Below, piece by piece: positions 1 to 64,000 of a DNA stretch of 64,000 nucleotides (the first letter of the stretch is position 1; every line of letters starts with the position of its first letter). This stretch comes from Methanorbis furvi (lineage in GTDB: Archaea; Halobacteriota; Methanomicrobia; Methanomicrobiales; Methanocorpusculaceae): assembly GCF_032714615.1 (NCBI RefSeq), contig NZ_JAWDKA010000001.1:248001-312000 (forward strand), in the 5' to 3' direction. A program made the position numbers and the translations under genes. Below the pieces are notes generated by a model. That model did no database searches and was not told where the DNA came from. It saw only the letters and a program-made list of their open reading frames with translations.

Positions 1-681
1 ACTCTTGTCCTTTGTTTCTATCATGATATTTGCATAGATGCCAAGCTGGCAGAGAGCATTCCACAAAATATCCGCGTCCGCCTCGCTGCAGTACGGCTCA
101 CCATGAAGAAGCGGCCACAGCTCCACGTTCCCGCCCGATGAAGAAGGCGGCGTTAAAAACCAGTAGAGATGAACAGCATGGCGTGCGGCCGCATCCATCT
201 TCAGAAGACTGTTTTTGATATCTCCCATGATCAACGATCGCGACGCAATCACAATATCATGTACTCCCGCCTCCTCAGGCGTTACATCCTCCCAACGTTT
301 GCGAATCTCCCGGATTGGCGGAGCATTCACCGTTACACGATAACGTTCCATCGCAACTCCCATCGGCTCTGAGGGTTCGACCGTTGTCACCAAACATCCT
401 GCAAGTGAAAGCGGCACAGCAAGAGTTCCCGGGCCCGCACCGATATCAAGAACTGAAGATCCTTTGGGAATCCCCATCTCTTCTATCTGCTTTTCGATTC
501 GTGACGGATCGCCTGAGATAACATTCTGGGAAAACCGATCAACCACACCCTGATCTGACCAGAATTTTCCGCCGCCCTCGCCCATCTTCTCCTTCTGCGC
601 AGTGGATCTGGCATGCTGCTCATCCCACAGACGGCAGTAGTCAATAGATGCCGGGGACTCCCCTGAAGTGTGAAAACTCAT
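1..681 (-). CDS. SAM-dependent methyltransferase, partial (runs off window start)
   Basis: Reading frame on the minus strand, open from an ATG at 681 to the window edge, so the C-terminus is missing. The N-terminus begins MSFHTSGESPASIDYCRLW. A class I SAM-binding motif I (VLDIGAGPGTLAVPLS) lies near residue 90, followed by an acidic strand-2 end (TVEPS). It is a close paralogue of the gene at 753-1586; both share the W-x-x-QH-A start region, the motif I segment and the LLKMDA...HLFWFL / HLYWFL block. The acceptor substrate is unknown. Adjacency to a metal/cofactor importer may hint at cofactor-related methylation, but that is inference. The tandem paralogues probably arose by duplication. 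Confidence 0.85.
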   Translation of the reverse strand, partial: MSFHTSGESPASIDYCRLWDEQHARSTAQKEKMGEGGGKFWSDQGVVDRFSQNVISGDPSRIEKQIEEMGIPKGSSVLDIGAGPGTLAVPLSLAGCLVTTVEPSEPMGVAMERYRVTVNAPPIREIRKRWEDVTPEEAGVHDIVIASRSLIMGDIKNSLLKMDAAARHAVHLYWFLTPPSSSGGNVELWPLLHGEPYCSEADADILWNALCQLGIYANIMIETKDKS

Positions 682-752
682 ACACTCTATACAAAGCGCT
701 GAGATGTAATCAAATATATCCAAGTATACCGAAAAAATCAATCAAAAATAAT

Positions 753-1586
753 TTACCAATGCGAATTTTTCTCCCACCAGATATGTGCCGTCTTCGAGAC
801 GCCGGAGATGCATAACTCAGCATCAGCAGCAATATGATCACGCACATACGCAGCGGCAATTTTTTGCTGCCACTCTTCCCTGATACACAACCTGCGGCAG
901 TAATGAGAAATGATCTCATCTTCTGCGGCAGTTCGCCGCTCCTTTTCTACATGCTCCACGAAAAGATTCGGATATATCCCAAGCTGACAGAGACAACTCC
1001 AGAGAAGATCAGCTCGAGGCTCAAACGCGAACTCGGTTCCATGCAGCTGCGGCCACAGAGCCGCATTCACCTCAGCCCATGACGGAGGGGAGAGAAACCA
1101 GAATAAATGAACTGTGTTCCGTGCGACCGCATCCATCTTCAGAAGAGAAGCACCGATATCATCCAGCCCGAGCGACAGCGAAGCTATCACAACATCGTAA
1201 TTTCCGATATCGGTTGCGTCCACATCCTCCCACCGGCAGGGTATCTCCTGAATTTCCGGGGCATGCATAATGTTCCGATACTCCTGCATTGCAGACCGCA
1301 TGTGTTTGGACGGTTCAACCGCTGTCACAAAGCATCCTGCACGTGAAAGCGGCACCGCAAGCGTGCCGGGACCGGCACCGATATCAAGAACAGAGGATCC
1401 TTTGGGAATCTGCATCCTCGCAAGCTGATTTTTGATCCTCGCACGATCCTTGTCAAACAAGCGGTCCAGAAAACGGCTGACGTTTTGGGAATCCTCCCAA
1501 AAACTTTTGCCGTCGCTAAAGATCTGTTTCTGGCGGTTGGCCGCCTCATGCTGTGCATTCCAGAGTGAAAGGTAGTCAACCGCCAT
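753..1586 (-). CDS. Class I SAM-dependent methyltransferase
   Basis: About 277 residues from the ATG at 1586 (MAVDYLSLWNAQHE). A TTG nine codons upstream would extend it but would overlap the end of the upstream gene, so the ATG is preferred. Motif I is VLDIGAGPGTLAVPLSRAG near residue 75, followed by TAVEPS, the usual acidic end of strand 2 that contacts the SAM ribose. The C-terminal half has no recognised acceptor domain. It lies 5 bases downstream of the binding-protein gene (1592-2776) in the same orientation and is probably co-transcribed with it. Paralogue of the truncated gene at 1-681. Family is secure; substrate unknown. Confidence 0.85.
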   Translation of the reverse strand: MAVDYLSLWNAQHEAANRQKQIFSDGKSFWEDSQNVSRFLDRLFDKDRARIKNQLARMQIPKGSSVLDIGAGPGTLAVPLSRAGCFVTAVEPSKHMRSAMQEYRNIMHAPEIQEIPCRWEDVDATDIGNYDVVIASLSLGLDDIGASLLKMDAVARNTVHLFWFLSPPSWAEVNAALWPQLHGTEFAFEPRADLLWSCLCQLGIYPNLFVEHVEKERRTAAEDEIISHYCRRLCIREEWQQKIAAAYVRDHIAADAELCISGVSKTAHIWWEKNSHW

Positions 1587-1591
1587 GATAG

Positions 1592-2776
1592 TTATCTCAG
1601 AGTTTTCTTCCAAACGAAGAGAGCTGTAGCCGCAAGACCTGCAAGCATGCCAAATATCGGGACCGAGGACTTCGTTTCGGCAGGCGTGGCTGCAGAAGTT
1701 TCTGACGTTGCATAGATCATCAGATCGTTCAGCTCAGCGTCTGTTAGATCATAGTGGAAGAACAGCGAGTAGAACTCCTTCACGCGGGTATCGATGTCGT
1801 ACTCGAACACATCAGGATACATCAGGTTCCCGATCCAGATCATCGACAGCAGCCGCTGAATCGACGGCGGTCCTCCCATCCAGTTGTGCGGACCGTTTGG
1901 CGCCTCATAGACATTGCCGTTCTGAACCGCAGAAAGCGTTCTCCACATGGGATCGTTCATGATCTTCTGATAGTAGGCATGATTGTCAGCATAGGAAACG
2001 ATGATGAAATCAGGATTCAGCTGCAGGATGTCCTCCATCGTATACCCGTCTCCGGTTCCGCTGCTGCTCGCAGATGTTGCCGCAAGATTTCTTCCGACAT
2101 AATCGATGACCTCGGCATGATACGAACCATTGCCAACCATCGAGACCGAGTTGCCGTCAATCGCAGTCACATAGATCAGAGATTTTTTGTCACTGCCGAT
2201 TGTTTTCATGCCGGAATCAAACTCGGCAAGAAGATCTGAGGTATACTTCGAAAGTCTCGTTCCCTGCTCAGGACGTGAGAGGAGCTCGCCGAGTTTTTCG
2301 TAGGAGCCAGGGATATCAGCAAGTTTGTTCTGCGTGACAAATGCAAACGAAACGCCGGTCTTTTTCTGAATATCATCAAGGTCCGGCTTCATGGTCTCCT
2401 TTGCCTCACCGATATCCAAGACCACATCAATGTTGAGGCGTTTGTTCAGCTCCATAATCGACTCAGGATTCATCGTCGAAGCCTTCGATCCATAGAACTG
2501 GCCGGTCACCGGCAGACTCAGAAGCCGTGTATCAACATACTTTTTCTGGATGTCGGAAAACTCGCTTGAAACACTGACAAACAGATCAGGGTCAAGAGAG
2601 TAGAGTACAATCTGTGCGAGCGGGCCGGACGGCGACACCGCATCAATCTCGACCGGCAGCGTAATCTGCCGGCCGACATCATCAACAAACTCCCTGGTCT
2701 CCTCAGCAGCCGCAGCACCGACAAATGCCGCAGCGACGAGAAGGATCAGGACGAAAATTATTCCACCATTTCTCAT
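1592..2776 (-). CDS. ABC transporter substrate-binding protein (metal-chelate/cobalamin type)
   Basis: 394 residues. An N-terminal signal peptide (hydrophobic residues 5-24 ending GAAAA) is followed by the PBP opening FVDDVGRQITLPVEID, typical of BtuF/FhuD-like binding proteins. The C-terminus has a Ser/Thr/Pro-rich stretch, a hydrophobic segment (GMLAGLAATALFVW) and KKTLR, an archaeal cell-surface membrane anchor. It would capture the ligand outside the cell for the permease and ATPase encoded upstream (3726-4907, 2926-3729). The ligand (iron chelate, cobamide or other) cannot be read from sequence. The start ATG has a strong Shine-Dalgarno (GGGAGGTG) and a separate TATA box with a structured leader, so it may be transcribed apart from the ATPase-permease pair. 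Confidence 0.88.
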   Translation of the reverse strand: MRNGGIIFVLILLVAAAFVGAAAAEETREFVDDVGRQITLPVEIDAVSPSGPLAQIVLYSLDPDLFVSVSSEFSDIQKKYVDTRLLSLPVTGQFYGSKASTMNPESIMELNKRLNIDVVLDIGEAKETMKPDLDDIQKKTGVSFAFVTQNKLADIPGSYEKLGELLSRPEQGTRLSKYTSDLLAEFDSGMKTIGSDKKSLIYVTAIDGNSVSMVGNGSYHAEVIDYVGRNLAATSASSSGTGDGYTMEDILQLNPDFIIVSYADNHAYYQKIMNDPMWRTLSAVQNGNVYEAPNGPHNWMGGPPSIQRLLSMIWIGNLMYPDVFEYDIDTRVKEFYSLFFHYDLTDAELNDLMIYATSETSAATPAETKSSVPIFGMLAGLAATALFVWKKTLR

Positions 2777-2805
2777 TCATACACCTCCCAAACCCGGGAT
2801 GGTTA

Positions 2806-2850
2806 AGCCGGACTTCTGATGGGCTGCTCTTCCCTCCGAAGCGGCTACAG
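2806..2850 (-). promoter_or_regulatory. Structured 5' leader hairpin before binding-protein gene
   Basis: On the minus strand the leader contains AGCCG-CTTC, a 21-base loop, GAAG-TC-CGGCT: a nine-base-pair stem with a two-base bulge. A TATA-like element (TTATATTTTATAG, about 2869-2881) would place the transcript start near 2850, so the hairpin would sit at the RNA 5' end, about 30 bases before the Shine-Dalgarno. It could be an RNA regulator or just a stabilising stem. It was not recognised as a known riboswitch. Confidence 0.4.
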
Positions 2851-2925
2851 CTACTATTTGACGGCACTCTATAAAATATAATAACTCACCCCAGTGGGAA
2901 AGTAAAATAGAAAAATTTAACAAAA

Positions 2926-3729
2926 TCACTCATGCTTTCCAACACCGCCATCAATCGGGATGCAGAGTTTGTGGCGGCGGGAGCCATATGCGTAATTTTC
3001 TATGTGAACGTCCACGCCATAGACGTTTTTGATCAGCTGCGCGTCCAGCACTTTCTCCGGCGCCCCATCAGCGATCACTCGTCCGCCATGGATCATCAGC
3101 GTCCGGTTTGCGTACAAAAATGCATGATCCGGATTGTGTGTGGAAAGGATGATGAGATATCCCTCTTTTGCAAGATCCGATATCCGACACATCACCCGGA
3201 ACTGGTTGCCGTAATCAAGGTTCGCGGTCGGCTCATCCATGATGAGAATTTTCGCTTTCTGCACAAGTGCCCGTGCGATTAAGGCGAGCTGGCGTTCACC
3301 TCCGCTGATCTCACCATAACCCGCATTCCGAAGGTGGCCGATGCCGAGACTTTCCATCGCCAGATATGCTTCATCGATGTGTTTCTGATTGGGTGCTGCA
3401 AGCAGATTCACCTGATTGGTCAGGCCCATCAGAACGACGTCGAGGACCGTGTAGTTGAACACCGGATGTGTTGACTGCGGAATGTAGGCGATATGTTTTG
3501 CGATCTGTTTGTGATCGAGAGTTTTGATATCAACACCATTCAGCCGAATGGTGCCCTGATAATTTCTGAGAAATCCGAGAATGCACCGAAACATCGTACT
3601 TTTGCCGACACCGTTCGGGCCAAGCACGGCAAGAAGATCTCCTTCTGCAACCGAGAAGGAGATATCGTTTAACACCTGTCGCGAACTTTTGCTGTAGGCA
3701 AAGCAGAGGTCTGCAACCTCAAGATTCAT
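2926..3729 (-). CDS. ABC transporter ATP-binding protein (FecE/BtuD-like)
   Basis: 267 residues. Walker A is GPNGVGKST (about residues 37-45), the Q-loop is AYIPQSTHPV, the ABC signature is ISGGERQLALIARAL, Walker B is ILIMDEP and the H-loop is LSTHNPDH. The order and length fit the ATPase of FecCD-type importers for iron chelates, cobalamin or related metal complexes. Its start overlaps the stop of the upstream permease by four bases (ATGA), so the two are translationally coupled. It energises uptake at the cytoplasmic face. Substrate is unresolved. Confidence 0.93.
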   Translation of the reverse strand: MNLEVADLCFAYSKSSRQVLNDISFSVAEGDLLAVLGPNGVGKSTMFRCILGFLRNYQGTIRLNGVDIKTLDHKQIAKHIAYIPQSTHPVFNYTVLDVVLMGLTNQVNLLAAPNQKHIDEAYLAMESLGIGHLRNAGYGEISGGERQLALIARALVQKAKILIMDEPTANLDYGNQFRVMCRISDLAKEGYLIILSTHNPDHAFLYANRTLMIHGGRVIADGAPEKVLDAQLIKNVYGVDVHIENYAYGSRRHKLCIPIDGGVGKHE

Positions 3730-4907
3730 GATCGTTTTCCTCCCATCATCAGCAAGTACGCGAATATTGGTGCGCCGACAAATGCCGTGAGAATTCCGAG
3801 AGGGACTTCGGTGCTGGCGATCGTTCGCGAGAAGTCGTCCACGAGTAAAAGAAATGCTGCTCCCATAACAATGGACGCAGGAATAATTCTTCGGTAGTCG
3901 TAGCCGAAGACCATGCGGGAAAAGTGCGGAATGACGAGGCCCACCCAGCCGATGATGCCGGAGATGGAAACCGATACGGCAGTCACGAGTGTTGCACAGA
4001 TGATCACAACAAGTCTGAGCATGTTGGTGTTGATACCCATGCTTCGTGCTTCATCCTCGCCGAGCGTCAGCACATTCATTCTCCAGCGAAGCAGATACAA
4101 CGGGATAAGTCCGAGAAGAATAACGGTTCCTGCGAAGTAGACGTCATCCATGGTGACGCCGGCAAGACTCCCCATAAGCCAGTAGGTGATTGCCGGCAGC
4201 TGATCATTGGTGTCGGCGACGAGTTTGATGTAGGAGGTGGCAGCAGAAAAGAGGCTGCCGATGAGAATTCCGGCAAGCACCATGCTCAGGGTTGCAGATC
4301 CTTTCGTAAGGCGGCTTATGAGATATGCGGCACCGACCGCAATGAGGCCGCCGACAAAGGCGAGGCTGGTGATTGCTCCCGTTCCAAGGTAAAAGTAAAT
4401 GGCAACCGCTGCGCCAAAGCCCGCACCCGCCGAAGCTCCAAGAATGTCAGGTGAGACGAGCGGGTTCTGAAACATTCCCTGATATGCAGCACCTGCGGTT
4501 GAAAGAGCTGCGCCGACAAGAAGTGCCGCAAGAATTCTCGGGAGCCGGATGTTGAAGATAACACTGTAAGTTGCAAAGTCAATAGTGCCCGAGCCCGGCA
4601 GAATCTGTGAGATGAGATCCAAAATTTCTGAGAGCATTGCAGATGACAGCCAGAGAATTCCTGAAAGCGGAGAGAGCAGGGGAATAATCGAGAGAAGTGC
4701 ATTCACATTCTCAACTGCGGCTTCTCCGGCAGAGTAGAATGCAGAAAGAAAAATCAGTACGACGTCGGCGATGTCAAGTGAGTATCTGCCGACAGAAAAC
4801 GAGATGATGATGCAGGCAACTGCGGCAAGTATCAGAAGAACGAACCTGAGCCGGTAGTTCGGCAGTCTCCTTTCGGTTTCCTGAGATGAGGGAACTGCAT
4901 CAGCCAT
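3726..4907 (-). CDS. FecCD-family ABC transporter permease
   Basis: 393 residues, strongly hydrophobic. Family hallmarks include RLPRILAALLVGAALSTAG and the following GAAYQGMFQNPLVSPDILG, GEDEARSMGIN (the ATPase-coupling region) and GWVGLVIPHFSRMVFG. These identify a permease of the BtuC/FhuB/FecCD family. Compared with BtuC (about 326 residues), the protein is longer because the first extracytoplasmic loop (about residues 50-110) carries an insertion with two additional hydrophobic stretches. It is translationally coupled to the ATPase. The start ATG at 4907 is preceded by an A/T-rich promoter region. Confidence 0.93.
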   Translation of the reverse strand: MADAVPSSQETERRLPNYRLRFVLLILAAVACIIISFSVGRYSLDIADVVLIFLSAFYSAGEAAVENVNALLSIIPLLSPLSGILWLSSAMLSEILDLISQILPGSGTIDFATYSVIFNIRLPRILAALLVGAALSTAGAAYQGMFQNPLVSPDILGASAGAGFGAAVAIYFYLGTGAITSLAFVGGLIAVGAAYLISRLTKGSATLSMVLAGILIGSLFSAATSYIKLVADTNDQLPAITYWLMGSLAGVTMDDVYFAGTVILLGLIPLYLLRWRMNVLTLGEDEARSMGINTNMLRLVVIICATLVTAVSVSISGIIGWVGLVIPHFSRMVFGYDYRRIIPASIVMGAAFLLLVDDFSRTIASTEVPLGILTAFVGAPIFAYLLMMGGKRS

Positions 4908-5034
4908 ATGTGTGTACTGATTGTCTTTTTAGATATGATTAAATCTCTTGAATCATATCAGATTTGTTAACTATATGCCATTAACGGATCACAGTATTGA
5001 AAAGGGTGAACGCGGGGATTGCAAAAAAATGTGG

Positions 5035-5064
5035 CGTTGCCAATAAACGAAGTTATGGGCAAAG
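5035..5064. repeat. Fragment of outer arm of palindromic repeat family 1
   Basis: CCAATAAACGAAGTTATGGG followed by CAAAG nearly matches the far right arm of the repeat at 18824-19080 (CCAATAAACGAATTTATGGG then CAAAG). It provides the C-terminal KLCP-stop of the overlapping binding-protein gene. Confidence 0.55.
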
Positions 5065-6057
5065 TTTCTCTCTTCTCAAAACTACCAGACCAAAAACCGC
5101 CGCGGTCAGCAGGACACCCGCACCGAAACCTGATGCCTGCGGGGTTGCGGCCGGTTCTTCAGACGTCGCAGGATACATGACTGCGATGAGATCGTCCAGT
5201 GCGTCAACAATTCTCGGGCCGCCGCGGTCAAAGATGTCTGAGTCCATCACATACACGCGATTATTTTTCACTGCGGAGAGTGAGGAGAGGCGGGGATCGG
5301 TCATGATGGATTTTTTCAAAATATTTTCTCCTTTCTCTCCCATGCCTGCACCCGAGTCAACGAGAATAATGTCCGGGTCGGTGATCAAAAGATGTTCAAG
5401 ATTCACAATTCCCCAGCCGTCAACCTCGGGAAAGGCATTTTCCCCGCCGGCACGCATGATGAGTTCATTCTGAAACGTGTGAACGCCTGAGACCCAGTAC
5501 GGATCACTGCTCATGAGGTGCGTGACGGTCAGCTTTTCTCCAGCAGTTATTTTCTCAGCAGCAGCGTCAAGCCGCTGCTGCATGGAATCAATCAGACTTT
5601 CGGCTGCGGCAGAGGTGTTGGTCGCATTCCCGATGCGGCGCATTGAGCTGAAGGTTCCTTCAACACTGTCAGGGTTGAGAACGAGAACTGTGTAGCCGAG
5701 CTTACGGAGATGAGCGATGTTGTCCTCGCCGTTGATCGCATTTGCAAGAATGAGATCAGGATTGAGGGCAACAATTTTTTCGACGTTGATTGATGACACT
5801 CCGCTCACAATGGATTTTGTTTTTGCCGCCTCGGGATAGTTACAGTACTCGGTCACGCCTGCAACCTTGTCGTCAAGGTCAAGGGCAAACAAAATTTCCG
5901 TGTTGGACGGGCCAAGAGAGACAATTGTTTCCGGAACGGCTGAGATCTCTGAGGTGTAACCGGAGTCGTCCGTTATGGTGACGGGAGACCATCCGGCAGC
6001 TGCGGCTGAACCGCAGAGGAGAACGAGAAGGAGGAGGGAGAGCAGGAGACGCTTCAT
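5053..6057 (-). CDS. Second ABC transporter substrate-binding protein (BtuF-like)
   Basis: 334 residues. Signal peptide MKRLLLSLLLLVLLCGSAAAA, then ITDDSGYTSEISAVPETIVSLGPSNTE split over the typical BtuF/FhuD opening, with LNPDLILA and TDPDIILVDSG as lobe-joining motifs. The C-terminus has a Thr/Pro linker, a hydrophobic anchor (FGAGVLLTAAVFGLVVL) and RREKLCP. It lies upstream of the permease and is a second candidate ligand receptor for the same transporter. It is only distantly similar to the other binding protein, so the pair may bind different ligands. The last codons and stop lie in a fragment of a palindromic repeat (5035-5064). Confidence 0.88.
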   Translation of the reverse strand: MKRLLLSLLLLVLLCGSAAAAGWSPVTITDDSGYTSEISAVPETIVSLGPSNTEILFALDLDDKVAGVTEYCNYPEAAKTKSIVSGVSSINVEKIVALNPDLILANAINGEDNIAHLRKLGYTVLVLNPDSVEGTFSSMRRIGNATNTSAAAESLIDSMQQRLDAAAEKITAGEKLTVTHLMSSDPYWVSGVHTFQNELIMRAGGENAFPEVDGWGIVNLEHLLITDPDIILVDSGAGMGEKGENILKKSIMTDPRLSSLSAVKNNRVYVMDSDIFDRGGPRIVDALDDLIAVMYPATSEEPAATPQASGFGAGVLLTAAVFGLVVLRREKLCP

Positions 6058-6189
6058 TGCAGTATAATCATTTCATTTGAATTATATTCAATTATTCTGT
6101 TCAGTGGTGTATGATGCCGCACGCGATGAAACGAAATGATAAAAAAACCCGAAGGCCCCCTAAAAAAATGTTGTATGATTGGATTCAGA

Positions 6190-8271
6190 TTACATTGCGA
6201 AAGCAAGAATGACCGGCACGAACACCAGTGCAATCATGCTCATCAGCTTAATCAGAATGTTTAATGCAGGTCCGGAAGTGTCCTTGAACGGGTCACCAAC
6301 AGTGTCACCGACAACTGCTGCCTTGTGAGCATCAGAGCCTTTGCCGCCGTAGTTACCAAGTTCAATGTACTTCTTTGCATTGTCCCATGCTCCTCCGGAG
6401 TTTGCCATGGTAAGTGCAAGAAGAACGCCCGTGACAAGTGCTCCAACAAGGAGACCGCCGAGTGCAAGAGGACCGAGAATCAGACCAACAATGATCGGTG
6501 CAAGGATTGCAATAACGCCCGGCAGAATCATCTTGTGAATTGCGGAGTCGGTTGCAATAGCAACTGCGGACGTGTAGTCCGGCTCTGCAGTACCTTCCAT
6601 CAGACCTTTGATCTCTTTGAACTGGCGGCGGACTTCGACCACAATCTTCTGTGCTGCCTGACCAACTGCGGTCATGGTAAGCGCGGAGAAGAGGAACGGA
6701 AGCATGCCACCAATCAGCATACCGATAAACACATTGGTGTCTAAGATATCGATTGCCTCAAGGCCGACTGCGGTTGCGTATGCACTGAAGAGAGCGAGAG
6801 CGGTGAGTGCGGCTGAGCCGATTGCAAATCCTTTACCGATTGCTGCAGTGGTGTTTCCGACTGCATCAAGGGTGTCGGTGATCTCACGAACCTCTTTGGG
6901 CTGGTGGGACATCTCTGCAATACCTCCGGCATTGTCTGCGACAGGGCCATATGCATCAACTGCGAGGGTAAGACCAAGAGTGGACAGCATACCAACCGCT
7001 GCAATACCGATACCGTACATGCCTGCGAAGTAGTAGGCAACATAGGTTGCGGCTGCAATGATCAGAACCGGCCAGACGGTGGACTCCATTCCCTTTGCAA
7101 AACCATTAATTATGTTGGTTGCTGCTCCGGTCTGACAGGACTCGGAGATTGCCTTCGTTGGTTTGTAGTCAAAGGAGGTGTAGTACTCGGTGATCAGACC
7201 GATACCAAATCCTGCGACAAGACCGGCGATGGTTGCAAACCAGATACCCATACCAAAGGATCCGCCAATAAGGTTGGAGGTCAGGAAGTAGGTTGCAATA
7301 ACAGAGATGACCAGTGCAATGACGGTTCCCGTGTTGAATGCTTTGTGGATTGCGGAGTTTTCATTCTTCTTGGTTCGAACAAACAGAGTTCCAACAGCTG
7401 CTGCGATGATACCAAATGCGGAGATCAGCATCGGCAGAAGAATGACATTCAGTGCATCGACGTTCTCACCAAAGAGCGTGGTGGCAAAGGTTGCGCCGAC
7501 AATACCGAGAGCCATGGATGCAACGATCGAACCCACATAGGACTCGAACAGGTCAGCACCCATACCTGCGACGTCACCGACGTTGTCACCGACGTTGTCT
7601 GCAACGACTGCCGGGTTGCGGGGATCATCTTCAGGGATGCCTGCTTCGACTTTGCCGACAAGGTCAGCACCAACGTCAGCTGCTTTGGTAAAGATACCGC
7701 CGCCGACACGGGCGAAGAGTGCAACAGAGGATGCACCAAAACCGAATGCCGCCATGTTGGAGACAACAGTGTTGACGGTTGCAATGTCGCCGAATCCGCC
7801 GAAGATGGCGATTAAAGCGAGGAACACTGCAGAGGTTCCAAGAAGACCAAGTCCGACCACGGTCATACCCATGACGGATCCGCTTGCAAAGGAAACTTTG
7901 ACTGCTGCAGCAATACCGCGCTTTGCAGCATTGGTAGTTCTTACGTTTGCCTTGGTTGCACTGTGCATACCAACGTATCCTGCTGCTGAGGAGAGGACTG
8001 CACCGATAACATATGCCGGTGCGGCCCAGATGCTCAGACTGTCGTCAGTCACAAAGGAAAGAGCGACAAGGATGACCGCGATAATAACAACAAAGGCTCC
8101 GATTGCACGATACTGACGGTTCAGGAAGACCATTGCGCCAAGGTGAATGGCTGCAGCGATCTTCTGCATCATCTCATCGCCTGTTCCCTCTTTCTTCACC
8201 ACGGAGTAAGAGTAGAGTGCGAAGAGAAGGCCGATAACGGCACATATTGGAGCGAGATAGATCAGATCCAT
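6190..8271 (-). CDS. hppA: Membrane-bound K+-dependent pyrophosphatase (ion-pumping)
   Basis: About 693 residues and roughly 16 membrane segments. Pyrophosphate hydrolysis is coupled to H+ or Na+ export across the membrane. The signature region is present: [20 protein letters not shown], then [20 protein letters not shown], and near the C-terminus a second acidic set ([14 protein letters not shown]). The GNTTAA motif (codons at 6841-6858) has Ala where K+-independent enzymes have Lys, which predicts potassium dependence. Whether it pumps Na+ or H+ needs assay. ATG at 8271 is chosen; a TTG three codons upstream is possible. The leader folds TCCGG-TTTA-CCGGA right at the GGAGG ribosome site (8284-8300), which might modulate initiation. 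Confidence 0.95.
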
Positions 8272-8280
8272 AAGAATCAA

Positions 8281-8498
8281 AAACCTCCGGTAAACCGGAT
8301 TGGTTTCTCTCTATAGTACAGGACAGACAACCTAATAATACTACTGTAAATAGAGTTTGTGGTGGAGACAAAAACATCTGCGTACGAAATGGTTTCGATT
8401 ATTGACGAATGAAGAGCGCAGGGGGGATGTTTTGATTCACGAACCTCCCACGATTCGCATGCCTTTCACACGCCGTTCTGTCGTGTTTAACTCCTTTT
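8281..8498. other. Intergenic region with hppA promoter and leader
   Basis: No gene. The right-hand end of hppA has the leader hairpin at 8284-8300, and the rest is unremarkable. The last codons of the next gene (8520-8545) resemble the end of palindromic repeat family 1 (TTCTGTTTTTCCGTGGG). Confidence 0.5.
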
Positions 8499-9956
8499 TC
8501 AGGAGTCGTTTCGGTCTGCGTTCTGTTTTTCCGTGGGTGGGTCAAGAAATTTCAATATCTCATGCTGCATCGTCTCAAGATCCACCACAACCGCCTCAGC
8601 AGGCGTCGGCGTGATGTTCATCTGTTTTTGAAACGAAGTCTGGGCCTGCCATGTCCCTGCATTGATAGCGAGGACTCCCCGGTAGTTCACCACATCTGTG
8701 ATGTGAACGTGGCCGGTGTGTAAAATATCAGGGACATCACGGATCACTAAATTGTCTGCGGGTGTTGAAAGGAGCGGTGTGCGCTGGCCATAAATCGGAC
8801 CAAGGTGGCGACGCTTCAACATCGCCTCCATAATTTCGCCAGGCTCTTCATATTTTGATCCCGGAATGAACTTGATGAGATCATCAATACTTCTGCCATG
8901 ATACATCAGAACATTCACCGACTGGATGTTCACCACCGCAGGATTTTCGACAAACGTCACGTTTGCCGGGAACTGGGTCCTGAACTCCTCCGGCAGAGCA
9001 GGTTGCGGCTCGGCAGCCCGCACCGCATCGTGATTGCCGGGCGAGAGAATGATCTGAAGATGGGACGGCAGGGCCGAGAGCATCTCGCCCACGGCATCGT
9101 ACTGCTCGTAGATTGTTTTGATGTTCAGCTCTTTATCCTGATTTGGATAAATGCCGATGCCGTCCACCACATCTCCTGCGATTAAGAGATACCCGACTTC
9201 AGGATGTGCGTCGAGCCATGAAGCGAACCGGTTCCATGCATCAGGAAGGAACGTGTCGCTTCCCACATGCACATCAGAGATGAACACCGCCTTGCCCGGT
9301 TCTTTGGACGGCGAGATCACATGCGTGAGTGGAATCTCAGGCCGGAAAAGTGTATCAGAAAATATCATTCCTCCGCCGCCGCCACTGTCCCGGGAAAGTT
9401 TGCCGCGGACACCAATGACCTCGTCAGGAATAATTTTTTCCGCATCATCAAACCCTTCGCGGTTTTTGTTGAACAGAACCTTGATCGTTCCGGTAGGATC
9501 CTCGATCTCCACAATCCGGTGACCCTTCGCACTCGTGGAACCTTCGACAACCATACCGATCACGCCGACATCAGTGTCGGAAAATCTGCTGTTCTGTTTG
9601 ACCAGGGCCTCGATAGGAACAGGGCTCACGCGGGGCCGCATCATTGCAGCAAGCGTATCATACCGGTCGCGGAACAGGGCAAACGACTCTTCAGGATTTG
9701 CCGTTGGTATCGAAGAGCCCTCGCGGCCCGCAAGAATTTCAGGAACAGCACTCACACCAACATTCAGCTTGTCGAGCCGGGCGGCGGTCATGCCGGGAAC
9801 CTCTTTGGTGGTTACAACCGAAACTCCCGAAGGAAGTGAGCTGATAATTCCTTCAATTACTCCGGAACCACCGCTTTCGCTGATGTACGTGACGACAGCC
9901 GGATGAACCAGCAGTCCCGCCTCAAGGAATCGTGCAACAATCTCTCTCTTCTGCAT
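8499..9956 (-). CDS. polB: DNA polymerase II (family D) small subunit DP1
   Basis: About 485 residues. This is the proofreading exonuclease subunit of archaeal PolD. An OB-fold segment (VGVIGMVVEGSTSAKGHRIV...) is followed by a calcineurin-like phosphoesterase domain with its motifs in order: FISDVHVGSD, LLIAGDVVDG, LSPGNHDAVR, MYHGRS and HTGHVHITD, so the Mre11-like metal site appears intact. ATG 9956 is chosen because BRE/TATA (GGAGTTTATATG, about 9971-9982 reversed) lies about 22 bases before it, as for a leaderless mRNA. A TTG at 9998 would extend it. An origin recognition box (9984-10005) abuts this promoter. The C-terminal tail may derive from a repeat. Confidence 0.94.
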   Translation of the reverse strand: MQKREIVARFLEAGLLVHPAVVTYISESGGSGVIEGIISSLPSGVSVVTTKEVPGMTAARLDKLNVGVSAVPEILAGREGSSIPTANPEESFALFRDRYDTLAAMMRPRVSPVPIEALVKQNSRFSDTDVGVIGMVVEGSTSAKGHRIVEIEDPTGTIKVLFNKNREGFDDAEKIIPDEVIGVRGKLSRDSGGGGGMIFSDTLFRPEIPLTHVISPSKEPGKAVFISDVHVGSDTFLPDAWNRFASWLDAHPEVGYLLIAGDVVDGIGIYPNQDKELNIKTIYEQYDAVGEMLSALPSHLQIILSPGNHDAVRAAEPQPALPEEFRTQFPANVTFVENPAVVNIQSVNVLMYHGRSIDDLIKFIPGSKYEEPGEIMEAMLKRRHLGPIYGQRTPLLSTPADNLVIRDVPDILHTGHVHITDVVNYRGVLAINAGTWQAQTSFQKQMNITPTPAEAVVVDLETMQHEILKFLDPPTEKQNADRNDS

Positions 9957-9983
9957 GAAAAATGGTGGGGAGCATATAAACTC

Positions 9984-10005
9984 CTCCACTCGAAACAAAG
10001 GGGTT
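9984..10005 (+). promoter_or_regulatory. Origin recognition box (ORB)-like site at DP1 promoter
   Basis: CTCCACTCGAAACAAAGGGG followed by TT. It matches the archaeal ORB pattern (TTCCA-n-GAAAC-n-AAGGGG) bound by Orc1/Cdc6 and differs from the two sites in the probable origin only at CA for TG. It sits immediately upstream of the TATA box of DP1. Confidence 0.65.
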
Positions 10006-10012
10006 AAATAGT

Positions 10013-11176
10013 TTAGCTGTGCAGCGACTCAACAAAGACTCCGATCCTGCGTACAGCCTCGGAAAGTTTCGCCCGATCCACCGCATAACAGGTCCGCACA
10101 TGGCCGCGGCCGTTCTTTCCAAACGCGCTTCCGGGAACCACCGCAACATGCTGTTCACGCAGCAGGCGTTCGGCGAACTCCTCATCGCTAAGTCCTGTTC
10201 CTTCAACCGACGGAAATGCATAGAATGCACCCTTTGGCAGATGGCAGGGGAGACCGACATCGTTGAGTCCTTTGACAAAGAGATTTCTTCGGATCCTGTA
10301 CTCGGCGATCATCTCATTCTTTGCATCCTCGCCGTTCTTCAGAGCTTCAATGCCTGCAAACTGCGACGCGGTCGGAGCAGACATCATCACATACTGATGA
10401 ATCTTGAGAGCAGCATTCGTGATCTCTTTTGGCGCACACAGATAACCGAGCCGCCAGCCGGTCATGGCATAGGCTTTGGAAAATCCGTTCAGCGTGATCG
10501 TTCTCTCCCAGAGTCCGTCAATCGCGGCGGTCGAGACATGATGACCGTCATAGGTCAGTTCTGCATACACCTCATCAGAGATGACCAGCAGGTCATGATC
10601 GATGATGATGTCAGCGATCGCTTGGAGATCATCCTTTCCCATCACACCGCCAGTCGGGTTGGTCGGGAAGTTGAGCAGCAGAACTTTGGACTTCGGCGTG
10701 ATTGACTCCATCAATACATCAGGAGTTACCTTGAAGCCGTCCTGTGCAGAACAGGGAAGCGTCTTCGGCCTGCCTCCTGCCATCAGCACTTCTGCCTGAT
10801 AGGAGACAAAGCACGGGTCAACAACGAGAACCTCATCTCCCGGATCAACAACTGCGCGAATTGCGATGTCCAGACCCTCGGAGACGCCGGTTGTTATGAC
10901 CATCTCAGTCTCCGGGCAGTACTTCGTATGATAGCGCTGGTCAAGATCTGCGGAAAGCAGTTCCCGCAGTTCGGCAAGACCGCGGTTTGAGGTGTACATC
11001 GTCATGCCCTTCTCAATGGATGAGATGGCAGCCTGCGAGATGTTCCATGGCGTATCGAAATCAGGTTCGCCAACGCCGAGGCTGATCACGTTGTCCATCG
11101 TGAGCAGCAGATCAAAAAATTTCCGGATGCCGGACGGAGGTAACTCCCCGGCCATCCGTGACACAAAATTCCTCAT
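10013..11176 (-). CDS. PLP-dependent class I aminotransferase
   Basis: 387 residues, fold type I aminotransferase. The PLP lysine lies in TLNGFSKAYAMTGWRLGYL. Other family marks are SLGVGEPDFDTP near the N-terminus, NFPTNPTGG (substrate-side region), ISDEVYAEL (PLP ring-N contact Asp) and the C-terminal VRTCYAVD with the carboxylate-binding Arg. Likely an aspartate or alanine type enzyme; the exact donor/acceptor pair cannot be told from sequence. It follows an Lrp/AsnC regulator gene by 15 bases, so it is probably in one operon and controlled by amino-acid supply. Confidence 0.93.
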   Translation of the reverse strand: MRNFVSRMAGELPPSGIRKFFDLLLTMDNVISLGVGEPDFDTPWNISQAAISSIEKGMTMYTSNRGLAELRELLSADLDQRYHTKYCPETEMVITTGVSEGLDIAIRAVVDPGDEVLVVDPCFVSYQAEVLMAGGRPKTLPCSAQDGFKVTPDVLMESITPKSKVLLLNFPTNPTGGVMGKDDLQAIADIIIDHDLLVISDEVYAELTYDGHHVSTAAIDGLWERTITLNGFSKAYAMTGWRLGYLCAPKEITNAALKIHQYVMMSAPTASQFAGIEALKNGEDAKNEMIAEYRIRRNLFVKGLNDVGLPCHLPKGAFYAFPSVEGTGLSDEEFAERLLREQHVAVVPGSAFGKNGRGHVRTCYAVDRAKLSEAVRRIGVFVESLHS

Positions 11177-11191
11177 GATCCCATGCCCTTC

Positions 11192-11683
11192 TTAGAATGT
11201 GATGAGCTGCCGGTCGCGGCTGCCCGGCCGCAGCATCTCAACACCCTGCTCCTTGTAGGTTCTCATGACGATCTGCGTCATGGTCTCGCGGACGCCTTCG
11301 ATTGAGGCGATCTGTTCGGCAACAAACCGGGAGACCTCGGCCATGGACTGACCGCGAATGATGACCTGCAGATCGTACGTTCCGGTCAGGAGGAGAATGG
11401 ACTCCACCTGCGGGAATCTGGCGATCTGGGCGGCGATGCCGTCGTAGCCGAGTCCGCGTTCGGGAGTTATTTTGAGGGACAGAATTACAGCCACCTCATC
11501 AACCCCCGCAGCACCGTAGTCAATGACTGCGGTACAGCGCCGGAGAATGCCTCCTGCCTGGAGTGCTGCGATACGATTCTCAACTTCGTTTTCATCAACC
11601 TCCAGCATAACGGCAATATCGCCTGCTGCGATGCGGCCGTTCTTTTGCAGTTCCCTGAGGATTACTGTATCCTTTTCGTCCAT
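11192..11683 (-). CDS. Lrp/AsnC family transcriptional regulator
   Basis: 163 residues. The N-terminal winged helix-turn-helix (residues 1-50, MDEKDTVILRELQKNGRIAA) is followed by a RAM-type ligand-binding/oligomerisation domain (VILSLKITPERG..., LLLTGTYDLQVIIRG). This architecture is a feast/famine regulator that senses amino acids. It lies directly upstream of an aminotransferase gene in the same direction, which it likely regulates together with itself. Start ATG at 11683 has AAGGTG upstream as a possible ribosome site. Confidence 0.93.
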   Translation of the reverse strand: MDEKDTVILRELQKNGRIAAGDIAVMLEVDENEVENRIAALQAGGILRRCTAVIDYGAAGVDEVAVILSLKITPERGLGYDGIAAQIARFPQVESILLLTGTYDLQVIIRGQSMAEVSRFVAEQIASIEGVRETMTQIVMRTYKEQGVEMLRPGSRDRQLITF

Positions 11684-11717
11684 AATTTTTCACCTTTTGT
11701 GAGTTATTCCAAAAAAC

Positions 11718-12974
11718 TTACAGAAGCGGATGTAAAATACTGCACTCCCGAAGTCTTGGATCGTTCATTACTACTGTACGTATCTGATTAGTGGGACTGT
11801 TGAAATAGATTTCTGTTGTCCGGCCGTGCCGGCCGTGCGAGACGACGCGGGCGGTGACGATGCCGAGCATGTTGAGTTCGTTGATGAGATCAGAAACCCT
11901 GCGGTGCGTTAAGGGTTCGACGTCCATCTCTTTGGCAAGTTCGCGGTAGACGTTGATGACGCTGCCGCTCGTGAACACCTTCTGGCCTGCGGAGGAGACT
12001 AAAAGCATGGAGCAGAGCACCATTTTTCCCTGACGCGGGAGGGTCTGGACGCACTCGCTCATGGTGTCGGTCTCGATATTTTCCTGGGCGCGGCGGACAT
12101 GCACCTCGAGAACCTGTTCTGCAGATTCGCGTTCGGCAAGTTCACCGGAGACGCGGAGAAGATCAAGTGCGCGGCGGGCGTCACCATGTTCCTGTGCGGC
12201 AAGCGCTGCACACAATGCGATGACGTCCTCGTTCACGGAGTCAGGGAGAAATGCCATCTCGGCGCGCTGGTGGAGAATGTCCTGCAGCTGGACTGCGTCG
12301 TAGGGAGGGAACACGAGTTCTTCTTCAGAGAGAGAGGAAAGCACGCGAGGATCAAGGAAATCTTTGAAGGTGAGATCATTGGAGATGCCGATTATACTTA
12401 CTCTGGCATTTTTGAGATCACTGTTGATTCTGGTCAGGTTGTAAAGCGTGTCGTCACCACTCTTTTTGACCAGTTTGTCAATCTCGTCCAGTACGATGAT
12501 CTGCAGACCGCCTGCCTGCTCAAGCACGTTTTTGAGTTCCGAGTACACCTGATCGGTGTGCCAGCCGGTTGCAGGGATGGTATTTTTGGCGCGGTCACTT
12601 GGTTTCAGGTCATGACCGCTGATATGATTTGCAATCTGCGCGAGTACCCGGTACTGGGTGTCGATTGTTTCACAGTTGAGGTGAACCATTCTGCAGGGAG
12701 AAAATTCCGAGCTTTCATTCTCAAGTTCGGATCCGACAAACTTGACGGTGGCGGTTTTTCCGGTACCGGTTTTTCCGTAGATGAGGATGTTTGAAGGGGT
12801 TGCTCCCTGCAAAGCCGGGGCAAGAATTACTGCGATGGAATCGATCTGATCCACCCTGTGCGGCAGTTCGCGAGGGCTGTAACTGTGGCGAAGAACTTCA
12901 CGATTCTGAAAAATTTTATTTTTTATGGTGTATTTTTTGAAAAGTCCTATAGATTTGTATGGTTCTTCAGTCAT
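11718..12974 (-). CDS. cdc6: Origin-binding initiator Orc1/Cdc6
   Basis: 418 residues. An AAA+ ATPase of the Orc1/Cdc6 family that binds origin recognition boxes and loads the MCM helicase. Walker A is IYGKTGTGKTATVK, Walker B is IIVLDEIDKL, sensor 1 is IIGISNDLTF, and sensor 2/lid contains HGDARRALDLLRV. The C-terminal winged helix (about residues 320-410) has the HRRVSDLINELNMLGIV recognition-helix region. The gene starts at the edge of an intergenic region with inverted ORBs and reads away from it, the usual arrangement of an archaeal origin and its initiator. Confidence 0.96.
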   Translation of the reverse strand: MTEEPYKSIGLFKKYTIKNKIFQNREVLRHSYSPRELPHRVDQIDSIAVILAPALQGATPSNILIYGKTGTGKTATVKFVGSELENESSEFSPCRMVHLNCETIDTQYRVLAQIANHISGHDLKPSDRAKNTIPATGWHTDQVYSELKNVLEQAGGLQIIVLDEIDKLVKKSGDDTLYNLTRINSDLKNARVSIIGISNDLTFKDFLDPRVLSSLSEEELVFPPYDAVQLQDILHQRAEMAFLPDSVNEDVIALCAALAAQEHGDARRALDLLRVSGELAERESAEQVLEVHVRRAQENIETDTMSECVQTLPRQGKMVLCSMLLVSSAGQKVFTSGSVINVYRELAKEMDVEPLTHRRVSDLINELNMLGIVTARVVSHGRHGRTTEIYFNSPTNQIRTVVMNDPRLRECSILHPLL

Positions 12975-13131
12975 GATGTACCAGATCCTTAGGTTACCAT
13001 TACGTTGTTGTTCCTATTAATATACCGCTGTTTCCATTGGAAAAAAAGGTTCATGCTCACCAGAGATACTGAATGCAAAATGTCTGAATATAGAACTCAA
13101 ATGCTAAGAAAGGAATAGTTCACAAGTAATA

Positions 13132-13160
13132 CTCCCCCACCCCTTCATTTCGAGTGGAAA
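13132..13160 (-). promoter_or_regulatory. Origin recognition box, left
   Basis: Read on the minus strand: TTTCCACTCGAAATGAAGGG followed by GTGGGGGAG. The core is identical to the right box over 25 bases. The G-rich end points away from the AT-rich core. Confidence 0.8.
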
Positions 13161-13200
13161 GTGAGTTCTGTGCCCGGCAAAAATCATGCTCTCCGAGCTT

Positions 13201-13320
13201 TTCCTCATTTCTTAGGTCTCAATTTTTCTTATAATTTTTTTATTTTTATAATCAACAAAAATTTTTTACAATGTTTAAAAAGAAAAGTTTTATATTATGA
13301 GAAGTAGACTTACTAATGAA
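13201..13320. other. AT-rich core (candidate duplex-unwinding element)
   Basis: Long T and A runs (AATTTTTCTTATAATTTTTT and following) between the two inverted ORBs. No coding potential was seen. Confidence 0.65.
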
Positions 13321-13372
13321 TAGTGATACTCAGTATGGAACGTATCATTTTTCCAAAGATACCTTCCATGCG

Positions 13373-13398
13373 CTCCACTCGAAATGAAGGGGTGGGGG
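13373..13398 (+). promoter_or_regulatory. Origin recognition box, right
   Basis: CTCCACTCGAAATGAAGGGG followed by TGGGGG. This is the inverted partner of the box at 13132-13160. Confidence 0.8.
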
Positions 13399-13541
13399 AC
13401 TTTTCTAAAAAACATTGCAAAAATTTTGGAAAAAAAATAATCTGATGAGATCTCTTTTTTACTTCACATCAAGTCCCGGTTCTCTTCACCTGATATGTCC
13501 GATGCGAACTGCCTAATATCATGGAATGCCTATCTATTTTC

Positions 13542-14030
13542 ATGCCAGCTGAACATGTAACCGATATCTCCATACAGACTGCGATCATTACGGTGTCAAC
13601 GACCAGGACGGAAAAAACAGATCTGAGCGGCCAGATAATTCGTGATGCCTTCACCGCTGCAGGTATCCCGGTTATCTCACTGGTGATCGTGAAGGATGAT
13701 ATTTCTGCGATTCGAACCGCAGTTCTTGCAGCACTCAAAACCGCAAACTGCATTGTAGTGAACGGAGGAACAGGTCTTACGCATGATGACTGCACCATTG
13801 AAGCAGTGGCTCCGCTTTTCCACAAAACGATGGACGGGTTTGGCGAACTGTTCCGGATAAAAAGTTATGAGCAGGTGAAAAATGCGGTGATTCTCTCCAG
13901 AGCAACTGCCGGTATCACCAACGGCTGCGCAATCTTCTGCATCCCGGGATCTCCAAAAGCAGTGAAACTCGCAACTGAAGAGATCATTGTTCCAGAAATT
14001 CGCCACATTATCACGCATGCAGCCCAGTGA
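13542..14030 (+). CDS. moaB: Molybdenum cofactor biosynthesis protein MoaB/MogA family
   Basis: About 162 residues from ATG 13542 (MPAEHVTDISIQTAIITVST); an ATG seven codons upstream is possible but adds nothing to the domain. The molybdopterin-binding fold has VVNGGTGLTHDD (the conserved GGTG loop) and a distal GSPKAV loop where most MoaB/MogA have PGxPxA. These enzymes adenylylate molybdopterin before metal insertion, needed here for tungsten or molybdenum formylmethanofuran and formate dehydrogenases (inference from methanogen biology). The gene starts just outside the probable origin and is read away from it. Confidence 0.88.
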   Translation: MPAEHVTDISIQTAIITVSTTRTEKTDLSGQIIRDAFTAAGIPVISLVIVKDDISAIRTAVLAALKTANCIVVNGGTGLTHDDCTIEAVAPLFHKTMDGFGELFRIKSYEQVKNAVILSRATAGITNGCAIFCIPGSPKAVKLATEEIIVPEIRHIITHAAQ

Positions 14031-14031
14031 C

Positions 14032-14538
14032 ATGACAGAATTTGCCATTCATCCGGTGACAACGAGTGAGGATATCCACAGCACAGCAGAGCTTGCTAAC
14101 GAAATCTGGACCGAACATTATGTTCCAATCATCGGAAAGGAACAGACCAGGTATATGATTGAAACATTTCAGTCAGCTGCAGCCATCCGCAACCAGATCG
14201 AAGAAGAAAATTATCAGTATTATCTGCTCAAAGTTGGCTCTGCGAATGCAGGCTACATCAGCATCCGTCCGGAGCCCGAGAATCACGCAATGTTTCTCAG
14301 CAAATTTTATGTCGAAAAAAATTTCCGGGGCCGCGGGTTTTCAAGGACTGCTCTGCAGTTCATCGAAGAGATCTGCCGGCGCGAAGGTCTTACGACGATT
14401 TATCTCACCGTCAACAAACAAAATTATTCCTCGCTTAGCGTTTACGAAAAACTTGGGTTCGTCCGCGCCCGCGAGTTGGTGACTGATATCGGGAACGGCT
14501 ACGCGATGGATGATTATGTGATGGAAAAATATCTCTGA
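14032..14538 (+). CDS. GNAT family N-acetyltransferase
   Basis: About 168 residues from ATG 14032 (MTEFAIHPVTTSEDI), which begins one base after the moaB stop; an ATG at 14017 inside moaB is an alternative. The GNAT acetyl-CoA motif A is present around residues 95-120 (LSKFYVEKNFRGRGFSRTAL, with the R/Q-x-x-G-x-G/A pattern RGRGFS), followed by motif B (IYLTVNKQNYSSLSVYEKLG). It transfers an acetyl group from acetyl-CoA to an unknown amine or protein N-terminus. Probably co-transcribed with moaB. Confidence 0.88.
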   Translation: MTEFAIHPVTTSEDIHSTAELANEIWTEHYVPIIGKEQTRYMIETFQSAAAIRNQIEEENYQYYLLKVGSANAGYISIRPEPENHAMFLSKFYVEKNFRGRGFSRTALQFIEEICRREGLTTIYLTVNKQNYSSLSVYEKLGFVRARELVTDIGNGYAMDDYVMEKYL

Positions 14539-14540
14539 AC

Positions 14541-15047
14541 TTACTTGTACGCATCCATCATTGCAACCCGTTCAAGCACCAGCTCCTCAATTCGTTCAAC
14601 ACCGACAACCTCGATCTCTTCAGCAGTGATCCCGAAAAGTTCCATCAGCACTGAAACGTTTGCTGTCATCTGATGATCCTTTGGCACCGCAACATCCAAC
14701 AGCAGATCTCTTGCCTTTGCAAAATCTCCGCCAAGGACTGCAACATACAAATAATTTTTTTCAAGATGCAGACCAAACTGCGGAGCAAACGAACACTGGC
14801 GCTGGCCGGATGCATACAACAAAATCTCCATCGATAAAGTTCTCGCAACCGGCTTTCCCGAAGCAAATGATCGTTCTGCATGCATCACAGCAGAGCGGAT
14901 ATGGTTTGGCCCGGTAATTTTTTCCGCATCAAACAGTACGATAACTGCGTTCGCAGTTTTCGCCGCCGCGTTCACCAGTGAAAGGGCTGCGGCAACATCA
15001 TCCACCACCGCCTCTGCTGAATAGATCTCCAAACTTTTTTCCATCAT
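14541..15047 (-). CDS. KEOPS complex subunit Cgi121
   Basis: 168 residues. Fits Cgi121, the tRNA-recruiting subunit of KEOPS, which with Kae1, Bud32 and Pcc1 makes the t6A37 modification on ANN-decoding tRNAs. Supporting segments are VIVLFDAEKITGPNHIRSAV, RTLSMEILLYASGQRQ and a C-terminal ALPHA-BETA segment ending AMMDAYK. It lies 3 bases downstream of hel308 in the same orientation. This hel308-cgi121 neighbourhood is recurrent in euryarchaea as I recall, and supports both calls. Confidence 0.85.
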   Translation of the reverse strand: MMEKSLEIYSAEAVVDDVAAALSLVNAAAKTANAVIVLFDAEKITGPNHIRSAVMHAERSFASGKPVARTLSMEILLYASGQRQCSFAPQFGLHLEKNYLYVAVLGGDFAKARDLLLDVAVPKDHQMTANVSVLMELFGITAEEIEVVGVERIEELVLERVAMMDAYK

Positions 15048-15050
15048 AAC

Positions 15051-17231
15051 TCACTCTCCAAAATCAAACAACGTCCTCTGCGGTTTTGTCTCACTCGCTT
15101 TCGCAGGGACAACCTCCTCCTCGGGAAGGGGGACTTCGTCTAACACTCTTCCAATTTTTTTTGCCGCCTGCTCAAGAACATTTTTCGCAAGCACCGCGCC
15201 AAGAATTCCGACAACATCCTTTGGCTCTGCTGAGAGCAGATCCTCAGGCGTGGTGATGCCCCGGTCGAATAATCTCCTCGCACGGACGCGGCCGATTCCC
15301 CGAAGCGCGATCAGCGGCAGAAGCTCTGCCTTCACACCGTTTTCAACCCGTATCTCCAAGTCCCGGACGTCTCTATCGAACCGAGGCGCAAACTCATGCG
15401 CAATTCTGGCTGACGCATGCATCAGCCACCGAAGATTTTCCACCACCGCATGAATGTCCCCGGCACCCACGCCGAAGTTTTCGCAGATAACCTCCTCAGG
15501 TACCTCCTCGCACCATGCCTCAGCAACGAGTGCTGTCTTCACGGCTGCAAAAAACTCCTCGGACAACTCCTCGCACCACAACTCATCGCCGCGCTCAGAG
15601 AACACCTCATCCACCAGTTTTTCATCAGAAGCCTTCAGATAAAATCTGAACATATCAGGCGTCATGCACAGGAGATGCAACATCCCAAACGCAGAAAAGG
15701 TCTCCTGTTTCTCAAGAACGTCGCGAATTAATGACGCAGTCTCAGGATCCAGATAGAGGCGCGACGCAAGAATTCCAAACGAGGTTCCAAGCAGCTCGCC
15801 GCCCACCTCTTCAGTTACCATGCCTGACCCGATCAGATAAGAGAGCGCCTTGCCGATATTTCTATCCAAGCGCCGATGCACCGCCTTCTGACTTGCATAG
15901 AAGGACTTCTCCATAAACCCGTCAAGCTCTGCACGATTTTTTGCAAAACCTGTCGCAATTAATGCGAGCAGATGATTACGCAGTTCATTCTCCTTCTGAC
16001 ACTGGGACGTGATGTTCTCTGCCGGCGCATCGATGAAACTTTCAAACAGCGCGTCCACAGCGTCGCGGTCCTTTGCGATCAAAACCGCTTCTCCGTATGG
16101 ATCGAGCCTCGGCCGTCCCGCTCGGCCTGCCATCTGCCGGTACTCCATCACAGGAATCGGGTTCATACCGACTCCTGCCTCGTAGCGCTGATAGTCGCGG
16201 ATGATGACGCGCCTTGCCGGCAGGTTCAGGCCGGCCGCAAGCGTCGGGGTTGATGCAATAACCTGAATCTCTCCTTTCCGAAAACCCTCTTCCACTGCTT
16301 CACGGGCAGCACGGGGAAGGCCTGCGTGATGAAACGCTGCGCCGTTTTTCACCGAGTTTGCCAGAACTTTTCCTGAAGGGGTAGTGTCTGCTTTTGCAAT
16401 TTTTTCCGCATACAAATCAAGAGCTTCGGACTTTTTCTTCAGCACAACTGCTGCCCGCTTCGCATAAGCTTCTGCCGAGCGGCGGGATGAAACAAACACC
16501 AGACACTGGCCGCCTTCATCGGCCGTGTCCAGTAAAAGATTCAGGTCATCATCTTTTTTCGGCGTCTGCACGATTCTCTCCGAGCCATGGAAATGAATCG
16601 CACCATTATAGTAGACGCCCTCACGGAGATCCACCGGCCGCCACTCGCTCGTGACGAGCGCGGCGTTCAGCCAGTCTGCGAGTTCTTCAGGGTTACCCAT
16701 CGTTGCCGAGAGGCCGATGATCTGAAGGTTCGGATTCTGGTACCGCAGTTTTGCTATCACCATCTCAAGCGTTGCCCCTCGGGAAGGGTCGCCGATCAGA
16801 TGAATTTCGTCCACCACGAGGAGAGAAACGCGTTTCAGCCACTCGGCGCGGTTGCGAAGCAGTGAGTCGGTCTTCTCCGACGTCGCGACGATGATGTCAT
16901 AGCGGCCCAGATATTCGTCGCGCTGATCAGGATCCCCTGTCGCGATACCGACTTTTACTTCTTTTCCTGAAAAATCTTCATATTTTTCTGCGGCAAGGGC
17001 TTTCAGGGGAACGATATAGAGACATTTTCCGCCGTCTGAAATTTCCTTCTGCATCGCCATTTCTGCGACAAGTGTCTTGCCGGACGCGGTAGGAATTGCC
17101 ACCAGCTGGTTTTTTCGAGTAAACAGACCCGCCTCTACGCACTTCGCCTGAGGCGGATACAGTTCGGTGATTCCCAGAGCCGAATACTTCGTGCGCAAGG
17201 AAATTGGAATGGGAAGTGAGTCTATTTTCAT
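15051..17231 (-). CDS. hel308: ATP-dependent DNA helicase Hel308
   Basis: 726 residues. A superfamily 2 3'-5' helicase acting at stalled replication forks. Motifs are in order: Q-motif region YPPQAKCVEAG, Walker A IPTASGKTLVAEMAM, DEIH box VVDEIHLIGD, motif III LSATMGN, motif IV region CLVFVSSRRSAEAYAKR, motif V STPTLAAGLNLPARRVII and motif VI QMAGRAGRP. The C-terminal ratchet and helix-hairpin-helix (LIALRGIGRVRARRLFDRGI) are also present. A likely PCNA-interacting peptide ends the protein (QRTLFDFGE). ATG 17231 lies about 22 bases from a TATA-like CAATATTC, next to an ORB-like site. Confidence 0.96.
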   Translation of the reverse strand: MKIDSLPIPISLRTKYSALGITELYPPQAKCVEAGLFTRKNQLVAIPTASGKTLVAEMAMQKEISDGGKCLYIVPLKALAAEKYEDFSGKEVKVGIATGDPDQRDEYLGRYDIIVATSEKTDSLLRNRAEWLKRVSLLVVDEIHLIGDPSRGATLEMVIAKLRYQNPNLQIIGLSATMGNPEELADWLNAALVTSEWRPVDLREGVYYNGAIHFHGSERIVQTPKKDDDLNLLLDTADEGGQCLVFVSSRRSAEAYAKRAAVVLKKKSEALDLYAEKIAKADTTPSGKVLANSVKNGAAFHHAGLPRAAREAVEEGFRKGEIQVIASTPTLAAGLNLPARRVIIRDYQRYEAGVGMNPIPVMEYRQMAGRAGRPRLDPYGEAVLIAKDRDAVDALFESFIDAPAENITSQCQKENELRNHLLALIATGFAKNRAELDGFMEKSFYASQKAVHRRLDRNIGKALSYLIGSGMVTEEVGGELLGTSFGILASRLYLDPETASLIRDVLEKQETFSAFGMLHLLCMTPDMFRFYLKASDEKLVDEVFSERGDELWCEELSEEFFAAVKTALVAEAWCEEVPEEVICENFGVGAGDIHAVVENLRWLMHASARIAHEFAPRFDRDVRDLEIRVENGVKAELLPLIALRGIGRVRARRLFDRGITTPEDLLSAEPKDVVGILGAVLAKNVLEQAAKKIGRVLDEVPLPEEEVVPAKASETKPQRTLFDFGE

Positions 17232-17252
17232 GAAATAGCCGATGGAATATTG

Positions 17253-17275
17253 AACCCCTTTGTTTCGAGTGGAAC
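17253..17275 (-). promoter_or_regulatory. ORB-like site upstream of hel308
   Basis: Minus-strand reading: GTTCCACTCGAAACAAAGGG followed by GTT. Core identical to the site at the DP1 promoter (9984-10005) over CCACTCGAAACAAAGGGGTT. It sits just upstream of the hel308 core promoter. Confidence 0.65.
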
Positions 17276-17321
17276 TATGGAGAAATCCTTCTTTGTAAAT
17301 AAAGATTGTGAATGGTGGTCT

Positions 17322-17864
17322 TTAGTAGTAGTAGCTTATCACATTGATCTTTGCTTCCTTCTTCTTGCGGTCAAGGAAACTGAAGACAGCGTTGTGATCC
17401 GCGCCGCTGATCAGCATGAGGACTGCGCTGTGGGCATCGCTCACCTGATCAGGCATACCGATGATGCCGATCGTTTTTCCGTAGACCGAGACGAACGTTC
17501 CGGTCATGTTTTCGATCTGTTCGCGGGCTTTTCCGTCGCGGCCGATGATTCTTCCACGGACGCGGGCAAGTTTCTGCGGCGTGTCTGCATCGTCAGAGAT
17601 GTCGATTAAGTCAAGGATCATGTCATCGTCTTCGAGAAGTTTTTTGGCACGGTCAGGAGAAAATCCACGGCCGATTGCTTTGATGATCTCCATTGATCTG
17701 ATCTCGGCGAGTGCGTCCTCTTCATTTTCGATTACGACGATTCCGTCTTTGCTGTCGACTTCAAGGGTGACGTTCAGTATTTTTTCCAGATGTTTTCTGG
17801 TATCGCCGTTTTTTCCAATGATTGCTCCGATACGGTCGTTGGGGATCTTGAGTTCCTGGGTCAT
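17322..17864 (-). CDS. KH-domain RNA-binding protein (Pno1/Dim2-like)
   Basis: 180 residues with two KH domains. The first has IGAIIGKNGDTRKHLEKI (GxxG loop GKNG) and the second GRIIGRDGKAREQIENMTG (GxxG loop GRDG). This two-KH layout matches archaeal homologues of Dim2/Pno1, a small-subunit ribosome assembly factor. It follows rio1 by a single base, and the KH-Rio1 pairing is conserved in archaea and makes functional sense because both act in 40S/30S maturation. The ATG at 17864 is well placed after the rio1 stop. Confidence 0.92.
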   Translation of the reverse strand: MTQELKIPNDRIGAIIGKNGDTRKHLEKILNVTLEVDSKDGIVVIENEEDALAEIRSMEIIKAIGRGFSPDRAKKLLEDDDMILDLIDISDDADTPQKLARVRGRIIGRDGKAREQIENMTGTFVSVYGKTIGIIGMPDQVSDAHSAVLMLISGADHNAVFSFLDRKKKEAKINVISYYY

Positions 17865-17865
17865 G

Positions 17866-18693
17866 TTATATCTCGAAAAATTCTTCTCCGACTATGCTGC
17901 GGAAGAGTTCATGTTCATCGGTTGTTTTGCATTTTGATGCAAAAAACCTGTTGATGTTCTTAATGTCGCGGAATAGAAAGTTGTAGGCTTTCGGGTGTTC
18001 CGGGGTTACGGCCTGGGCCATGTCGATGAGGATGAGACCGTTCGGTCCTGTCAGGATGTTGTACTCTGAGAGGTCTCCGTGAATGAGACGGGCTTTCTGG
18101 TAGAGGTCACGGATGAGGCCGAGAGCTTCTTCGTAGGTCTCTTCCGGAGTTTTTGGCAGAAGCTGACGCATCTGGGGGTAGGGGATGATGCCTTCTCCAA
18201 GGAACTGCATGATCAGAATGTTGCGGTCAAATGCGTAGGGTTCCGGGCAGGGGAGACCTGCTTCGCGTGTCCGGGAGAGGTTGCTGTACTCTTTTTTGGT
18301 CCATGCGAAGATGATGTCTTTGTGGGTTCTGCGGATGTTGGAAAATCTGGGGTCGCCAAGGATGTAATCGCTCATGGTGGTGAAGTTGCCGGTCCGGAGA
18401 CGGTAGATCTTGACTGCTGCGCCGATTTCTTTTCCGTCTTCGTTTGTTTTTCCGGCAGAAAATACGTTCGCCTCTTTTCCGGTGGAGATGGATCCGCCAA
18501 GTGAGGTGATGACTTTTTTGTTCACCAGTTTGTAAAGGGCAAGAAGAGTGGTCTCGTCGAACACTTCGTCGGTGACTTTGCGCGAGTCTTCGTCTTTGAT
18601 ACGGACGCCGAGCTCGGCAAGCTTCCGGTCGAGTTTTTCGATTCTATCCAGATTTTCGTGGTGATGATCACGTGATTTCGGTGTTGATTTCAT
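17866..18693 (-). CDS. rio1: Rio1-type atypical protein kinase
   Basis: About 275 residues from ATG 18693; a TTG at 18720 would add nine residues. RIO kinase features are the flexible-loop/P-loop GGSISTGKEANVFSA, the catalytic lysine in AAVKIYRLRT, the catalytic loop RLIHGDLSEYNIL (HGD-x-S-x-x-N) and the metal-binding LILIDMAQAV (Asp of the DFG equivalent). The RIO1 signature STGKEANVF identifies the subfamily. It acts in ribosomal subunit maturation. It heads the two-gene operon with the KH protein. eIF1A, which often precedes this pair in archaea, is absent here. Confidence 0.95.
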   Translation of the reverse strand: MKSTPKSRDHHHENLDRIEKLDRKLAELGVRIKDEDSRKVTDEVFDETTLLALYKLVNKKVITSLGGSISTGKEANVFSAGKTNEDGKEIGAAVKIYRLRTGNFTTMSDYILGDPRFSNIRRTHKDIIFAWTKKEYSNLSRTREAGLPCPEPYAFDRNILIMQFLGEGIIPYPQMRQLLPKTPEETYEEALGLIRDLYQKARLIHGDLSEYNILTGPNGLILIDMAQAVTPEHPKAYNFLFRDIKNINRFFASKCKTTDEHELFRSIVGEEFFEI

Positions 18694-18823
18694 GATTTTT
18701 GGGGGTGATTGCGTTTTCAATTATACTATATTTCTCTTATGAATAATTAGCTCTTCTGACCGTCATAAAAATTATCGGTGATGGACTTCGGTATTTTCGG
18801 GTTTCTGATCTCAGAAAGATAGA

Positions 18824-19080
18824 CTTTGCCCATAAAATCGTTTGTTGGCAACTAACGTTCATCGTAGCTCCGCCCACGGAAATACGGAAAACACAGAAAT
18901 AAAAACATCACGGAGCAGACGTGAACACCACAGAAATGAATTGTTTTTGGATTCCGTGATGTTCACGTCTGCTCCGTGATGTTTTTATTTCTATGATATT
19001 CCGTGTGTTCCGTTTTTCCGTGGGCGGAGCTGATCAACCCCAAACTGTGTTCACCAATAAACGAATTTATGGGCAAAGCC
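18824..19080. repeat. Palindromic repeat family 1, copy A (with extended arms)
   Basis: Core 18866-19031: outer arms AGCTCCGCCCACGGAAA and TTTCCGTGGGCGGAGCT; inner arms ACATCACGGAGCAGACGTGA and its complement around a short centre. In this copy the inverted repeat extends outward (CTTTGCCCATAAAATCG on the left, CGAATTTATGGGCAAAG on the right). About 165 bases in the core. A MITE-like or stem-loop element with no coding capacity. Confidence 0.85.
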
Positions 19081-19158
19081 ACTTTATCCACAAAAAATAT
19101 ATGGCATCATACATACTACAGTCCCTCATCAATATCCGCGGGAGAAGGAACACACAAG

Positions 19159-19827
19159 ATGGAGATCGACGAAATTTTTGAAAATCGAAAAATAATTCCG
19201 GAACGCCTCCTCTCCTTCGGGTTTGTCCGGCAGAATGACGGCTACCACTACGCAGCTCCTCTTCTTGACGGACGATTTCAGATGTCCGTCATCATATCTG
19301 AACAGGGAAAAGTTTACACCGAAGTGATTGATACCGTCTCAGAGTATGCGTACGTTCTGCATCGCGTCGCTGAGGCTGAAGGAGAGTTTGTCGGACGGGT
19401 GCGGGATGAATACGAGAGCGTCCTCGCCGCTATCAATAATGCCTGCTTCGAGCGTGATGTGTTCAAAAGCAGCATGGCAAAGAAAGTTATTAGCCATGTC
19501 CGCGAGACCTACGGGGACGAGCTTGAGTTTTTATGGAACAGGTTTCCGGAAAATGCGGTGTTTCGAAGGCAGGACACCGAAAAATGGTATGCGGCCCTGC
19601 TCAGGATACCGAAAAGAAAACTCGGCATTGACGATGACGAGCTGATTGAGATCATCGACCTGCGAATCATTTCTGAGGAAATTCCCTCTCTCATCGATAA
19701 CAAAAAATATTTTCCCGGATATCATATGAACAAAAAACACTGGTTCACAATATGTCTTGATGGCTCCGTTCCTGCTGAAGAAATATTTTGCAGGATAGAG
19801 GAGAGTTATCGGTTGGCAAAAAAATAG
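19159..19827 (+). CDS. MmcQ/YjbR-family protein
   Basis: About 222 residues from ATG 19159 (MEIDEIFENRKIIPERLLSF), which has GGAGAAGGA upstream; the reading frame is open further upstream into the repeat but has no better start. The first half resembles an SMI1-free helical domain, and the second half has the YjbR/MmcQ (CyaY-like fold) pattern: WNRFPENAVFRRQDTEKWYA, LLRIPKRKL, and the ending KHWFTICLDGSVPAEEI. Such proteins are annotated as DNA-binding-like, but the function is not established. It is probably monocistronic and convergent with tyrS. Confidence 0.8.
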   Translation: MEIDEIFENRKIIPERLLSFGFVRQNDGYHYAAPLLDGRFQMSVIISEQGKVYTEVIDTVSEYAYVLHRVAEAEGEFVGRVRDEYESVLAAINNACFERDVFKSSMAKKVISHVRETYGDELEFLWNRFPENAVFRRQDTEKWYAALLRIPKRKLGIDDDELIEIIDLRIISEEIPSLIDNKKYFPGYHMNKKHWFTICLDGSVPAEEIFCRIEESYRLAKK

Positions 19828-19852
19828 TTGGAAAAAATTTTTCAAAAAAAAA

Positions 19853-20812
19853 TTATGCTTTGTTTTTGTAGCTCTGCACGTAGGCATATGCATCTGCGAG
19901 TAACTCTGTTAAAGAGTCGCCGCATGCGGCTTTGAGATCCATCGGGTGGATTTTTCCTGCCGCATATGCTGCTTCAAGTTCTGCATAGCTCTGGTACTCA
20001 GAGTTTCCGCCGAACTTTTCCGGGCGGCGGATGACAACCTCAGACATCCGCGGGAAAATATTGTACTGGAACACCTGGAGAATCGGGTTTCCTTCCGTCT
20101 CCGGCGGGCAGAATGCCTTCTTCATCTTCTTCTTGATCTCCTCAGGAGAGTCTGCGACCGAGACGACATTGCCTTTTGAAGAGGACATCTTCTGACCGTC
20201 GAGTCCGTTCACAATCGGTGTGTGAATACAGACCGGAGGTTTGTAGCCAAGGCTTGGCAGATGCTCGCGTGCAAGCATGTGAATTTTTCTCTGATCAATT
20301 CCGCCAACCGCCGCATCAACGTTGAGGGTCGGGATGTCAACAACCTGCATAACCGGATACACCATCTGCGAAACCATCGGGTTGTCCATTGCCCGACCGA
20401 CCTCATCCATACTTCGGGTCGCACGGTTCAGGGTTATCTCCTGACAGAGTGTGAGAACTTCGGTCTGATATTTGGGCGTCAGCTGAACATCTGTCCCAAG
20501 CACAAACTCTGCTCCTTTCAGACCGCATGCCTCAATGCATGCCTTGTTGTACTCGGCAAGCTCTTTTATCTGTTCAAAGGTTCCCTTCCGGTTCAGATAT
20601 GCGTGCAGGTTTGCGATCAAGACCACGACGTCAAACCCTGCTTCTTTCATATCCATCAGTTTATTGATGGTCACCAGGTGACCGAGGTGAATCTCGCCGC
20701 TGGGTTCATACCCGGTATAGACCCGCTTTGTTGGTTTGTTCAACAATTGCCGGAGTTCGTCTTCAGTGACGATCTCCGCCGTGTTACGGGTGACGAGTTC
20801 GTATGCGTCCAT
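19853..20812 (-). CDS. tyrS: Tyrosyl-tRNA synthetase
   Basis: 319 residues, the short archaeal/eukaryal-type class I TyrRS without the bacterial S4 tail. The HIGH equivalent is GYEPSGEIHLGHL (HLGH), and the KMSKS loop is KMSSSKGN. The tyrosine-binding Tyr and Asp/Gln residues lie in the TYxP/YPVMQVVD region typical for the archaeal enzyme. It charges tRNA-Tyr in the cytoplasm. ATG 20812 is well supported. It is convergent with the YjbR-like gene and separated by about 25 bases with A/T tracts acting as a likely terminator. Confidence 0.95.
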   Translation of the reverse strand: MDAYELVTRNTAEIVTEDELRQLLNKPTKRVYTGYEPSGEIHLGHLVTINKLMDMKEAGFDVVVLIANLHAYLNRKGTFEQIKELAEYNKACIEACGLKGAEFVLGTDVQLTPKYQTEVLTLCQEITLNRATRSMDEVGRAMDNPMVSQMVYPVMQVVDIPTLNVDAAVGGIDQRKIHMLAREHLPSLGYKPPVCIHTPIVNGLDGQKMSSSKGNVVSVADSPEEIKKKMKKAFCPPETEGNPILQVFQYNIFPRMSEVVIRRPEKFGGNSEYQSYAELEAAYAAGKIHPMDLKAACGDSLTELLADAYAYVQSYKNKA

Positions 20813-20894
20813 ATCCTACTACATTGGAAGCACAATGAGATAAAGGATGTGTGATACGGTGTAGACAGGTTGGAAAAAATAAAAAAGAATTTTT

Positions 20895-21617
20895 TTATCC
20901 GATTTTTTCGATGAGAACAGCTGCTGCATGCAGCAGTTCCCGCCCTCTTGAGGTGATAGCGTAGTCTTTGCGCTCTCCCTTCTGCAGGATCATGCCGGAT
21001 GATGTCAGCTTTTCTAAGTGAAACAATAAATTTCCTCCGCGAAGTCCGGTGAGTTTTGCAAGATCTGCAAAGGCTTTCGGCTCGCTTGCAAGGGACTTGA
21101 GAATTTTTACGCGGACGACATTTGCGAGCGGCTCGCCAATCCATGCAACGACCGCGTCGTCAGAGAGTTCCTGAATCTGTTCGGCGACACTGTCTCCGGC
21201 ATAGACTCCGGCACTTTTCAGCAGTTTTGTCTGGGCCGCAAACAGTCTATCTGCTTCTGCAAGACATCCGGTGCAGTTTTCGTTGCTGCACATTTTCTGG
21301 GCATTTTCGTACTCGCGGCGGATCTTTGTTATCTCTTCAGCAGAGATCGAGCCGGTCTTCAGACTTTTTAGAAGTGTTTCATAGGTTTTGGAAAACTGGG
21401 GCAGACATTTGTCCTTTGCAGAACAGTTTTCTGCCTGGGCCTCAAGAGTTTTTTTCGCATGCTCAAGTTCGCCTTTGATCAGCATCTCAGCAGAATTTTT
21501 TCTAAACGCTTCCAGTGCTGAATTGTTGTCAGAGGTTTCTGCGGCAATATATCTGCGAAGTTCGGCTCTGAGCGATCTGATCTCTTCGCGAAGTTCGGCA
21601 GCCAAAACGTCTTCCAT
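20895..21617 (-). CDS. Winged-helix regulator with N-terminal coiled coil and Cys cluster
   Basis: 240 residues. Residues 1-50 are charged and heptad-like (LREEIRSLRAELRRYIAAE), predicted coiled coil. The centre carries NCSAKDKC and later MCSNENCTGC, six cysteines that could bind a metal or an iron-sulfur cluster. The C-terminus (about 165-240) is an ArsR/MarR-like winged helix: VRVKILKSLASEPKAFADLA, RGGNLLFHLEKLTSSGMI, YAITSRGRELL. A redox- or metal-sensing transcription factor is inferred. Targets are unknown; the downstream flavin-oxidase-like gene (21678-22085) has the same orientation, but lies upstream in the transcription direction. Confidence 0.75.
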   Translation of the reverse strand: MEDVLAAELREEIRSLRAELRRYIAAETSDNNSALEAFRKNSAEMLIKGELEHAKKTLEAQAENCSAKDKCLPQFSKTYETLLKSLKTGSISAEEITKIRREYENAQKMCSNENCTGCLAEADRLFAAQTKLLKSAGVYAGDSVAEQIQELSDDAVVAWIGEPLANVVRVKILKSLASEPKAFADLAKLTGLRGGNLLFHLEKLTSSGMILQKGERKDYAITSRGRELLHAAAVLIEKIG

Positions 21618-21677
21618 TGTTCAGTAAATAATTTCCTTTGTGATCAGATGAAGGTATAGTTCAAAAAAATTGAGATT

Positions 21678-22085
21678 TCAAAGACGGTAAGTCTTTGGCG
21701 GATTGCCGGAGAAGTCTGCGATGACTGCGGTTGCATCCGCAAGAGTAAAGATTGCAAACTCCGGGTTTTCTGCGGTCTGATAGATGCCTTTCACGAGAGG
21801 GCTTGATGCAATGACCGCTTTTTTGATCTCAAGATCATTGGAAAACGAGATCTTCGCAGAAATTCTTATCCAGGCAAACTCAGGGGACGCGGTTGTTATC
21901 TCAATGTTTGGATGATTTTTCATCTGTGCATACATCGGTTTTTTGTTCGAGGTGCAGAAGTAGGGTTTTCCATCCTTCTCCAGCATGAACATGAATGGTC
22001 TGACTTTCGGGTTGCCGGATTCGTCAACAGTTGCAAGATAGAGGACCGGGTTTTTCTTCATAAATTCCATTGCTTCGTTTGTCAT
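21678..22085 (-). CDS. Pyridoxamine 5'-phosphate oxidase-like flavoprotein
   Basis: 135 residues. Split-barrel FMN-binding fold of the PNPOx-like superfamily. LYLATVDESGNPKVRPFMFM is the typical N-terminal strand pair, followed by KPYFCTSNKKPMYAQMKNHP and ITTASPEFAWIRISAKISF. Small members such as this usually bind FMN or F420 and act as reductases or flavin sinks; F420 use would be plausible in a methanogen but is not shown. It lies divergent from the P-type ATPase gene across 159 bases that contain both promoters. Confidence 0.85.
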   Translation of the reverse strand: MTNEAMEFMKKNPVLYLATVDESGNPKVRPFMFMLEKDGKPYFCTSNKKPMYAQMKNHPNIEITTASPEFAWIRISAKISFSNDLEIKKAVIASSPLVKGIYQTAENPEFAIFTLADATAVIADFSGNPPKTYRL

Positions 22086-22244
22086 GATGTTTTTCCTTCG
22101 AGTCTGTGCGGACTCTCTACTACTCTATTGATCTTTCATGTTTATAAAAATAACCTTTTAGTGTATTTTTATAACTTTTAAAAACATGACCCCATACGCA
22201 GGTTAATGCATACTCGCCGCTAATTTTCACAACAGGATACTGCA

Positions 22245-24980
22245 ATGGATAAACTGGATTTTTCCTCCGGACAGTCCTGGTACTCCCTGTCTGTTTCGGA
22301 TACCGAGAGCCGTCTTGCAACCTCTCTTGAGCAGGGCCTTTCCCTTTCCGAGGCAGAGGAGCGCAGGAAAACATTTGGCGGCAATGTACTGCAAAATGAG
22401 GAGAAGCCAAGTTTCATCAGGGTTTTTCTTCGCCAGTACCGCGACTACATGCAGATAATTCTGCTCGCAGCAGCAGCCCTGAGTCTGTATGTCGGCAACG
22501 TCAGCACCGCGTTGCTTTTATTTGCCTTAACACTGCTGAACGCCATTCTTGGCATTCGTTCCGAACGCCAGGCCGCAGACAGTGTTGCGGCGCTGAAAAA
22601 AATGATGAAGACCACCACCCGCTGTCTTCGTGACGGCGCGTTGATAACGCTTGCAATCGAAGAGCTCGTCCCGGGCGATGTGGTGGAGTTTGAAAGCGGC
22701 GACATCGTTCCTGCCGACGGCAGAATTGTTTACTCAGCAGCTCTTGAAATCGAAGAGTCGGCCCTGACCGGTGAGAGCCAGCCGGTTCCAAAAGAGATAG
22801 CCGTTCTCTCCTCTGGCGATATGCCGATCGGTGATCAGGCCAACATGGGATTCATGAACACGGTCGTGACCCGCGGCAAAGGAAAAATGATCGTGACCGG
22901 CACTGGCATGAACACCGAAGTCGGAAAAATTGCCGGCATGCTTCGCGAGGTCAAAGAGGAAAAGACTCCGCTGACAAAAAAGATCGATCAGCTCAGCATC
23001 GCGGTTGCAATCATTGCAGCCATTGCGCTCATTCTTCTGATAAGTATCGGCCTTTACCATGGCGAGTCGTTTGATGATCTCTTCACGCTCGGCATTGCGC
23101 TTGCGGTCGCGGCAGTACCGACCGGCCTTCCTGTCGTGATGACGCTGATGCTCTCGGTCGGCACGATGGACCTCGCCAAACGCGGAGCAATTGTGAAGCG
23201 TTTACCTTCTGTTGAAACGCTCGGCTCAACCTCTGCCATATGTTCCGACAAAACAGGAACCCTGACGATGAACCAGATGACCGCAAGAGAAATTGTCGTC
23301 GCGGGCCGCACGCTGACGGTCACCGGCGAAGGATACTATCCGAACGGTCAGATTCAGCATGTTGGCGGCGCCCCGATCGCCTCACTTGACCCGATTCTTC
23401 TGCCGATGGTTCTCTGTTCTGACGCGACAGTATCGGATGGAAAACTCGTCGGCGATCCAACCGAAGGGGCTCTCGTGATTCTTGCGGAGAAGGGAGGCCT
23501 CAACACCGCAGCAACCCGGGCCGAGTACCCGCGAATTGCTGAAGTTCCGTTTGACTCCGAGTACAAGTTCATGGCAACGTTTCACGCAATGACCGACCCG
23601 AACACCGGCAAAGAGATCGTCCGGTGTTATGTCAAAGGTGCGCCTGACGTCCTTGTTTCCCGCGGTGTCTCCTATATTGATACGAATACAACCGTCTCCC
23701 CCCTTGCCGGATCCGAGTCCGCGATTCTTGCGGCAAACGATGATCTGGCGAAAAAAGGTCTGCGGGTGATGATGATAGCCTACCGCGACTTTGATCCGGC
23801 CACGTTTGATTCTTCTTCAGTTACGCCTGAAAGCATCCGCGATCTCACGATTGTTGCGATGGTCGGCATTATTGATCCGCCGCGTTCTGAGGTGAAGGAT
23901 GCAATTGCCACCTGTAAGACCGCGGGCATCCGGGTCAGAATGATCACAGGCGATCACGGAACAACTGCCGGAGCGATTGCCGGCCAGCTTGGCATCTCCG
24001 GAAAAGTGATCACTGGTGCTGAGATGTCTGCGATGTCGGATGAACAGCTCCGCGCTTCGATCGATGATATCGGCGTTGTTGCCCGCGTCGCGCCGGAACA
24101 CAAAGTGCGGCTTGTGCAGACCCTCAAAGAAAAAGGCGATATCGTTGCGATGACCGGTGACGGCGTCAATGATGCTCCGGCGCTGAAGGCCGCAGACATC
24201 GGTGTTGCGATGGGAATTACCGGAACCGAAGTGTCAAAGGAGTCTGCCGAGATGATTCTGACCGACGACAACTTTGCAACGATTGTAACAGCCGTTCGTC
24301 AGGGACGTGTTCTCTATGATAATATGCTGAAGTTCATCAGATTCCAGATGGCAAATCTGATGGCCTACATTCTTCTGTTTCTGTTTGCCGCGCTTTTTGT
24401 CGGCGCCTACACAGGAATTTTTGCGCCGGTACAGACGCTTTTTATCAGCTACTTTGTTACGGTCCCGGTCGGTATGGCACTGTGTTATGATACGGCAGCT
24501 CCGGGAATTATGACGAAAAAGCCGCGACCGAAGAATGAGCGGATCATGTCAGGATGGTTTACCGTGCGGATGATCCTCGTCGGTATTTACTGGGGAGCGG
24601 CTCCCCTTGCAGGATATATCTGGATTGAGTCAACCGGCGGAACGCCCGAGCAGGCGATTGCGATGACGATGATTACGTTCATCCTTCTGCACATTCCGTT
24701 CACGGCAAACCTCCGGTTCCCGGACGCGAGTATCTTCACCCGCGAGTTTCTGACGAATCGTACTCTCTTCATCATGTTTCTGGTGGTGATTGCCTGGGCG
24801 GTGATTCTCACTGAGATCGGATTCATGCAGAGTCTGTTCGGCACTGCGGCGCTGGGCGAGCAGGCATGGTTTGTTGCTATTATGATAGCCGTCGTTGCTC
24901 TGTTTCTGGGCGAGGCAGGAAAGGCGATTGCGAGGAGGGTGCTGAAACGATCTCCTGCCGGGGCTGCGACTCCGGCATGA
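22245..24980 (+). CDS. P-type cation-transporting ATPase (P2-like)
   Basis: 911 residues, about ten membrane segments. Actuator domain TGE is in SALTGESQPV, the phosphorylation site is CSDKTGTLTMNQMTAREI, the nucleotide-binding KGAPD motif is CYVKGAPDVLVS, and the hinge is MTGDGVNDAPALKAADIGVAMG. N-terminal cation-ATPase domain precedes M1. Overall it resembles PacL/PMR1-type ATPases. The M4 motif is PTGLP rather than the PEGLP of Ca2+ pumps, and the M6 region (FVTVPVGMAL) lacks the usual Asn/Asp ligands, so the exported ion is unclear. Start ATG 22245 has weak ribosome binding. Confidence 0.9.
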   Translation: MDKLDFSSGQSWYSLSVSDTESRLATSLEQGLSLSEAEERRKTFGGNVLQNEEKPSFIRVFLRQYRDYMQIILLAAAALSLYVGNVSTALLLFALTLLNAILGIRSERQAADSVAALKKMMKTTTRCLRDGALITLAIEELVPGDVVEFESGDIVPADGRIVYSAALEIEESALTGESQPVPKEIAVLSSGDMPIGDQANMGFMNTVVTRGKGKMIVTGTGMNTEVGKIAGMLREVKEEKTPLTKKIDQLSIAVAIIAAIALILLISIGLYHGESFDDLFTLGIALAVAAVPTGLPVVMTLMLSVGTMDLAKRGAIVKRLPSVETLGSTSAICSDKTGTLTMNQMTAREIVVAGRTLTVTGEGYYPNGQIQHVGGAPIASLDPILLPMVLCSDATVSDGKLVGDPTEGALVILAEKGGLNTAATRAEYPRIAEVPFDSEYKFMATFHAMTDPNTGKEIVRCYVKGAPDVLVSRGVSYIDTNTTVSPLAGSESAILAANDDLAKKGLRVMMIAYRDFDPATFDSSSVTPESIRDLTIVAMVGIIDPPRSEVKDAIATCKTAGIRVRMITGDHGTTAGAIAGQLGISGKVITGAEMSAMSDEQLRASIDDIGVVARVAPEHKVRLVQTLKEKGDIVAMTGDGVNDAPALKAADIGVAMGITGTEVSKESAEMILTDDNFATIVTAVRQGRVLYDNMLKFIRFQMANLMAYILLFLFAALFVGAYTGIFAPVQTLFISYFVTVPVGMALCYDTAAPGIMTKKPRPKNERIMSGWFTVRMILVGIYWGAAPLAGYIWIESTGGTPEQAIAMTMITFILLHIPFTANLRFPDASIFTREFLTNRTLFIMFLVVIAWAVILTEIGFMQSLFGTAALGEQAWFVAIMIAVVALFLGEAGKAIARRVLKRSPAGAATPA

Positions 24981-25010
24981 TTTTTTCTCTCAATTTTTTT
25001 TGAAAAAGGG

Positions 25011-25216
25011 AACGCGAATAGCACGAATCGCATGCCTTCGGCCTGCTCACCGCTTCGCGGAATACCGCGAATAAAAAAATCGCCAATGGCGATTTTTAAA
25101 AAATTATTATAATTACTTATTTTTGGACAGATTCTATTCGTTCAGAAAAAACACAAACATTTTTTTTTTGAAAAATCGCCATTGGCGATTTTTTTTATTC
25201 GCGCTATTCGCGTTTC
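25011..25216. repeat. Palindromic repeat family 2, copy 1
   Basis: Ends AACGCGAATAGC and GCGCTATTCGCGTT. Inner inverted pair AAAAATCGCCAATGGCGATT and its complement around an A/T-rich centre. Copy 1 has an additional GC-rich piece between the left outer and inner arms. Non-coding. Confidence 0.85.
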
Positions 25217-25222
25217 AAATAT

Positions 25223-26395
25223 TCACCGAGCGATCGGGTACTCTCTTCCCCGCCACCACAGGAAATACTTCCCATCCCGCCGCATCAGAACGCAGCCGTC
25301 CAGAAAACCCGGCCAGTCATTCGTAAAATCATAACCCGTCAGGAGGGAAACGAAAGGAACAATCCATGCATCATGCGTAATGCAGACCGAAATTTCTCCG
25401 TCGGCAAGCGTACCCGAAACAAAATCAAACATCCGGCTGGTACCAACATCCACAGGATAATGTCCGGGAAGGATTTCGCCAGCGACATACCGGAGGCTCA
25501 TGATCTTCACCGGATTTATTACATAAAACTCTCTGACCAGTTCATCGTCTGCGACATACGCGCTCGGCGTTCCAAGCATCAGACTTTCCTCTGCTTCTTT
25601 GGCAACGCCAGCTCCTGCAAGAATTTCATTACCGGTCTGCACACACCGAACCATCGGACTTGCGTACGCACGAATCGGCACATCAGGAAGCGCAGCTCCA
25701 AACTCCCGCGCCTGCCTCCTTCCCCGGGCAGTCAGAACTTTTGTTGAACCAGGCTCTCCTTTGATGAACGGCTGTCGTTCTCCGTGCCGCATCAGAACTG
25801 CGGCCGCGTCCCAGTCTGCAGTCTGCAAAACTTTGGGGATCTGATTCTCCTGCGGAACATAGCGGACATCTCCTCTCAGGGGAAACTTTTCCGCAGGCTC
25901 TTTTGCTCTCCCGATTACCGTTCCCGCGGCATCAATTACCAGCCAGCCGTTTTCATCCCGGACTGCTGCAACTCCGTTTGCAAAAGGTCGTGCATCAAAG
26001 TACCAGTCTCCGTAGAGCAGCTCGCCTGCCGTAGTAATGTGGGTTGCCCCGAATGTTTCATGATACACAACCGCCGAACCTTCGGCAAAATCCGTCGCAT
26101 ACAGATACGTGTCGTAAGCAATCGGCTTTCCTGTCTGATCGATGTAAAAGTAACGGCCGTTCGCGTCTCTGACTGCTGCGACTCCTTCGGCAAAGTCTCC
26201 GGTCCAGTCATACCGCTCAGCATACGCAGGCTCTCCGGCAAACGTAATGTGACACGCTCCTGCCGCATCACAGGCAACCGCAAGTCCCGGAAATTTGAAC
26301 GGCCCGATATTTTTGAAGCGCCGTTCATAGATCGGCACCCCTTCATAGAGATGATGCGTTTTGTCTGAGCTTGGGATCAGATCGTCGAAATTCAT
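25223..26395 (-). CDS. WG-repeat protein fused to histidine phosphatase domain
   Basis: About 390 residues from ATG 26395 (MNFDDLIPSSDKTHH). N-terminal half has WG-type repeats: FAEGVAAVRDANGRYFYID, FAEGSAVVYHETFGATHIT, FANGVAAVRDENGWLVID. The C-terminal half is a phosphoglycerate mutase-like domain with LMRHGERQP (RHG catalytic His), the second Arg in ASPMVRCVQTGNEIL, and the distal His in CITHDAWI. A protein-binding WG module joined to a phosphatase in a cytoplasmic protein. Substrate unknown. It sits 11 bases downstream of the gap gene and may share its transcript. Confidence 0.82.
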   Translation of the reverse strand: MNFDDLIPSSDKTHHLYEGVPIYERRFKNIGPFKFPGLAVACDAAGACHITFAGEPAYAERYDWTGDFAEGVAAVRDANGRYFYIDQTGKPIAYDTYLYATDFAEGSAVVYHETFGATHITTAGELLYGDWYFDARPFANGVAAVRDENGWLVIDAAGTVIGRAKEPAEKFPLRGDVRYVPQENQIPKVLQTADWDAAAVLMRHGERQPFIKGEPGSTKVLTARGRRQAREFGAALPDVPIRAYASPMVRCVQTGNEILAGAGVAKEAEESLMLGTPSAYVADDELVREFYVINPVKIMSLRYVAGEILPGHYPVDVGTSRMFDFVSGTLADGEISVCITHDAWIVPFVSLLTGYDFTNDWPGFLDGCVLMRRDGKYFLWWRGREYPIAR

Positions 26396-26406
26396 AAAAA
26401 AGAAAA

Positions 26407-27432
26407 TTATCTGATGGCGGTAAGGCCGACCGCTTTGTTGGTGATCGCAATCGATTCGGATGCGGTCTGGCACCTGCCTGCCATCGCACGGATGCAGTCA
26501 ACAGTTTCCACAACAACGTCCGCTTCCTGATGAATCGCCTGGAAGAGATAGAGATCTGTTCCTTCGAGGACCGAGATGGATTCTTTGAAGATACCGTTCT
26601 CCCAGAGATCGCCTCTCGGGCGAAGCAGATCGCATGCGTACTCCTTGAGCTCTGCGGTGCTGGTTATCCCTGTGCTCTTCTCAATGAGGCCGAGTCTTGA
26701 GTGTGCTTTGATAAGTTCGATGACCTGCTCTTTGGTCGCAGGATTCTTCAGCTCCATGTTGAGGAAGTGCATGTGCATCAGGGTTGTCGGCACGATCATT
26801 GCGGAGGTGACGATGTTGATGTTCGGCAGAACGCTCTGCACGTCAGGGCCGTGATGAGAGGGAATGGTCACCGGGTTGAGGACAATTGCGTCGATCGGTC
26901 CGCGTTTGACATCGCCAGGGTCGCCACCGCGGCGAACCATCGTGGCCCGTACTTTTTTGACGCCAAAGGCTGAGTCGATTAAGTTGATGATCCGGCATAA
27001 TCCGGTGGTGTTGCAGGATACCACGCGGGCGAACTGTTTTCCAATCGCCTCTGTATAATTACAGGAGGAGTTGAAGGAAAATCCTGCGACCTCGTGATCC
27101 TCGCCGCCCTGCCAGATTGCTTTTTTGCCGTATTTTTCGTACAGGACTCTGTTGCCTTCGCCAACTCCTCCGGGCGTTGCGTCAACGATGATGTCGGCTT
27201 TCTGGATCATGTCCGCAACACTGCCTGCGACCTGAATTCCTGCTTTTTCAAAGTTTTCCTTTTTGGTGATGTCTGCGATGTAAAGGGGGTATCCGCGTTG
27301 TTTTGCAACAAATGCTTCTGCGCCGGGTTTGGTTTTGGAGACACCGATGATTTCCATGTCAGGCTGTGCGGCGACTGCATCAGCCACACGTTTTCCGATG
27401 GTTCCGTATCCGTTGACAGCAACCTTGATCAT
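26407..27432 (-). CDS. gap: Type II glyceraldehyde-3-phosphate dehydrogenase
   Basis: 341 residues. Archaeal GAPDH type: Rossmann opening IKVAVNGYGTIGKRVADAV, catalytic Cys in VVSCNTTGLCR, and RRGGDPGDVKRGP, IPSHHGPDV in the archaeal enzyme. It reversibly oxidises glyceraldehyde 3-phosphate to 1,3-bisphosphoglycerate; in methanogens it mainly serves gluconeogenesis. ATG 27432 is the start. The WG/phosphatase gene follows 11 bases downstream. Confidence 0.95.
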   Translation of the reverse strand: MIKVAVNGYGTIGKRVADAVAAQPDMEIIGVSKTKPGAEAFVAKQRGYPLYIADITKKENFEKAGIQVAGSVADMIQKADIIVDATPGGVGEGNRVLYEKYGKKAIWQGGEDHEVAGFSFNSSCNYTEAIGKQFARVVSCNTTGLCRIINLIDSAFGVKKVRATMVRRGGDPGDVKRGPIDAIVLNPVTIPSHHGPDVQSVLPNINIVTSAMIVPTTLMHMHFLNMELKNPATKEQVIELIKAHSRLGLIEKSTGITSTAELKEYACDLLRPRGDLWENGIFKESISVLEGTDLYLFQAIHQEADVVVETVDCIRAMAGRCQTASESIAITNKAVGLTAIR

Positions 27433-27964
27433 ACTACTGTATGCTTTTCTCTTGGTATCATAAAAGCATATGCTGTGGTGGTTTTGGATTATTGTTTTTG
27501 AACCATGACTGCCTGCAACTTCAAACGAAACGGTATGCCTCAGGAAAAAATCCGGCGCGGAATTTTTTTTGAAGCATCCTGTCCGGAACTGATGCTCTCT
27601 TTTTTGTCAGATGATAAGCGCTTTATTTGAGATTTTCTTGCGCTTGCCGTGCCCTTCTGATACCCTGGTATGCCATGGATACTACGCTGTCTAAGCAAAC
27701 CTAATTTGTGTCCAAGAGATTTATCTTCTTGAAATGAGAGAATCCTAAATTGTACTACCTGATGGAGTTATGTATTCCGCTGGGTCTGGAAAATATTTTC
27801 AGATATACACTGAAACATTGTTCGTCCGCTGGAACTACAAGTTGTTGGCACACAAATATTTCCATCAGGTATTACCTCAAAAATGTCAAGACAGTCGATG
27901 ATCAGCAGGTGATTTTCCACACATAACTTTCACTTTTGAGATCGTCAAATACTTTAGTCAGAGC
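27433..27964. other. Gene-free region upstream of gap
   Basis: No intact gene. The only structure seen is a 13-base inverted pair, TACCTGATGGA near 27756 and TCCATCAGGTA near 27868, which would form a stem with a loop of about 95 bases. Otherwise unremarkable. Confidence 0.5.
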
Positions 27965-28245
27965 CTAACTCCCCGACCGGTTATTCTGGTCAGGTTCTGA
28001 CTGGGTGTCTGTTTTGCTCATTTGATGTTCGGTAGTTCTGTTTTCTGTTATTTCCTTATGCACATTGAGGTACTCAGGGCTTATCATATAATGGTTCATC
28101 TTCTTCTCCCGCGTCTGTTCTATTATAGAGTCAAGAATCATGCGTGTCAGATGCCACTGGACTGTTGAGACCGGGTTCTCTTAAGGAACTCAAGGATGCA
28201 TGGAAGGAGATCATGAGCCTCATTCATGGAGAGGATTTTGATGTG
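27965..28245 (-). pseudogene. Remnant of winged-helix transcription regulator
   Basis: The minus strand from about 28245 gives ILSMNEAHDLLPCILEFLK, then a frame change, then STVQWHLTRMILDSIIEQTR ... KKMNHYMISPEYLNVHKEIT and a TAG at 27965. The block matches the second winged helix of the regulators at 41096-41932 (TSTLRWHLSRLEKYQVI) and 29920-30384 (MRVGWHLSRLEMFGAVV). The helix preceding STVQWHL is deleted, the frame is broken, and the N-terminal end stops where the duplicated promoter begins. A decayed paralogue. Confidence 0.65.
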
Positions 28246-28304
28246 TATCATATGGGCAACTCTTCAAACCGAAGAATTGCTCACTCTCTATAAATATCCG
28301 GCTG
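28246..28304 (+). repeat. Duplicated promoter segment, copy 1 (upstream of YdeI-like gene)
   Basis: GCAACTCTTCAAACCGAAGA followed by ATTGCTCACTCTCTATAAAT and ATCCGGCTG. 49 bases identical to 29014-29062, with partly matching sequence just upstream (ATCATATGG and ATCATTTGA). It contains a near palindrome (CAACTCTTC...GAAGAATTG) directly before TGCTCAC and a TATA box (TATAAATA). Confidence 0.85.
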
Positions 28305-28401
28305 TGTGCTGCGGCGTGATAAAAACAAAGGAGGACTCAGCACAAATCCAAATACTTTCTTTGCAGAACAGTCGAACAATTACTGAACAGGGCGGATTAC
28401 C

Positions 28402-28977
28402 GTGGAGGCAAAAAATATTCTTGGCATCACCACAAGAGAGGCATTTCGGGAGTGGTTAGCAGAAAATCATGACAAGGAAACGGAATGCTGGATGATTGCA
28501 AAGAAAGGAAAAATTCCGCCAAAGGATTTTGTCTGGTATCTTGACTCAGTAGAAGAAGTTCTTTGTTTTGGATGGATAGATACCACCCATAAAAACATCG
28601 ATGGCGTGGATATGCAGAAGTTCACTCCCCGGGCACCGAGAAGCCCGTGGTCGGAATTAAATAAGGAACGTTGCCGCAGATTAGAAAAACTGGGACTTGT
28701 GACGGACGCAGGGCGTGCGGTTTTGCCGGATATGTCGGAGAAGAGCTTTGTCATAGACGATGAGATCATGCAGGCGTTCAAAGAAAATCCGACGGCATGG
28801 GATAATTTCAAAAGTTTTCCTTCTCTCTATCAGCGTGTCCGTATCGATTCCATACAACGTGACAAAAGGAAAGACAGAGCTGTGTTTGAAAAAAGAGTGA
28901 AAAAACTTATTGAGCAGTCTGCGGCAGGAAAGATGTTCGGTGACTGGAATGATTATGGACGGCTGACTGAATATTAG
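28402..28977 (+). CDS. YdeI/OmpD-associated family protein
   Basis: 191 residues from a GTG start (28402). The family signature is present: REAFREWLAENHDKETECWM, YLDSVEEVLCFGWIDTTHKN, FTPRAPRSPWSELNKERC and a basic C-terminal segment (RVKKLIEQSAAGKMFG). Members are called bacteriocin-protection or YdeI-like proteins; the molecular function is unknown. The gene is enclosed by two copies of a promoter segment, which suggests it was inserted next to, or duplicated with, a regulated promoter. The GTG start has no good ribosome site. Confidence 0.8.
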   Translation: MEAKNILGITTREAFREWLAENHDKETECWMIAKKGKIPPKDFVWYLDSVEEVLCFGWIDTTHKNIDGVDMQKFTPRAPRSPWSELNKERCRRLEKLGLVTDAGRAVLPDMSEKSFVIDDEIMQAFKENPTAWDNFKSFPSLYQRVRIDSIQRDKRKDRAVFEKRVKKLIEQSAAGKMFGDWNDYGRLTEY

Positions 28978-29003
28978 ATGCATGGTATGGAGAAAATTTT
29001 GAT

Positions 29004-29062
29004 TATCATTTGAGCAACTCTTCAAACCGAAGAATTGCTCACTCTCTATAAATATCCGGCTG
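29004..29062 (+). repeat. Duplicated promoter segment, copy 2 (upstream of secreted protein)
   Basis: 49-base identity (29014-29062) with the segment at 28256-28304. TATAAATA at about 29047-29054 with TGCTCAC just before it. This copy is only about 15-25 bases from the start of the next gene. Confidence 0.85.
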
Positions 29063-29076
29063 ACGTTTATTCAAAC

Positions 29077-29907
29077 ATGCAGCCACGAACTTTTTGCCTC
29101 TGCCTCCTTCTGGTTTTCTCACTCTGTCTCGCCGCGTCTCCGGCAGCCGCCGCAGTCATTGAAACGCAGTACAATCAGAGCGATCATGTCCTGTACGACG
29201 AACACGCAGCACTACCGCTGAAAACAACCTTCGATCCATCCGAGATTCCGTCATCCAAAAATCTCACTTTTATTCAAAAAGAGTTGGGCCATACTCTTTA
29301 CACAACCATTCCTGCTCTTCACGAAGAAATTATTTCAGCATATCAGGCCCGGTATCCGAATCTCTCCAGCCCTGATGGCAGCACCCGCATTGACATCTAC
29401 GGCTGTCGCCTCCAGATCACTTTTTCGCCTGATGGAATCATCACCGCAAAAACAAGTTCAGTGTATGATCTCTTCTCCCTTCATGGAGAAAAACATCGTA
29501 CTGCATCAAAAGAAGAGTCCTCCTCTGACAAAGGAGCTTTCTTTGGCAGACCATCGACGAACCTCAGCATCGTCATGGTCTTTGAGTACGACGGCGTGAA
29601 TCCTCCAACTCCCCATCCGGTCCTGCGAGAGCATGCCACAGGTTTTACCAACTGGACCGAAGAAGGAGTATGGTCAACCAAAAATTTCATCTCGGAAAAA
29701 ATTCTCCCAGACAACAGTACTACATACGCAGAGATCTCTCTTGAATGGAACCGCGACAAAAAACCAAAAGATCTGATCGCCCACATCGTCAGATTCACGT
29801 GCACTCCCGAGGGTCACGTGAGTTCGTTCTCGGAAAAAATGTTCATCACGCTTGATGACGACGCAACCGATGAGTCACTCGCAGCTCTCATGGAATTTTT
29901 TTCCTGA
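29077..29907 (+). CDS. Secreted protein of unknown function
   Basis: About 276 residues from ATG 29077. Signal peptide MQPRTFCLCLLLVFSLCLAA with cleavage around SPAAAA. The rest is hydrophilic, with many Asn-x-Ser/Thr sites and no recognised domain. A central segment (YGCRLQITFSPDGIITAKTS) suggests a beta-rich fold. There is no C-terminal anchor, so it would be released outside the cell. The start fits a TATA-driven short leader from the duplicated promoter. Followed convergently by a winged-helix regulator that could act on that promoter (inference). Confidence 0.7.
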   Translation: MQPRTFCLCLLLVFSLCLAASPAAAAVIETQYNQSDHVLYDEHAALPLKTTFDPSEIPSSKNLTFIQKELGHTLYTTIPALHEEIISAYQARYPNLSSPDGSTRIDIYGCRLQITFSPDGIITAKTSSVYDLFSLHGEKHRTASKEESSSDKGAFFGRPSTNLSIVMVFEYDGVNPPTPHPVLREHATGFTNWTEEGVWSTKNFISEKILPDNSTTYAEISLEWNRDKKPKDLIAHIVRFTCTPEGHVSSFSEKMFITLDDDATDESLAALMEFFS

Positions 29908-29919
29908 AAAAATATTTTT

Positions 29920-30384
29920 TCACTGATATATTTCGTACGCTTCTCTAAACATATCCGCAGTCCGATATTTTTTCAATCCCAAAGTCTCTTCTTCAACAAC
30001 TGCACCAAACATCTCCAGCCTTGAGAGATGCCAACCGACCCGCATTCCGGACAGCCCAACTCTTTTTGTAATCTCTTCTGCTGAAATGTTTTGGTTCCGG
30101 AAAATTTCTGAAAATATCCGGTGGAGAACATCACTGCCCATGATCTCCTGTAATATTTTTTCCTCGGCACATTTTGGTTCCCGCCGCACCCAGTAGGTAG
30201 AGACCCCGTCTCTCATGATTACCAGAATCACCGCCCGTTTTTTTAGTTTTCTGAGTGTCTGTTTTGCCCAAAACTGCGAGATGCCGGTCTCATGCATTAT
30301 CTCCTCTGATGAAACCCCCGGATTTTCCCGGATGCAGGCAACAATCCTCACAGTTTCATCTATTGTCCGGGAATCAACACTCAT
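29920..30384 (-). CDS. Double winged-helix transcriptional regulator
   Basis: 154 residues, two winged helix-turn-helix units with no membrane segment. The first is RIVACIRENPGVSSEEIMHE, TGISQFWAKQTLRKLKK; the second is NQNISAEEITKRVGLSGMRV, GWHLSRLEMFGAVVEE. The second unit resembles those of the membrane-linked regulators at 41096-41932 and 52184-52975. A cytoplasmic DNA-binding protein. It converges with the secreted-protein gene. Confidence 0.8.
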   Translation of the reverse strand: MSVDSRTIDETVRIVACIRENPGVSSEEIMHETGISQFWAKQTLRKLKKRAVILVIMRDGVSTYWVRREPKCAEEKILQEIMGSDVLHRIFSEIFRNQNISAEEITKRVGLSGMRVGWHLSRLEMFGAVVEEETLGLKKYRTADMFREAYEIYQ

Positions 30385-30476
30385 ACTATTCGCGTACCTC
30401 TGTCATTGATCCTTCACAGTATATGAGTACTGTGGACAAACACTCGTTTTATCGAATCCGGCGTGATGAGATTCTG

Positions 30477-30643
30477 AAACGCGAATGGCACGAATAGCGC
30501 GAATAAAAAATCGCCAATGGCGATTTTTCAAAAAAAATGTTTGTGTTTTTTTCTGAACGAATAAAATCTGTTCAAAATAAAATCTTTAACATTTTCTTAA
30601 AAATCGCCATTGGCGATTTTTTTATTCGCGCTATTCGCGTTTT
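30477..30643. repeat. Palindromic repeat family 2, copy 2
   Basis: AAACGCGAATGGCACG at the left and GCGCTATTCGCGTTTT at the right. The inner pair AAAAATCGCCAATGGCGATT is inverted around an A/T-rich centre. The left end also shares GATTCTGAAACGCGAAT with copy 3. Confidence 0.87.
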
Positions 30644-30697
30644 AAAATTTTTCACGACAGCACAAAAAAAAGAAATGCGGAAAAATGCTTCCGCGAA

Positions 30698-32269
30698 TTA
30701 GGTACTTCGGTCGCCAATCTCTGCAACGTACTCATCGTACAAATCCGTGATCTCCTTCTCCGGCTCTGCCGTAAGCTTTGAGACCACATAAATTGCAATC
30801 AGACTCGCGATGACTCCGGGCACCATCTCATACAGACCGGTCGGGCCTGCAAGATACGTACCCCAGCCAAGAGACACCACTCCTCCGACAATGATACCGG
30901 CAAGTGCCCCCTGCCAGTTCATTCTCTTCCAGAACAGTCCAAGCAGAATTACCGTACCAAACGTACAGCCGAAACCTGCCCAGGCATTTGCCACAATATT
31001 GAACACCGTACTTGCCTGATTTAAGGCAAGGATGATTGCAATTGCAGAAACTGCCAGCACCGTCACACGAGAGATCATCAGAAGTCTCTTGTCGGGTGCA
31101 GACTTGTTGATCAGATTCTTGTAGATGTCCTGCGAGATCGAAGAGGATGCAACAAGAAGCTGGGACGAAGCAGTACTCATCACTGCCCCGAGGATACCAC
31201 AGTAGATGATACCTGCAATAAACGGCAGAGCACCAAACACTGTTCCTGTCATCTGGATAAACACCTGCTCAGGGTTTCCGCCGAGAGCTGCTGGGTCCGG
31301 GAACATAAGCTGACCGATCAGACCAACAAAGATTGCCGCAGACAGAGACAGAATGACCCAGACCATTGCAGCCATACGTGCCTTTGGCACCTCTTCGGGA
31401 TTCTCGATTGCCATAAATCTTGGCAGAATGTGGGGCTGGCCAAAGTAACCGAATCCCCATGCGAGTCCTGACACAATCGTAAACACCGACACGAACTCAA
31501 AGACGCCGCTTGCCGCATCATATTGATGGAACAGCGAAAACATCTCAGGGTTGATGCCTGCAGTTGCAAACGTAATGCCGTCGCCGAACAGAATAATGCA
31601 GGCAACGATCGGAACCAGAATCAGAGCAAACAGCATCAAAAGACCCTGGATCGTATCAGTGATACACACTGCCTTGAATCCTCCGGTGAAGGTATAGCAG
31701 ACCACAATCAGTGCACAGACAAGCACACCCGCAATATACAGCGAGGATACATCCGTGATACCGATCGAGCTTAAATCAACGCCGTAGATCGTCATCAGGG
31801 AGCTGAACAGAACTCCTCCTGCCTTGAACTGGGCAGAGGTGTAGACGATGAAGAAGATCAGAATGAAAACAGATGCAATTGCAGTGATGAATCCTCTCTT
31901 CTCATTGAAACGGTTCGTGATGAACTCGGGAATGGTCAGAGAATCCTTTGCCTTGTGGGTGTAGATTCTCAGGCGTTTTGCAATGAATTTCCAGTTCAGA
32001 TACGTTCCGATCGCAAGACCGATCGCAGTCCAGCCCGCAGCAGACATACCGGTTGCATAGGCAAGACCCGGCAGACCAAGCAGGAGCCATCCGCTCATAT
32101 CTGATGCTTCGGCAGACATTGCTGCAACAAACGGGTGCAGCTTGCGTCCTCCGAGAACGTAGTCACTTGTGGTTTTGGTCTTCTTAAAATAGAAGAACCC
32201 GATGTAGATCATTGCGGCGAAGTAAATAATAAATGCCGCTCCGATGCCAATTAAGTTCCAATCTAACAC
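30698..32269 (-). CDS. putP: Sodium/proline symporter
   Basis: 523 residues, about 13 membrane segments. SSS-family signatures are SDYVLGGRKLHPFVAAMSAE, ASDMSGWLLLGLPGLAYATG and GWGFGYFGQPHILPRFMAIE; the latter (FGQPHIL-RF) is the PutP hallmark. It imports proline, an osmolyte or nutrient, with Na+. The C-terminal tail is acidic. ATG 32269 has an A/T-rich region upstream. Monocistronic by position. Confidence 0.93.
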   Translation of the reverse strand: MLDWNLIGIGAAFIIYFAAMIYIGFFYFKKTKTTSDYVLGGRKLHPFVAAMSAEASDMSGWLLLGLPGLAYATGMSAAGWTAIGLAIGTYLNWKFIAKRLRIYTHKAKDSLTIPEFITNRFNEKRGFITAIASVFILIFFIVYTSAQFKAGGVLFSSLMTIYGVDLSSIGITDVSSLYIAGVLVCALIVVCYTFTGGFKAVCITDTIQGLLMLFALILVPIVACIILFGDGITFATAGINPEMFSLFHQYDAASGVFEFVSVFTIVSGLAWGFGYFGQPHILPRFMAIENPEEVPKARMAAMVWVILSLSAAIFVGLIGQLMFPDPAALGGNPEQVFIQMTGTVFGALPFIAGIIYCGILGAVMSTASSQLLVASSSISQDIYKNLINKSAPDKRLLMISRVTVLAVSAIAIILALNQASTVFNIVANAWAGFGCTFGTVILLGLFWKRMNWQGALAGIIVGGVVSLGWGTYLAGPTGLYEMVPGVIASLIAIYVVSKLTAEPEKEITDLYDEYVAEIGDRST

Positions 32270-32405
32270 AAAATATTCCCCCGGCAGTGGTATTTATCCT
32301 TCGGCCCCACACCGGGCTTTCGGGTACAAATACGTGAACTTACTGCAACTTACTTAGTTTGTCAACATGATATTTATGTGCTCTTAGGCGTGTGGATGAT
32401 TTTGT

Positions 32406-32675
32406 CGCCCACGGAAAAGCGGAACACACTGAAGACAACAGAAAAACATCACGGAGCAGACGTGAACACCACGGAAGTGAATTATTTTAGATAGAATAGG
32501 AGTTACGCGGTGTAATTCTGTGAAGTAGTGAGACTGCCAAGAATGATTTTTCAACACAATTTCATTGTGATTATTTTAAACACGGAACTTCTATTTAGAA
32601 TTCCGTGGTGTTCACGTCTGCTCCGTGATCTTTTTTTCCGTGAAGCTCCGTGTTTTCAGATTTTCCGTGGGCGGC
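32406..32675. repeat. Palindromic repeat family 1, copy B, with nested insertion
   Basis: Outer arms CGCCCACGGAAAAGCGGAAC and TTTTCCGTGGGCGG; inner arms around CACGGAGCAGACGTGAACAC. The central part (32496-32594) is an additional ~100-base segment starting ATAGGAGTTACGCGGTGT, the same end as the long inverted-repeat element at 41968-42541, and ending with a degenerate counterpart (ACGGAACTTCTAT). Confidence 0.82.
32496..32594. repeat. Nested small element with ATAGGAGTTACGCGGT end
   Basis: Inserted in the middle of copy B of repeat family 1. The left end is identical over 16 bases to both ends of the element at 41968-42541, and the right end is a weaker match. Confidence 0.55.
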
Positions 32676-32790
32676 TCACCAAATAAAAACACAAAATCCG
32701 AATAAAGTTTTTCCAAATCAAACCTGATCTTTTGCCGACAACTGAACCCTTATTCACTCACACGTGCAAAAGACAGATCAGGTGAAAAAA

Positions 32791-33489
32791 ATGTGCGAAG
32801 ACCAAACTTGTACATGCGACCCATTCGACGATGAGTGCGACTGCATTGAATACTTCCACGAGATGCCCCGTCTCGGCGAACCAGCCCCCGAATTTATCGC
32901 AGAAACCACACAAGGTCAGATCAAACTTTCTGATTACAAAGACAAGAAATGGGTCGTGCTGTTTTCCCATCCGGCAGACTTTACTCCTGTCTGCACGACC
33001 GAGTTCGCAGCGTTTGCCAAGGCATACCCGGAGTTTGAGAAGAGAAACGTTGCCCTGATCGGTCTTTCGGTTGACAGTTCGTCCTCGCATCTTGCCTGGA
33101 TCAAAGACATCAAAGAAAAACTCGGCGTTGCAATTCCCTTCCCGGTCATTGCCGATCTGGATACAAGAGTTGCCTCCCTTTACGGCATGATCCAGCCGGC
33201 AATGAGTACGACTGCCGCATGCCGTGCGGTGTTCTTCATTGATCCGAAAGGCATTCTTCGTGCGATGATCTATTATCCGCTGACGACCGGACGATATATT
33301 CCTGAAGTTCTGCGGGTGATCGATTCTCTGCAGGTGAATGATAAGTTCCATGTGGCAACGCCCGCGAACTGGCAGCCGGGAGACAAGGTTATTGTTCCTG
33401 CGCCAAGAACTCAGGCCGAGATGGAGGAACGTGAGAAGATTTCGAGTCCTGACAAGAAGACCTGGTATCTTCTGATGAAGGATCTTTGA
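32791..33489 (+). CDS. Peroxiredoxin with Cys-rich N-terminal extension
   Basis: About 232 residues from ATG 32791, which has AGGTGA at the right spacing; a GTG at 32764 is less likely. A Prx6-type thioredoxin-fold peroxidase: peroxidatic Cys in HPADFTPVCTTEFAAFAK, Arg in the ACRAVFFIDPKG segment, and a long C-terminal arm. It reduces H2O2 or alkyl peroxides. The first 18 residues (MCEDQTCTCDPFDDECDC) contain five cysteines and several acids, absent from typical Prx, and suggest a metal or redox extension. Confidence 0.92.
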   Translation: MCEDQTCTCDPFDDECDCIEYFHEMPRLGEPAPEFIAETTQGQIKLSDYKDKKWVVLFSHPADFTPVCTTEFAAFAKAYPEFEKRNVALIGLSVDSSSSHLAWIKDIKEKLGVAIPFPVIADLDTRVASLYGMIQPAMSTTAACRAVFFIDPKGILRAMIYYPLTTGRYIPEVLRVIDSLQVNDKFHVATPANWQPGDKVIVPAPRTQAEMEEREKISSPDKKTWYLLMKDL

Positions 33490-33534
33490 AATCCTTCCCG
33501 AAAATTTTTCTTCTTTTACTGCGGAGGTTATAGC

Positions 33535-33723
33535 ATGGCCGATGATATGACGACGGAACGGGCATATGCAATCCTTGGTGTTCCGGCAGGCTCGGATTTT
33601 TCGACGACAGCAAAAGCGTTTCGCGATCTCCGCGATAAGTATGATCCATCAGTAAATCCGTACAGAAGAAAGGAGTACGCAGAAGTTCTGGCGGCGTTTG
33701 AATTTTTGCAGCACCAGTTCTGA
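33535..33723 (+). CDS. Small J-domain-like protein lacking HPD
   Basis: 62 residues. The sequence TERAYAILGVPAGSDFSTTA, then KAFRDLRDKYDPSVNPYRRK, then AEVLAAFEFL follows the spacing of a J-domain (helix I-II-loop-III), but the HPD tripeptide is replaced by YDP, so Hsp70 stimulation is unlikely. It has a good ribosome site (GGAGG). It lies between peroxiredoxin and flavoprotein genes, and a decayed copy of the same cluster follows at 35.3 kb, so the cluster is a unit. Confidence 0.7.
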   Translation: MADDMTTERAYAILGVPAGSDFSTTAKAFRDLRDKYDPSVNPYRRKEYAEVLAAFEFLQHQF

Positions 33724-33763
33724 GTGCGGTGAAATTTTTATATTTTATATTAGGTGTTTTAGT

Positions 33764-34318
33764 ATGAGCAAGAAAATTCTGATTCTCAACGGCAGCCCCC
33801 GGCCGAAAGGCAATACTGCGGTGCTGATTGATTCGTTTGTGAAGGGAGCAGTCTCTTCTGGAAATTCTGTTACGCGGTTTGATCTGGAGAAGATGGATAT
33901 TCATCCGTGTCTTGGATGTCTGTCCGGCGGAAAGGATCCAAAAAGTCCGTGCGTTCAGAAGGATGCGATGGATGAGATTTATCCAATTTTTAAGGAGGCG
34001 GAGGTCGTGGTGTTTGCATCTCCGATGTACTTCTGGAGTTTTACTGCGCAGCTGAAGGCATGTGTTGATCGGCTGTTTGCGGTGATGGAGAGCGATCTTC
34101 AAAGCTCGAGTGGAAAGGAGTGTATTCTTCTGATGCCTGCCGAGGAGGATTCTGAGAAAAATTTTGCTCCGGTGGTGAGTTATTATCAGACGCTTGCGGA
34201 GAATCTTGGATGGAAGGATGTAGGAATGATTCTTGCGGGAGGGCTGATGGAGGTCGGGGATATTTCCGGCAAGCCAATTCTTCTTGAGGCTGAGGCACTC
34301 GGGAGGTCAGTTGTATGA
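33764..34318 (+). CDS. NADPH-dependent FMN reductase / flavodoxin family protein
   Basis: About 184 residues from ATG 33764, with AGGTG upstream. Flavodoxin-like fold: LNGSPRPKGNTAVLIDSF (FMN phosphate loop), FASPMYFWSFTAQLKACVDR (FMN ring region), and a Cys pair in HPCLGCLSGGKDPKSPCVQ reminiscent of the compact Cys cluster of archaeal iron-sulfur flavoproteins, although spacing here differs. It overlaps the next, related gene by four bases. A flavin-based electron carrier linked with the peroxiredoxin is inferred. Confidence 0.85.
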   Translation: MSKKILILNGSPRPKGNTAVLIDSFVKGAVSSGNSVTRFDLEKMDIHPCLGCLSGGKDPKSPCVQKDAMDEIYPIFKEAEVVVFASPMYFWSFTAQLKACVDRLFAVMESDLQSSSGKECILLMPAEEDSEKNFAPVVSYYQTLAENLGWKDVGMILAGGLMEVGDISGKPILLEAEALGRSVV

Positions 34319-34935
34319 AGGTTTTGTTGATCAACGGGAGTCCGAATAAGGAGGGCTGTACGTTTACGGCGTTGTCCGAGGTTGCAGCAAGCCTGAATCG
34401 TCATGATGTCGCAACTGAGATTTTGTATCTTGGGAAGAAACCGATTGCGGGTTGTATTGCCTGCATGAAGTGCCGGGAGACAGGGAAGTGCGCTTTTAAG
34501 GATCAGGTGAATGAGGTTGCGGCCCGCCTTGATGAGTTTGATGCGATTGTTTTTGGATCACCAGTGTATTATGCGGGTCCTTCGGGTCAGCTGACTGCGT
34601 TTTTGGACCGGTTGTTTTTTTCAAGCGGCGGTAAAATGGCAGGAAAGCTTGGTGCATCGGTTGTGTCCTGCCGGAGAGGCGGTGCGTCTGCTGCGTTTGA
34701 TCGGCTGAACAAGTATTTTACGATCAGTAATATGCCGATTGTTTCTTCGCAGTACTGGAATCAGGTTCACGGGTTTACGCCTGAGGATGTGCGAAAGGAT
34801 GCGGAGGGTCTTCAGACGATGCGAACGCTTGCGGAAAATATGGCGTGGCTTCTGCGGTGCATTGAGGCTGGAAGAAAGGCGGGCGTTCCGGGGCCTGTGT
34901 ACGAGGAGCATCTTATGACGAATTTTATTGAGTGA
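34315..34935 (+). CDS. Iron-sulfur flavoprotein-like NADPH-dependent FMN reductase
   Basis: 206 residues. FMN-binding LINGSPNKEGCTFTALSEVA, compact cysteine motif GCIACMKCRETGKC (C-x2-C-x2-C-x5-C, typical of archaeal iron-sulfur flavoproteins that hold a 4Fe-4S cluster), and GSPVYYAGPSGQLTAFLDRL. It likely transfers electrons between ferredoxin or NADPH and acceptors such as O2 or peroxides. Translation is coupled to the upstream flavoprotein (ATGA overlap). A decayed 5' part of a paralogue lies at about 35510-35640. Confidence 0.88.
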   Translation: MKVLLINGSPNKEGCTFTALSEVAASLNRHDVATEILYLGKKPIAGCIACMKCRETGKCAFKDQVNEVAARLDEFDAIVFGSPVYYAGPSGQLTAFLDRLFFSSGGKMAGKLGASVVSCRRGGASAAFDRLNKYFTISNMPIVSSQYWNQVHGFTPEDVRKDAEGLQTMRTLAENMAWLLRCIEAGRKAGVPGPVYEEHLMTNFIE

Positions 34936-34980
34936 ATTTTTCCGGCGGATTTTTTCCGCTGATTTTTTTCAAAAATTTTT

Positions 34981-35112
34981 TTGCAGTACCAGAGTTTGAT
35001 CACTGTCTTTATGCTGAGCTTCACGCATACAGATGAAATCATATGAAAAAATTTCAGAGATATTTTTTGCTGATGCTTCTCTGCATAACGATGCTCAGTT
35101 GTTTTGCCTTTT
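34981..35112 (+). repeat. 130-base direct repeat, copy 1 (promoter plus signal-peptide codons)
   Basis: Near-identical to 37390-37520. Contains the promoter motif ACCAGAGTTTGATCACTGTC and TTTATGCTGAG, and the first codons MKKFQRYFLLMLLCITMLSC. One base in the promoter differs (TTTATGC here, TTTATAC in copy 2). Confidence 0.88.
34988..35015 (+). promoter_or_regulatory. Promoter box B (site 1)
   Basis: ACCAGAGTTTGATCACTGTC then TTTATGC. It belongs with the sites at 37396, 38854 and 40583; consensus about YYAGAGTnTGnTCAC followed by an A/T-rich TATA region. Confidence 0.55.
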
Positions 35113-35246
35113 CGGTTTCTGCTGCCCCGAACGATATTTCGCCTGAGGATCGTGAGTTTATTGAAAGAACATCATCTGACTACCTGAGAGTCTCTCCAAA
35201 AAATCCTGCTGACCGACTGAGTGCTGATACCCTGGAAATGGCGTAG
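35043..35246 (+). pseudogene. Internally deleted copy of the 37451 pro-domain-like gene
   Basis: 67 residues. The signal peptide and first codons (MKKFQRYFLLMLLCITMLSC, then FAFSVSAAPNDISPEDREFI) are nearly identical to the protein at 37451-38812, but after about 45 residues the sequence jumps to PKNPADRLSADTLEMA, which in the intact gene lies some 210 residues further on, and then meets a TAG. It could still encode a short secreted peptide, but is best read as a remnant. Confidence 0.78.
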
Positions 35247-35640
35247 GGTATTCCTTACTGCGAGAATATTTCGAGTTCTGATGAGAAGATCTGATATCTT
35301 CTAAGGAAAGATTTCTGAAATTTTTCACTGTGGAGGTCATAATATGGCTAAAAATATGACGAACGAAAGAGCATATGCAATCCTTGCTGTTCGGCAGAAT
35401 CGAATTTTTCGACGGCGACAAAGGTGTTTTGTGATCTCCGAAATAAGTATGATCTGGCAGTTAATCCGTACAGAAGAAAGGAGTACTCTGAGGTTCTGGT
35501 GTTGTTTGAGGTTGTAGTCGCATTGAACCGCCATGATGTCGAGACTGAGATTTTGTATCTTGAAAAAATATCTTGAAAAAAATTTATTGCCGAATGTATT
35601 GCCTGTAGGAAGTGCTGAGATACTGGTAGGTGCACATTCC
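35247..35640 (+). pseudogene. Decayed duplicate of peroxiredoxin-J-like-flavoprotein cluster
   Basis: 35265-35320 matches the 3' end of the peroxiredoxin (ATTTCGAGTTCTGATGAGAA), 35344-35520 matches the J-like gene (MAKNMTNERAYAILA, then a frameshift and decay), and 35510-35640 matches the start of the second flavoprotein (CGCCATGATGTCGAGACTGA), with the first flavoprotein deleted. Many substitutions and stops. A remnant of a duplication of 33.4-34.5 kb. Confidence 0.8.
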
Positions 35641-35680
35641 ATTCATAAATTATATAATATTTTAAAACCTTAATTAAACT

Positions 35681-36226
35681 ATGGAGATCGTATGGTTCAT
35701 TTCTCTCTTGGCTTTGTGTATTGGGATTTTTGTTTTGGTAATTATATCTCTGTATTATCGAAATCTCTCAATAAAAATGCGTTCAGACGTACAGAAATTG
35801 AAAAAAACTCCTATCGCCCAAATTGGAGATAGATGGGATTGGGAATATGTTACCGACGCATCAAATCCTGAAATATTTAATAAGGATTCATTTGTAATTT
35901 CTGACGAATTTTACAATCGATTAGGTTATTCTGAGAATAGTGGTAAATTCAATCGTAAAAGGCATAGTGATATTTATAGTTATTTAAACACATCCAATCC
36001 AAAAAACGTTCAAATGTTTGCTGGATTTATCGGCGAATTGCTCATGTCAACAAAAACATATGACGTAAAATGTGTAATGGTAGAATTCAAGACTGTTAGC
36101 GGAGATATTGATGGAGTTTTGAAGGGTATCGTCTTTGGATATGTTGATGAGATGTTGAATGATCCTCTCATACCTCGCCATCTTCAGGGAATGTTTTTGC
36201 CTCTTAACAATTTGGAGGAAAAATGA
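35681..36226 (+). CDS. Membrane-anchored protein of unknown function
   Basis: 181 residues. One N-terminal membrane segment (FISLLALCIGIFVLVIISLY) followed by a soluble domain without recognised motifs. A TATA box (ATTATATAATATTTT) at about 35650 gives a short leader. The next gene's ATG overlaps its stop (ATGA), so the two are one operon and likely one functional unit. Base composition is clearly A/T richer than neighbouring genes, with many ATA, TTA and AAA codons, which suggests transfer. The promoter lies directly after the decayed duplicate. Confidence 0.7.
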   Translation: MEIVWFISLLALCIGIFVLVIISLYYRNLSIKMRSDVQKLKKTPIAQIGDRWDWEYVTDASNPEIFNKDSFVISDEFYNRLGYSENSGKFNRKRHSDIYSYLNTSNPKNVQMFAGFIGELLMSTKTYDVKCVMVEFKTVSGDIDGVLKGIVFGYVDEMLNDPLIPRHLQGMFLPLNNLEEK

Positions 36227-37245
36227 ATCCTTTACATTATGCCAAACTCATGCAAACAAAAAATACAAAAGAATGGAATGAATGGAGACAGGAAGAGCGA
36301 AAAAAAGGAAGATCCGTTGTAGAATTAGCTGGTGCGTACGTTAGGAGTGCATCTTTTCCTCCATACGAAGACGAAAAAAGTAAAAAATTAGTAGGATTAG
36401 ATTTGAAAGATGCGGATTTGCGATATTCAAATTTTGTTGGGTCTACTTTGATCAGTGCTGATTTTACTGGTGCAGATCTTACTGGTGCAAATTTTACATG
36501 GGCAAATTTATCAAATTGTATATTTAAATCAGTAAATCTCTCTCATTCACATTTTGAAAAAACAGTGTTGACTGGGACTAAAATTTGGTCTAGCAATCTA
36601 AGCAGTACGTCCTTTGACTTCTCAGTTGTTGATGGTGGTACGCTTATATTTAGTTGTGATATTAGTAATTCCACGAGTTTTCTTGGTGTCGGCCTAAATT
36701 CTGCACGAATTGATACTCAGATGTTACCATACCTGCAATATGCAATTCGAAAAAAAAGTTGGGAAAGTTGGTATCAGGACACAATATTCAATATTTATAA
36801 TGAGAATATTGAGGGAAATGATGTTCCTCAGGAAACTGAAAAATATTCTTTTTCAGAAAAAGTGTCAAAATTTATGTTCTTGATGTATAAAAATCTTGTA
36901 AAATTATTCTGGATATGTTCAGATTATGGAGGGAGTACACTTAGAATTATTGGTTTTTTTGTGTTAGTAAATATAGTATTCTCCATGATATATCACTCAT
37001 TTGGAATCGTTCAAGTGGCATCTCCCTTTTTTTTCACAGCAATACCTCAAACATTTTTAGTTGTTTTTGGCATAATTCCCATTGATCTCTCACCTGTACC
37101 AAACGTATTATTACATATCGCTGTGATGTTTCACGTGATCTTGGGTTATCTACTGTTAGCCGCTTTGGTCACGCGTCTGTCGATATTATTTCAATCAACT
37201 GGGCCTGACAAGTTACACTGGAGAAAGAAATTTTACGAAAAATAA
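36223..37245 (+). CDS. Pentapeptide-repeat protein with channel-like membrane domain
   Basis: 340 residues. Residues 60-150 hold pentapeptide repeats (ADFTGADLTGANFTWANLSN, A(D/N)LxX pattern), forming a right-handed beta helix. After a linker come membrane segments (IIGFFVLVNIVFSMIYHSF, a pore-like loop FFFTAIPQTFLVVFGIIPID, then LHIAVMFHVILGYLLLAALV). The arrangement resembles two-TM potassium channels with a pentapeptide cytoplasmic part, but the TVGYGD selectivity filter is absent. A/T rich, operon with the upstream membrane protein. Confidence 0.75.
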   Translation: MNPLHYAKLMQTKNTKEWNEWRQEERKKGRSVVELAGAYVRSASFPPYEDEKSKKLVGLDLKDADLRYSNFVGSTLISADFTGADLTGANFTWANLSNCIFKSVNLSHSHFEKTVLTGTKIWSSNLSSTSFDFSVVDGGTLIFSCDISNSTSFLGVGLNSARIDTQMLPYLQYAIRKKSWESWYQDTIFNIYNENIEGNDVPQETEKYSFSEKVSKFMFLMYKNLVKLFWICSDYGGSTLRIIGFFVLVNIVFSMIYHSFGIVQVASPFFFTAIPQTFLVVFGIIPIDLSPVPNVLLHIAVMFHVILGYLLLAALVTRLSILFQSTGPDKLHWRKKFYEK

Positions 37246-37389
37246 TCATATTCCAATTTAATTAATTTTTGATTTTTATAATGCTTTTATGTATTTATTG
37301 GTTTGTTATGACGTCATTAGTAGTTACACAATCTCTAATTTTTTGGATGGTATATCCAAAACTATTTTTTTCGAATTGTGCTCATTTTT

Positions 37390-37520
37390 TGCAGTACCAG
37401 AGTTTGATCACTGTCTTTATACTGAGCTTCACGCATACAGATGAAATCATATGAAAAAATTTCAGAGATATTTTTTGCTGATGCTTCTCTGCATAACGAT
37501 GCTCAGTTGTTTTTCCCTTT
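37390..37520 (+). repeat. 130-base direct repeat, copy 2
   Basis: Matches 34981-35112. It covers the promoter box and signal peptide of the intact 37451 gene. The two copies flank the decayed duplicate and the A/T-rich two-gene operon. Confidence 0.88.
37396..37424 (+). promoter_or_regulatory. Promoter box B (site 2)
   Basis: ACCAGAGTTTGATCACTGTC then TTTATAC, about 40 bases before the start of the 37451 gene. Confidence 0.55.
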
Positions 37521-38812
37521 CGGTGTCCGCTGCCCCGAGCGATATTTCCTCTGAGGACAGAGCACTCATTGAAAAATACTCTCCGGCTTTCGGGGAACCG
37601 TTTCCCAATCCTGCTCTGCTGAAAGAGTATCAGGAAAATGATGCCCCCTACATTATTTTTGTGAATGAGATTGAGAACTCAGCTCCACCAAACTGGCGGA
37701 TGATTCAGATGTTGTACCATGATCCGGTACTGGATGAGTTTCTGTTGTCCATTGATCACACCGGCATCAGCCGCGACTCTGTCAGGCCAAAAAATCAGGA
37801 ACGCGAATCAATATCCCATGTTGGCCGCGATGCGTCAGGATTTGAGAATCTCTCAGATGCAGTGAGGGATTATATGCTGACGGATTTTCTGTTCTGTTAT
37901 CCAAACGAAACGGAGATTGTAACCAACATCACCGCTGGCGAGCTGTTTGAGACAATGGAAACAACATTTCGCTGCGTTGGTCTGAGCGGATCCGGAAATC
38001 TGGATGTGTTTGTCCGGCATGCAGCAATCGATGATACGGGAAATTTTTACCGGACTTGTGATCTGATCAATATGAAACGGTATCTGCAAAAAATTGCGTC
38101 GCAGAACGGGTATGATGAGTTTGGCGTGCTGCCGGTTCAGTTTATGGATATCGATGATGCTTTTTCAACGATCAGGGCTGAATCTGAGATTGTGACATTT
38201 CCAAAAAATCCTGCTGACCGAGTGAATGCCGACACGCTGGAGATGGCACAACAGATTCCCTCCCGCTCGTCAATTGATTTGGCGAATGCGAACAATGATC
38301 GCATAAAAATTGATGCCGGACCTGAGGTTCCGCAGCTCTCTCCTGACTGGACAACGGTCACGATGTTTTATTTTGATCCTGCGGTCTCGTTTCTGAAGGA
38401 CGGCCTGTATGCGAACGTTGATTCTGAGCTTCCGAAAGAGAGCAGGGAGTTTGTCCTCTCCGACTTTCCACATTATGATCGATGCGGCACGTTCGTTATC
38501 AGCGATGTAACGCTTGGAGAACTTCTCAATGATACCGATCTACAGTATCGTGGATACAGAATCAGTAACTCAGGATATCTGGAGGTCTTAATTGCCTCTT
38601 CATCCAATTACTCAGAAAAGGATCTGCTGAACATCTATAATGTTATTCAGAAGGTTGCATTTCTGAACGGGTATGATACCGCGATTCCAATCATTTTCCT
38701 TGAAGCGCCGGAGTATGATATCTGGATCGTTCCGGTCGAGTCGTCTGATATGGCACATGTGGAAAAGAGTATCTGGGAAAGAATTTTAGAGTGGTTGGGA
38801 GAATGGTGGTAA
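37451..38812 (+). CDS. Secreted protein with two tandem protease-prodomain-like units
   Basis: 453 residues with signal peptide (MKKFQRYFLLMLLCITMLSC). Two related ~160-residue units. Unit 1 is about residues 45-245 (PPNWRMIQMLYHDP, ITAGELFETMETTFRCVGLS, YLQKIASQNGYDEFGVLPVQ). Unit 2 is residues 265-435 (SPDWTTVTMFYFDP, VTLGELLNDTDLQYRGYRIS, VIQKVAFLNGYDTAIPIIFL). Unit 2 aligns with the N-terminal part of the serine protease encoded next (39115-40455), so this is probably a stand-alone pro-domain or inhibitor; that is inference. No catalytic triad and no C-terminal anchor. A truncated copy lies at 35043. Confidence 0.75.
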   Translation: MKKFQRYFLLMLLCITMLSCFSLSVSAAPSDISSEDRALIEKYSPAFGEPFPNPALLKEYQENDAPYIIFVNEIENSAPPNWRMIQMLYHDPVLDEFLLSIDHTGISRDSVRPKNQERESISHVGRDASGFENLSDAVRDYMLTDFLFCYPNETEIVTNITAGELFETMETTFRCVGLSGSGNLDVFVRHAAIDDTGNFYRTCDLINMKRYLQKIASQNGYDEFGVLPVQFMDIDDAFSTIRAESEIVTFPKNPADRVNADTLEMAQQIPSRSSIDLANANNDRIKIDAGPEVPQLSPDWTTVTMFYFDPAVSFLKDGLYANVDSELPKESREFVLSDFPHYDRCGTFVISDVTLGELLNDTDLQYRGYRISNSGYLEVLIASSSNYSEKDLLNIYNVIQKVAFLNGYDTAIPIIFLEAPEYDIWIVPVESSDMAHVEKSIWERILEWLGEWW

Positions 38813-39114
38813 ATTTTTTTCTTACTCAATTACTAACCATCATTTTTTGAAATTCTAGAGTGTGCTCACTATCTTTATGCTTCTTTTTTTAACAATAGAA
38901 ATATGTATGACTGAATGGTAAAACAACAGTCATCACAATGAATTGGGTGGTGGAGATTGATGAAAATCAAACTCCTGTTCATTTATGATACATTTTGTGT
39001 GAAATAGATGAATAGCTGTCCATTTCTCCCAATAATACGATGTTTGCATTTTTGTGATGTCGTGTTTATAGGTGAAGTATGAATAATGAAAGAAAAAAAT
39101 GAGATGACTTTGTT
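38813..39114. other. Gene-free upstream region of serine protease
   Basis: No gene. It contains promoter box B (38854-38880) with a TATA-like TTTATGC, about 235 bases before the next start, implying a long leader. No other structure seen. Confidence 0.45.
38854..38880 (+). promoter_or_regulatory. Promoter box B (site 3)
   Basis: TCTAGAGTGTGCTCACTATC then TTTATGC, upstream of the serine protease gene. The inner AGTG-TGCT-CACT is an inverted repeat. Confidence 0.55.
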
Positions 39115-40455
39115 ATGAAAAAATTTCAGAAGAATTTTTTGTTGATGCTGTTTTGCATCTTTGCATTGACTTGCATGGTCTCGGCAGTGATTGCGGCCCC
39201 AAGTGATCTTAGCATTGATGAACAGCAGATGGTACAGCAGCTTCCCTCCCAGGAAGCAATAGATCGTTCAAATGCATATAACGATCTGGTAAAAATCGAT
39301 TCAGGTGATGAAGTACCGGTTCTTTCTCCTAACTGGGTAACTGTTCAGACATTTTTTTATGATCCTTCTATGAAATTTCTGAATGATGGCTTACTTCTTA
39401 CAGGATCAAACAGAAATCGATTATCGGGGTATTCAGATGAGTACAAAAATCTCGTTCTTTCCAACCTCCAGTATTATGATCAAAATAATAATTATGTAAC
39501 TGGTGACATCACTCTTGGCGAGCTTCTTGATATGACCGACACCACATTCTGGAGTTATGGAATGAGTAGCTCTGGATACCTCGAAGTTCGTGTTGATACA
39601 TTGTCTCCCTATTCACAAAATGACATGGTAAATATCTACAATCTTATTCAGAAAACAGCTTCAATGAATGGATATAATATGGGTATTCCTGTGATTTTTC
39701 TTGAAGCTACAATTATTACGCCTGACATGATTTCTTCCGTCCCAAGTAGTGCTTTAGTTTTGGAACAAAATGCAGAATTAAGAAGTAAACTGGATCGGAT
39801 AAGACCCCTTTGGGGTGGTATTTACGCAGAAAATCAATATGGTTCCAGCACTATTGGTTTTTCTGCAAAGGACAGATCCGGAAATTATGGTATCGTAACC
39901 TGTGGACACATTAATCCTGTTGGAGCGAGAATTTATCAGCCTTATCGGTCAACAGAAAACAACTTCATCGGTACGGTCACTTCACGTTCATTAGCCACAG
40001 TGGATGCGGCTTGGATTAAATGTAGCAGTGGTGTCACCAGCGAAGGTAAAATCAACGGTGGGTATTCATTTGCTGAGGGAATAAACGTCAATAGTTACGG
40101 ACCCATAGATGTCAACAAGAACGTAAGAATCAGTGGTTATGTCTGTGGTAATATGGATGCATCATATGCTAGAGTCGAAACTACTGCATTTCCTATTACC
40201 AACAATTGTGATCAAGCTGATTCAGATCGTGGTTATGTCTCTATTCAGAACGCAATTATTTTGACTGGCACCCTCCAAAGCGGTGATAGTGGATCTCCTG
40301 TATATCAGACCTACGATGAATCAATTTTTGGAAACAAACACAAATTGATCGGTACTGTTTCCGGTACGTTTACCGATGGTGGTGGTCAGAGAATTATTGT
40401 TCAGCCCTTGCAACCTATTCTCGATAAACTTCAGGTCACTCCTATTACTGTTTGA
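39115..40455 (+). CDS. Secreted chymotrypsin-like serine protease with pro-domain
   Basis: 446 residues. Signal peptide MKKFQKNFLLMLFCIFALTC, then a pro-domain-like unit (residues 35-205) homologous to those of the 37451 protein, then a protease domain. The triad is visible: His in GNYGIVTCGHINPVG, Asp in LATVDAAWIKC, and Ser in LQSGDSGSPVYQT. Overall like streptogrisin/alpha-lytic-type S1 proteases, which need a pro-domain for folding. The protein has no anchor and would be secreted. Chymotrypsin-fold proteases of this type are not common in methanogens. Confidence 0.85.
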   Translation: MKKFQKNFLLMLFCIFALTCMVSAVIAAPSDLSIDEQQMVQQLPSQEAIDRSNAYNDLVKIDSGDEVPVLSPNWVTVQTFFYDPSMKFLNDGLLLTGSNRNRLSGYSDEYKNLVLSNLQYYDQNNNYVTGDITLGELLDMTDTTFWSYGMSSSGYLEVRVDTLSPYSQNDMVNIYNLIQKTASMNGYNMGIPVIFLEATIITPDMISSVPSSALVLEQNAELRSKLDRIRPLWGGIYAENQYGSSTIGFSAKDRSGNYGIVTCGHINPVGARIYQPYRSTENNFIGTVTSRSLATVDAAWIKCSSGVTSEGKINGGYSFAEGINVNSYGPIDVNKNVRISGYVCGNMDASYARVETTAFPITNNCDQADSDRGYVSIQNAIILTGTLQSGDSGSPVYQTYDESIFGNKHKLIGTVSGTFTDGGGQRIIVQPLQPILDKLQVTPITV

Positions 40456-40582
40456 TTTCCCCAATTATATGTGGGTGTAATTTCTTGGATAGAGTCAATC
40501 CTCTTCCTCATTTTTTCGTGTAATTTTCGTTTGTTTGTCATAATTCGCAGCTACTGATACACACATACATGATGAGTGTTAT

Positions 40583-40612
40583 TCTAGAGTATGCTCACAC
40601 ATTTCATATATT
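40583..40612 (+). promoter_or_regulatory. Promoter box B (site 4)
   Basis: TCTAGAGTATGCTCACACAT then TTCATATA, ahead of the sandwich-protein/regulator module at 40638. Confidence 0.55.
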
Positions 40613-40637
40613 ACGATGATCCATTTTATCACACATT

Positions 40638-41096
40638 ATGAAATGGATTTACGCGGTTTTTGGAATATTTCTTTTACTAGCATTATGTTCCATTCCGGTC
40701 GCAGCTGTAGATGATCTAACTGTATCTGAATATCAGATAATGCCGTGGTTCGATAGTTCTGTTTCAGAACTTCGTTCTTCCCAGTCCTCATCTGTTGTGC
40801 AAAACGGGGTGGAGAAATTTGATTACTATGTGTCCTCCGGATGCAAACAACTGGACATCAAAGTATCTTGGGATTTATTACCGAATTACAACTCACTGAC
40901 TCTCAGACTCTTCACTCCAAAGGGTTTTCTTGTGGGAGAATACACTGATACCTATGAATCATCCGTCAAAAACGGAATCATTCCGATAGCAATTACCTCG
41001 TCATCTCCTCTTGAAAGTGGGTACTGGCGCAGTGAGGTAGTTGGAACAAAAGTATCAGGTTCTCAGCCATTCAACATAATTATTAACAGTCGTTAA
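40638..41096 (+). CDS. Small secreted beta-sandwich-like protein
   Basis: 152 residues. Signal peptide MKWIYAVFGIFLLLALCSIP, then a mature part with alternating beta-type patterns (SGCKQLDIKVSWDLLPNYN, LTLRLFTPKGFLVGEYTD, SGYWRSEVVGTKVSGSQPF). It is distantly similar to the C-terminal part of the protein at 51421-52209 (RISVDLQWENPANIQNNLSI, EWWYCIQGVKVDG). Both are followed, overlapping, by a membrane-anchored double winged-helix regulator, so an extracellular partner or ligand-binding role for that regulator is inferred. Its stop overlaps the next ATG by one base. Confidence 0.68.
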   Translation: MKWIYAVFGIFLLLALCSIPVAAVDDLTVSEYQIMPWFDSSVSELRSSQSSSVVQNGVEKFDYYVSSGCKQLDIKVSWDLLPNYNSLTLRLFTPKGFLVGEYTDTYESSVKNGIIPIAITSSSPLESGYWRSEVVGTKVSGSQPFNIIINSR

Positions 41097-41932
41097 TGTC
41101 CTCCCGTAAATCTTTCCTGAGAATTGTTTGCCTTGCCTTGCTGTTTGTTTGTATAAGCGTCAGCTCGGTAACAGCTGCTCAGGAAGGAGTCGTATATTTT
41201 CCCCTCTCCGGCATCACCGTCTCCCCAGGAGATCCTGATCTCATCTCAGATGGAATGGATGATGAAAATCCTATTATCGAAGTCACCGGCTTTGACTTCT
41301 CCAAACCCGCCTTCGTCGCCCTCTTTCTGGATCTTTTCAACATCCATGATATCCCGGTATGGGCAGCAGAAGGCATTGCCCTTGCCCTTGCAGTTTTTAC
41401 CGGAGGTTTTGCTGCATTTCTCTTTACCCGCAGAAAACTTTCCGAAGACCCGGCCTCCCGCCCGATGCAGATACTTGCCTTCATCACCGAGCATCACGGA
41501 TGCCGGCAGTCTGACATCATCACTGGTACCGGTTTTTCCCGCGGCTCTGTTTCGTACAATCTGATACGTCTTATTCGGAAGAAGAAAATCCGAAAAATTG
41601 ACGGAGAGGAGGCGGTGACCTATGTTCCTGCCGGAACCAAATATGATGAAAAGGATCTTGGTCTGGTACTTCTCACTCATGAAAAGCCGCTGAAAATTTT
41701 TACCGTCATTGCCAAAAATCCCGGCATCTCGCAAAAGCAGATTGGCGAACGTACCGGACTTCCAACAAGCACTCTGAGGTGGCATCTATCCCGTCTTGAA
41801 AAATATCAGGTGATCTGCATGGAAAAAGATCGAAACCTGACGCAGTACACTGCTTCTCAGAAGTACGCGGATCAGTACGGATTTTCTGGCGAACATGAAA
41901 AATCTGATTCTGCAAAAACTCAATCGTCGTGA
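41096..41932 (+). CDS. Membrane-anchored double winged-helix regulator (module 1)
   Basis: 278 residues. Signal peptide-like segment (residues 8-28), a short outside region (30-80), a membrane span (VWAAEGIALALAVFTGGFAA), then two cytoplasmic winged helices. The first is ILAFITEHHGCRQSDIITGT, GFSRGSVSYNLIRLIRKK; the second is IFTVIAKNPGISQKQIGERT, GLPTSTLRWHLSRLEKYQVI. A one-component transmembrane transcription regulator. It is translationally coupled to the secreted protein at 40638. The same two-gene arrangement recurs at 51421-52975. Confidence 0.82.
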   Translation: MSSRKSFLRIVCLALLFVCISVSSVTAAQEGVVYFPLSGITVSPGDPDLISDGMDDENPIIEVTGFDFSKPAFVALFLDLFNIHDIPVWAAEGIALALAVFTGGFAAFLFTRRKLSEDPASRPMQILAFITEHHGCRQSDIITGTGFSRGSVSYNLIRLIRKKKIRKIDGEEAVTYVPAGTKYDEKDLGLVLLTHEKPLKIFTVIAKNPGISQKQIGERTGLPTSTLRWHLSRLEKYQVICMEKDRNLTQYTASQKYADQYGFSGEHEKSDSAKTQSS

Positions 41933-41967
41933 TAAGAAAATTCTTCGGCATTGAAAAATTTCTCTGA

Positions 41968-42541
41968 ATAGGAGTTACGCGGTATGATGTCAAGGAAAAC
42001 TTATCCGTTTTTTTTTCTGAAAAATGTTGACTGGGTTAGTGGTGGATGGGTATGATGAGAAAAACCAACCGCAGATTCACGCAGATTCCAAATTTGCCAA
42101 TCGCTGTTATCTTGCGTTCGGGCGGGACTCCGGCTAATCGCCTCCGTCCTTTTCGCCCTCACTGGATAACAACTGGCAAATTTTATCGGTTTTTTGTTGG
42201 AGTGGTAAATGCGGCTTTGTCTGGAAGGAAAAAATCAATTACATATTCGTATAGATGGTGTTTTCTGAAAAATGGGAGGGGAGGGGATGAGATAAATTAT
42301 ATTCACCACTCAACAAAAAACCGAAGAAATTTGCCAGCTGTTATCCAGTGAGGGCGAAAAGGACGCAGGCGATTAGCCGGAGTCCCGACCGAACGCAAGA
42401 TAACAGCGATTGGCAAATTCGAAATCTGTGTGAATCCGTGGCGGTTATTTCACATGAGACCACGTTCATTAGTTACTCGCTTACAATTTTCAAAAAAAAC
42501 AGATTCAATTTTTTTTTGGCACCACACCGCGTAACTCCTAT
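41968..42541. repeat. Long inverted-repeat element with ATAGGAGTTACGCGGT ends
   Basis: 574 bases. Terminal 16-base inverted repeats (ATAGGAGTTACGCGGT at 41968, ACCGCGTAACTCCTAT at 42526). Inside is a second inverted pair with arms of about 130 bases (42063-42203 and 42307-42448), each with TTGCCAATCGCTGTTATCTT and ACTCCGGCTAATCGCCT. No long open frame. Likely a nonautonomous MITE-like element; terminal sequence is shared with the nested piece at 32496. Confidence 0.85.
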
Positions 42542-42573
42542 CTGAAAATATTTTTTCCATGCCGGTGTAGTTT

Positions 42574-43869
42574 CTATCGACGCTTTTTCTCCCGAAACAC
42601 CACATGCTCAAGCACCATCACCGCAATAGTTCCCGCAACAAATCCGTTCGCAAGCACCGGCCGGACAACCGCAGGAATTGCCGCGACCGCTGCTTCCGGC
42701 AGAAACGAAAACGTCGCCGCAATAATTACCGCAAATCCGATCACGACCCCGTTGTCAAATGTGAACGGCGCTGACTCTGCATGATCGATCAGAATACCCA
42801 GAGCCGCAGAGAGCTGACTCGTCATAATAAAGATCAGAAGACAGCCGGTGACAACGGTTGGAATCGAAGAAATCAACGCAATCACCTGCGGAATTGCGGC
42901 ACAGATGATCATCACGACTCCTGCGATCAGCAGAGGATACCGGCTCGCATTCTTCGTATCCTGAATCATTCCTGTCGAGATGGAGTAGTTTACTCCGCCG
43001 ATTACCCCTGCCCCGCCCGACAAAATATTTGCAATGCCGGTGATCGTAATTCCGCGGCGAAGCTGCCCTTTTATCTCCGACGCCGGCGACTTTGCCACCG
43101 CCGCAACGCCGCGGATACTTCCGACATCATTCACAATCAACGCCACATAACAGATGAATACCGAGAGAATCACGCCCGGAGCAACAAGCGGCGAAAGCAG
43201 CAGCCCCTCGGTCAGGGGAACAGCCCCTTCCGCTCCAAAGGAAAGCATCGTTCCCGGGAAACAGACGAGAGCCGCAACTGTTCCAAAGATGAGCATCCAC
43301 AGCATCAGCGTCGCCCGCCAGAATCCTCTCAGCCGATGATTTGCTGCAAAGATTACAATCAGCAGAACAAATGCGAAGATGACTTTTCCGGCCAGGCTCC
43401 CCGGCTGACTCGGGTTTGCGATAAGGCTCACAAATGTCGGCACGAGCGTGAGGGGAATCAGCGTCAGCACTGTCCCGATTACTCTGGGCGTGAACAATTT
43501 TGCAAGCAGACCAAGCAGGCCTGTCTGCGCAATCACAATACCGAGAACACCGCAGAGAACAAGGGCTGTCGAAAATGCCGCGGGCGCAAAGTCGGTCGAA
43601 GCAACTGCGGCGGTCAGAAGAATTGCGGACGGCCCGAACACCACCGGCAGTTTGTGGCCGAACATCACCTGCAAAATTACGGCAGCTCCGGTGATCACTA
43701 AAAGTTTCTGGGCGTACCAGACGGTCTCCGCAGGGCTTGCCTGATAGAGTCCTGCTACAACGTTTGCAAAGATGATGACAAATGCTGCGGAGCAAATTGT
43801 CCACATGAGGCCGGACGTTGCCATCTCTTTTGCGGGGACTTTGTCATTGACGTTGTAGCGAAAGGACAT
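42574..43869 (-). CDS. NCS2 nucleobase:cation symporter (uracil/xanthine permease)
   Basis: 431 residues, about 14 membrane segments. NCS2 pattern: FGHKLPVVFGPSAILLTAA (N-terminal signature), SIRGVAAVAKSPASEIKGQL, TGIANILSGGAGVIGGVNYS and VVTGCLLIFIMTSQ. It is predicted to take up uracil, xanthine or a related base. The protein at 54461-55774 is a close paralogue, with the same MSFRYNVNDKVP / MMFRYQIDDRVP start. The two copies are about 12 kb apart and likely duplicated. Substrate cannot be assigned. Confidence 0.88.
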   Translation of the reverse strand: MSFRYNVNDKVPAKEMATSGLMWTICSAAFVIIFANVVAGLYQASPAETVWYAQKLLVITGAAVILQVMFGHKLPVVFGPSAILLTAAVASTDFAPAAFSTALVLCGVLGIVIAQTGLLGLLAKLFTPRVIGTVLTLIPLTLVPTFVSLIANPSQPGSLAGKVIFAFVLLIVIFAANHRLRGFWRATLMLWMLIFGTVAALVCFPGTMLSFGAEGAVPLTEGLLLSPLVAPGVILSVFICYVALIVNDVGSIRGVAAVAKSPASEIKGQLRRGITITGIANILSGGAGVIGGVNYSISTGMIQDTKNASRYPLLIAGVVMIICAAIPQVIALISSIPTVVTGCLLIFIMTSQLSAALGILIDHAESAPFTFDNGVVIGFAVIIAATFSFLPEAAVAAIPAVVRPVLANGFVAGTIAVMVLEHVVFREKKRR

Positions 43870-43928
43870 TCGTTATGATCTCTTTGTGCTTGAATGGTAT
43901 AAGGTGTGGGGGGCTTTGGTTTTGATTT

Positions 43929-44101
43929 GCTCCGCCCACGGAAAAACGGAACGCACAGAAAATTTCACGGAAAAAAACATCACGGAGCAGACGTGAACAC
44001 CACGGAAATATCACGTTGAATATGAGTTCCGTGCTGTTCACGTCTGCTCCGTGATGTTTTTCAAAGATATTCAGTGTGCTCCGTTTTTCCGTGGGCGGAG
44101 C
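43929..44101. repeat. Palindromic repeat family 1, copy C
   Basis: GCTCCGCCCACGGAAAAACG at the left and GTTTTTCCGTGGGCGGAGC at the right. The inner pair is ACATCACGGAGCAGACGTGA / its complement. About 173 bases between two converging genes. Confidence 0.88.
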
Positions 44102-44138
44102 AGACCAATCTTTGAAACGAGATCGAAAAAAGAAAAAA

Positions 44139-44738
44139 TTATTCTGTTTTCTCTCTCGCGATTTTGTAGGTCCACGAGAAAAGAATAATCGAGATGATCA
44201 CAGTGATTCCGTATCCTGCGGCTGCCGGCGTCTGCATGACGATGTGCCATCCTGCTTCAATGCCTCCCTCGCTCAGGAAGATCACGAGAATCGAGTGTAC
44301 CAGAACAACAATCACACCGATAACTGCGGCGAGCCAGATGGACGGGCGGTCACGGAAGTAGTAACCTGCGGCCGCGGCAATACATCCGGCAAAAAATGTT
44401 CCAAGACTGCAGGGGATCATCGTAACGCCGCCTTGCGTTACGCGGAAGAGTGCACTCATTGCTGCTGCCCCGATACCAATTACCGGTCCGAAGTAGAGAC
44501 CGCCGGAAACCGGTCCACTGTCACGGTTGTTGAGAATCGTGCCGTTTACATCGATTGCGGACAGGGTTCCGATGATCGAGATAACGCCGAAGATTACAAT
44601 TCCGCAGAGGTTGCGGGCCCATCCGGTGAGTTTTCCCCCTTCGATATCCAACAGTTTTGTCTTCCCAAGGTAGTAACCGGACAATGCCGCAAGACCGAGG
44701 TTTATGATTAAAAAACAGGCAAGAATCACTATGTCCAT
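44139..44738 (-). CDS. Stand-alone 5TM-LYT-type (LytS/YhcK) membrane protein
   Basis: 199 residues, about six membrane segments. Corresponds to the 5TM-5TMR_LYT sensor membrane domain known from LytS-like proteins, without any kinase. Marks: NGTILNNRDSGPVSGGLYFG and LFRVTQGGVTMIPCSLGTFFAG. The same domain, with INFRDVGPMIAGLIGGPFIG, RYLEGGPTALPC, forms the C-terminal third of the fusion at 57073-59088. Reported roles include small-ligand sensing. Short leader; no operon partner. Confidence 0.75.
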   Translation of the reverse strand: MDIVILACFLIINLGLAALSGYYLGKTKLLDIEGGKLTGWARNLCGIVIFGVISIIGTLSAIDVNGTILNNRDSGPVSGGLYFGPVIGIGAAAMSALFRVTQGGVTMIPCSLGTFFAGCIAAAAGYYFRDRPSIWLAAVIGVIVVLVHSILVIFLSEGGIEAGWHIVMQTPAAAGYGITVIISIILFSWTYKIAREKTE

Positions 44739-45159
44739 ATGTACTCAGATAGGGTATTTTCGCTAATTCCCTAATAAATTATGCGTGAATATGAGGTAAA
44801 ATTTTTCAGTTTTCATGCATTAGAGATACACTATCGCGTCAACTTTCTATCTCTGCCATGTGGGGGCATTGAGGGGTTGAGATCTCTGGTAATTTGCTGA
44901 AAATTTCATCTTTTTGTTCTGCTCAGATACCCTTCCCATACCTGACCTCTGTAAACGCCTTTTAAACCTCTATATATAGTGCCCTAAGGTGATTCATCCT
45001 TCTGAGAATGAGGGTCTGTACTGCAAAATCCCTCAAAAACCCGAAAATCCTTGTTTATGAGGGATTTAGGGATGCCCTTCTCTCCTTTCTGGCTGCCATC
45101 CGGTTTTTTGACGTTGTCATTTTGGGAGACTCATGTTTGTCCCGAAAAATCAGTGGGGG

Positions 45160-45269
45160 CACTTTCAGTACGCGCGGTCCGGGGTTTATATGCTGATATG
45201 TCGTATTGTATTTTGTAACACCCCTCGAGACAGCGGCCCTCTGACAGTACCCGTGGTTTTGGTCCTTCA
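45160..45269 (+). repeat. Tandem non-coding unit, copy 1
   Basis: GCACTTTCAGTACGCGCGGT, CCGGGGTTTATATGCTGATA and TGTCGTATTGTATTTTGTAA begin the unit; it ends TTTTGGTCCTTCA. Contains BRE/TATA-like GGGGTTTATATG, predicting a transcript start near 45212. About 85% similar to copy 2, 279 bases downstream. Confidence 0.7.
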
Positions 45270-45438
45270 TGAGTCCCTGCCTCTCCTACTCTTTTCGCAG
45301 GAATTTGTGACTGATGATCAAAATATTTTGGGCATCGGAGTTTTTCGTTTTCGAGGGTGTTATTTCTGTTATGTTTTTGGTTCGGCTTCGCAGTTGTGTA
45401 TTTGGCGGCTGTTATTTTTTCGCAATGATGAATTACGA

Positions 45439-45549
45439 GCACTTTCAGTACGCGCGGTCCGGGGTTTATATGCTGGTATGTCGTATTTTATTTTGTAACA
45501 CCCCAAGAACTGAAAAACAGATGACAGTACCCGTTGTTTTGGTCCTTCA
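45439..45549 (+). repeat. Tandem non-coding unit, copy 2
   Basis: Same opening GCACTTTCAGTACGCGCGGT and same TTTATATGCTGGTATGTCG. The middle (about 45505-45525) differs from copy 1 while the end (GACAGTACCCG...TTTTGGTCCTTCA) is conserved, as expected when both flanks are constrained. Confidence 0.7.
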
Positions 45550-45617
45550 CAAATTTTTTTGGTTCTCTCTAACTCTTTTGATGATCTGTTTTATTTATCC
45601 TCTGAAATTTTCTGATA

Positions 45618-45650
45618 TTTTGATAGATCTGAGAGAGTTTTCTTATATCC
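45618..45650 (+). promoter_or_regulatory. Promoter box A (site 1)
   Basis: TTTTGATAGATCTGAGAGAG then a TTATATCC TATA element, about 58 bases before the start at 45708. Consensus over five sites is about TTTTGAyAsAwsTGmsAGA. Confidence 0.6.
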
Positions 45651-45707
45651 TGTAATGCCCAGTTTGCTGTATGTCAGGAATATTCCTGATAGAACAGGTG
45701 AATTATC

Positions 45708-46583
45708 ATGAAACAATCCTATAATATTGCAGGTATTCTCGGAGCTGCCGTAGTAATTCTGCTGCTTGCATTTGCAGCAGTTCCGATGAGTGCTTCTGAG
45801 GAACCCGCCAACCAACCGATGAGTTCGGCAGAGTATCTTGATACGTACTGGCCGGGCGTGTACTCTCAGATCACGCCTGAAAACAAAGATATTCTTTCTT
45901 CCATTCCTCATGTGTGGGAGTACAAGGAGATTAAGAAAACCGAAGGTGGTCATGGTCTTGACATGACGCTTGAGGACCCTCAGGCTGTGGAGCGTTATGC
46001 TCTGATGGATGCCGTCTCAGATCTTGACATCTCTGAAGCTGTCTATATGCAGATTGTATGGCCAGAGCTGTATGCAGATATGAGCGAGGCAAATCGTGAA
46101 CAGCTTGCCCACATGCCGAACATGCACCATCCAAAGGAAACCGCAACCTCTCAGCCGGTTGTCATCTCCGAGGAGGAACGTGATCGCCTTGCTGACAGAC
46201 TTGGAGATGATCTGACCGGTAAAAAACGGTTTGCTCTTATTGAGGAGCTGAACGGAACAGTCATGACGTCCGCTGAGTTTCTGGAAAAAGTCTGGCCGGA
46301 TGTGTATTCGATGATTGCGCCGGAACACAAGGAGAAGCTTTCAACGTTTTCCCATGTGTGGGAGCTGGTACCTCTGAATGTTACGGAGGGCGGTCGCGGA
46401 ATCGGTCTGACTCTCCATGATCCACAGGGGCCGGAGCGGTTCGCGATTCAGGAGGCGGTTGAGAAACTGAATATCTCCGAAGCTGAGTATATGCAGATCG
46501 TCAATCCTGAGTTGTATCTGGATATGAATGATGATACCCGCAAGAATCTTGCCCGCATTCCAAACATGCGGAAAAATATCTGA
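45708..46583 (+). CDS. Secreted protein with four AEYxxxVWPELY repeats
   Basis: 291 residues. Signal peptide ([20 protein letters not shown]), then a mature part with four ~50-residue units: [60 protein letters not shown] and [20 protein letters not shown]. Units pair as roughly 105-residue blocks joined by [16 protein letters not shown]-type helices. Single blocks occur in the proteins at 49350 and 51421. No known family was recognised. AGGTGA precedes the ATG. No C-terminal anchor. Confidence 0.78.
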
Positions 46584-46655
46584 TTAGAAAAATAATCTGA
46601 GAGTTTTCACTCTCTTTTTTTGAAATATTTTTATCAGAATTTTTTTGTGCTGACC

Positions 46656-46687
46656 TTTTGACACAAGTCAGAGAAAAAATAAATACA
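46656..46687 (+). promoter_or_regulatory. Promoter box A (site 2)
   Basis: TTTTGACACAAGTCAGAGAA then AAATAAATAC, just before the frameshifted propeller gene at 46709. Confidence 0.6.
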
Positions 46688-46708
46688 TACATTTGAAAAG
46701 GAAGCGAC

Positions 46709-47834
46709 ATGAGCAAATGTGTGTACGTGTTTTTGTTTTGTGTTGTTGTGTCCTGCTGTATGTTTTCTGTATCGGCTCTTGACGTGAACATCGTCGGTGA
46801 GCCGGAGGTTATCTGTGAGTTTCAGGAAGGATATGCTCTGAATGATCTCCTCATCAATGAAAACTACATCCTGATGACCGAATTTCTCTGGAATGATTCA
46901 GTGGCCGCATCCCGCGATCATAAAGAAGGATATCTCAGTGGCGGTTCCCTGTATCTCTATGACATTGACAAAAAAAATACTCATTACTATCCCTGGAAAT
47001 ATTCCTTCACTAAAAGCCCAACTTGCTAAAAATGGAACGGTGTACTGGCTTACTCCCAAATATTGCGTTCCAAATGCTGATCAGTATGGAAACCCTTCTT
47101 GGCATACAGGATTCTACTCCTATACTCCGGGAGATTCCGCTCCCGTGAAGCTGAATGTACCGGGTGAGGATTTTGTTACGGACGGTCATTACTTCCTTTC
47201 CATGCAGAGTGACTACTGGCCGCGTGATATCACCTTCACCCTCTCCGATCTTCTGACCCGGGAGCAGAAGCCGTTGTATTTAGGAGGGACGCCATCTCCC
47301 GATGCGATACTGATTTCCGGAGATTATCTCGTATATTTTCCTGATCCATCTGCAGGAATCTCTGATGCAGCCGATCAAATCCATGTCTACAATCTCAGTT
47401 CCGAAACTGAAGATCTGATTGAGAACAATGAGGAAGGGTACTCCCGATATCTTCAGAATATCTGGGGAGACATCCTTGCGTGTGAACTGGGAGATCCCGC
47501 GAAACGATCGAATTTGACGCCTCCACGTTTTGAAACGATCAATCTGAAAACCCACGAGACTGAATCTCTTCAGTTACCGGAGGGGAGCAATCCCTCTTGG
47601 GTGTATCCGCCGTACGCTGTATTGCCTGAGTATAATGAGGCATCGGATAAAATTTTGATAAAACTCGCCACTCTTGAGATGCCTCCCGTTGTTCAGTCAA
47701 TCGCTGCAGTTTCAAGTACAGAGCAGATGGTTCTCCCGGAGAGCACTCGTGCTGGCTCACCTCTCGCTATGACTTTCGGCCTGATTACATTTGCTTTGGC
47801 ATGTGTTCTCGCGATCATCTGGAGAAATAAATAA
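46709..47834 (+). pseudogene. Propeller-like surface protein, frameshifted at an A8 tract
   Basis: The first frame (46709-47029) gives a signal peptide (MSKCVYVFLFCVVVSCCMFS) and the start of the repeats, ending shortly after DIDKK. The second frame resumes with ILITIPGNIPSLKAQLAKNG and continues to the anchor (AMTFGLITFALACVLAIIW). Loss of one A in the A8 tract at 46970-46977 joins them. Compared with the intact paralogue at 50262-51320, the combined frame is full length. Could be a pseudogene, slippage-controlled, or a sequencing error. Confidence 0.8.
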
Positions 47835-47965
47835 TTTTTCGGAATTTTTATTCCAATATTTTTTTGAATTTTTTCCAAAAAAATCCAATCCAAAATTTGG
47901 CGAAGCCCATTGTAGTGACTTCTCTTTTTTTCAGTTGTCTCTATTTTCGATTGAAATTATGATAA

Positions 47966-49201
47966 TTATTTTTTTCTCCAAAGAACCGCAAGTACGCAAG
48001 CCAAGATGAATGCAACTGTTCCGACAACCATGCCAATCGAACTTCCTGCTGTTGTTGATGATGGTGCAACGGAAACCGGTCCTTGTGTCTCCGTTGCCGG
48101 AGATACAATAAGCTCTGTCATGTACACGGTGGTTGTGCCTGTTTGATCATCGGTATCAATCCATGCGAGAATATCTTTTGAAAATATCTGTTCCCATCCT
48201 GGGAAATCTTTCAAAAGAAGTTGTACTCCGGTATTTTCGTTCAGCGAAATCCCGTAGAGTTGTGTGCTCGAATGACGAATATCGGATTCATATGTGGTAC
48301 CTGGCCAGAGAATGGTAGACCCCCCAATCTGTGCCATCTGATAGTTCATGGTTTTTCTTTCAGGTGCCGCTGCCAAATACATTGGCTCATCACAGATGAT
48401 CGTTGTCTTTCCGGTTTTGATATCCTGCACGTCCAGCTGATATTTTCCATCCTGCGGAGTAGCTTCTTCATTCCAAAGATACAGAATATTGTTTTCTGAG
48501 GCACCCAACAGCATCTGGTAGTTATCCTGCGTTCCAGTGGTTTTTGTTTGTCCTGAGGTTATATTGTAGATGTATATGAGGTTGTTTCCGGCATCTCTCA
48601 ACTGCTGATAGATAATGTCTGTGCCGGAGAGGTAAAATCTATCAGGATCAGGATTTACGAGGGTCGGGATTTTTTGACTGTCACCTGTCTGAAGATTATA
48701 GAGAGTTAAAATAACATTATCCGGCCAGGAAGTTCCTGTTGCAACTATGAAGTATGTTCCATCAGTAATGAAATTTTCACTTCCCCGATCTGTCGGGATA
48801 TTGAGTTTTTCAGGAGAGATAGTTTCAGGTTTGTATCGATAATAAGCGGGATTTTGCTTGCTTGCACTCTTGTAGTACACGACACCATCAAGAATTTTTG
48901 CGAGTCCCGGAACCGGAGAGTCTCCCGCAATTGCCCGCAATGTTTTGTCGCTGATATCGTAAAGGTAGAAATTTCCAATCCATCTGAATTCAGATGTGAG
49001 ATCATTTTGTTGATCCTTGTTTGATTTGAGTTCGGAGATCAGAATGTAGTTTCCATCTGTTGCAATATTTTTGTAAAAATATTCGTCCTGAAATTCGTAG
49101 ATTATTTCTGGTTTTTCGGATATTTCAAGAGCATATGCCGGAGAACTGATCAATATTGCCACCACGCATAATGCAAAAACTCCTGAAAAATATTTTTTCA
49201 T
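47966..49201 (-). CDS. Membrane-anchored propeller-like surface protein
   Basis: 411 residues. Signal peptide (MKKYFSGVFALCVVAILISS), a long extracellular part with repeated beta motifs (GNFYLYDISDKTLRAIAGDS, ILTLYNLQTGDSQKIPTLVN, LIYIYNITSGQTKTTGTQDN) as in six- or seven-bladed propellers of the TolB/DPP type, then a Thr/Ser/Pro linker and an anchor (GMVVGTVAFILACVLAVLWR-KK). It is paralogous to 46709 and 50262, but transcribed in the opposite direction. A substrate-binding or adhesion role is plausible; no catalytic residues recognised. Confidence 0.78.
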   Translation of the reverse strand: MKKYFSGVFALCVVAILISSPAYALEISEKPEIIYEFQDEYFYKNIATDGNYILISELKSNKDQQNDLTSEFRWIGNFYLYDISDKTLRAIAGDSPVPGLAKILDGVVYYKSASKQNPAYYRYKPETISPEKLNIPTDRGSENFITDGTYFIVATGTSWPDNVILTLYNLQTGDSQKIPTLVNPDPDRFYLSGTDIIYQQLRDAGNNLIYIYNITSGQTKTTGTQDNYQMLLGASENNILYLWNEEATPQDGKYQLDVQDIKTGKTTIICDEPMYLAAAPERKTMNYQMAQIGGSTILWPGTTYESDIRHSSTQLYGISLNENTGVQLLLKDFPGWEQIFSKDILAWIDTDDQTGTTTVYMTELIVSPATETQGPVSVAPSSTTAGSSIGMVVGTVAFILACVLAVLWRKK

Positions 49202-49222
49202 GTTTTTTGTTCTTTCTCTTGA

Positions 49223-49255
49223 CGATATTTATGTTTTATCTAAGTTTTCTCAAAG
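49223..49255 (-). promoter_or_regulatory. Promoter box A (site 3, minus strand)
   Basis: Minus-strand CTTTGAGAAAACTTAGATAA then AACATAAATATC, upstream of the propeller gene 47966-49201. A weaker match than the other four, but aligned with site 2 at nearly every position. Confidence 0.45.
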
Positions 49256-49270
49256 TATTTGTTCATGATA

Positions 49271-49303
49271 TTTTGATAGATCTGCCAGATATTATTTATA
49301 GTG
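49271..49303 (+). promoter_or_regulatory. Promoter box A (site 4)
   Basis: TTTTGATAGATCTGCCAGAT then ATTATTTATAGTG. Nearly identical to site 1 over the first 14 bases. Confidence 0.6.
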
Positions 49304-49349
49304 TGTCCGATCAAGTGAGTCATTAGTCAGTTCTTTACTGACGGAAACA

Positions 49350-50216
49350 ATGGTGTCGAAAATGAAGAAAAACAGATTATTTATTGTACTGTCATGTGCA
49401 ATCGCTTTGCTGTTGCTTTTTGCAGCAGTTCCTGTGGTTGCAGATGTGCAGGCATATAGCCCGCTGCAGGATCAGGCACGTGCTGCACTGATTGATCAGA
49501 TCAGCGGAACTGAGATGACGTCTGGTCAATACATTCAGACTGTTTGGCCAGAGGTGTATCAGAAGATTTCTCCCGCAGACAAGGCAAAACTTGCCACAGT
49601 TGATCAGGTCTGGGAGATGGAGTCAGGCACTGTTATCGATGGAAAAACCATGGCTTTAACCTCTTTCCGCCCAGAACGCCTTGCTGTGATGGATGCTGTT
49701 GAGAATCTGGAAATCACTGAGGCTGAGTACATGCAGATCGTTTGGCCCGAACTGTGGGCAGACATGAGTGCCGAAACGAAGGCCCATCTTGCAAACCTCC
49801 CGAACATGCATTCTGCGGCTACGAAAATCGCGTTAAGTGGACAGGTGTCTGCCCTTTCCTCGTCATTGATGGTGGATGTTGATACGACATTTACCATCGA
49901 CAGGATGTATCTCAAATTCTATTTGTCATCAGGTGCGACATGGACTGATGCCTATTATCGGCCCACATTCCACTATGCAGAAACATTTATCTACAACAGT
50001 GGCAACACAAAAGTAGGAAGTACTGTTGCATATGAAGATGGATCTCAGATACCTACTGTAAGTTCTGGATATAATCATATTTCATCTAACAATATGATTG
50101 ATCACCTTCCAGCAGGTTCCTATCGTGCAGATGCAATGGCATATGCATCAACTGCCTCATATTATCAAGAACAGGCAACAGATAGTTCATCCGTTTATTA
50201 CCCCGGATGGCCGTGA
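49350..50216 (+). CDS. Secreted AEYxxxVWPELY-repeat protein with beta-rich C-terminal domain
   Basis: 288 residues from ATG 49350; an ATG at 49362 (MKKNRLFIVLSC) preceded by GGTG is equally possible. Signal peptide, two repeat units (GQYIQTVWPEVYQKISPADK and [20 protein letters not shown]), then a beta-rich domain (TTFTIDRMYLKFYLSSGATW, THFHYAETFIYNSGNTKVGS-like strands, Tyr- and Ser-rich). No C-terminal anchor. The gene is divergent from 47966 and followed by a propeller gene, a pairing also seen at 45708-46709. Confidence 0.78.
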   Translation: MVSKMKKNRLFIVLSCAIALLLLFAAVPVVADVQAYSPLQDQARAALIDQISGTEMTSGQYIQTVWPEVYQKISPADKAKLATVDQVWEMESGTVIDGKTMALTSFRPERLAVMDAVENLEITEAEYMQIVWPELWADMSAETKAHLANLPNMHSAATKIALSGQVSALSSSLMVDVDTTFTIDRMYLKFYLSSGATWTDAYYRPTFHYAETFIYNSGNTKVGSTVAYEDGSQIPTVSSGYNHISSNNMIDHLPAGSYRADAMAYASTASYYQEQATDSSSVYYPGWP

Positions 50217-50261
50217 TCATCTAGGAAATCATTTATTTTTTATATGGAAGTTGATTTAATT

Positions 50262-51320
50262 ATGGGATCTAAATTATTATTTACATTCATATTTTCTCTT
50301 TTAATTATTATGTGTCTCCCCACTGCATTAGCTCTCGAAGTAAAGACGCTCTCTGAGCCACAGATAATTCATGAATCAACGCCAGATTATTTTGTGAGGC
50401 TTTCTGTATCTGATGATAGATATATTGTCATGCCCGAGTTTCATTTAAAAAAGGATAAAAAAGGAAGAGTACATCTTTATGATCTGTCTCAACACTCTCT
50501 TTCAACTATTCCAGAGTCTCTTTCTGCCGCCGGTTCTAACGTAGTTGTGGCAAATGGAGTAATTTATTTTATTGGAACTAATGGCTTCTACTCGTATATT
50601 CCCGAATCCAACACATTAGTTAAGCTCGATATCTCTGTTAGTTCGGGTGGTAATGGTTTTGCTACGGATGGAGTTCACTTTATTAATTGGTATGGAAATT
50701 ACTGGCCACGAGATCTTACGTTCATGTTATATAATTTCCAAACTGGGGAGAAGAAACAGATTTTTCCCGGTGGGTATCCTGATCCAAATAATCCAATGTT
50801 TCTTTCCGGAGATTATTTTGTGTACTCAGATTCAGGAATGCTTGTAGCAGATCCATCCAAACGATATCTCTATGCCTACAACATCTCGTCAGGAGAAACG
50901 ACCACTCTTCCAAAGGAAAATGGGTACAGCCAGTATCTTGAAAATATCTGGGGGGACACTATCGTCTATAGTTTGTTCAGTCTTGTGGACAATGAGTATC
51001 CAGATCCACTGCAGTACCGTATGCTCAATTTGAAAACTCATGAGAAAGAACCGTTGATCCTTCCTAATGGGATCCATCCATCTCAGATCTATCCTCCACA
51101 TGCTCTCATGTCTCAATGGGATGAAGGAACCGGCGTGATCACGGTGAAACTTGTTGAAGTTGATCTTCCCCCTATTGTTCGATCCACTATCGTATCTCAA
51201 ATGGAGGAACAAACTTTGTCTCCGCAACCTACACAAACAGGAACACCACTTGGCATGACCGTCGGCCTGATCGCGTTTGCTTTGGCATGTGTGCTTGCCG
51301 TTCTCTGGAGAAAAAAATAA
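50262..51320 (+). CDS. Membrane-anchored propeller-like surface protein (intact paralogue)
   Basis: About 352 residues from ATG 50262; an ATG at 50244 lies inside the TATA-like TTTTTATATGG and is less likely. Signal peptide (FTFIFSLLIIMCLPTALA), repeats (RVHLYDLSQHSLSTIPESLS, LTFMLYNFQTGEKKQIFPGG, YLYAYNISSGETTTLPKENG), and a C-terminal anchor (GMTVGLIAFALACVLAVLWR-KK). Conserved blade motifs such as NYWPRDLTFMLYNFQTGE and GYSQYLENIWGDT are shared with 46709. Cell-surface exposed. No catalytic site identified. Confidence 0.8.
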   Translation: MGSKLLFTFIFSLLIIMCLPTALALEVKTLSEPQIIHESTPDYFVRLSVSDDRYIVMPEFHLKKDKKGRVHLYDLSQHSLSTIPESLSAAGSNVVVANGVIYFIGTNGFYSYIPESNTLVKLDISVSSGGNGFATDGVHFINWYGNYWPRDLTFMLYNFQTGEKKQIFPGGYPDPNNPMFLSGDYFVYSDSGMLVADPSKRYLYAYNISSGETTTLPKENGYSQYLENIWGDTIVYSLFSLVDNEYPDPLQYRMLNLKTHEKEPLILPNGIHPSQIYPPHALMSQWDEGTGVITVKLVEVDLPPIVRSTIVSQMEEQTLSPQPTQTGTPLGMTVGLIAFALACVLAVLWRKK

Positions 51321-51344
51321 TTTTTCAAATTTTTTTCACATTCA

Positions 51345-51376
51345 TTTTGACACAACTGCCAGAGATATTATATACG
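51345..51376 (+). promoter_or_regulatory. Promoter box A (site 5)
   Basis: TTTTGACACAACTGCCAGAG then ATATTATATAC. The TATA position predicts a start of transcription near 51396. Confidence 0.6.
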
Positions 51377-51420
51377 CCTCCATGCGAATGAAAGCATATC
51401 GAACAAAGGAGGTGCTATCA

Positions 51421-52209
51421 ATTAAAAAAATACCTCAAACCATTCTTCTGGCAGGTTTCCTGTTTTTGCTGCTGATAATCCCTGCTCTCGCTGTGGATCC
51501 AGCAGAGGAAAATTATCTGCAGATCCAAAAAAGTCTTGACCTGATGGAACAGTACAACGGGACCGAAATGACCACCGCTGAATATCTGGAAAAGATCTGG
51601 CCTCAGGTGTATGCAAAAATCTCTCCCGAGCACAAGGAAAAGCTCGCTGCTTTCACTCATATATGGGAGTTGAAAGAGCTTGATCGAACTGATGGTGGAA
51701 CCGGTATTGGATTTACTCTCAATGAAGCTATCGGCAGGGAGCGTTTTGCTCTGATGGATGCCATTGAGAAACTGGAGATCACCGAAGGTGAGTATCAGGC
51801 AATTGCTCAGACTGAGATTTATTTAGATCTCTCTGAGGATCTCAGAAAACATCTGAGCGGCATGGTACGTGCCCAGCGTGGCCCGGATGTCGGCGTTCGC
51901 GGTGGTGCATCCATCACCGAAGGTGAGACGCAATGGTTCTCTAAAAATGTCACCGCAAACGTGACCCGGATCTCTGTTGATCTCCAGTGGGAAAATCCTG
52001 CGAACATCCAAAACAATCTCAGCATCACCATCTACTCGCCGGACAGATGTGTGTTTGGTCCGTTCATTGAAGCTGAATCGTTTTACAGCAACCCGCAAAA
52101 GATGCAGATTCATACCTACATCGTTCGTCCTGAAGGCGTTGCCGAAGGTGAATGGTGGTACTGCATTCAAGGAGTGAAAGTCGATGGAGTTCAGAACTAC
52201 ACTATTTAA
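51421..52209 (+). CDS. Secreted AEYxxxVWPELY-repeat protein fused to sandwich domain
   Basis: About 263 residues. The best ribosome site (AAAGGAGGTG, 51405-51414) is followed by ATT AAA AAA ATA CCT, where paralogues have ATG AAA AAA, so an ATT start at 51421 is likely; GTG 51412 and ATG 51382 are alternatives, but the ATG precedes the predicted transcript start. Signal peptide (IPQTILLAGFLFLLLIIPAL), one repeat block (AEYLEKIWPQVYAKISPEHK and GEYQAIAQTEIYLDLSEDLR), then a sandwich-like part similar to the protein at 40638. Its end overlaps the regulator gene at 52184. Confidence 0.75.
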   Translation: MKKIPQTILLAGFLFLLLIIPALAVDPAEENYLQIQKSLDLMEQYNGTEMTTAEYLEKIWPQVYAKISPEHKEKLAAFTHIWELKELDRTDGGTGIGFTLNEAIGRERFALMDAIEKLEITEGEYQAIAQTEIYLDLSEDLRKHLSGMVRAQRGPDVGVRGGASITEGETQWFSKNVTANVTRISVDLQWENPANIQNNLSITIYSPDRCVFGPFIEAESFYSNPQKMQIHTYIVRPEGVAEGEWWYCIQGVKVDGVQNYTI

Positions 52210-52975
52210 CCTGATTGCGTCCGTCCTCATCGTCTGCCTCTGTCTCATACCCGCAGCGGTCGCAGATGATGATACTGCCGCGAGCGGCGACGCCCCCCGC
52301 AGCTTTGCTGATGTTCCTTCATGGATCACCGGAGGACTTGGAGTAAAAACTCCCTCTGAAGGAGGCTACTATGTCAATGAAAATCCTCCCGAACATCCGG
52401 GAGGGTTTTCAGACATCAATCGTGCCGATTCTGCGCGTGCCGAGTCCGAAGTTCCCTCATGGATTCTCGCAGCCGCAGGAGTCTCAAGCATTGCCGTAAT
52501 CGTCTTCGTCTCCCTTCACTTTCTTCCGATTATGATCGGCAAAACCCGCGAGGCCCCGCCCAGTCCGGTACGTGACAGAATCTTTGATGAAATTCGCGAA
52601 GCGCCCGGCAGCTCTGCATCAGCCCTCAGGGAAAAAACCGGCATCCATCATGCAACCCTCAGATATCATCTCGCAGTTCTGGAAAGAGAACATCAGATTG
52701 TCTCAAGAAATGCCGGACACACCTACTACTACTTCCCAAACGGCTCAACACTGAGTTATCATGACACCGTCAAAATGACCGTGTGCAAAAATCCCACCAC
52801 CGAAAAAATTCTGGAGATCATCGAACAAGATCCCGGCATCTCCGGAACCGTGCTTGCCGCTCGTGCGGGAATCACCTCAGGAACACTCACGTGGCATCTG
52901 GGCAGGCTTGAGAAGAATGATCTTGTCACGGTCGAGCGGGCAGGACGCGGCATGCGAATATTTCCTCACGAATAA
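52184..52975 (+). CDS. Membrane-anchored double winged-helix regulator (module 2)
   Basis: 263 residues. Signal peptide-like segment (FNLIASVLIVCLCLIPAAVA), a short outside region (30-90), a membrane span (WILAAAGVSSIAVIVFVSLH), and two cytoplasmic winged helices. The first is RDRIFDEIREAPGSSASALR, TGIHHATLRYHLAVLEREHQ; the second is ILEIIEQDPGISGTVLAARA, ITSGTLTWHLGRLEKNDLVT. It overlaps the upstream secreted-protein gene by 26 bases, matching the coupled architecture at 40638-41932. Probably a one-component sensor for an extracellular state. Confidence 0.82.
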   Translation: MEFRTTLFNLIASVLIVCLCLIPAAVADDDTAASGDAPRSFADVPSWITGGLGVKTPSEGGYYVNENPPEHPGGFSDINRADSARAESEVPSWILAAAGVSSIAVIVFVSLHFLPIMIGKTREAPPSPVRDRIFDEIREAPGSSASALREKTGIHHATLRYHLAVLEREHQIVSRNAGHTYYYFPNGSTLSYHDTVKMTVCKNPTTEKILEIIEQDPGISGTVLAARAGITSGTLTWHLGRLEKNDLVTVERAGRGMRIFPHE

Positions 52976-53023
52976 CCATCACTATTTTTTTCGTATAGTT
53001 CCGGTACTTTCGGTATTGATCGT

Positions 53024-53190
53024 AGCTCCGCCCACGGAAAAATAGAACACACTGAAGACCACTGAAAAAAACATCACGGAGCAGACGTGAACATCACTGA
53101 AATTGATTATTTTCGGATTCCGTGCTGTTCACGTCTACTCCGTGATATTTTCTCCGTCAAATTTCCGTGTACTCCGCTTTTTCGTGGGCG
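53024..53190. repeat. Palindromic repeat family 1, copy D
   Basis: AGCTCCGCCCACGGAAAAAT at the left and CTTTTTCGTGGGCG at the right, with the inner pair ACATCACGGAGCAGACGTGA / TTCACGTCTACTCCGTGAT. Slightly more diverged than other copies. Confidence 0.85.
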
Positions 53191-53282
53191 ACAGAAGATC
53201 ACAGTACTTCCCGAGAGCCTATATATTCTCCATACAAATACATCATTTAGCACCCGCACAAAATACTGTCGGGGAATTTTGC

Positions 53283-54263
53283 ATGCTTGAAATCTACCGA
53301 ACCCAAGATAACTCCGCAACACCATCCCGCGTAAACGAGATCACCAGCGGATGCTGGGTTCGCCTGATTCAGCCGACCGAAGATGAGATCACCCGCGTCT
53401 GTACCACCTTATCAATCCCCCGCGACGACATCACGACCCTGCTTGATGACGAAGAAAGCCCCCGTATCGAACATGACGACGGCAGAACCCTCATTATTGT
53501 TGACACACCGTACATCGAAACTGACTACATTGATACAGCCTCTGCCGAAAAACCGCACGGTGTTGCGAGCTACAGTACTATTCCGTCCGGTTTCATCGTC
53601 ATGGACGACATCATCATCACTGTCTCTCTTCGGCAAAACCCCGTAATTCAGTCCTTCATCGAAGGAAAAATAAAAAATTTTTCCACCGTGAAAAAAACAC
53701 GGTTCCTTCTTCAGTTCTTATACAAAAACGCCAAACTCTTCATCCAGCATCTTCGCCAGATTGACAAACTTACCGTTGAAATAGAGCAAAACCTTTACAA
53801 GGCCACCAGAAACGAGGAGTTGTATGACATGCTCCGCGTCTCAAAATCCCTCGTCTACATCACCAACGCTCTCAAGGCGAACGGTGCCGTGCTGGACAAA
53901 CTCTCCCGGTTTCCCACACCCGAAGTCCGCATGTACGAAGAGGACGAGGACCTCCTTGACGACACCATCATCGAAAACCGGCAGGCACTCGAGATGGCAC
54001 AGACATACAGCAGCACACTTGGCAGCATCATGGATACGTGTGCTTCTATCATCAACAACAATGTCAACAGCATCATGAAGCTGTTCACTGTTGTGACGAT
54101 CGTTCTCACCATCCCCACTATGATCGCGAGCTTTTTCGGGATGAACGTCATCATCCCTGATCTTTTCTCCGACAATCCGTTTGCGTTTCTGCTGCTGATC
54201 GCAGGATCTCTTGGCATGTCAGCAGTACTGCTCTGGCTGTTGTTCCACAAGCGGGTTATCTGA
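53283..54263 (+). CDS. CorA-family divalent cation transporter
   Basis: About 326 residues from ATG 53283 (MLEIYRTQDNSATPSR); the frame is open farther upstream into the repeat. CorA architecture: a soluble N-terminal domain (residues 1-225), a long helix, and two C-terminal membrane segments with the conserved pore motif SFFGMNV (GMN) between them. It mediates Mg2+, or possibly Co2+ or Ni2+, uptake. The C-terminus is HKRVI. Probably monocistronic. Confidence 0.92.
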   Translation: MLEIYRTQDNSATPSRVNEITSGCWVRLIQPTEDEITRVCTTLSIPRDDITTLLDDEESPRIEHDDGRTLIIVDTPYIETDYIDTASAEKPHGVASYSTIPSGFIVMDDIIITVSLRQNPVIQSFIEGKIKNFSTVKKTRFLLQFLYKNAKLFIQHLRQIDKLTVEIEQNLYKATRNEELYDMLRVSKSLVYITNALKANGAVLDKLSRFPTPEVRMYEEDEDLLDDTIIENRQALEMAQTYSSTLGSIMDTCASIINNNVNSIMKLFTVVTIVLTIPTMIASFFGMNVIIPDLFSDNPFAFLLLIAGSLGMSAVLLWLLFHKRVI

Positions 54264-54286
54264 TTTTTTGGTAAACGCGTGATTCT

Positions 54287-54476
54287 GAAACGCGAATAAC
54301 GCTAATAACGCTAATAGCGCGAATAAAAAAATCGCCAATGGCGATTTTTCAAAATTCACTAAAATTATTTATTTTTAGAGATAACTCACGTTTCCGAAAA
54401 TCACAGACAATTTTATTTTGAAAAATCGCCATTGGCGATTTTTTATTCGCGCTATTTGCGCTATTCGCGTTTCAAA
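54287..54476. repeat. Palindromic repeat family 2, copy 3
   Basis: GAAACGCGAATAACGCTAAT at the left and GCTATTCGCGTTTC at the right. The inner AAAAATCGCCAATGGCGATT pair surrounds an A/T-rich centre. Overlaps the last codons of the NCS2 gene at 54461 (its final EILKRE and stop are repeat-derived). Confidence 0.87.
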
Positions 54477-55774
54477 ATTTCATCATCATATTTTCGGAAT
54501 ATTACATGCTCAAGAATCATCACCGCAACAGTTCCCGCCACAAACCCGTTTGCCACCACCGGCCGCAGCACTGCCGGAATCGTATCCACTAACTCCGCAG
54601 GCAGGAACGCAACGGTCGCTGCTATCAGCAGGGAAAATCCGATAATAACTCCGCCGTTGAAGGTCATCGGAGGAGCATCGTCGCGTCCGGCAAGGACACC
54701 AAACGCTGCGGCAAGCTGGGTGGTCATGATAAAAATCAGCAGACAGCCGGTGACGACGGTTGGAATCGAATCGATGAGAATAATCAGCGTCGGAATACAG
54801 GCGCAGACGATCATCAGAACTCCTCCTGCAATCAGTGGATACCGGCTGGCATTCTTCGTGTCAAGCACCATCCCTGAAGAGATGGAGTAGTTGACACCGC
54901 CGATAACACCGAACGCTCCGGAGATGATATTCATCACACCCGTAATCGAAAGAGCACGCCGCAGACGCGGCTCGGTCTGGGCAGGATCGGCTCCGGTAAC
55001 CTCGACAACACTTTTGACACTTCCAATATCATTCACCATCACCGCAAGATAACAGATGAACACCGACAGAAACACCCCGGGCGCAAACCCGGGCGTGATG
55101 AACAGACCCGAAAATGCCTGGGTCTGCTCTGACATATCCACAAACGGCAGCGTTGTTCCGGGAAAACAAAAAAATGCCGCAACCGTTCCAAGCACCAGCA
55201 TCCACAACATCAGCGTCGCCCGCCAGAATCCCTTCAACCTGTGATTCAGGGCGATAATACACACCAGAAGCACAAAAGCGAACGCAAGTTTTGCCGCAGT
55301 CCCTCCCGGCTGATCCATATTTACCAGAAGCCGGACGAATGTCGGAACAAGAGTGATGGACAAAAGCATCAGAACGGTTGCAATGACCCTGACCGTAAAC
55401 AGCCGTGCGACGAACTCGAGAATTTTTGTTCTGGCAATAATAATTCCTGCGACACTGCAGAGGATGATGGATGTTGCAAGAACGTCCACGGAAAAATCAG
55501 CCGACGCGGTCACGGCGGTGAGAAAAATGACGGACGGCCCGAACACCACCGGCAGTTTGTGGCCGAAGATCACCTGCAAAATCACGGCGACTCCTGAGAT
55601 GATGAGCATCTTTTGCGTGTACCAGATGGTGTCTGCGAGGGTGAAGCCGTAGAGGTTTCCCACAACACTTGCGATAATTATGACAAAAATCGAGGAACAG
55701 ATCGACCACATGATGCCGGATGTTATCAACTCTCTGAGGGGAACCCGGTCATCAATCTGGTAGCGGAACATCAT
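54461..55774 (-). CDS. NCS2 nucleobase:cation symporter (second copy)
   Basis: 437 residues, about 14 membrane segments. Same family marks as the copy at 42574: FGHKLPVVFGPSVIFLTAV, TGVMNIISGAFGVIGGVNYS, VVTGCLLIFIMTTQ. The last residues (DDEILKRE) come from palindromic repeat 54287-54476. A different substrate from the first copy is possible. Divergently next to the membrane protein at 55901. Confidence 0.88.
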   Translation of the reverse strand: MMFRYQIDDRVPLRELITSGIMWSICSSIFVIIIASVVGNLYGFTLADTIWYTQKMLIISGVAVILQVIFGHKLPVVFGPSVIFLTAVTASADFSVDVLATSIILCSVAGIIIARTKILEFVARLFTVRVIATVLMLLSITLVPTFVRLLVNMDQPGGTAAKLAFAFVLLVCIIALNHRLKGFWRATLMLWMLVLGTVAAFFCFPGTTLPFVDMSEQTQAFSGLFITPGFAPGVFLSVFICYLAVMVNDIGSVKSVVEVTGADPAQTEPRLRRALSITGVMNIISGAFGVIGGVNYSISSGMVLDTKNASRYPLIAGGVLMIVCACIPTLIILIDSIPTVVTGCLLIFIMTTQLAAAFGVLAGRDDAPPMTFNGGVIIGFSLLIAATVAFLPAELVDTIPAVLRPVVANGFVAGTVAVMILEHVIFRKYDDEILKRE

Positions 55775-55900
55775 GGAATAATTATTAGATGTATGTGTGG
55801 TTGATCATTAATAACATAATTCACTGTTTTTGTGGGCAACTCAGAGATGATATGCAGAACCAAGGATATTTTTATCACCCTTGAGCCGATATACAAAATC

Positions 55901-56935
55901 ATGAATGAATCCTCATTATCAGAGATGAGAAACTACACCACTGCGGCAGGTTTTCTCGTTCTGGCATTTATTCTGATGGAATTTTTTATCTGTCAGATAA
56001 TGCCGGCGGCTTTTATCGGAAATGTTTCCTTGTTTGCCGCTCTTGCGCTGATAATCTTCGGCACCATTCTTGCGATTGAGAGAAAACGCGACATCGCCGC
56101 AATTGCGTTTCTCATGACCGGACTGGTGACCGCATTTCCGGCGCTTCAGACAGTAAAAGCTGTCTCCCCTGATATGGTGACCCTTATTACCGGAGTGTTC
56201 CTTCTCCTTTTAGCGCTGGTTATCCTCACCGCTAAGGACAAAACAAAATATCTGCTGTCTGTTCCCCTCATTCTTATTGCAGTGTACTGGATGTGGACGT
56301 CCGCTCTTGAGGCGAACAGTTTTTCCGCCGCTCTTCTGATTCTCGCCGCGGTAATTCTGATCTACTATGCCTTCGCTTGTGTGAGTGAGAAACTAAAGCT
56401 GCCACTTTCAGATACACTCAGAGCAGATACCGAAACCGACTTCAAAACCAGCGGCTCGGTTCTGGGTTATCTGCTGCTTGGCATGATCTTTGCCGTCTGG
56501 GCTCTTCTGCACAGTACCGCATGGACAATTATTTTGCCGGAAAATGTTGCGGCTCTCGAAGTTGCGGCAGGTCTCATGCTGATGTTTGTCGGCATCCTTC
56601 TCTGGGCTGTCGGGAAAATGAAGTTCACGCCGATCATGTTTTTCCTTCTCGGACTTTTCTTCGCCCTCGGGTCGCAGACGAGTGCAATCGAGATGCTTGT
56701 TCCAATTGGTGTGATGGTCATCTTTGTTGGAATTTTCCTGGCACTGAGAAGCGATGCAAGAATTCTTCCAGCGATAATGATTGTGCTGTCCGGCTCCTGC
56801 GTACTGCTGTTTTCATTTTTCGGTACCGCAGGAAATCCAGTTTTCCTGTGTTCACTGAATATTATTCAGCTGGTAATTGCAGTCTACCTCGCGTTCGCCG
56901 TGTTTAGTCAGAGCAAAAAACTGCCCTTGTTCTGA
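55901..56935 (+). CDS. Multi-spanning membrane protein of unknown function
   Basis: About 344 residues from ATG 55901 (MNESSLSEMRNYTTAAGFLV); GTG 55832 and ATG 55925 are other options. Roughly 12 hydrophobic segments in two similar halves (first half residues 10-165, second half 190-340; compare LFAALALIIFGTILAIERK with LEVAAGLMLMFVGILLWAVG). Not assigned to a known family; HdeD/DUF308-like proteins and other duplicated six-TM transporters are possible. Acts in the cytoplasmic membrane. Confidence 0.65.
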   Translation: MNESSLSEMRNYTTAAGFLVLAFILMEFFICQIMPAAFIGNVSLFAALALIIFGTILAIERKRDIAAIAFLMTGLVTAFPALQTVKAVSPDMVTLITGVFLLLLALVILTAKDKTKYLLSVPLILIAVYWMWTSALEANSFSAALLILAAVILIYYAFACVSEKLKLPLSDTLRADTETDFKTSGSVLGYLLLGMIFAVWALLHSTAWTIILPENVAALEVAAGLMLMFVGILLWAVGKMKFTPIMFFLLGLFFALGSQTSAIEMLVPIGVMVIFVGIFLALRSDARILPAIMIVLSGSCVLLFSFFGTAGNPVFLCSLNIIQLVIAVYLAFAVFSQSKKLPLF

Positions 56936-57072
56936 TCATTCTACTTTTTTACAGGTGTTGCTTCTTTACGCATGCGCCTCGATTTTCCGCGAATGCCTCA
57001 GAAATAACGCAGCGTCCTGCCCTCCCCAAATTATATATGGTCTTCTCTTCAACATAACTTCGAAAACGAACG

Positions 57073-59088
57073 ATGAGTGAAACCTCTCTACTGCAAAAGC
57101 TCAAAAAATGGTTCCGGGAAAACTTCGTGTTTTTCGGTCCGGGTCTTCTTCTTGCAATCACTGCCGCAGGTGAGGCGGGAGTCACCGAGGCCACCGAGAT
57201 TGGTGCGCACTATGGTCTCGCTCTCATCTGGGTTGTTCTGTTCACACTCGTCTTCAAATACGCATTCACCAACGGCATCGCCCGCTACACTCTCGCAACC
57301 GGCCATACCATATTTGACGCCCTTGGTCGAATCCCTGGTCCCAAGTACTGGGGCTCTGTTCTTATCATCATCGTTTACCTGGTTGAAATGCTTGCGATTG
57401 GCGGCATGCTCATGTTCGCCGCATACTTCCTTGACTACCTGCTGCCCGGAGTCTACAGTGCGGTACTGATCGCCCTCTTTTTACTCGTCGTTGCCCTCGC
57501 CATGCTTCGGACCAACTCGTATGAAGTACTCGAACTGTTCATCGCCGTCCTCGTCGGCGTTCTTTCGCTTGCAATCGTCATCTCCCTTGTCGAGTTCCCC
57601 ATCCCGCTCAACCTTTTCCTCGAAGGCGTCATTCCAACAATTCCTGCCGGCTCTGAGATGGCAATCCTTGCAATCATCGGCGTTGTGGGTTCCGGTCTCA
57701 ACCTCATGCTCTACTCTGTCTGGCTGCATGAAAAAGCCAGCCGTCATGCAGAGATCGATAAATCCTGCGACCTTTTGAACGAGACCCACTTCCGTCGCTA
57801 CATCCGCAGCGTCAACGTTGACGTTCTGATCGGTTTCTTCTTCGTCGCCCTCATCACCATCAGTTTCCTTTTCCTCGGCTACTCAGGCTACACCGTCTCC
57901 TTCATGGGTCATGGTGCGACCCTCAGCCTTGACACCCTCATCACCCAGGTACTCTACATTGTCGGCAGTATCCCCTACGGTGCCTACGTGTTCCTTGCAC
58001 TCGTTGCCTTCATCTTCTTTGGAGCGGTTGTTGTTGGAATGGACGGCCGTGCCCGTGCAATAGCAAAAGTGATTGGCAGAGTCGGCGAGGACACCGGCAG
58101 ACAGCTCCCTTCCGAACACACGCTCTATCAGGTAATGCTCCTCGTCTTTTCAGGAATCATCATCGCCTCCTTTGTCATCAGCGACCCGATGCTGATCATC
58201 AGAAGAATTGCCGCATTCTCTGCGATCGTGTTTGGTATTTTTGGATTCATCGTCATCTATCTGGATCTCAAACTTCCGAAGTACGCCCGCGGCAACCGGC
58301 TGTGGCTGATGATCATGGGAATCGGGAGCGTCATCTCGATTTACGTCGCCCTCCTGCTTGAGTCCGCGTTCCTCACCTACGGCGTTCCCTTAATCGAGCG
58401 GATGCTCGTCGTTGCGTTCGTGCTCTACATCTTCTCAAAAACCCAGCTGTTCAGAAAACTGCTGAACGGAACTGCCAACCTCCTTGACAAGTTCTGGACG
58501 GTGATTTTGTTTGGCGCGATTTCCATCTACGGAACGGTCCGCGGCATTCCGGTTGACGTCGGCGGCATCATCATTAACTTCCGCGATGTAGGCCCCATGA
58601 TTGCAGGCCTTATTGGCGGCCCCTTCATTGGAGCTGCTGCTGGCGCTATCGGCGGCATCCACCGCTATCTTGAAGGAGGGCCGACCGCACTTCCCTGCTT
58701 TGCCGCGACCGTTCTTGCCGGAGTGGTTGCGGGTCTTGTGATCCGGTACTGGAAGGGCAGACTTTCAATGTTCCGTGCGGCTATTCTTGCCATCTTTGTT
58801 GAGTGTCTGCATCTGCTGGTTGTTCTCCCGGCGCTTACCATTCCGTTTGGCTCGGTGACTGCGGAGGGTGTTTTGAACATCATCACCATCACCATTCTTC
58901 CAATGTGTATGGTCAACATTGCAGGCCTTTTGATCTTTGCCTACTTTGTGCGAACATATGATGCCTTCGCCTCAGGAACAGCTCCGCTCTTTAACCTGCA
59001 AAAATTCCGGAATGATCTTCGTGAGCTGATGAGTCCGTCGGATGAAGAGGGGGACGAAAACGAAGAGGAGGATAACAATGTCAGGTAG
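57073..59088 (+). CDS. NRAMP-related transporter fused to 5TM-LYT domain
   Basis: 671 residues, about 17 membrane segments. Residues 15-440 follow NRAMP (LeuT-fold) transporters: FFGPGLLLAITAAGEAGVTE, EIGAHYGLALIWVVLFTLVF and a TM6 region SGLNLMLYSVWLHEKASRH. The metal-binding DPGN of TM1 is replaced by AGEA and MPHN of TM6 by GLNL, so canonical Mn/Fe transport is unlikely. Residues 480-640 are a 5TM-LYT domain (INFRDVGPMIAGLIGGPFIG, RYLEGGPTALPC) as at 44139. The acidic tail overlaps the next gene. TATA (TTATATATGG) lies about 40 bases upstream. Confidence 0.85.
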   Translation: MSETSLLQKLKKWFRENFVFFGPGLLLAITAAGEAGVTEATEIGAHYGLALIWVVLFTLVFKYAFTNGIARYTLATGHTIFDALGRIPGPKYWGSVLIIIVYLVEMLAIGGMLMFAAYFLDYLLPGVYSAVLIALFLLVVALAMLRTNSYEVLELFIAVLVGVLSLAIVISLVEFPIPLNLFLEGVIPTIPAGSEMAILAIIGVVGSGLNLMLYSVWLHEKASRHAEIDKSCDLLNETHFRRYIRSVNVDVLIGFFFVALITISFLFLGYSGYTVSFMGHGATLSLDTLITQVLYIVGSIPYGAYVFLALVAFIFFGAVVVGMDGRARAIAKVIGRVGEDTGRQLPSEHTLYQVMLLVFSGIIIASFVISDPMLIIRRIAAFSAIVFGIFGFIVIYLDLKLPKYARGNRLWLMIMGIGSVISIYVALLLESAFLTYGVPLIERMLVVAFVLYIFSKTQLFRKLLNGTANLLDKFWTVILFGAISIYGTVRGIPVDVGGIIINFRDVGPMIAGLIGGPFIGAAAGAIGGIHRYLEGGPTALPCFAATVLAGVVAGLVIRYWKGRLSMFRAAILAIFVECLHLLVVLPALTIPFGSVTAEGVLNIITITILPMCMVNIAGLLIFAYFVRTYDAFASGTAPLFNLQKFRNDLRELMSPSDEEGDENEEEDNNVR

Positions 59089-60286
59089 CCACCACAACAA
59101 ACCGCCGCGTACGAAATGGACGAATCTTATCGACGTAGTGCTGATTGTGATAATGATCGTTCTGTTCGTCATCGTGTTTCATCCGTTCGGGACAACACTT
59201 TCCGAACCGTTCCCTGAGGATGAAGTGGTGATTGCCGCGATGCTTCCCTTGGAAGGTCCTCTGCGTGATTTCGGTGTTGAGTATCAGCACGGTATCGAGA
59301 TGGCGGTGGAGGATGTGAATGCGGCTGGCGGTATCCGCGGTGTTCCTTTGAGGGTTGAGTACTTTAACGACAAAGGTGATGAGAACATCTCTGTTTCCCA
59401 GATCAATGAGATACGGGACAGGGGAATTCCGATAATGATCGGTGCGATCGGCAGCGGAAACTCGATTGCAATTGCTCCATACGCACAGGCTTATGATATT
59501 CTGATGCTGTCTCCGGGTTCGACCGCGGCAGCCCTGACCAGTTTTCAGGATGCATACCGGACGGTCTCTTCTGATGTGTATCAGGGCGGCGGTATGACCA
59601 AGATTCTTGGCGGCGTTGATGGTGTGGACTCGGTGGTTGTTTTTTACTTAGGAAATCAGTACGGAAAGAGTCTGCTGTCTTCGTTTGAGCATGATGTCGA
59701 TTATTATCTGCCGATGACCTCTGTAACCAAGATTGAGGTTGATGAAAACAAGCCGATCGATACGGCAGAGGTGACCTCTGTGATGAAACAGGCTAATCCT
59801 AACGCTGTTGTGTTGATTGTGTATCCTGATCAGGGTATTGATATCATGCAGGCCGCGAACGCAGCAGGTCTTGATCCTATCTGGTTTGGTTCGGATACGA
59901 TGACTTCGCATGATGTTCCGGTCGAGGTCGGCGAGTATTCCGAGGGAATGGTCGGGTTCACGCAGGCTCACCGGTTGACAACACCGTCGTTTGGTGAACG
60001 GTATCTGGAGACCTACAATGAGACGACGTCGATCTCGTTCCCAGTGTCGTACGGGTATGATGCGGTGATGCTTCTTGCGACCTGTATTGCGGACGGCGGG
60101 TATTCGTATGAGGGAGTGAAGGATTCGCTTGATAAGATCAGGTATGTCGGTATTGTCGGCCCCAGGGTGTTTGATGAGAATGGTGATGTGCAGCCAGCGT
60201 ATGATCTGATGGTTATCCGGGACGGATCATGGCAGTCGTTAAAGTGGAATGAGATTCTGACCTACGATTATAATTTATCGCACTAA
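59078..60286 (+). CDS. Leu/Ile/Val-type periplasmic binding protein, membrane-anchored
   Basis: About 402 residues from ATG 59078, which has GGAGG in the end of the upstream gene and overlaps it by 11 bases; an ATG at 59042 is less likely. One N-terminal membrane anchor (IDVVLIVIMIVLFVIVFHPF), then a type I binding protein: VIAAMLPLEGPLRDFGVEYQ, GIEMAVEDVNAAGGIRGVPL, IGAIGSGNSIAIAPYAQAYD and WFGSDTMTSHDVP. Normally the receptor of branched-chain amino-acid ABC importers, but no ABC ATPase or permease is present; the partner here is the NRAMP-related fusion. Confidence 0.88.
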   Translation: MSGSHHNKPPRTKWTNLIDVVLIVIMIVLFVIVFHPFGTTLSEPFPEDEVVIAAMLPLEGPLRDFGVEYQHGIEMAVEDVNAAGGIRGVPLRVEYFNDKGDENISVSQINEIRDRGIPIMIGAIGSGNSIAIAPYAQAYDILMLSPGSTAAALTSFQDAYRTVSSDVYQGGGMTKILGGVDGVDSVVVFYLGNQYGKSLLSSFEHDVDYYLPMTSVTKIEVDENKPIDTAEVTSVMKQANPNAVVLIVYPDQGIDIMQAANAAGLDPIWFGSDTMTSHDVPVEVGEYSEGMVGFTQAHRLTTPSFGERYLETYNETTSISFPVSYGYDAVMLLATCIADGGYSYEGVKDSLDKIRYVGIVGPRVFDENGDVQPAYDLMVIRDGSWQSLKWNEILTYDYNLSH

Positions 60287-60301
60287 ATTTTTTTCGAAAA
60301 G

Positions 60302-60376
60302 AAAACGCGAATGACGCGAATAAAAAATCGCCATTGGCGATTTTTTATTCACGTTCTTCGTGTTCTTCGCGTTTCA
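60302..60376. repeat. Palindromic repeat family 2, copy 4 (short form)
   Basis: AAACGCGAATGACGCGAATA and TTCTTCGTGTTCTTCGCGTTT flank a single AAAAATCGCCATTGGCGATTT; the A/T-rich centre is absent. Non-coding. Confidence 0.85.
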
Positions 60377-60386
60377 GAATATCAGC

Positions 60387-61106
60387 TCACTGCCGCAGGA
60401 CAAACAGTCCCCATCCCATGTACTCGCGACCGTAGGCGAGGTACTCATCCTGTATCTGTTCAAGATAGAGCGCCACCTCGTCGGATGCCGGATCATTTTC
60501 GCGGGCATCGATGTACTCGAGGGCATTTTTCCAGATTGCCGATTCGTATGCATCCCATTCATCAGTTGATGCGGTTATCATGCCGGCAAGCGTGAATCCA
60601 AGATCGCGTGCGGTCGAGGCAATCTCGTAGGCTGTCGGAACCTCCCTCCACTCGCGTGCGAACTCTGCGGGTACTCGGTCGGTGCGCCAGAACCGGTCGC
60701 CGATAACAATCGTGCTGCCGTTTTCGTCTGCATGTTCGGCGAGGTGTGCGAGGGCTTTTTCTGCTCCTCCGAAGATGAAGGATGTGCCAAGAGCCGCAAC
60801 GGTGTTGTAAGGCTCTTTTGGAACAAGTGTTGCGGCATCGACGCAGCGGATTTCAATCGTTGTTCCGGCAAGGGTGTTTCTGGCCGTTGCCGCAGAGCTC
60901 TGCCTTAACTCGATGCCGGTTCCGGTAATCCCGAATGCTTTGTGCCAGAGGGAAAGCGTGGTTCCGTTTCCACAGCCGATATCAAGCACCCGTTTTTTTG
61001 GCGCAAGTCCTGCTGTCTTTCCTGCCTGCAGGAGCTTTTCTTCGGAAATCGGATTCATGATTTTGAGCGTTCCCTGTGTTATTGTTTCAATTTCCGCAAA
61101 GTCCAT
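60387..61106 (-). CDS. SAM-dependent methyltransferase
   Basis: About 239 residues from ATG 61106 (MDFAEIETITQGTLKIMNPI); the frame is open upstream into a repeat. Class I SAM fold: motif I RVLDIGCGNGTTLSLWHKAF, then GTGIELRQSS (acidic Glu of strand 2), IRCVDAATLVPKEPY, and VIGDRFWRTDRVP. Not close to the two methyltransferases at the start of the window. Its substrate is unknown. Probably monocistronic; it converges with the binding-protein gene, separated by a short repeat. Confidence 0.87.
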   Translation of the reverse strand: MDFAEIETITQGTLKIMNPISEEKLLQAGKTAGLAPKKRVLDIGCGNGTTLSLWHKAFGITGTGIELRQSSAATARNTLAGTTIEIRCVDAATLVPKEPYNTVAALGTSFIFGGAEKALAHLAEHADENGSTIVIGDRFWRTDRVPAEFAREWREVPTAYEIASTARDLGFTLAGMITASTDEWDAYESAIWKNALEYIDARENDPASDEVALYLEQIQDEYLAYGREYMGWGLFVLRQ

Positions 61107-61174
61107 GGTACTCAATAGATCTTTTCCTCTGCTAAAGTAGTTTTTCCTCTTTTTTGTTTTGGCATGCGAATCGT

Positions 61175-61343
61175 AGCTCCGCCCACGGAAAAACGGAGTA
61201 CACTGAAATTTCACGGAAAAAACATCACGGAGCAGACGTGAACATCACGGAATCTGAAAATAATCAAAAATAATTCACTTCCGTGTTGTTCACGTCTACT
61301 CCGTGATGTTTTTTCCGTGTGTTCTGTTTTTCCGTGGGCGGCT
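61175..61343. repeat. Palindromic repeat family 1, copy E
   Basis: AGCTCCGCCCACGGAAAAAC at the left and GTTTTTCCGTGGGCGGCTC at the right. The inner pair is ACATCACGGAGCAGACGTGA / TTCACGTCTACTCCGTGAT. About 169 bases. Confidence 0.88.
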
Positions 61344-61462
61344 CACGAGTGAAGGTACATCCCACACATTTTTAGTTGCCCGCTCATCAAGCAAATCTGT
61401 GTTACGGAAAATAAATGCATAATTATTATACGGCTCTTCACCCACTATAACTCAAGATTGAT

Positions 61463-62425
61463 ATGGATATGAAAAAACTGTCCGGATCAGTAGTGCTGTG
61501 CTCGGTTCTCGTGGTACTTGCCGCCTGCTGTTACGGTATTTTATCAACGATCGTCAAGATCGCTCTTGGAAACGGTGTGGGAATCCCGGTAATTCTGGTT
61601 GGCAAATTCTTCTACGGATGGGTCATCCTTCTGGCTCTTGTGATTGTCGTTCACTTCCTGTTCCCGAGAACGGATAAACCGGCAAAGAGTACGCTGCCTC
61701 CGTGGAAACGCGGTGTTGTTCTTTTCTTTACCGGCATTGTGATGTGTCTGGTGACGGTCTGCTACTTCTACTCGGTGAGCTATCTGCCGGTTTCGGTTGC
61801 CGTGATTCTTCTGTTCCAGTTTTCATGGATGGGTGTAGTCATTGAAGCCGTGGCAAACCGCAAAATGCCGTCACGCAATCAGCTTATTGCGGTACTGATT
61901 ATTTTTGTCGGCACGATCTTTGCCGGAGGAACGATCGGATTTGGTATGGACATCAATCCGTTCGGTGTTGTGCTTGGTCTTCTTGCAGCATTTTTCTACG
62001 CACTCTTCGTGTTCCTGAGCGGACGTGTTGAGCCTTCGATGCGACCGATGAACCGGAGTTTCTTCATTGCGACCGCCGGATTCATCTTTGTCTGTGCTCT
62101 TATTGCCTGCATCGACAGCCCGGCAGCAATTCCTGCAGGAATCTTCGGCAGTGATGCGATTGTCTACGGTATTGCCCTTGGTCTGTTCGGTGTTGCGCTG
62201 CCGGTTCTTTTCCTTGCGATTGGCGCTCCCCGTATCAGTACCGGTATGGCGACGATCTTAAACTCCATCGAGCTGCCTGTTGAGGTGCTTGCCGCAGCGA
62301 TCGTTCTGGTCGAGGCGGTGTCTGCATGGCAGTGGCTTGGTGTGTTGATCATTCTCGCAGGTATTGCATTCCCGCATCTGATGGAGAAAAAAATTTCGAG
62401 CGGCCTTGTTGAGGACGCTGCATAA
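61463..62425 (+). CDS. EamA-family (DMT superfamily) transporter
   Basis: 320 residues, ten membrane segments in two EamA repeats. First half: VLVVLAACCYGILSTIVKIA and FTGIVMCLVTVCYFYSVSYL, VAVILLFQFSWMGVVIEAV; second half: GVVLGLLAAFFYALFVFLSG, RISTGMATILNSIELPVEVL and WQWLGVLIILAGIAF. Likely an exporter or importer of amino acids or other small metabolites. ATG 61463 or the ATG at 61469 could be used. An A/T-rich promoter (ATAATTATTATACGG) lies upstream. Confidence 0.9.
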   Translation: MDMKKLSGSVVLCSVLVVLAACCYGILSTIVKIALGNGVGIPVILVGKFFYGWVILLALVIVVHFLFPRTDKPAKSTLPPWKRGVVLFFTGIVMCLVTVCYFYSVSYLPVSVAVILLFQFSWMGVVIEAVANRKMPSRNQLIAVLIIFVGTIFAGGTIGFGMDINPFGVVLGLLAAFFYALFVFLSGRVEPSMRPMNRSFFIATAGFIFVCALIACIDSPAAIPAGIFGSDAIVYGIALGLFGVALPVLFLAIGAPRISTGMATILNSIELPVEVLAAAIVLVEAVSAWQWLGVLIILAGIAFPHLMEKKISSGLVEDAA

Positions 62426-62551
62426 TTTTTTTTATTTTTTTTGTTTGCGTCTTTGAAATTTTTTTTGTAAAAAAATTTTGTGATGATTTCTCCTCAGTTC
62501 ATCCACAATGTTTCATCGTAGTATTTTTTTCTGAAAATATCTGTAAGAATA

Positions 62552-63976
62552 TCAGAGTGATATTTTCGCTCCGCACTCTCCACAAAATTTAGCGCCGCTG
62601 CTGATCTTTGCACCGCAGTTTGTACAGAACCGCGTCTGCTGCTGCTGCTCTCCTTCTTTTCCTCTCTCGTGTATGGATGAGAGATATTTTTCCATTTCTC
62701 TCTCCCATTTCTCTGGACTTGAGTGAATCACGCGTCCGACAAAACATTTCCGCATCAACTGCAATGCAGGTGTTCTGTGAATCAGCATGGCTTCGGTCAT
62801 ACGGCCGGGCTTTGCAAGTTCCTCATCCGTCAGCGTGAACAGTTCCCGCCGGAAGTCCGTTGCCTCCATCCCGTGATTCAAAATCAGCGCAAACGTTTCC
62901 GGTTCACCTTCAATGCGGTAGAGATACGTTGCCGCCGCCTCATCTCCGGGCAGTGCAAGCTCCACTGCCGCTGTTTCCTTCCCGACAGCTATGAGCCAGA
63001 ACAGCGGCTTTTGTGGTCCGGGTACTGCCGCATTCATCTTGGAATCGTCACCGCCAGAGATCACTGGCATTCCAGATAGTGTTGGTTGTTTTCCCTCCTC
63101 CTTTACCGGCGCTTTCATCCCGAAAAATAATCGCTCGTCCCCGCACAAACGTTTCAGTACCGGATAACTGCCGGAAATTCTGCTTTCTTTGATCAGTTTC
63201 TCCAGCTCTGCCATAAGTGTGGGCGCTGCGGCGGAAAGTTTTCCAACCGCAGCGTTCACACCTTCGGGCATCAGTTTTGCTGCCATCGCCGCCTGCATAG
63301 AACGAAGCGATGAATCACATTCCTGTAGCTGCGTGACTGACCGTTCCCGCAGTGAGCGAAGACCTTCGGTCACTTTTCCGATAAAATGGTCGGTCTCGTA
63401 TCCCATCTTCGAGAGCATGTACCGCTCGCCGGTCAGAAGGGAAAGGGTAAGAGAAAAATTTCCCTTCTCGATTCCAGAGACAAAGCAGAGAGGAATCCTG
63501 CGGCCATGATCATTTGCAGGCAGGATACAGACACAGTTTTTATAGAGCCGGACAACCGCCTCCCCCTGTATGGTCCCTCCGGCATCCTCAGTCTCGAACG
63601 ATCCCCTGACCTCCATCTCAGGACTGCCTTCCACAAGAAAGGCCTTCAGCACCGCAGCATTGTAGGCGGCATACAGATGATCGTACAGCCACTGCCCGGT
63701 CTGGCCCATCTGCGAGATCGTGATCGTTTCGTGAACGGTCACGATCTCCAGCCGGTAGTTTGTGAACACAAAACTGATGATCTCACCGTACGGAATTGGC
63801 AGCTGATCAAGCGCAGTGGTGATCAGCAGAGCGTCCTCATCGACGGTGATCCTCGCTGTTTCGGAAAACAGCAGGCACTCCGCAAACCCCTCGAACTCTG
63901 ATTTTTTTGGTTTCTCCTCTTTGGTCTTTTCTTTTCCGCCGTCAGGCATCATGCCCTTCATCAGCTGATCCAACAT
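62552..63976 (-). CDS. Protein with C-terminal double-Cys zinc ribbon
   Basis: About 474 residues from ATG 63976, which has GGAGAG just before it; a GTG at 63991 is possible and further upstream is outside the window. The long N-terminal part has no recognised domain; it seems to contain two PH-like beta regions (LLITTALDQLPIPYGEIISF near 55 and GGTIQGEAVVRLYKNCVCIL near 135) and a helical segment (about 215-270). The C-terminus is CTNCGAKISSGAKFCGECG, a zinc ribbon of the zf-ribbon type, common in membrane or regulatory proteins. Function unknown. Confidence 0.78.
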   Translation of the reverse strand: MLDQLMKGMMPDGGKEKTKEEKPKKSEFEGFAECLLFSETARITVDEDALLITTALDQLPIPYGEIISFVFTNYRLEIVTVHETITISQMGQTGQWLYDHLYAAYNAAVLKAFLVEGSPEMEVRGSFETEDAGGTIQGEAVVRLYKNCVCILPANDHGRRIPLCFVSGIEKGNFSLTLSLLTGERYMLSKMGYETDHFIGKVTEGLRSLRERSVTQLQECDSSLRSMQAAMAAKLMPEGVNAAVGKLSAAAPTLMAELEKLIKESRISGSYPVLKRLCGDERLFFGMKAPVKEEGKQPTLSGMPVISGGDDSKMNAAVPGPQKPLFWLIAVGKETAAVELALPGDEAAATYLYRIEGEPETFALILNHGMEATDFRRELFTLTDEELAKPGRMTEAMLIHRTPALQLMRKCFVGRVIHSSPEKWEREMEKYLSSIHERGKEGEQQQQTRFCTNCGAKISSGAKFCGECGAKISL

Positions 63977-64000
63977 CAGGCTCTCCGGCACTCAGAGTTT

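Follow-up and report, generated by a model that had tools for sequence, protein, structure and literature searches.

It was found that the window, the 64,000-nucleotide stretch of Methanorbis furvi DNA analysed in this study, encodes a secreted serine protease (P0002) and, upstream of it on the same strand, a secreted protein made of two copies of the pro-domain unit of that protease (P0001). I propose, with a probability of roughly 0.6 on the combined analyses, that P0001 is a dedicated partner which binds P0002 in trans. Inhibition of the enzyme or self-protection is its most probable role, and help with folding is a possible one. The analysis shows the homology of the domains, the catalytic triad, the secretion signals, the adjacency of the genes, the co-inheritance of proteases and partners, the pattern of C-terminal anchors, and one genome (G463) in which the pro-domain is present only in the neighbouring gene. 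A broader proposal is offered tentatively: two methanogen orders may possess an undescribed system in which a secreted alpha-lytic-type protease is accompanied by a co-inherited, often tandem, and usually anchored pro-domain partner that shields the producer.

The P0001 gene (37451-38812, forward strand) has 453 codons. Its product consists of a signal peptide (MKKFQRYFLLMLLCITMLSCFSLSVSAA, 37451..37534, assigned by sequence inspection and by DNA common to P0002 and a decayed gene copy), unit 1 (37532..38200), and unit 2 (38201..38809), which ends in a Trp-rich helix. The P0002 gene (39115-40455, forward strand) has 446 codons and encodes a signal peptide, a pro-domain unit (39196..39780), and a catalytic domain (39802..40452) whose first residues are RPLWGG. 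The sequence-only reading had claimed that the N-terminal unit of the protease is homologous to both units of P0001. This was confirmed by comparing local alignment scores with those of 500 shuffles: the P0002 unit matches unit 2 with z=64 (46% identity) and unit 1 with z=22 (31% identity), while units 1 and 2 match each other with z=19. With the protease domain of P0002, both units score at chance level (z about 0), in agreement with the claim that P0001 has no protease domain. Unit 1 gave a profile match with an E-value of 2e-64 to a model whose alignment includes unit 1 itself. In a profile-profile comparison with an alignment lacking any window sequence, window-type units scored a probability of 96% (E 6e-9). 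The AlphaFold2 models of all three window units have the same order of elements, E-E-H-E-E-H-E. Among the motifs said to be shared, QKxAxxNGY is present in all three units, but TLGELL and SPxWxTV are degenerate in unit 1; VTLGELL/ITLGELL has become ITAGELF, and SPDWTTV/SPNWVTV has become PPNWRMI.

Is the unit a known type of pro-domain? The expectation that it belongs to the bacterial alpha-lytic/streptogrisin pro-domains was not borne out by sequence. The PF02983 profile did not match the window proteins, and over 159 genomes it gave nothing above the cut-off, only sub-threshold noise as in the controls. Nothing informative for the unit came from scanning the window proteins and representative stand-alone proteins against Pfam and NCBIfam, and no match of the I9 (subtilase propeptide) kind was seen. 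A search of PDB sequences with the profile of the unit gave no credible match. In a fold search, the P0001 model had a best Z of 4.8 and nothing at E<=0.001, which is no evidence of a new fold. The weak matches listed include KH, RbfA, EngA, and CzrB domains as well as 4jm1, which is described as alpha-lytic-prodomain-like. As modelled, the unit resembles such folds weakly and is compatible with a bacterial alpha-lytic pro-domain. Since the profile failed and the fold similarity is weak, the P0002 unit differs in this respect from the pro region of alpha-lytic protease; it is called a pro-domain by position and is not assigned to PF02983. That position, between the signal peptide and the protease domain, is the same in about 50 archaeal proteases of two orders.

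The enzyme itself had been described as chymotrypsin-like, and its type can now be specified. The top structural matches of the catalytic domain are alpha-lytic/streptogrisin enzymes with the double beta-barrel fold (Z 23-25; VIA-align Z about 25 to alpha-lytic protease), and the catalytic family profile A6 picks up the alpha-lytic/streptogrisin family by sequence (E about 1e-11). The triad of His265 (39907..39909, TCGH), Asp297 (40003..40005, TVDAAW), and Ser392 (40288..40290, SGDSGSP) is intact; all three columns are invariant in A6, and the order TxGH ... D ... GDSG(G/S)P is that of the S1 family. P0002 is a predicted serine protease of the alpha-lytic/streptogrisin type (MEROPS S1), which it resembles in catalytic fold, in triad, and in the N-terminal unit between signal peptide and protease. 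A first scan of genome contigs with P0002 as the query gave no match, while a further scan showed that Methanosarcina, Methanolobus, and Methanococcoides also carry the unit/protease family. No viral contigs carrying a related protease were found. In a 2008 survey, no S1 proteases were listed for Methanosarcina acetivorans, M. mazei, and Methanococcoides burtonii (PMC2605481). Most proteins of the family go unrecognised by Pfam today, and the archaeal alpha-lytic-type proteases seem to be under-recorded. Several of the proteases are frameshifted or truncated (L028, L031, L032, L202, and L213), and loss of the enzyme therefore seems frequent. One genome (G049; L131 and L137) has another S1 protease group that looks by eye like the rice NAL1 type.

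The pairing of a protease gene with a stand-alone pro-domain gene recurs in two orders. In Methanosarcinales, 34 of the 39 fetched protease loci have such a gene directly downstream on the same strand, with a gap of 0-658 bp between the ORFs, and roughly one partner in two is a double-unit protein. In Methanomicrobiales, a stand-alone pro-domain gene lies within 800 bp of the protease at 6 of 23 loci, and the gap is 0-4 bp in two of them (L030 and L077). Two Methanosarcina loci (L155 and L176) combine a protease with a double-unit protein as in the window, in the reversed gene order. Under a null model of simple uniform placement, chance pairing is negligible even at generous copy numbers. The arrangement had been called unreported for archaea. 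No description of such a protease/partner pair was found in the open-access literature. The arrangement is not confined to the P0001 locus, as these counts show.

In a tree of 156 units, the protease units and the partner units are largely separate (14 label changes against a shuffle mean of 42 and minimum of 33). A corresponding partner clade exists for each of five protease clades, and all 28 classified loci agree; since the classes come from one quick tree of about 100 columns, this concordance is supportive but not decisive. The match also holds inside genomes with several pairs (within-genome permutation probability of 0.014, four genomes). As the clades are separate and concordant, most partners are likely to be old co-inherited companions of the proteases and not fresh copies. 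A general origin of the stand-alone units by fresh copying from the adjoining protease was rejected; it holds for two loci only (L181 and L092), which look like recent copies.

The stand-alone proteins often differ from the proteases at the C-terminus. A hydrophobic C-terminus followed by a basic tail is scored in 35 of the 48 long stand-alone proteins (28 are PGF-like) and in none of the 41 proteases, and several of the other 13 stand-alone proteins also finish in PGF...RK by eye. With PGF, a hydrophobic stretch, and a basic tail, many Methanosarcinales partners resemble the archaeosortase-sorted PGF-CTERM proteins, but the NCBIfam sorting models score below their cut-off, and thus the anchor is a motif reading. 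To judge from this motif, the majority of partners seem to be held at the cell surface. P0001 differs in that its C-terminus lacks all three elements. The description of the stand-alone tandem as a secreted protein fits P0001 itself, while the partners of its relatives are usually anchored. A natural split pair was found in G463 (L199 and L207), where the protease consists of a signal peptide and the mature domain, and the pro-unit is part of an anchored protein encoded just upstream. The L207 protease is intact, and a GGGGG run precedes its plausible TTG start, while the L199 protease has an apparent frameshift in the signal peptide. At L207:4432-5997, a long C-terminal region, dockerin-like by eye, comes after the protease without its own pro-domain.

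In the bacterial alpha-lytic protease, the pro region belongs to the precursor and is not known to be additionally encoded as a separate gene. Folding of alpha-lytic protease is sped up by its pro region, and before cleavage the pro/protease junction spans the active site (PMC2829044). Stand-alone propeptides of subtilases act as strong inhibitors; SUB1-ProM, which has a conserved locus beside its protease, inhibits that protease, and the MEROPS I9-type stand-alone examples (SUB1-ProM, the Pleurotus inhibitor, the yeast proteinase B inhibitor, and TgMIC5) are all eukaryotic (PMC6993865). By analogy with these two systems, the archaeal partner would be expected to bind its mature protease in trans. 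The N-terminal unit of P0002 would aid the folding of the protease, cleavage would occur near the junction before RPLWGG, and the freed unit could remain on the active site. P0001 would be exported separately and bind mature P0002 with its two units, restraining or inhibiting it near the producing cell for self-protection; in Methanosarcinales, surface-held proteins may do the equivalent job. Binding, inhibition, and help with folding are inferred, as are the site of cleavage and the purpose of having two units, which may lie in two sites or in avidity.

The partner might instead be mainly a foldase acting in trans. This alternative is unlikely, although it is consistent with the accelerated folding of alpha-lytic protease (PMC2829044) and with the split pair, where a protease without its own pro-unit may require a trans-acting unit for folding. 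Nearly all partnered proteases, including P0002, have a pro-unit of their own, so that a second foldase seems redundant, and lasting restraint suits a surface-anchored partner better than one-off folding. Thus, inhibition or self-protection is the preferred reading, and folding help is retained as a second possibility because of the G463 proteases.

Like the SUB1-ProM/I9 inhibitors, P0001 and its relatives are separate genes encoding a propeptide-like domain and no catalytic domain. They differ in that the partner protease of P0001 belongs to S1, while the proteases of those inhibitors belong to clan S8, and in that the archaeal partners show tandem units, C-terminal anchors, and clear homology to the pro-domain of their own protease. 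An archaeal pairing with the chymotrypsin fold would extend separate propeptide-like inhibitors to a new protease class and a new domain of life. It suggests how S-layer-coated cells might export aggressive proteases without damaging themselves, and the pairing may serve as control of, or as a cell shield against, the cell's own protease. The proposed protease and shielding partner would be comparable to a toxin and its immunity protein. With recurrent pairs, genomes with several pairs, and the split pair of G463, the system is directly testable.

The units are distributed more widely than the proteases. Single- and double-unit proteins without a protease domain were found throughout Methanomicrobiales using profiles built from the protease set. 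Since the unit is present in 56 and the protease in 23 of the 159 genomes, stand-alone units outnumber proteases, and 24 of the 55 Methanosarcinales-type genomes with units also have a protease. The caveats to the partner model are this frequency of units in protease-less genomes and in other fusions, the missing PF02983 match and the weak fold match of the unit, and the lack of an anchor and of a found ortholog for P0001. In another reading, the unit is a module for extracellular binding or sensing in general that proteases recruited as a pro-domain, and its stand-alone copies act otherwise; in its favour, stand-alone units occur in many genomes without any detected protease, and the unit is fused to HEAT repeats, to an S-layer-type domain, and to a membrane winged-helix regulator. 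This reading is rather improbable, and it accounts neither for the matched partner directly downstream of 34 of 39 Methanosarcinales proteases nor for the concordant clades. As for the fusions, the unit lies behind HEAT repeats in secreted Methanosarcinales proteins of L149, L150, L153, and L189, and at L189 a protease gene is directly followed by genes for two of them. In two species, stand-alone proteins (L092:5461-6030 and L094:4222-4785) join a pro-unit and the initial part of the protease domain to one common new tail (TTDFRGRNSANIFMRREA).

The local history of the pair leaves traces in the window. It had been noticed that both genes share signal-peptide sequence and an upstream box. The former is evident at the DNA level (84% over 45 bp). 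The latter, a promoter-like box (GAGTNTGMTCACTNTCTTTATRCT), is also real, but its spacing is unequal: the forward-strand copy at 37400..37423 lies 27 bp before the ATG of P0001, and that at 38858..38881 lies 233 bp before the ATG of P0002. The degenerate pattern has three exact matches in the window (34992, 37400, and 38858) against 0.01 expected. The copy at 34992 is part of a decayed partial copy of P0001 on the same strand (34977-35246), on which the sequence-only reading was silent. It contains the box, the signal peptide, and then the inter-unit linker followed by TAG, and matches the P0001 gene at 95% over 173 bp (box and signal peptide) and at 88% over 48 bp. The locus is syntenic in a congeneric genome (G008), where P0001 is absent and the protease lacks its second half, apparently through deletion; a degenerate copy of the box lies upstream of that protease. 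No ortholog of P0001 was found, and the window pair is known from one genome only. A further two-unit protein (G000:C11), with a membrane segment at its C-terminus, is encoded in the genome of the window. In a further tree, built from these units, both P0001 units group with the unit of P0002 (support of 80/87, which is not strong). Thus, the tandem most likely arose within its own lineage, and, at this moderate support, it seems to be of local origin in a Methanocorpusculum-like lineage. Orthology of P0001 to the Methanosarcina double proteins was rejected, as the window units group with P0002. It is very improbable that local duplication left P0001 and its decayed copy behind as by-products of the protease gene without a function: the decay of the partial copy, the recent copies at L181 and L092, and the common occurrence of broken proteases (G008, G043, and G053) would suit such an origin, but the P0001 ORF is intact over its 453 codons, a promoter-like box of its own precedes it, its units have diverged, and most partners elsewhere are co-inherited and not close copies of the adjoining pro-domain.

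Two genes follow the protease gene in the window. The first (40638-41096) encodes a small secreted protein that looks by eye like a PPC-type (pre-peptidase C-terminal) beta domain, with no Pfam match. The second (41096-41929) encodes a membrane-bound winged-helix regulator, which also adjoins the protease in G008. A relative of this regulator in another genome (G004; 39% identity in the regulator part) has a pro-unit-like extracellular domain, hinting at a possible role of such regulators as protease sensors.
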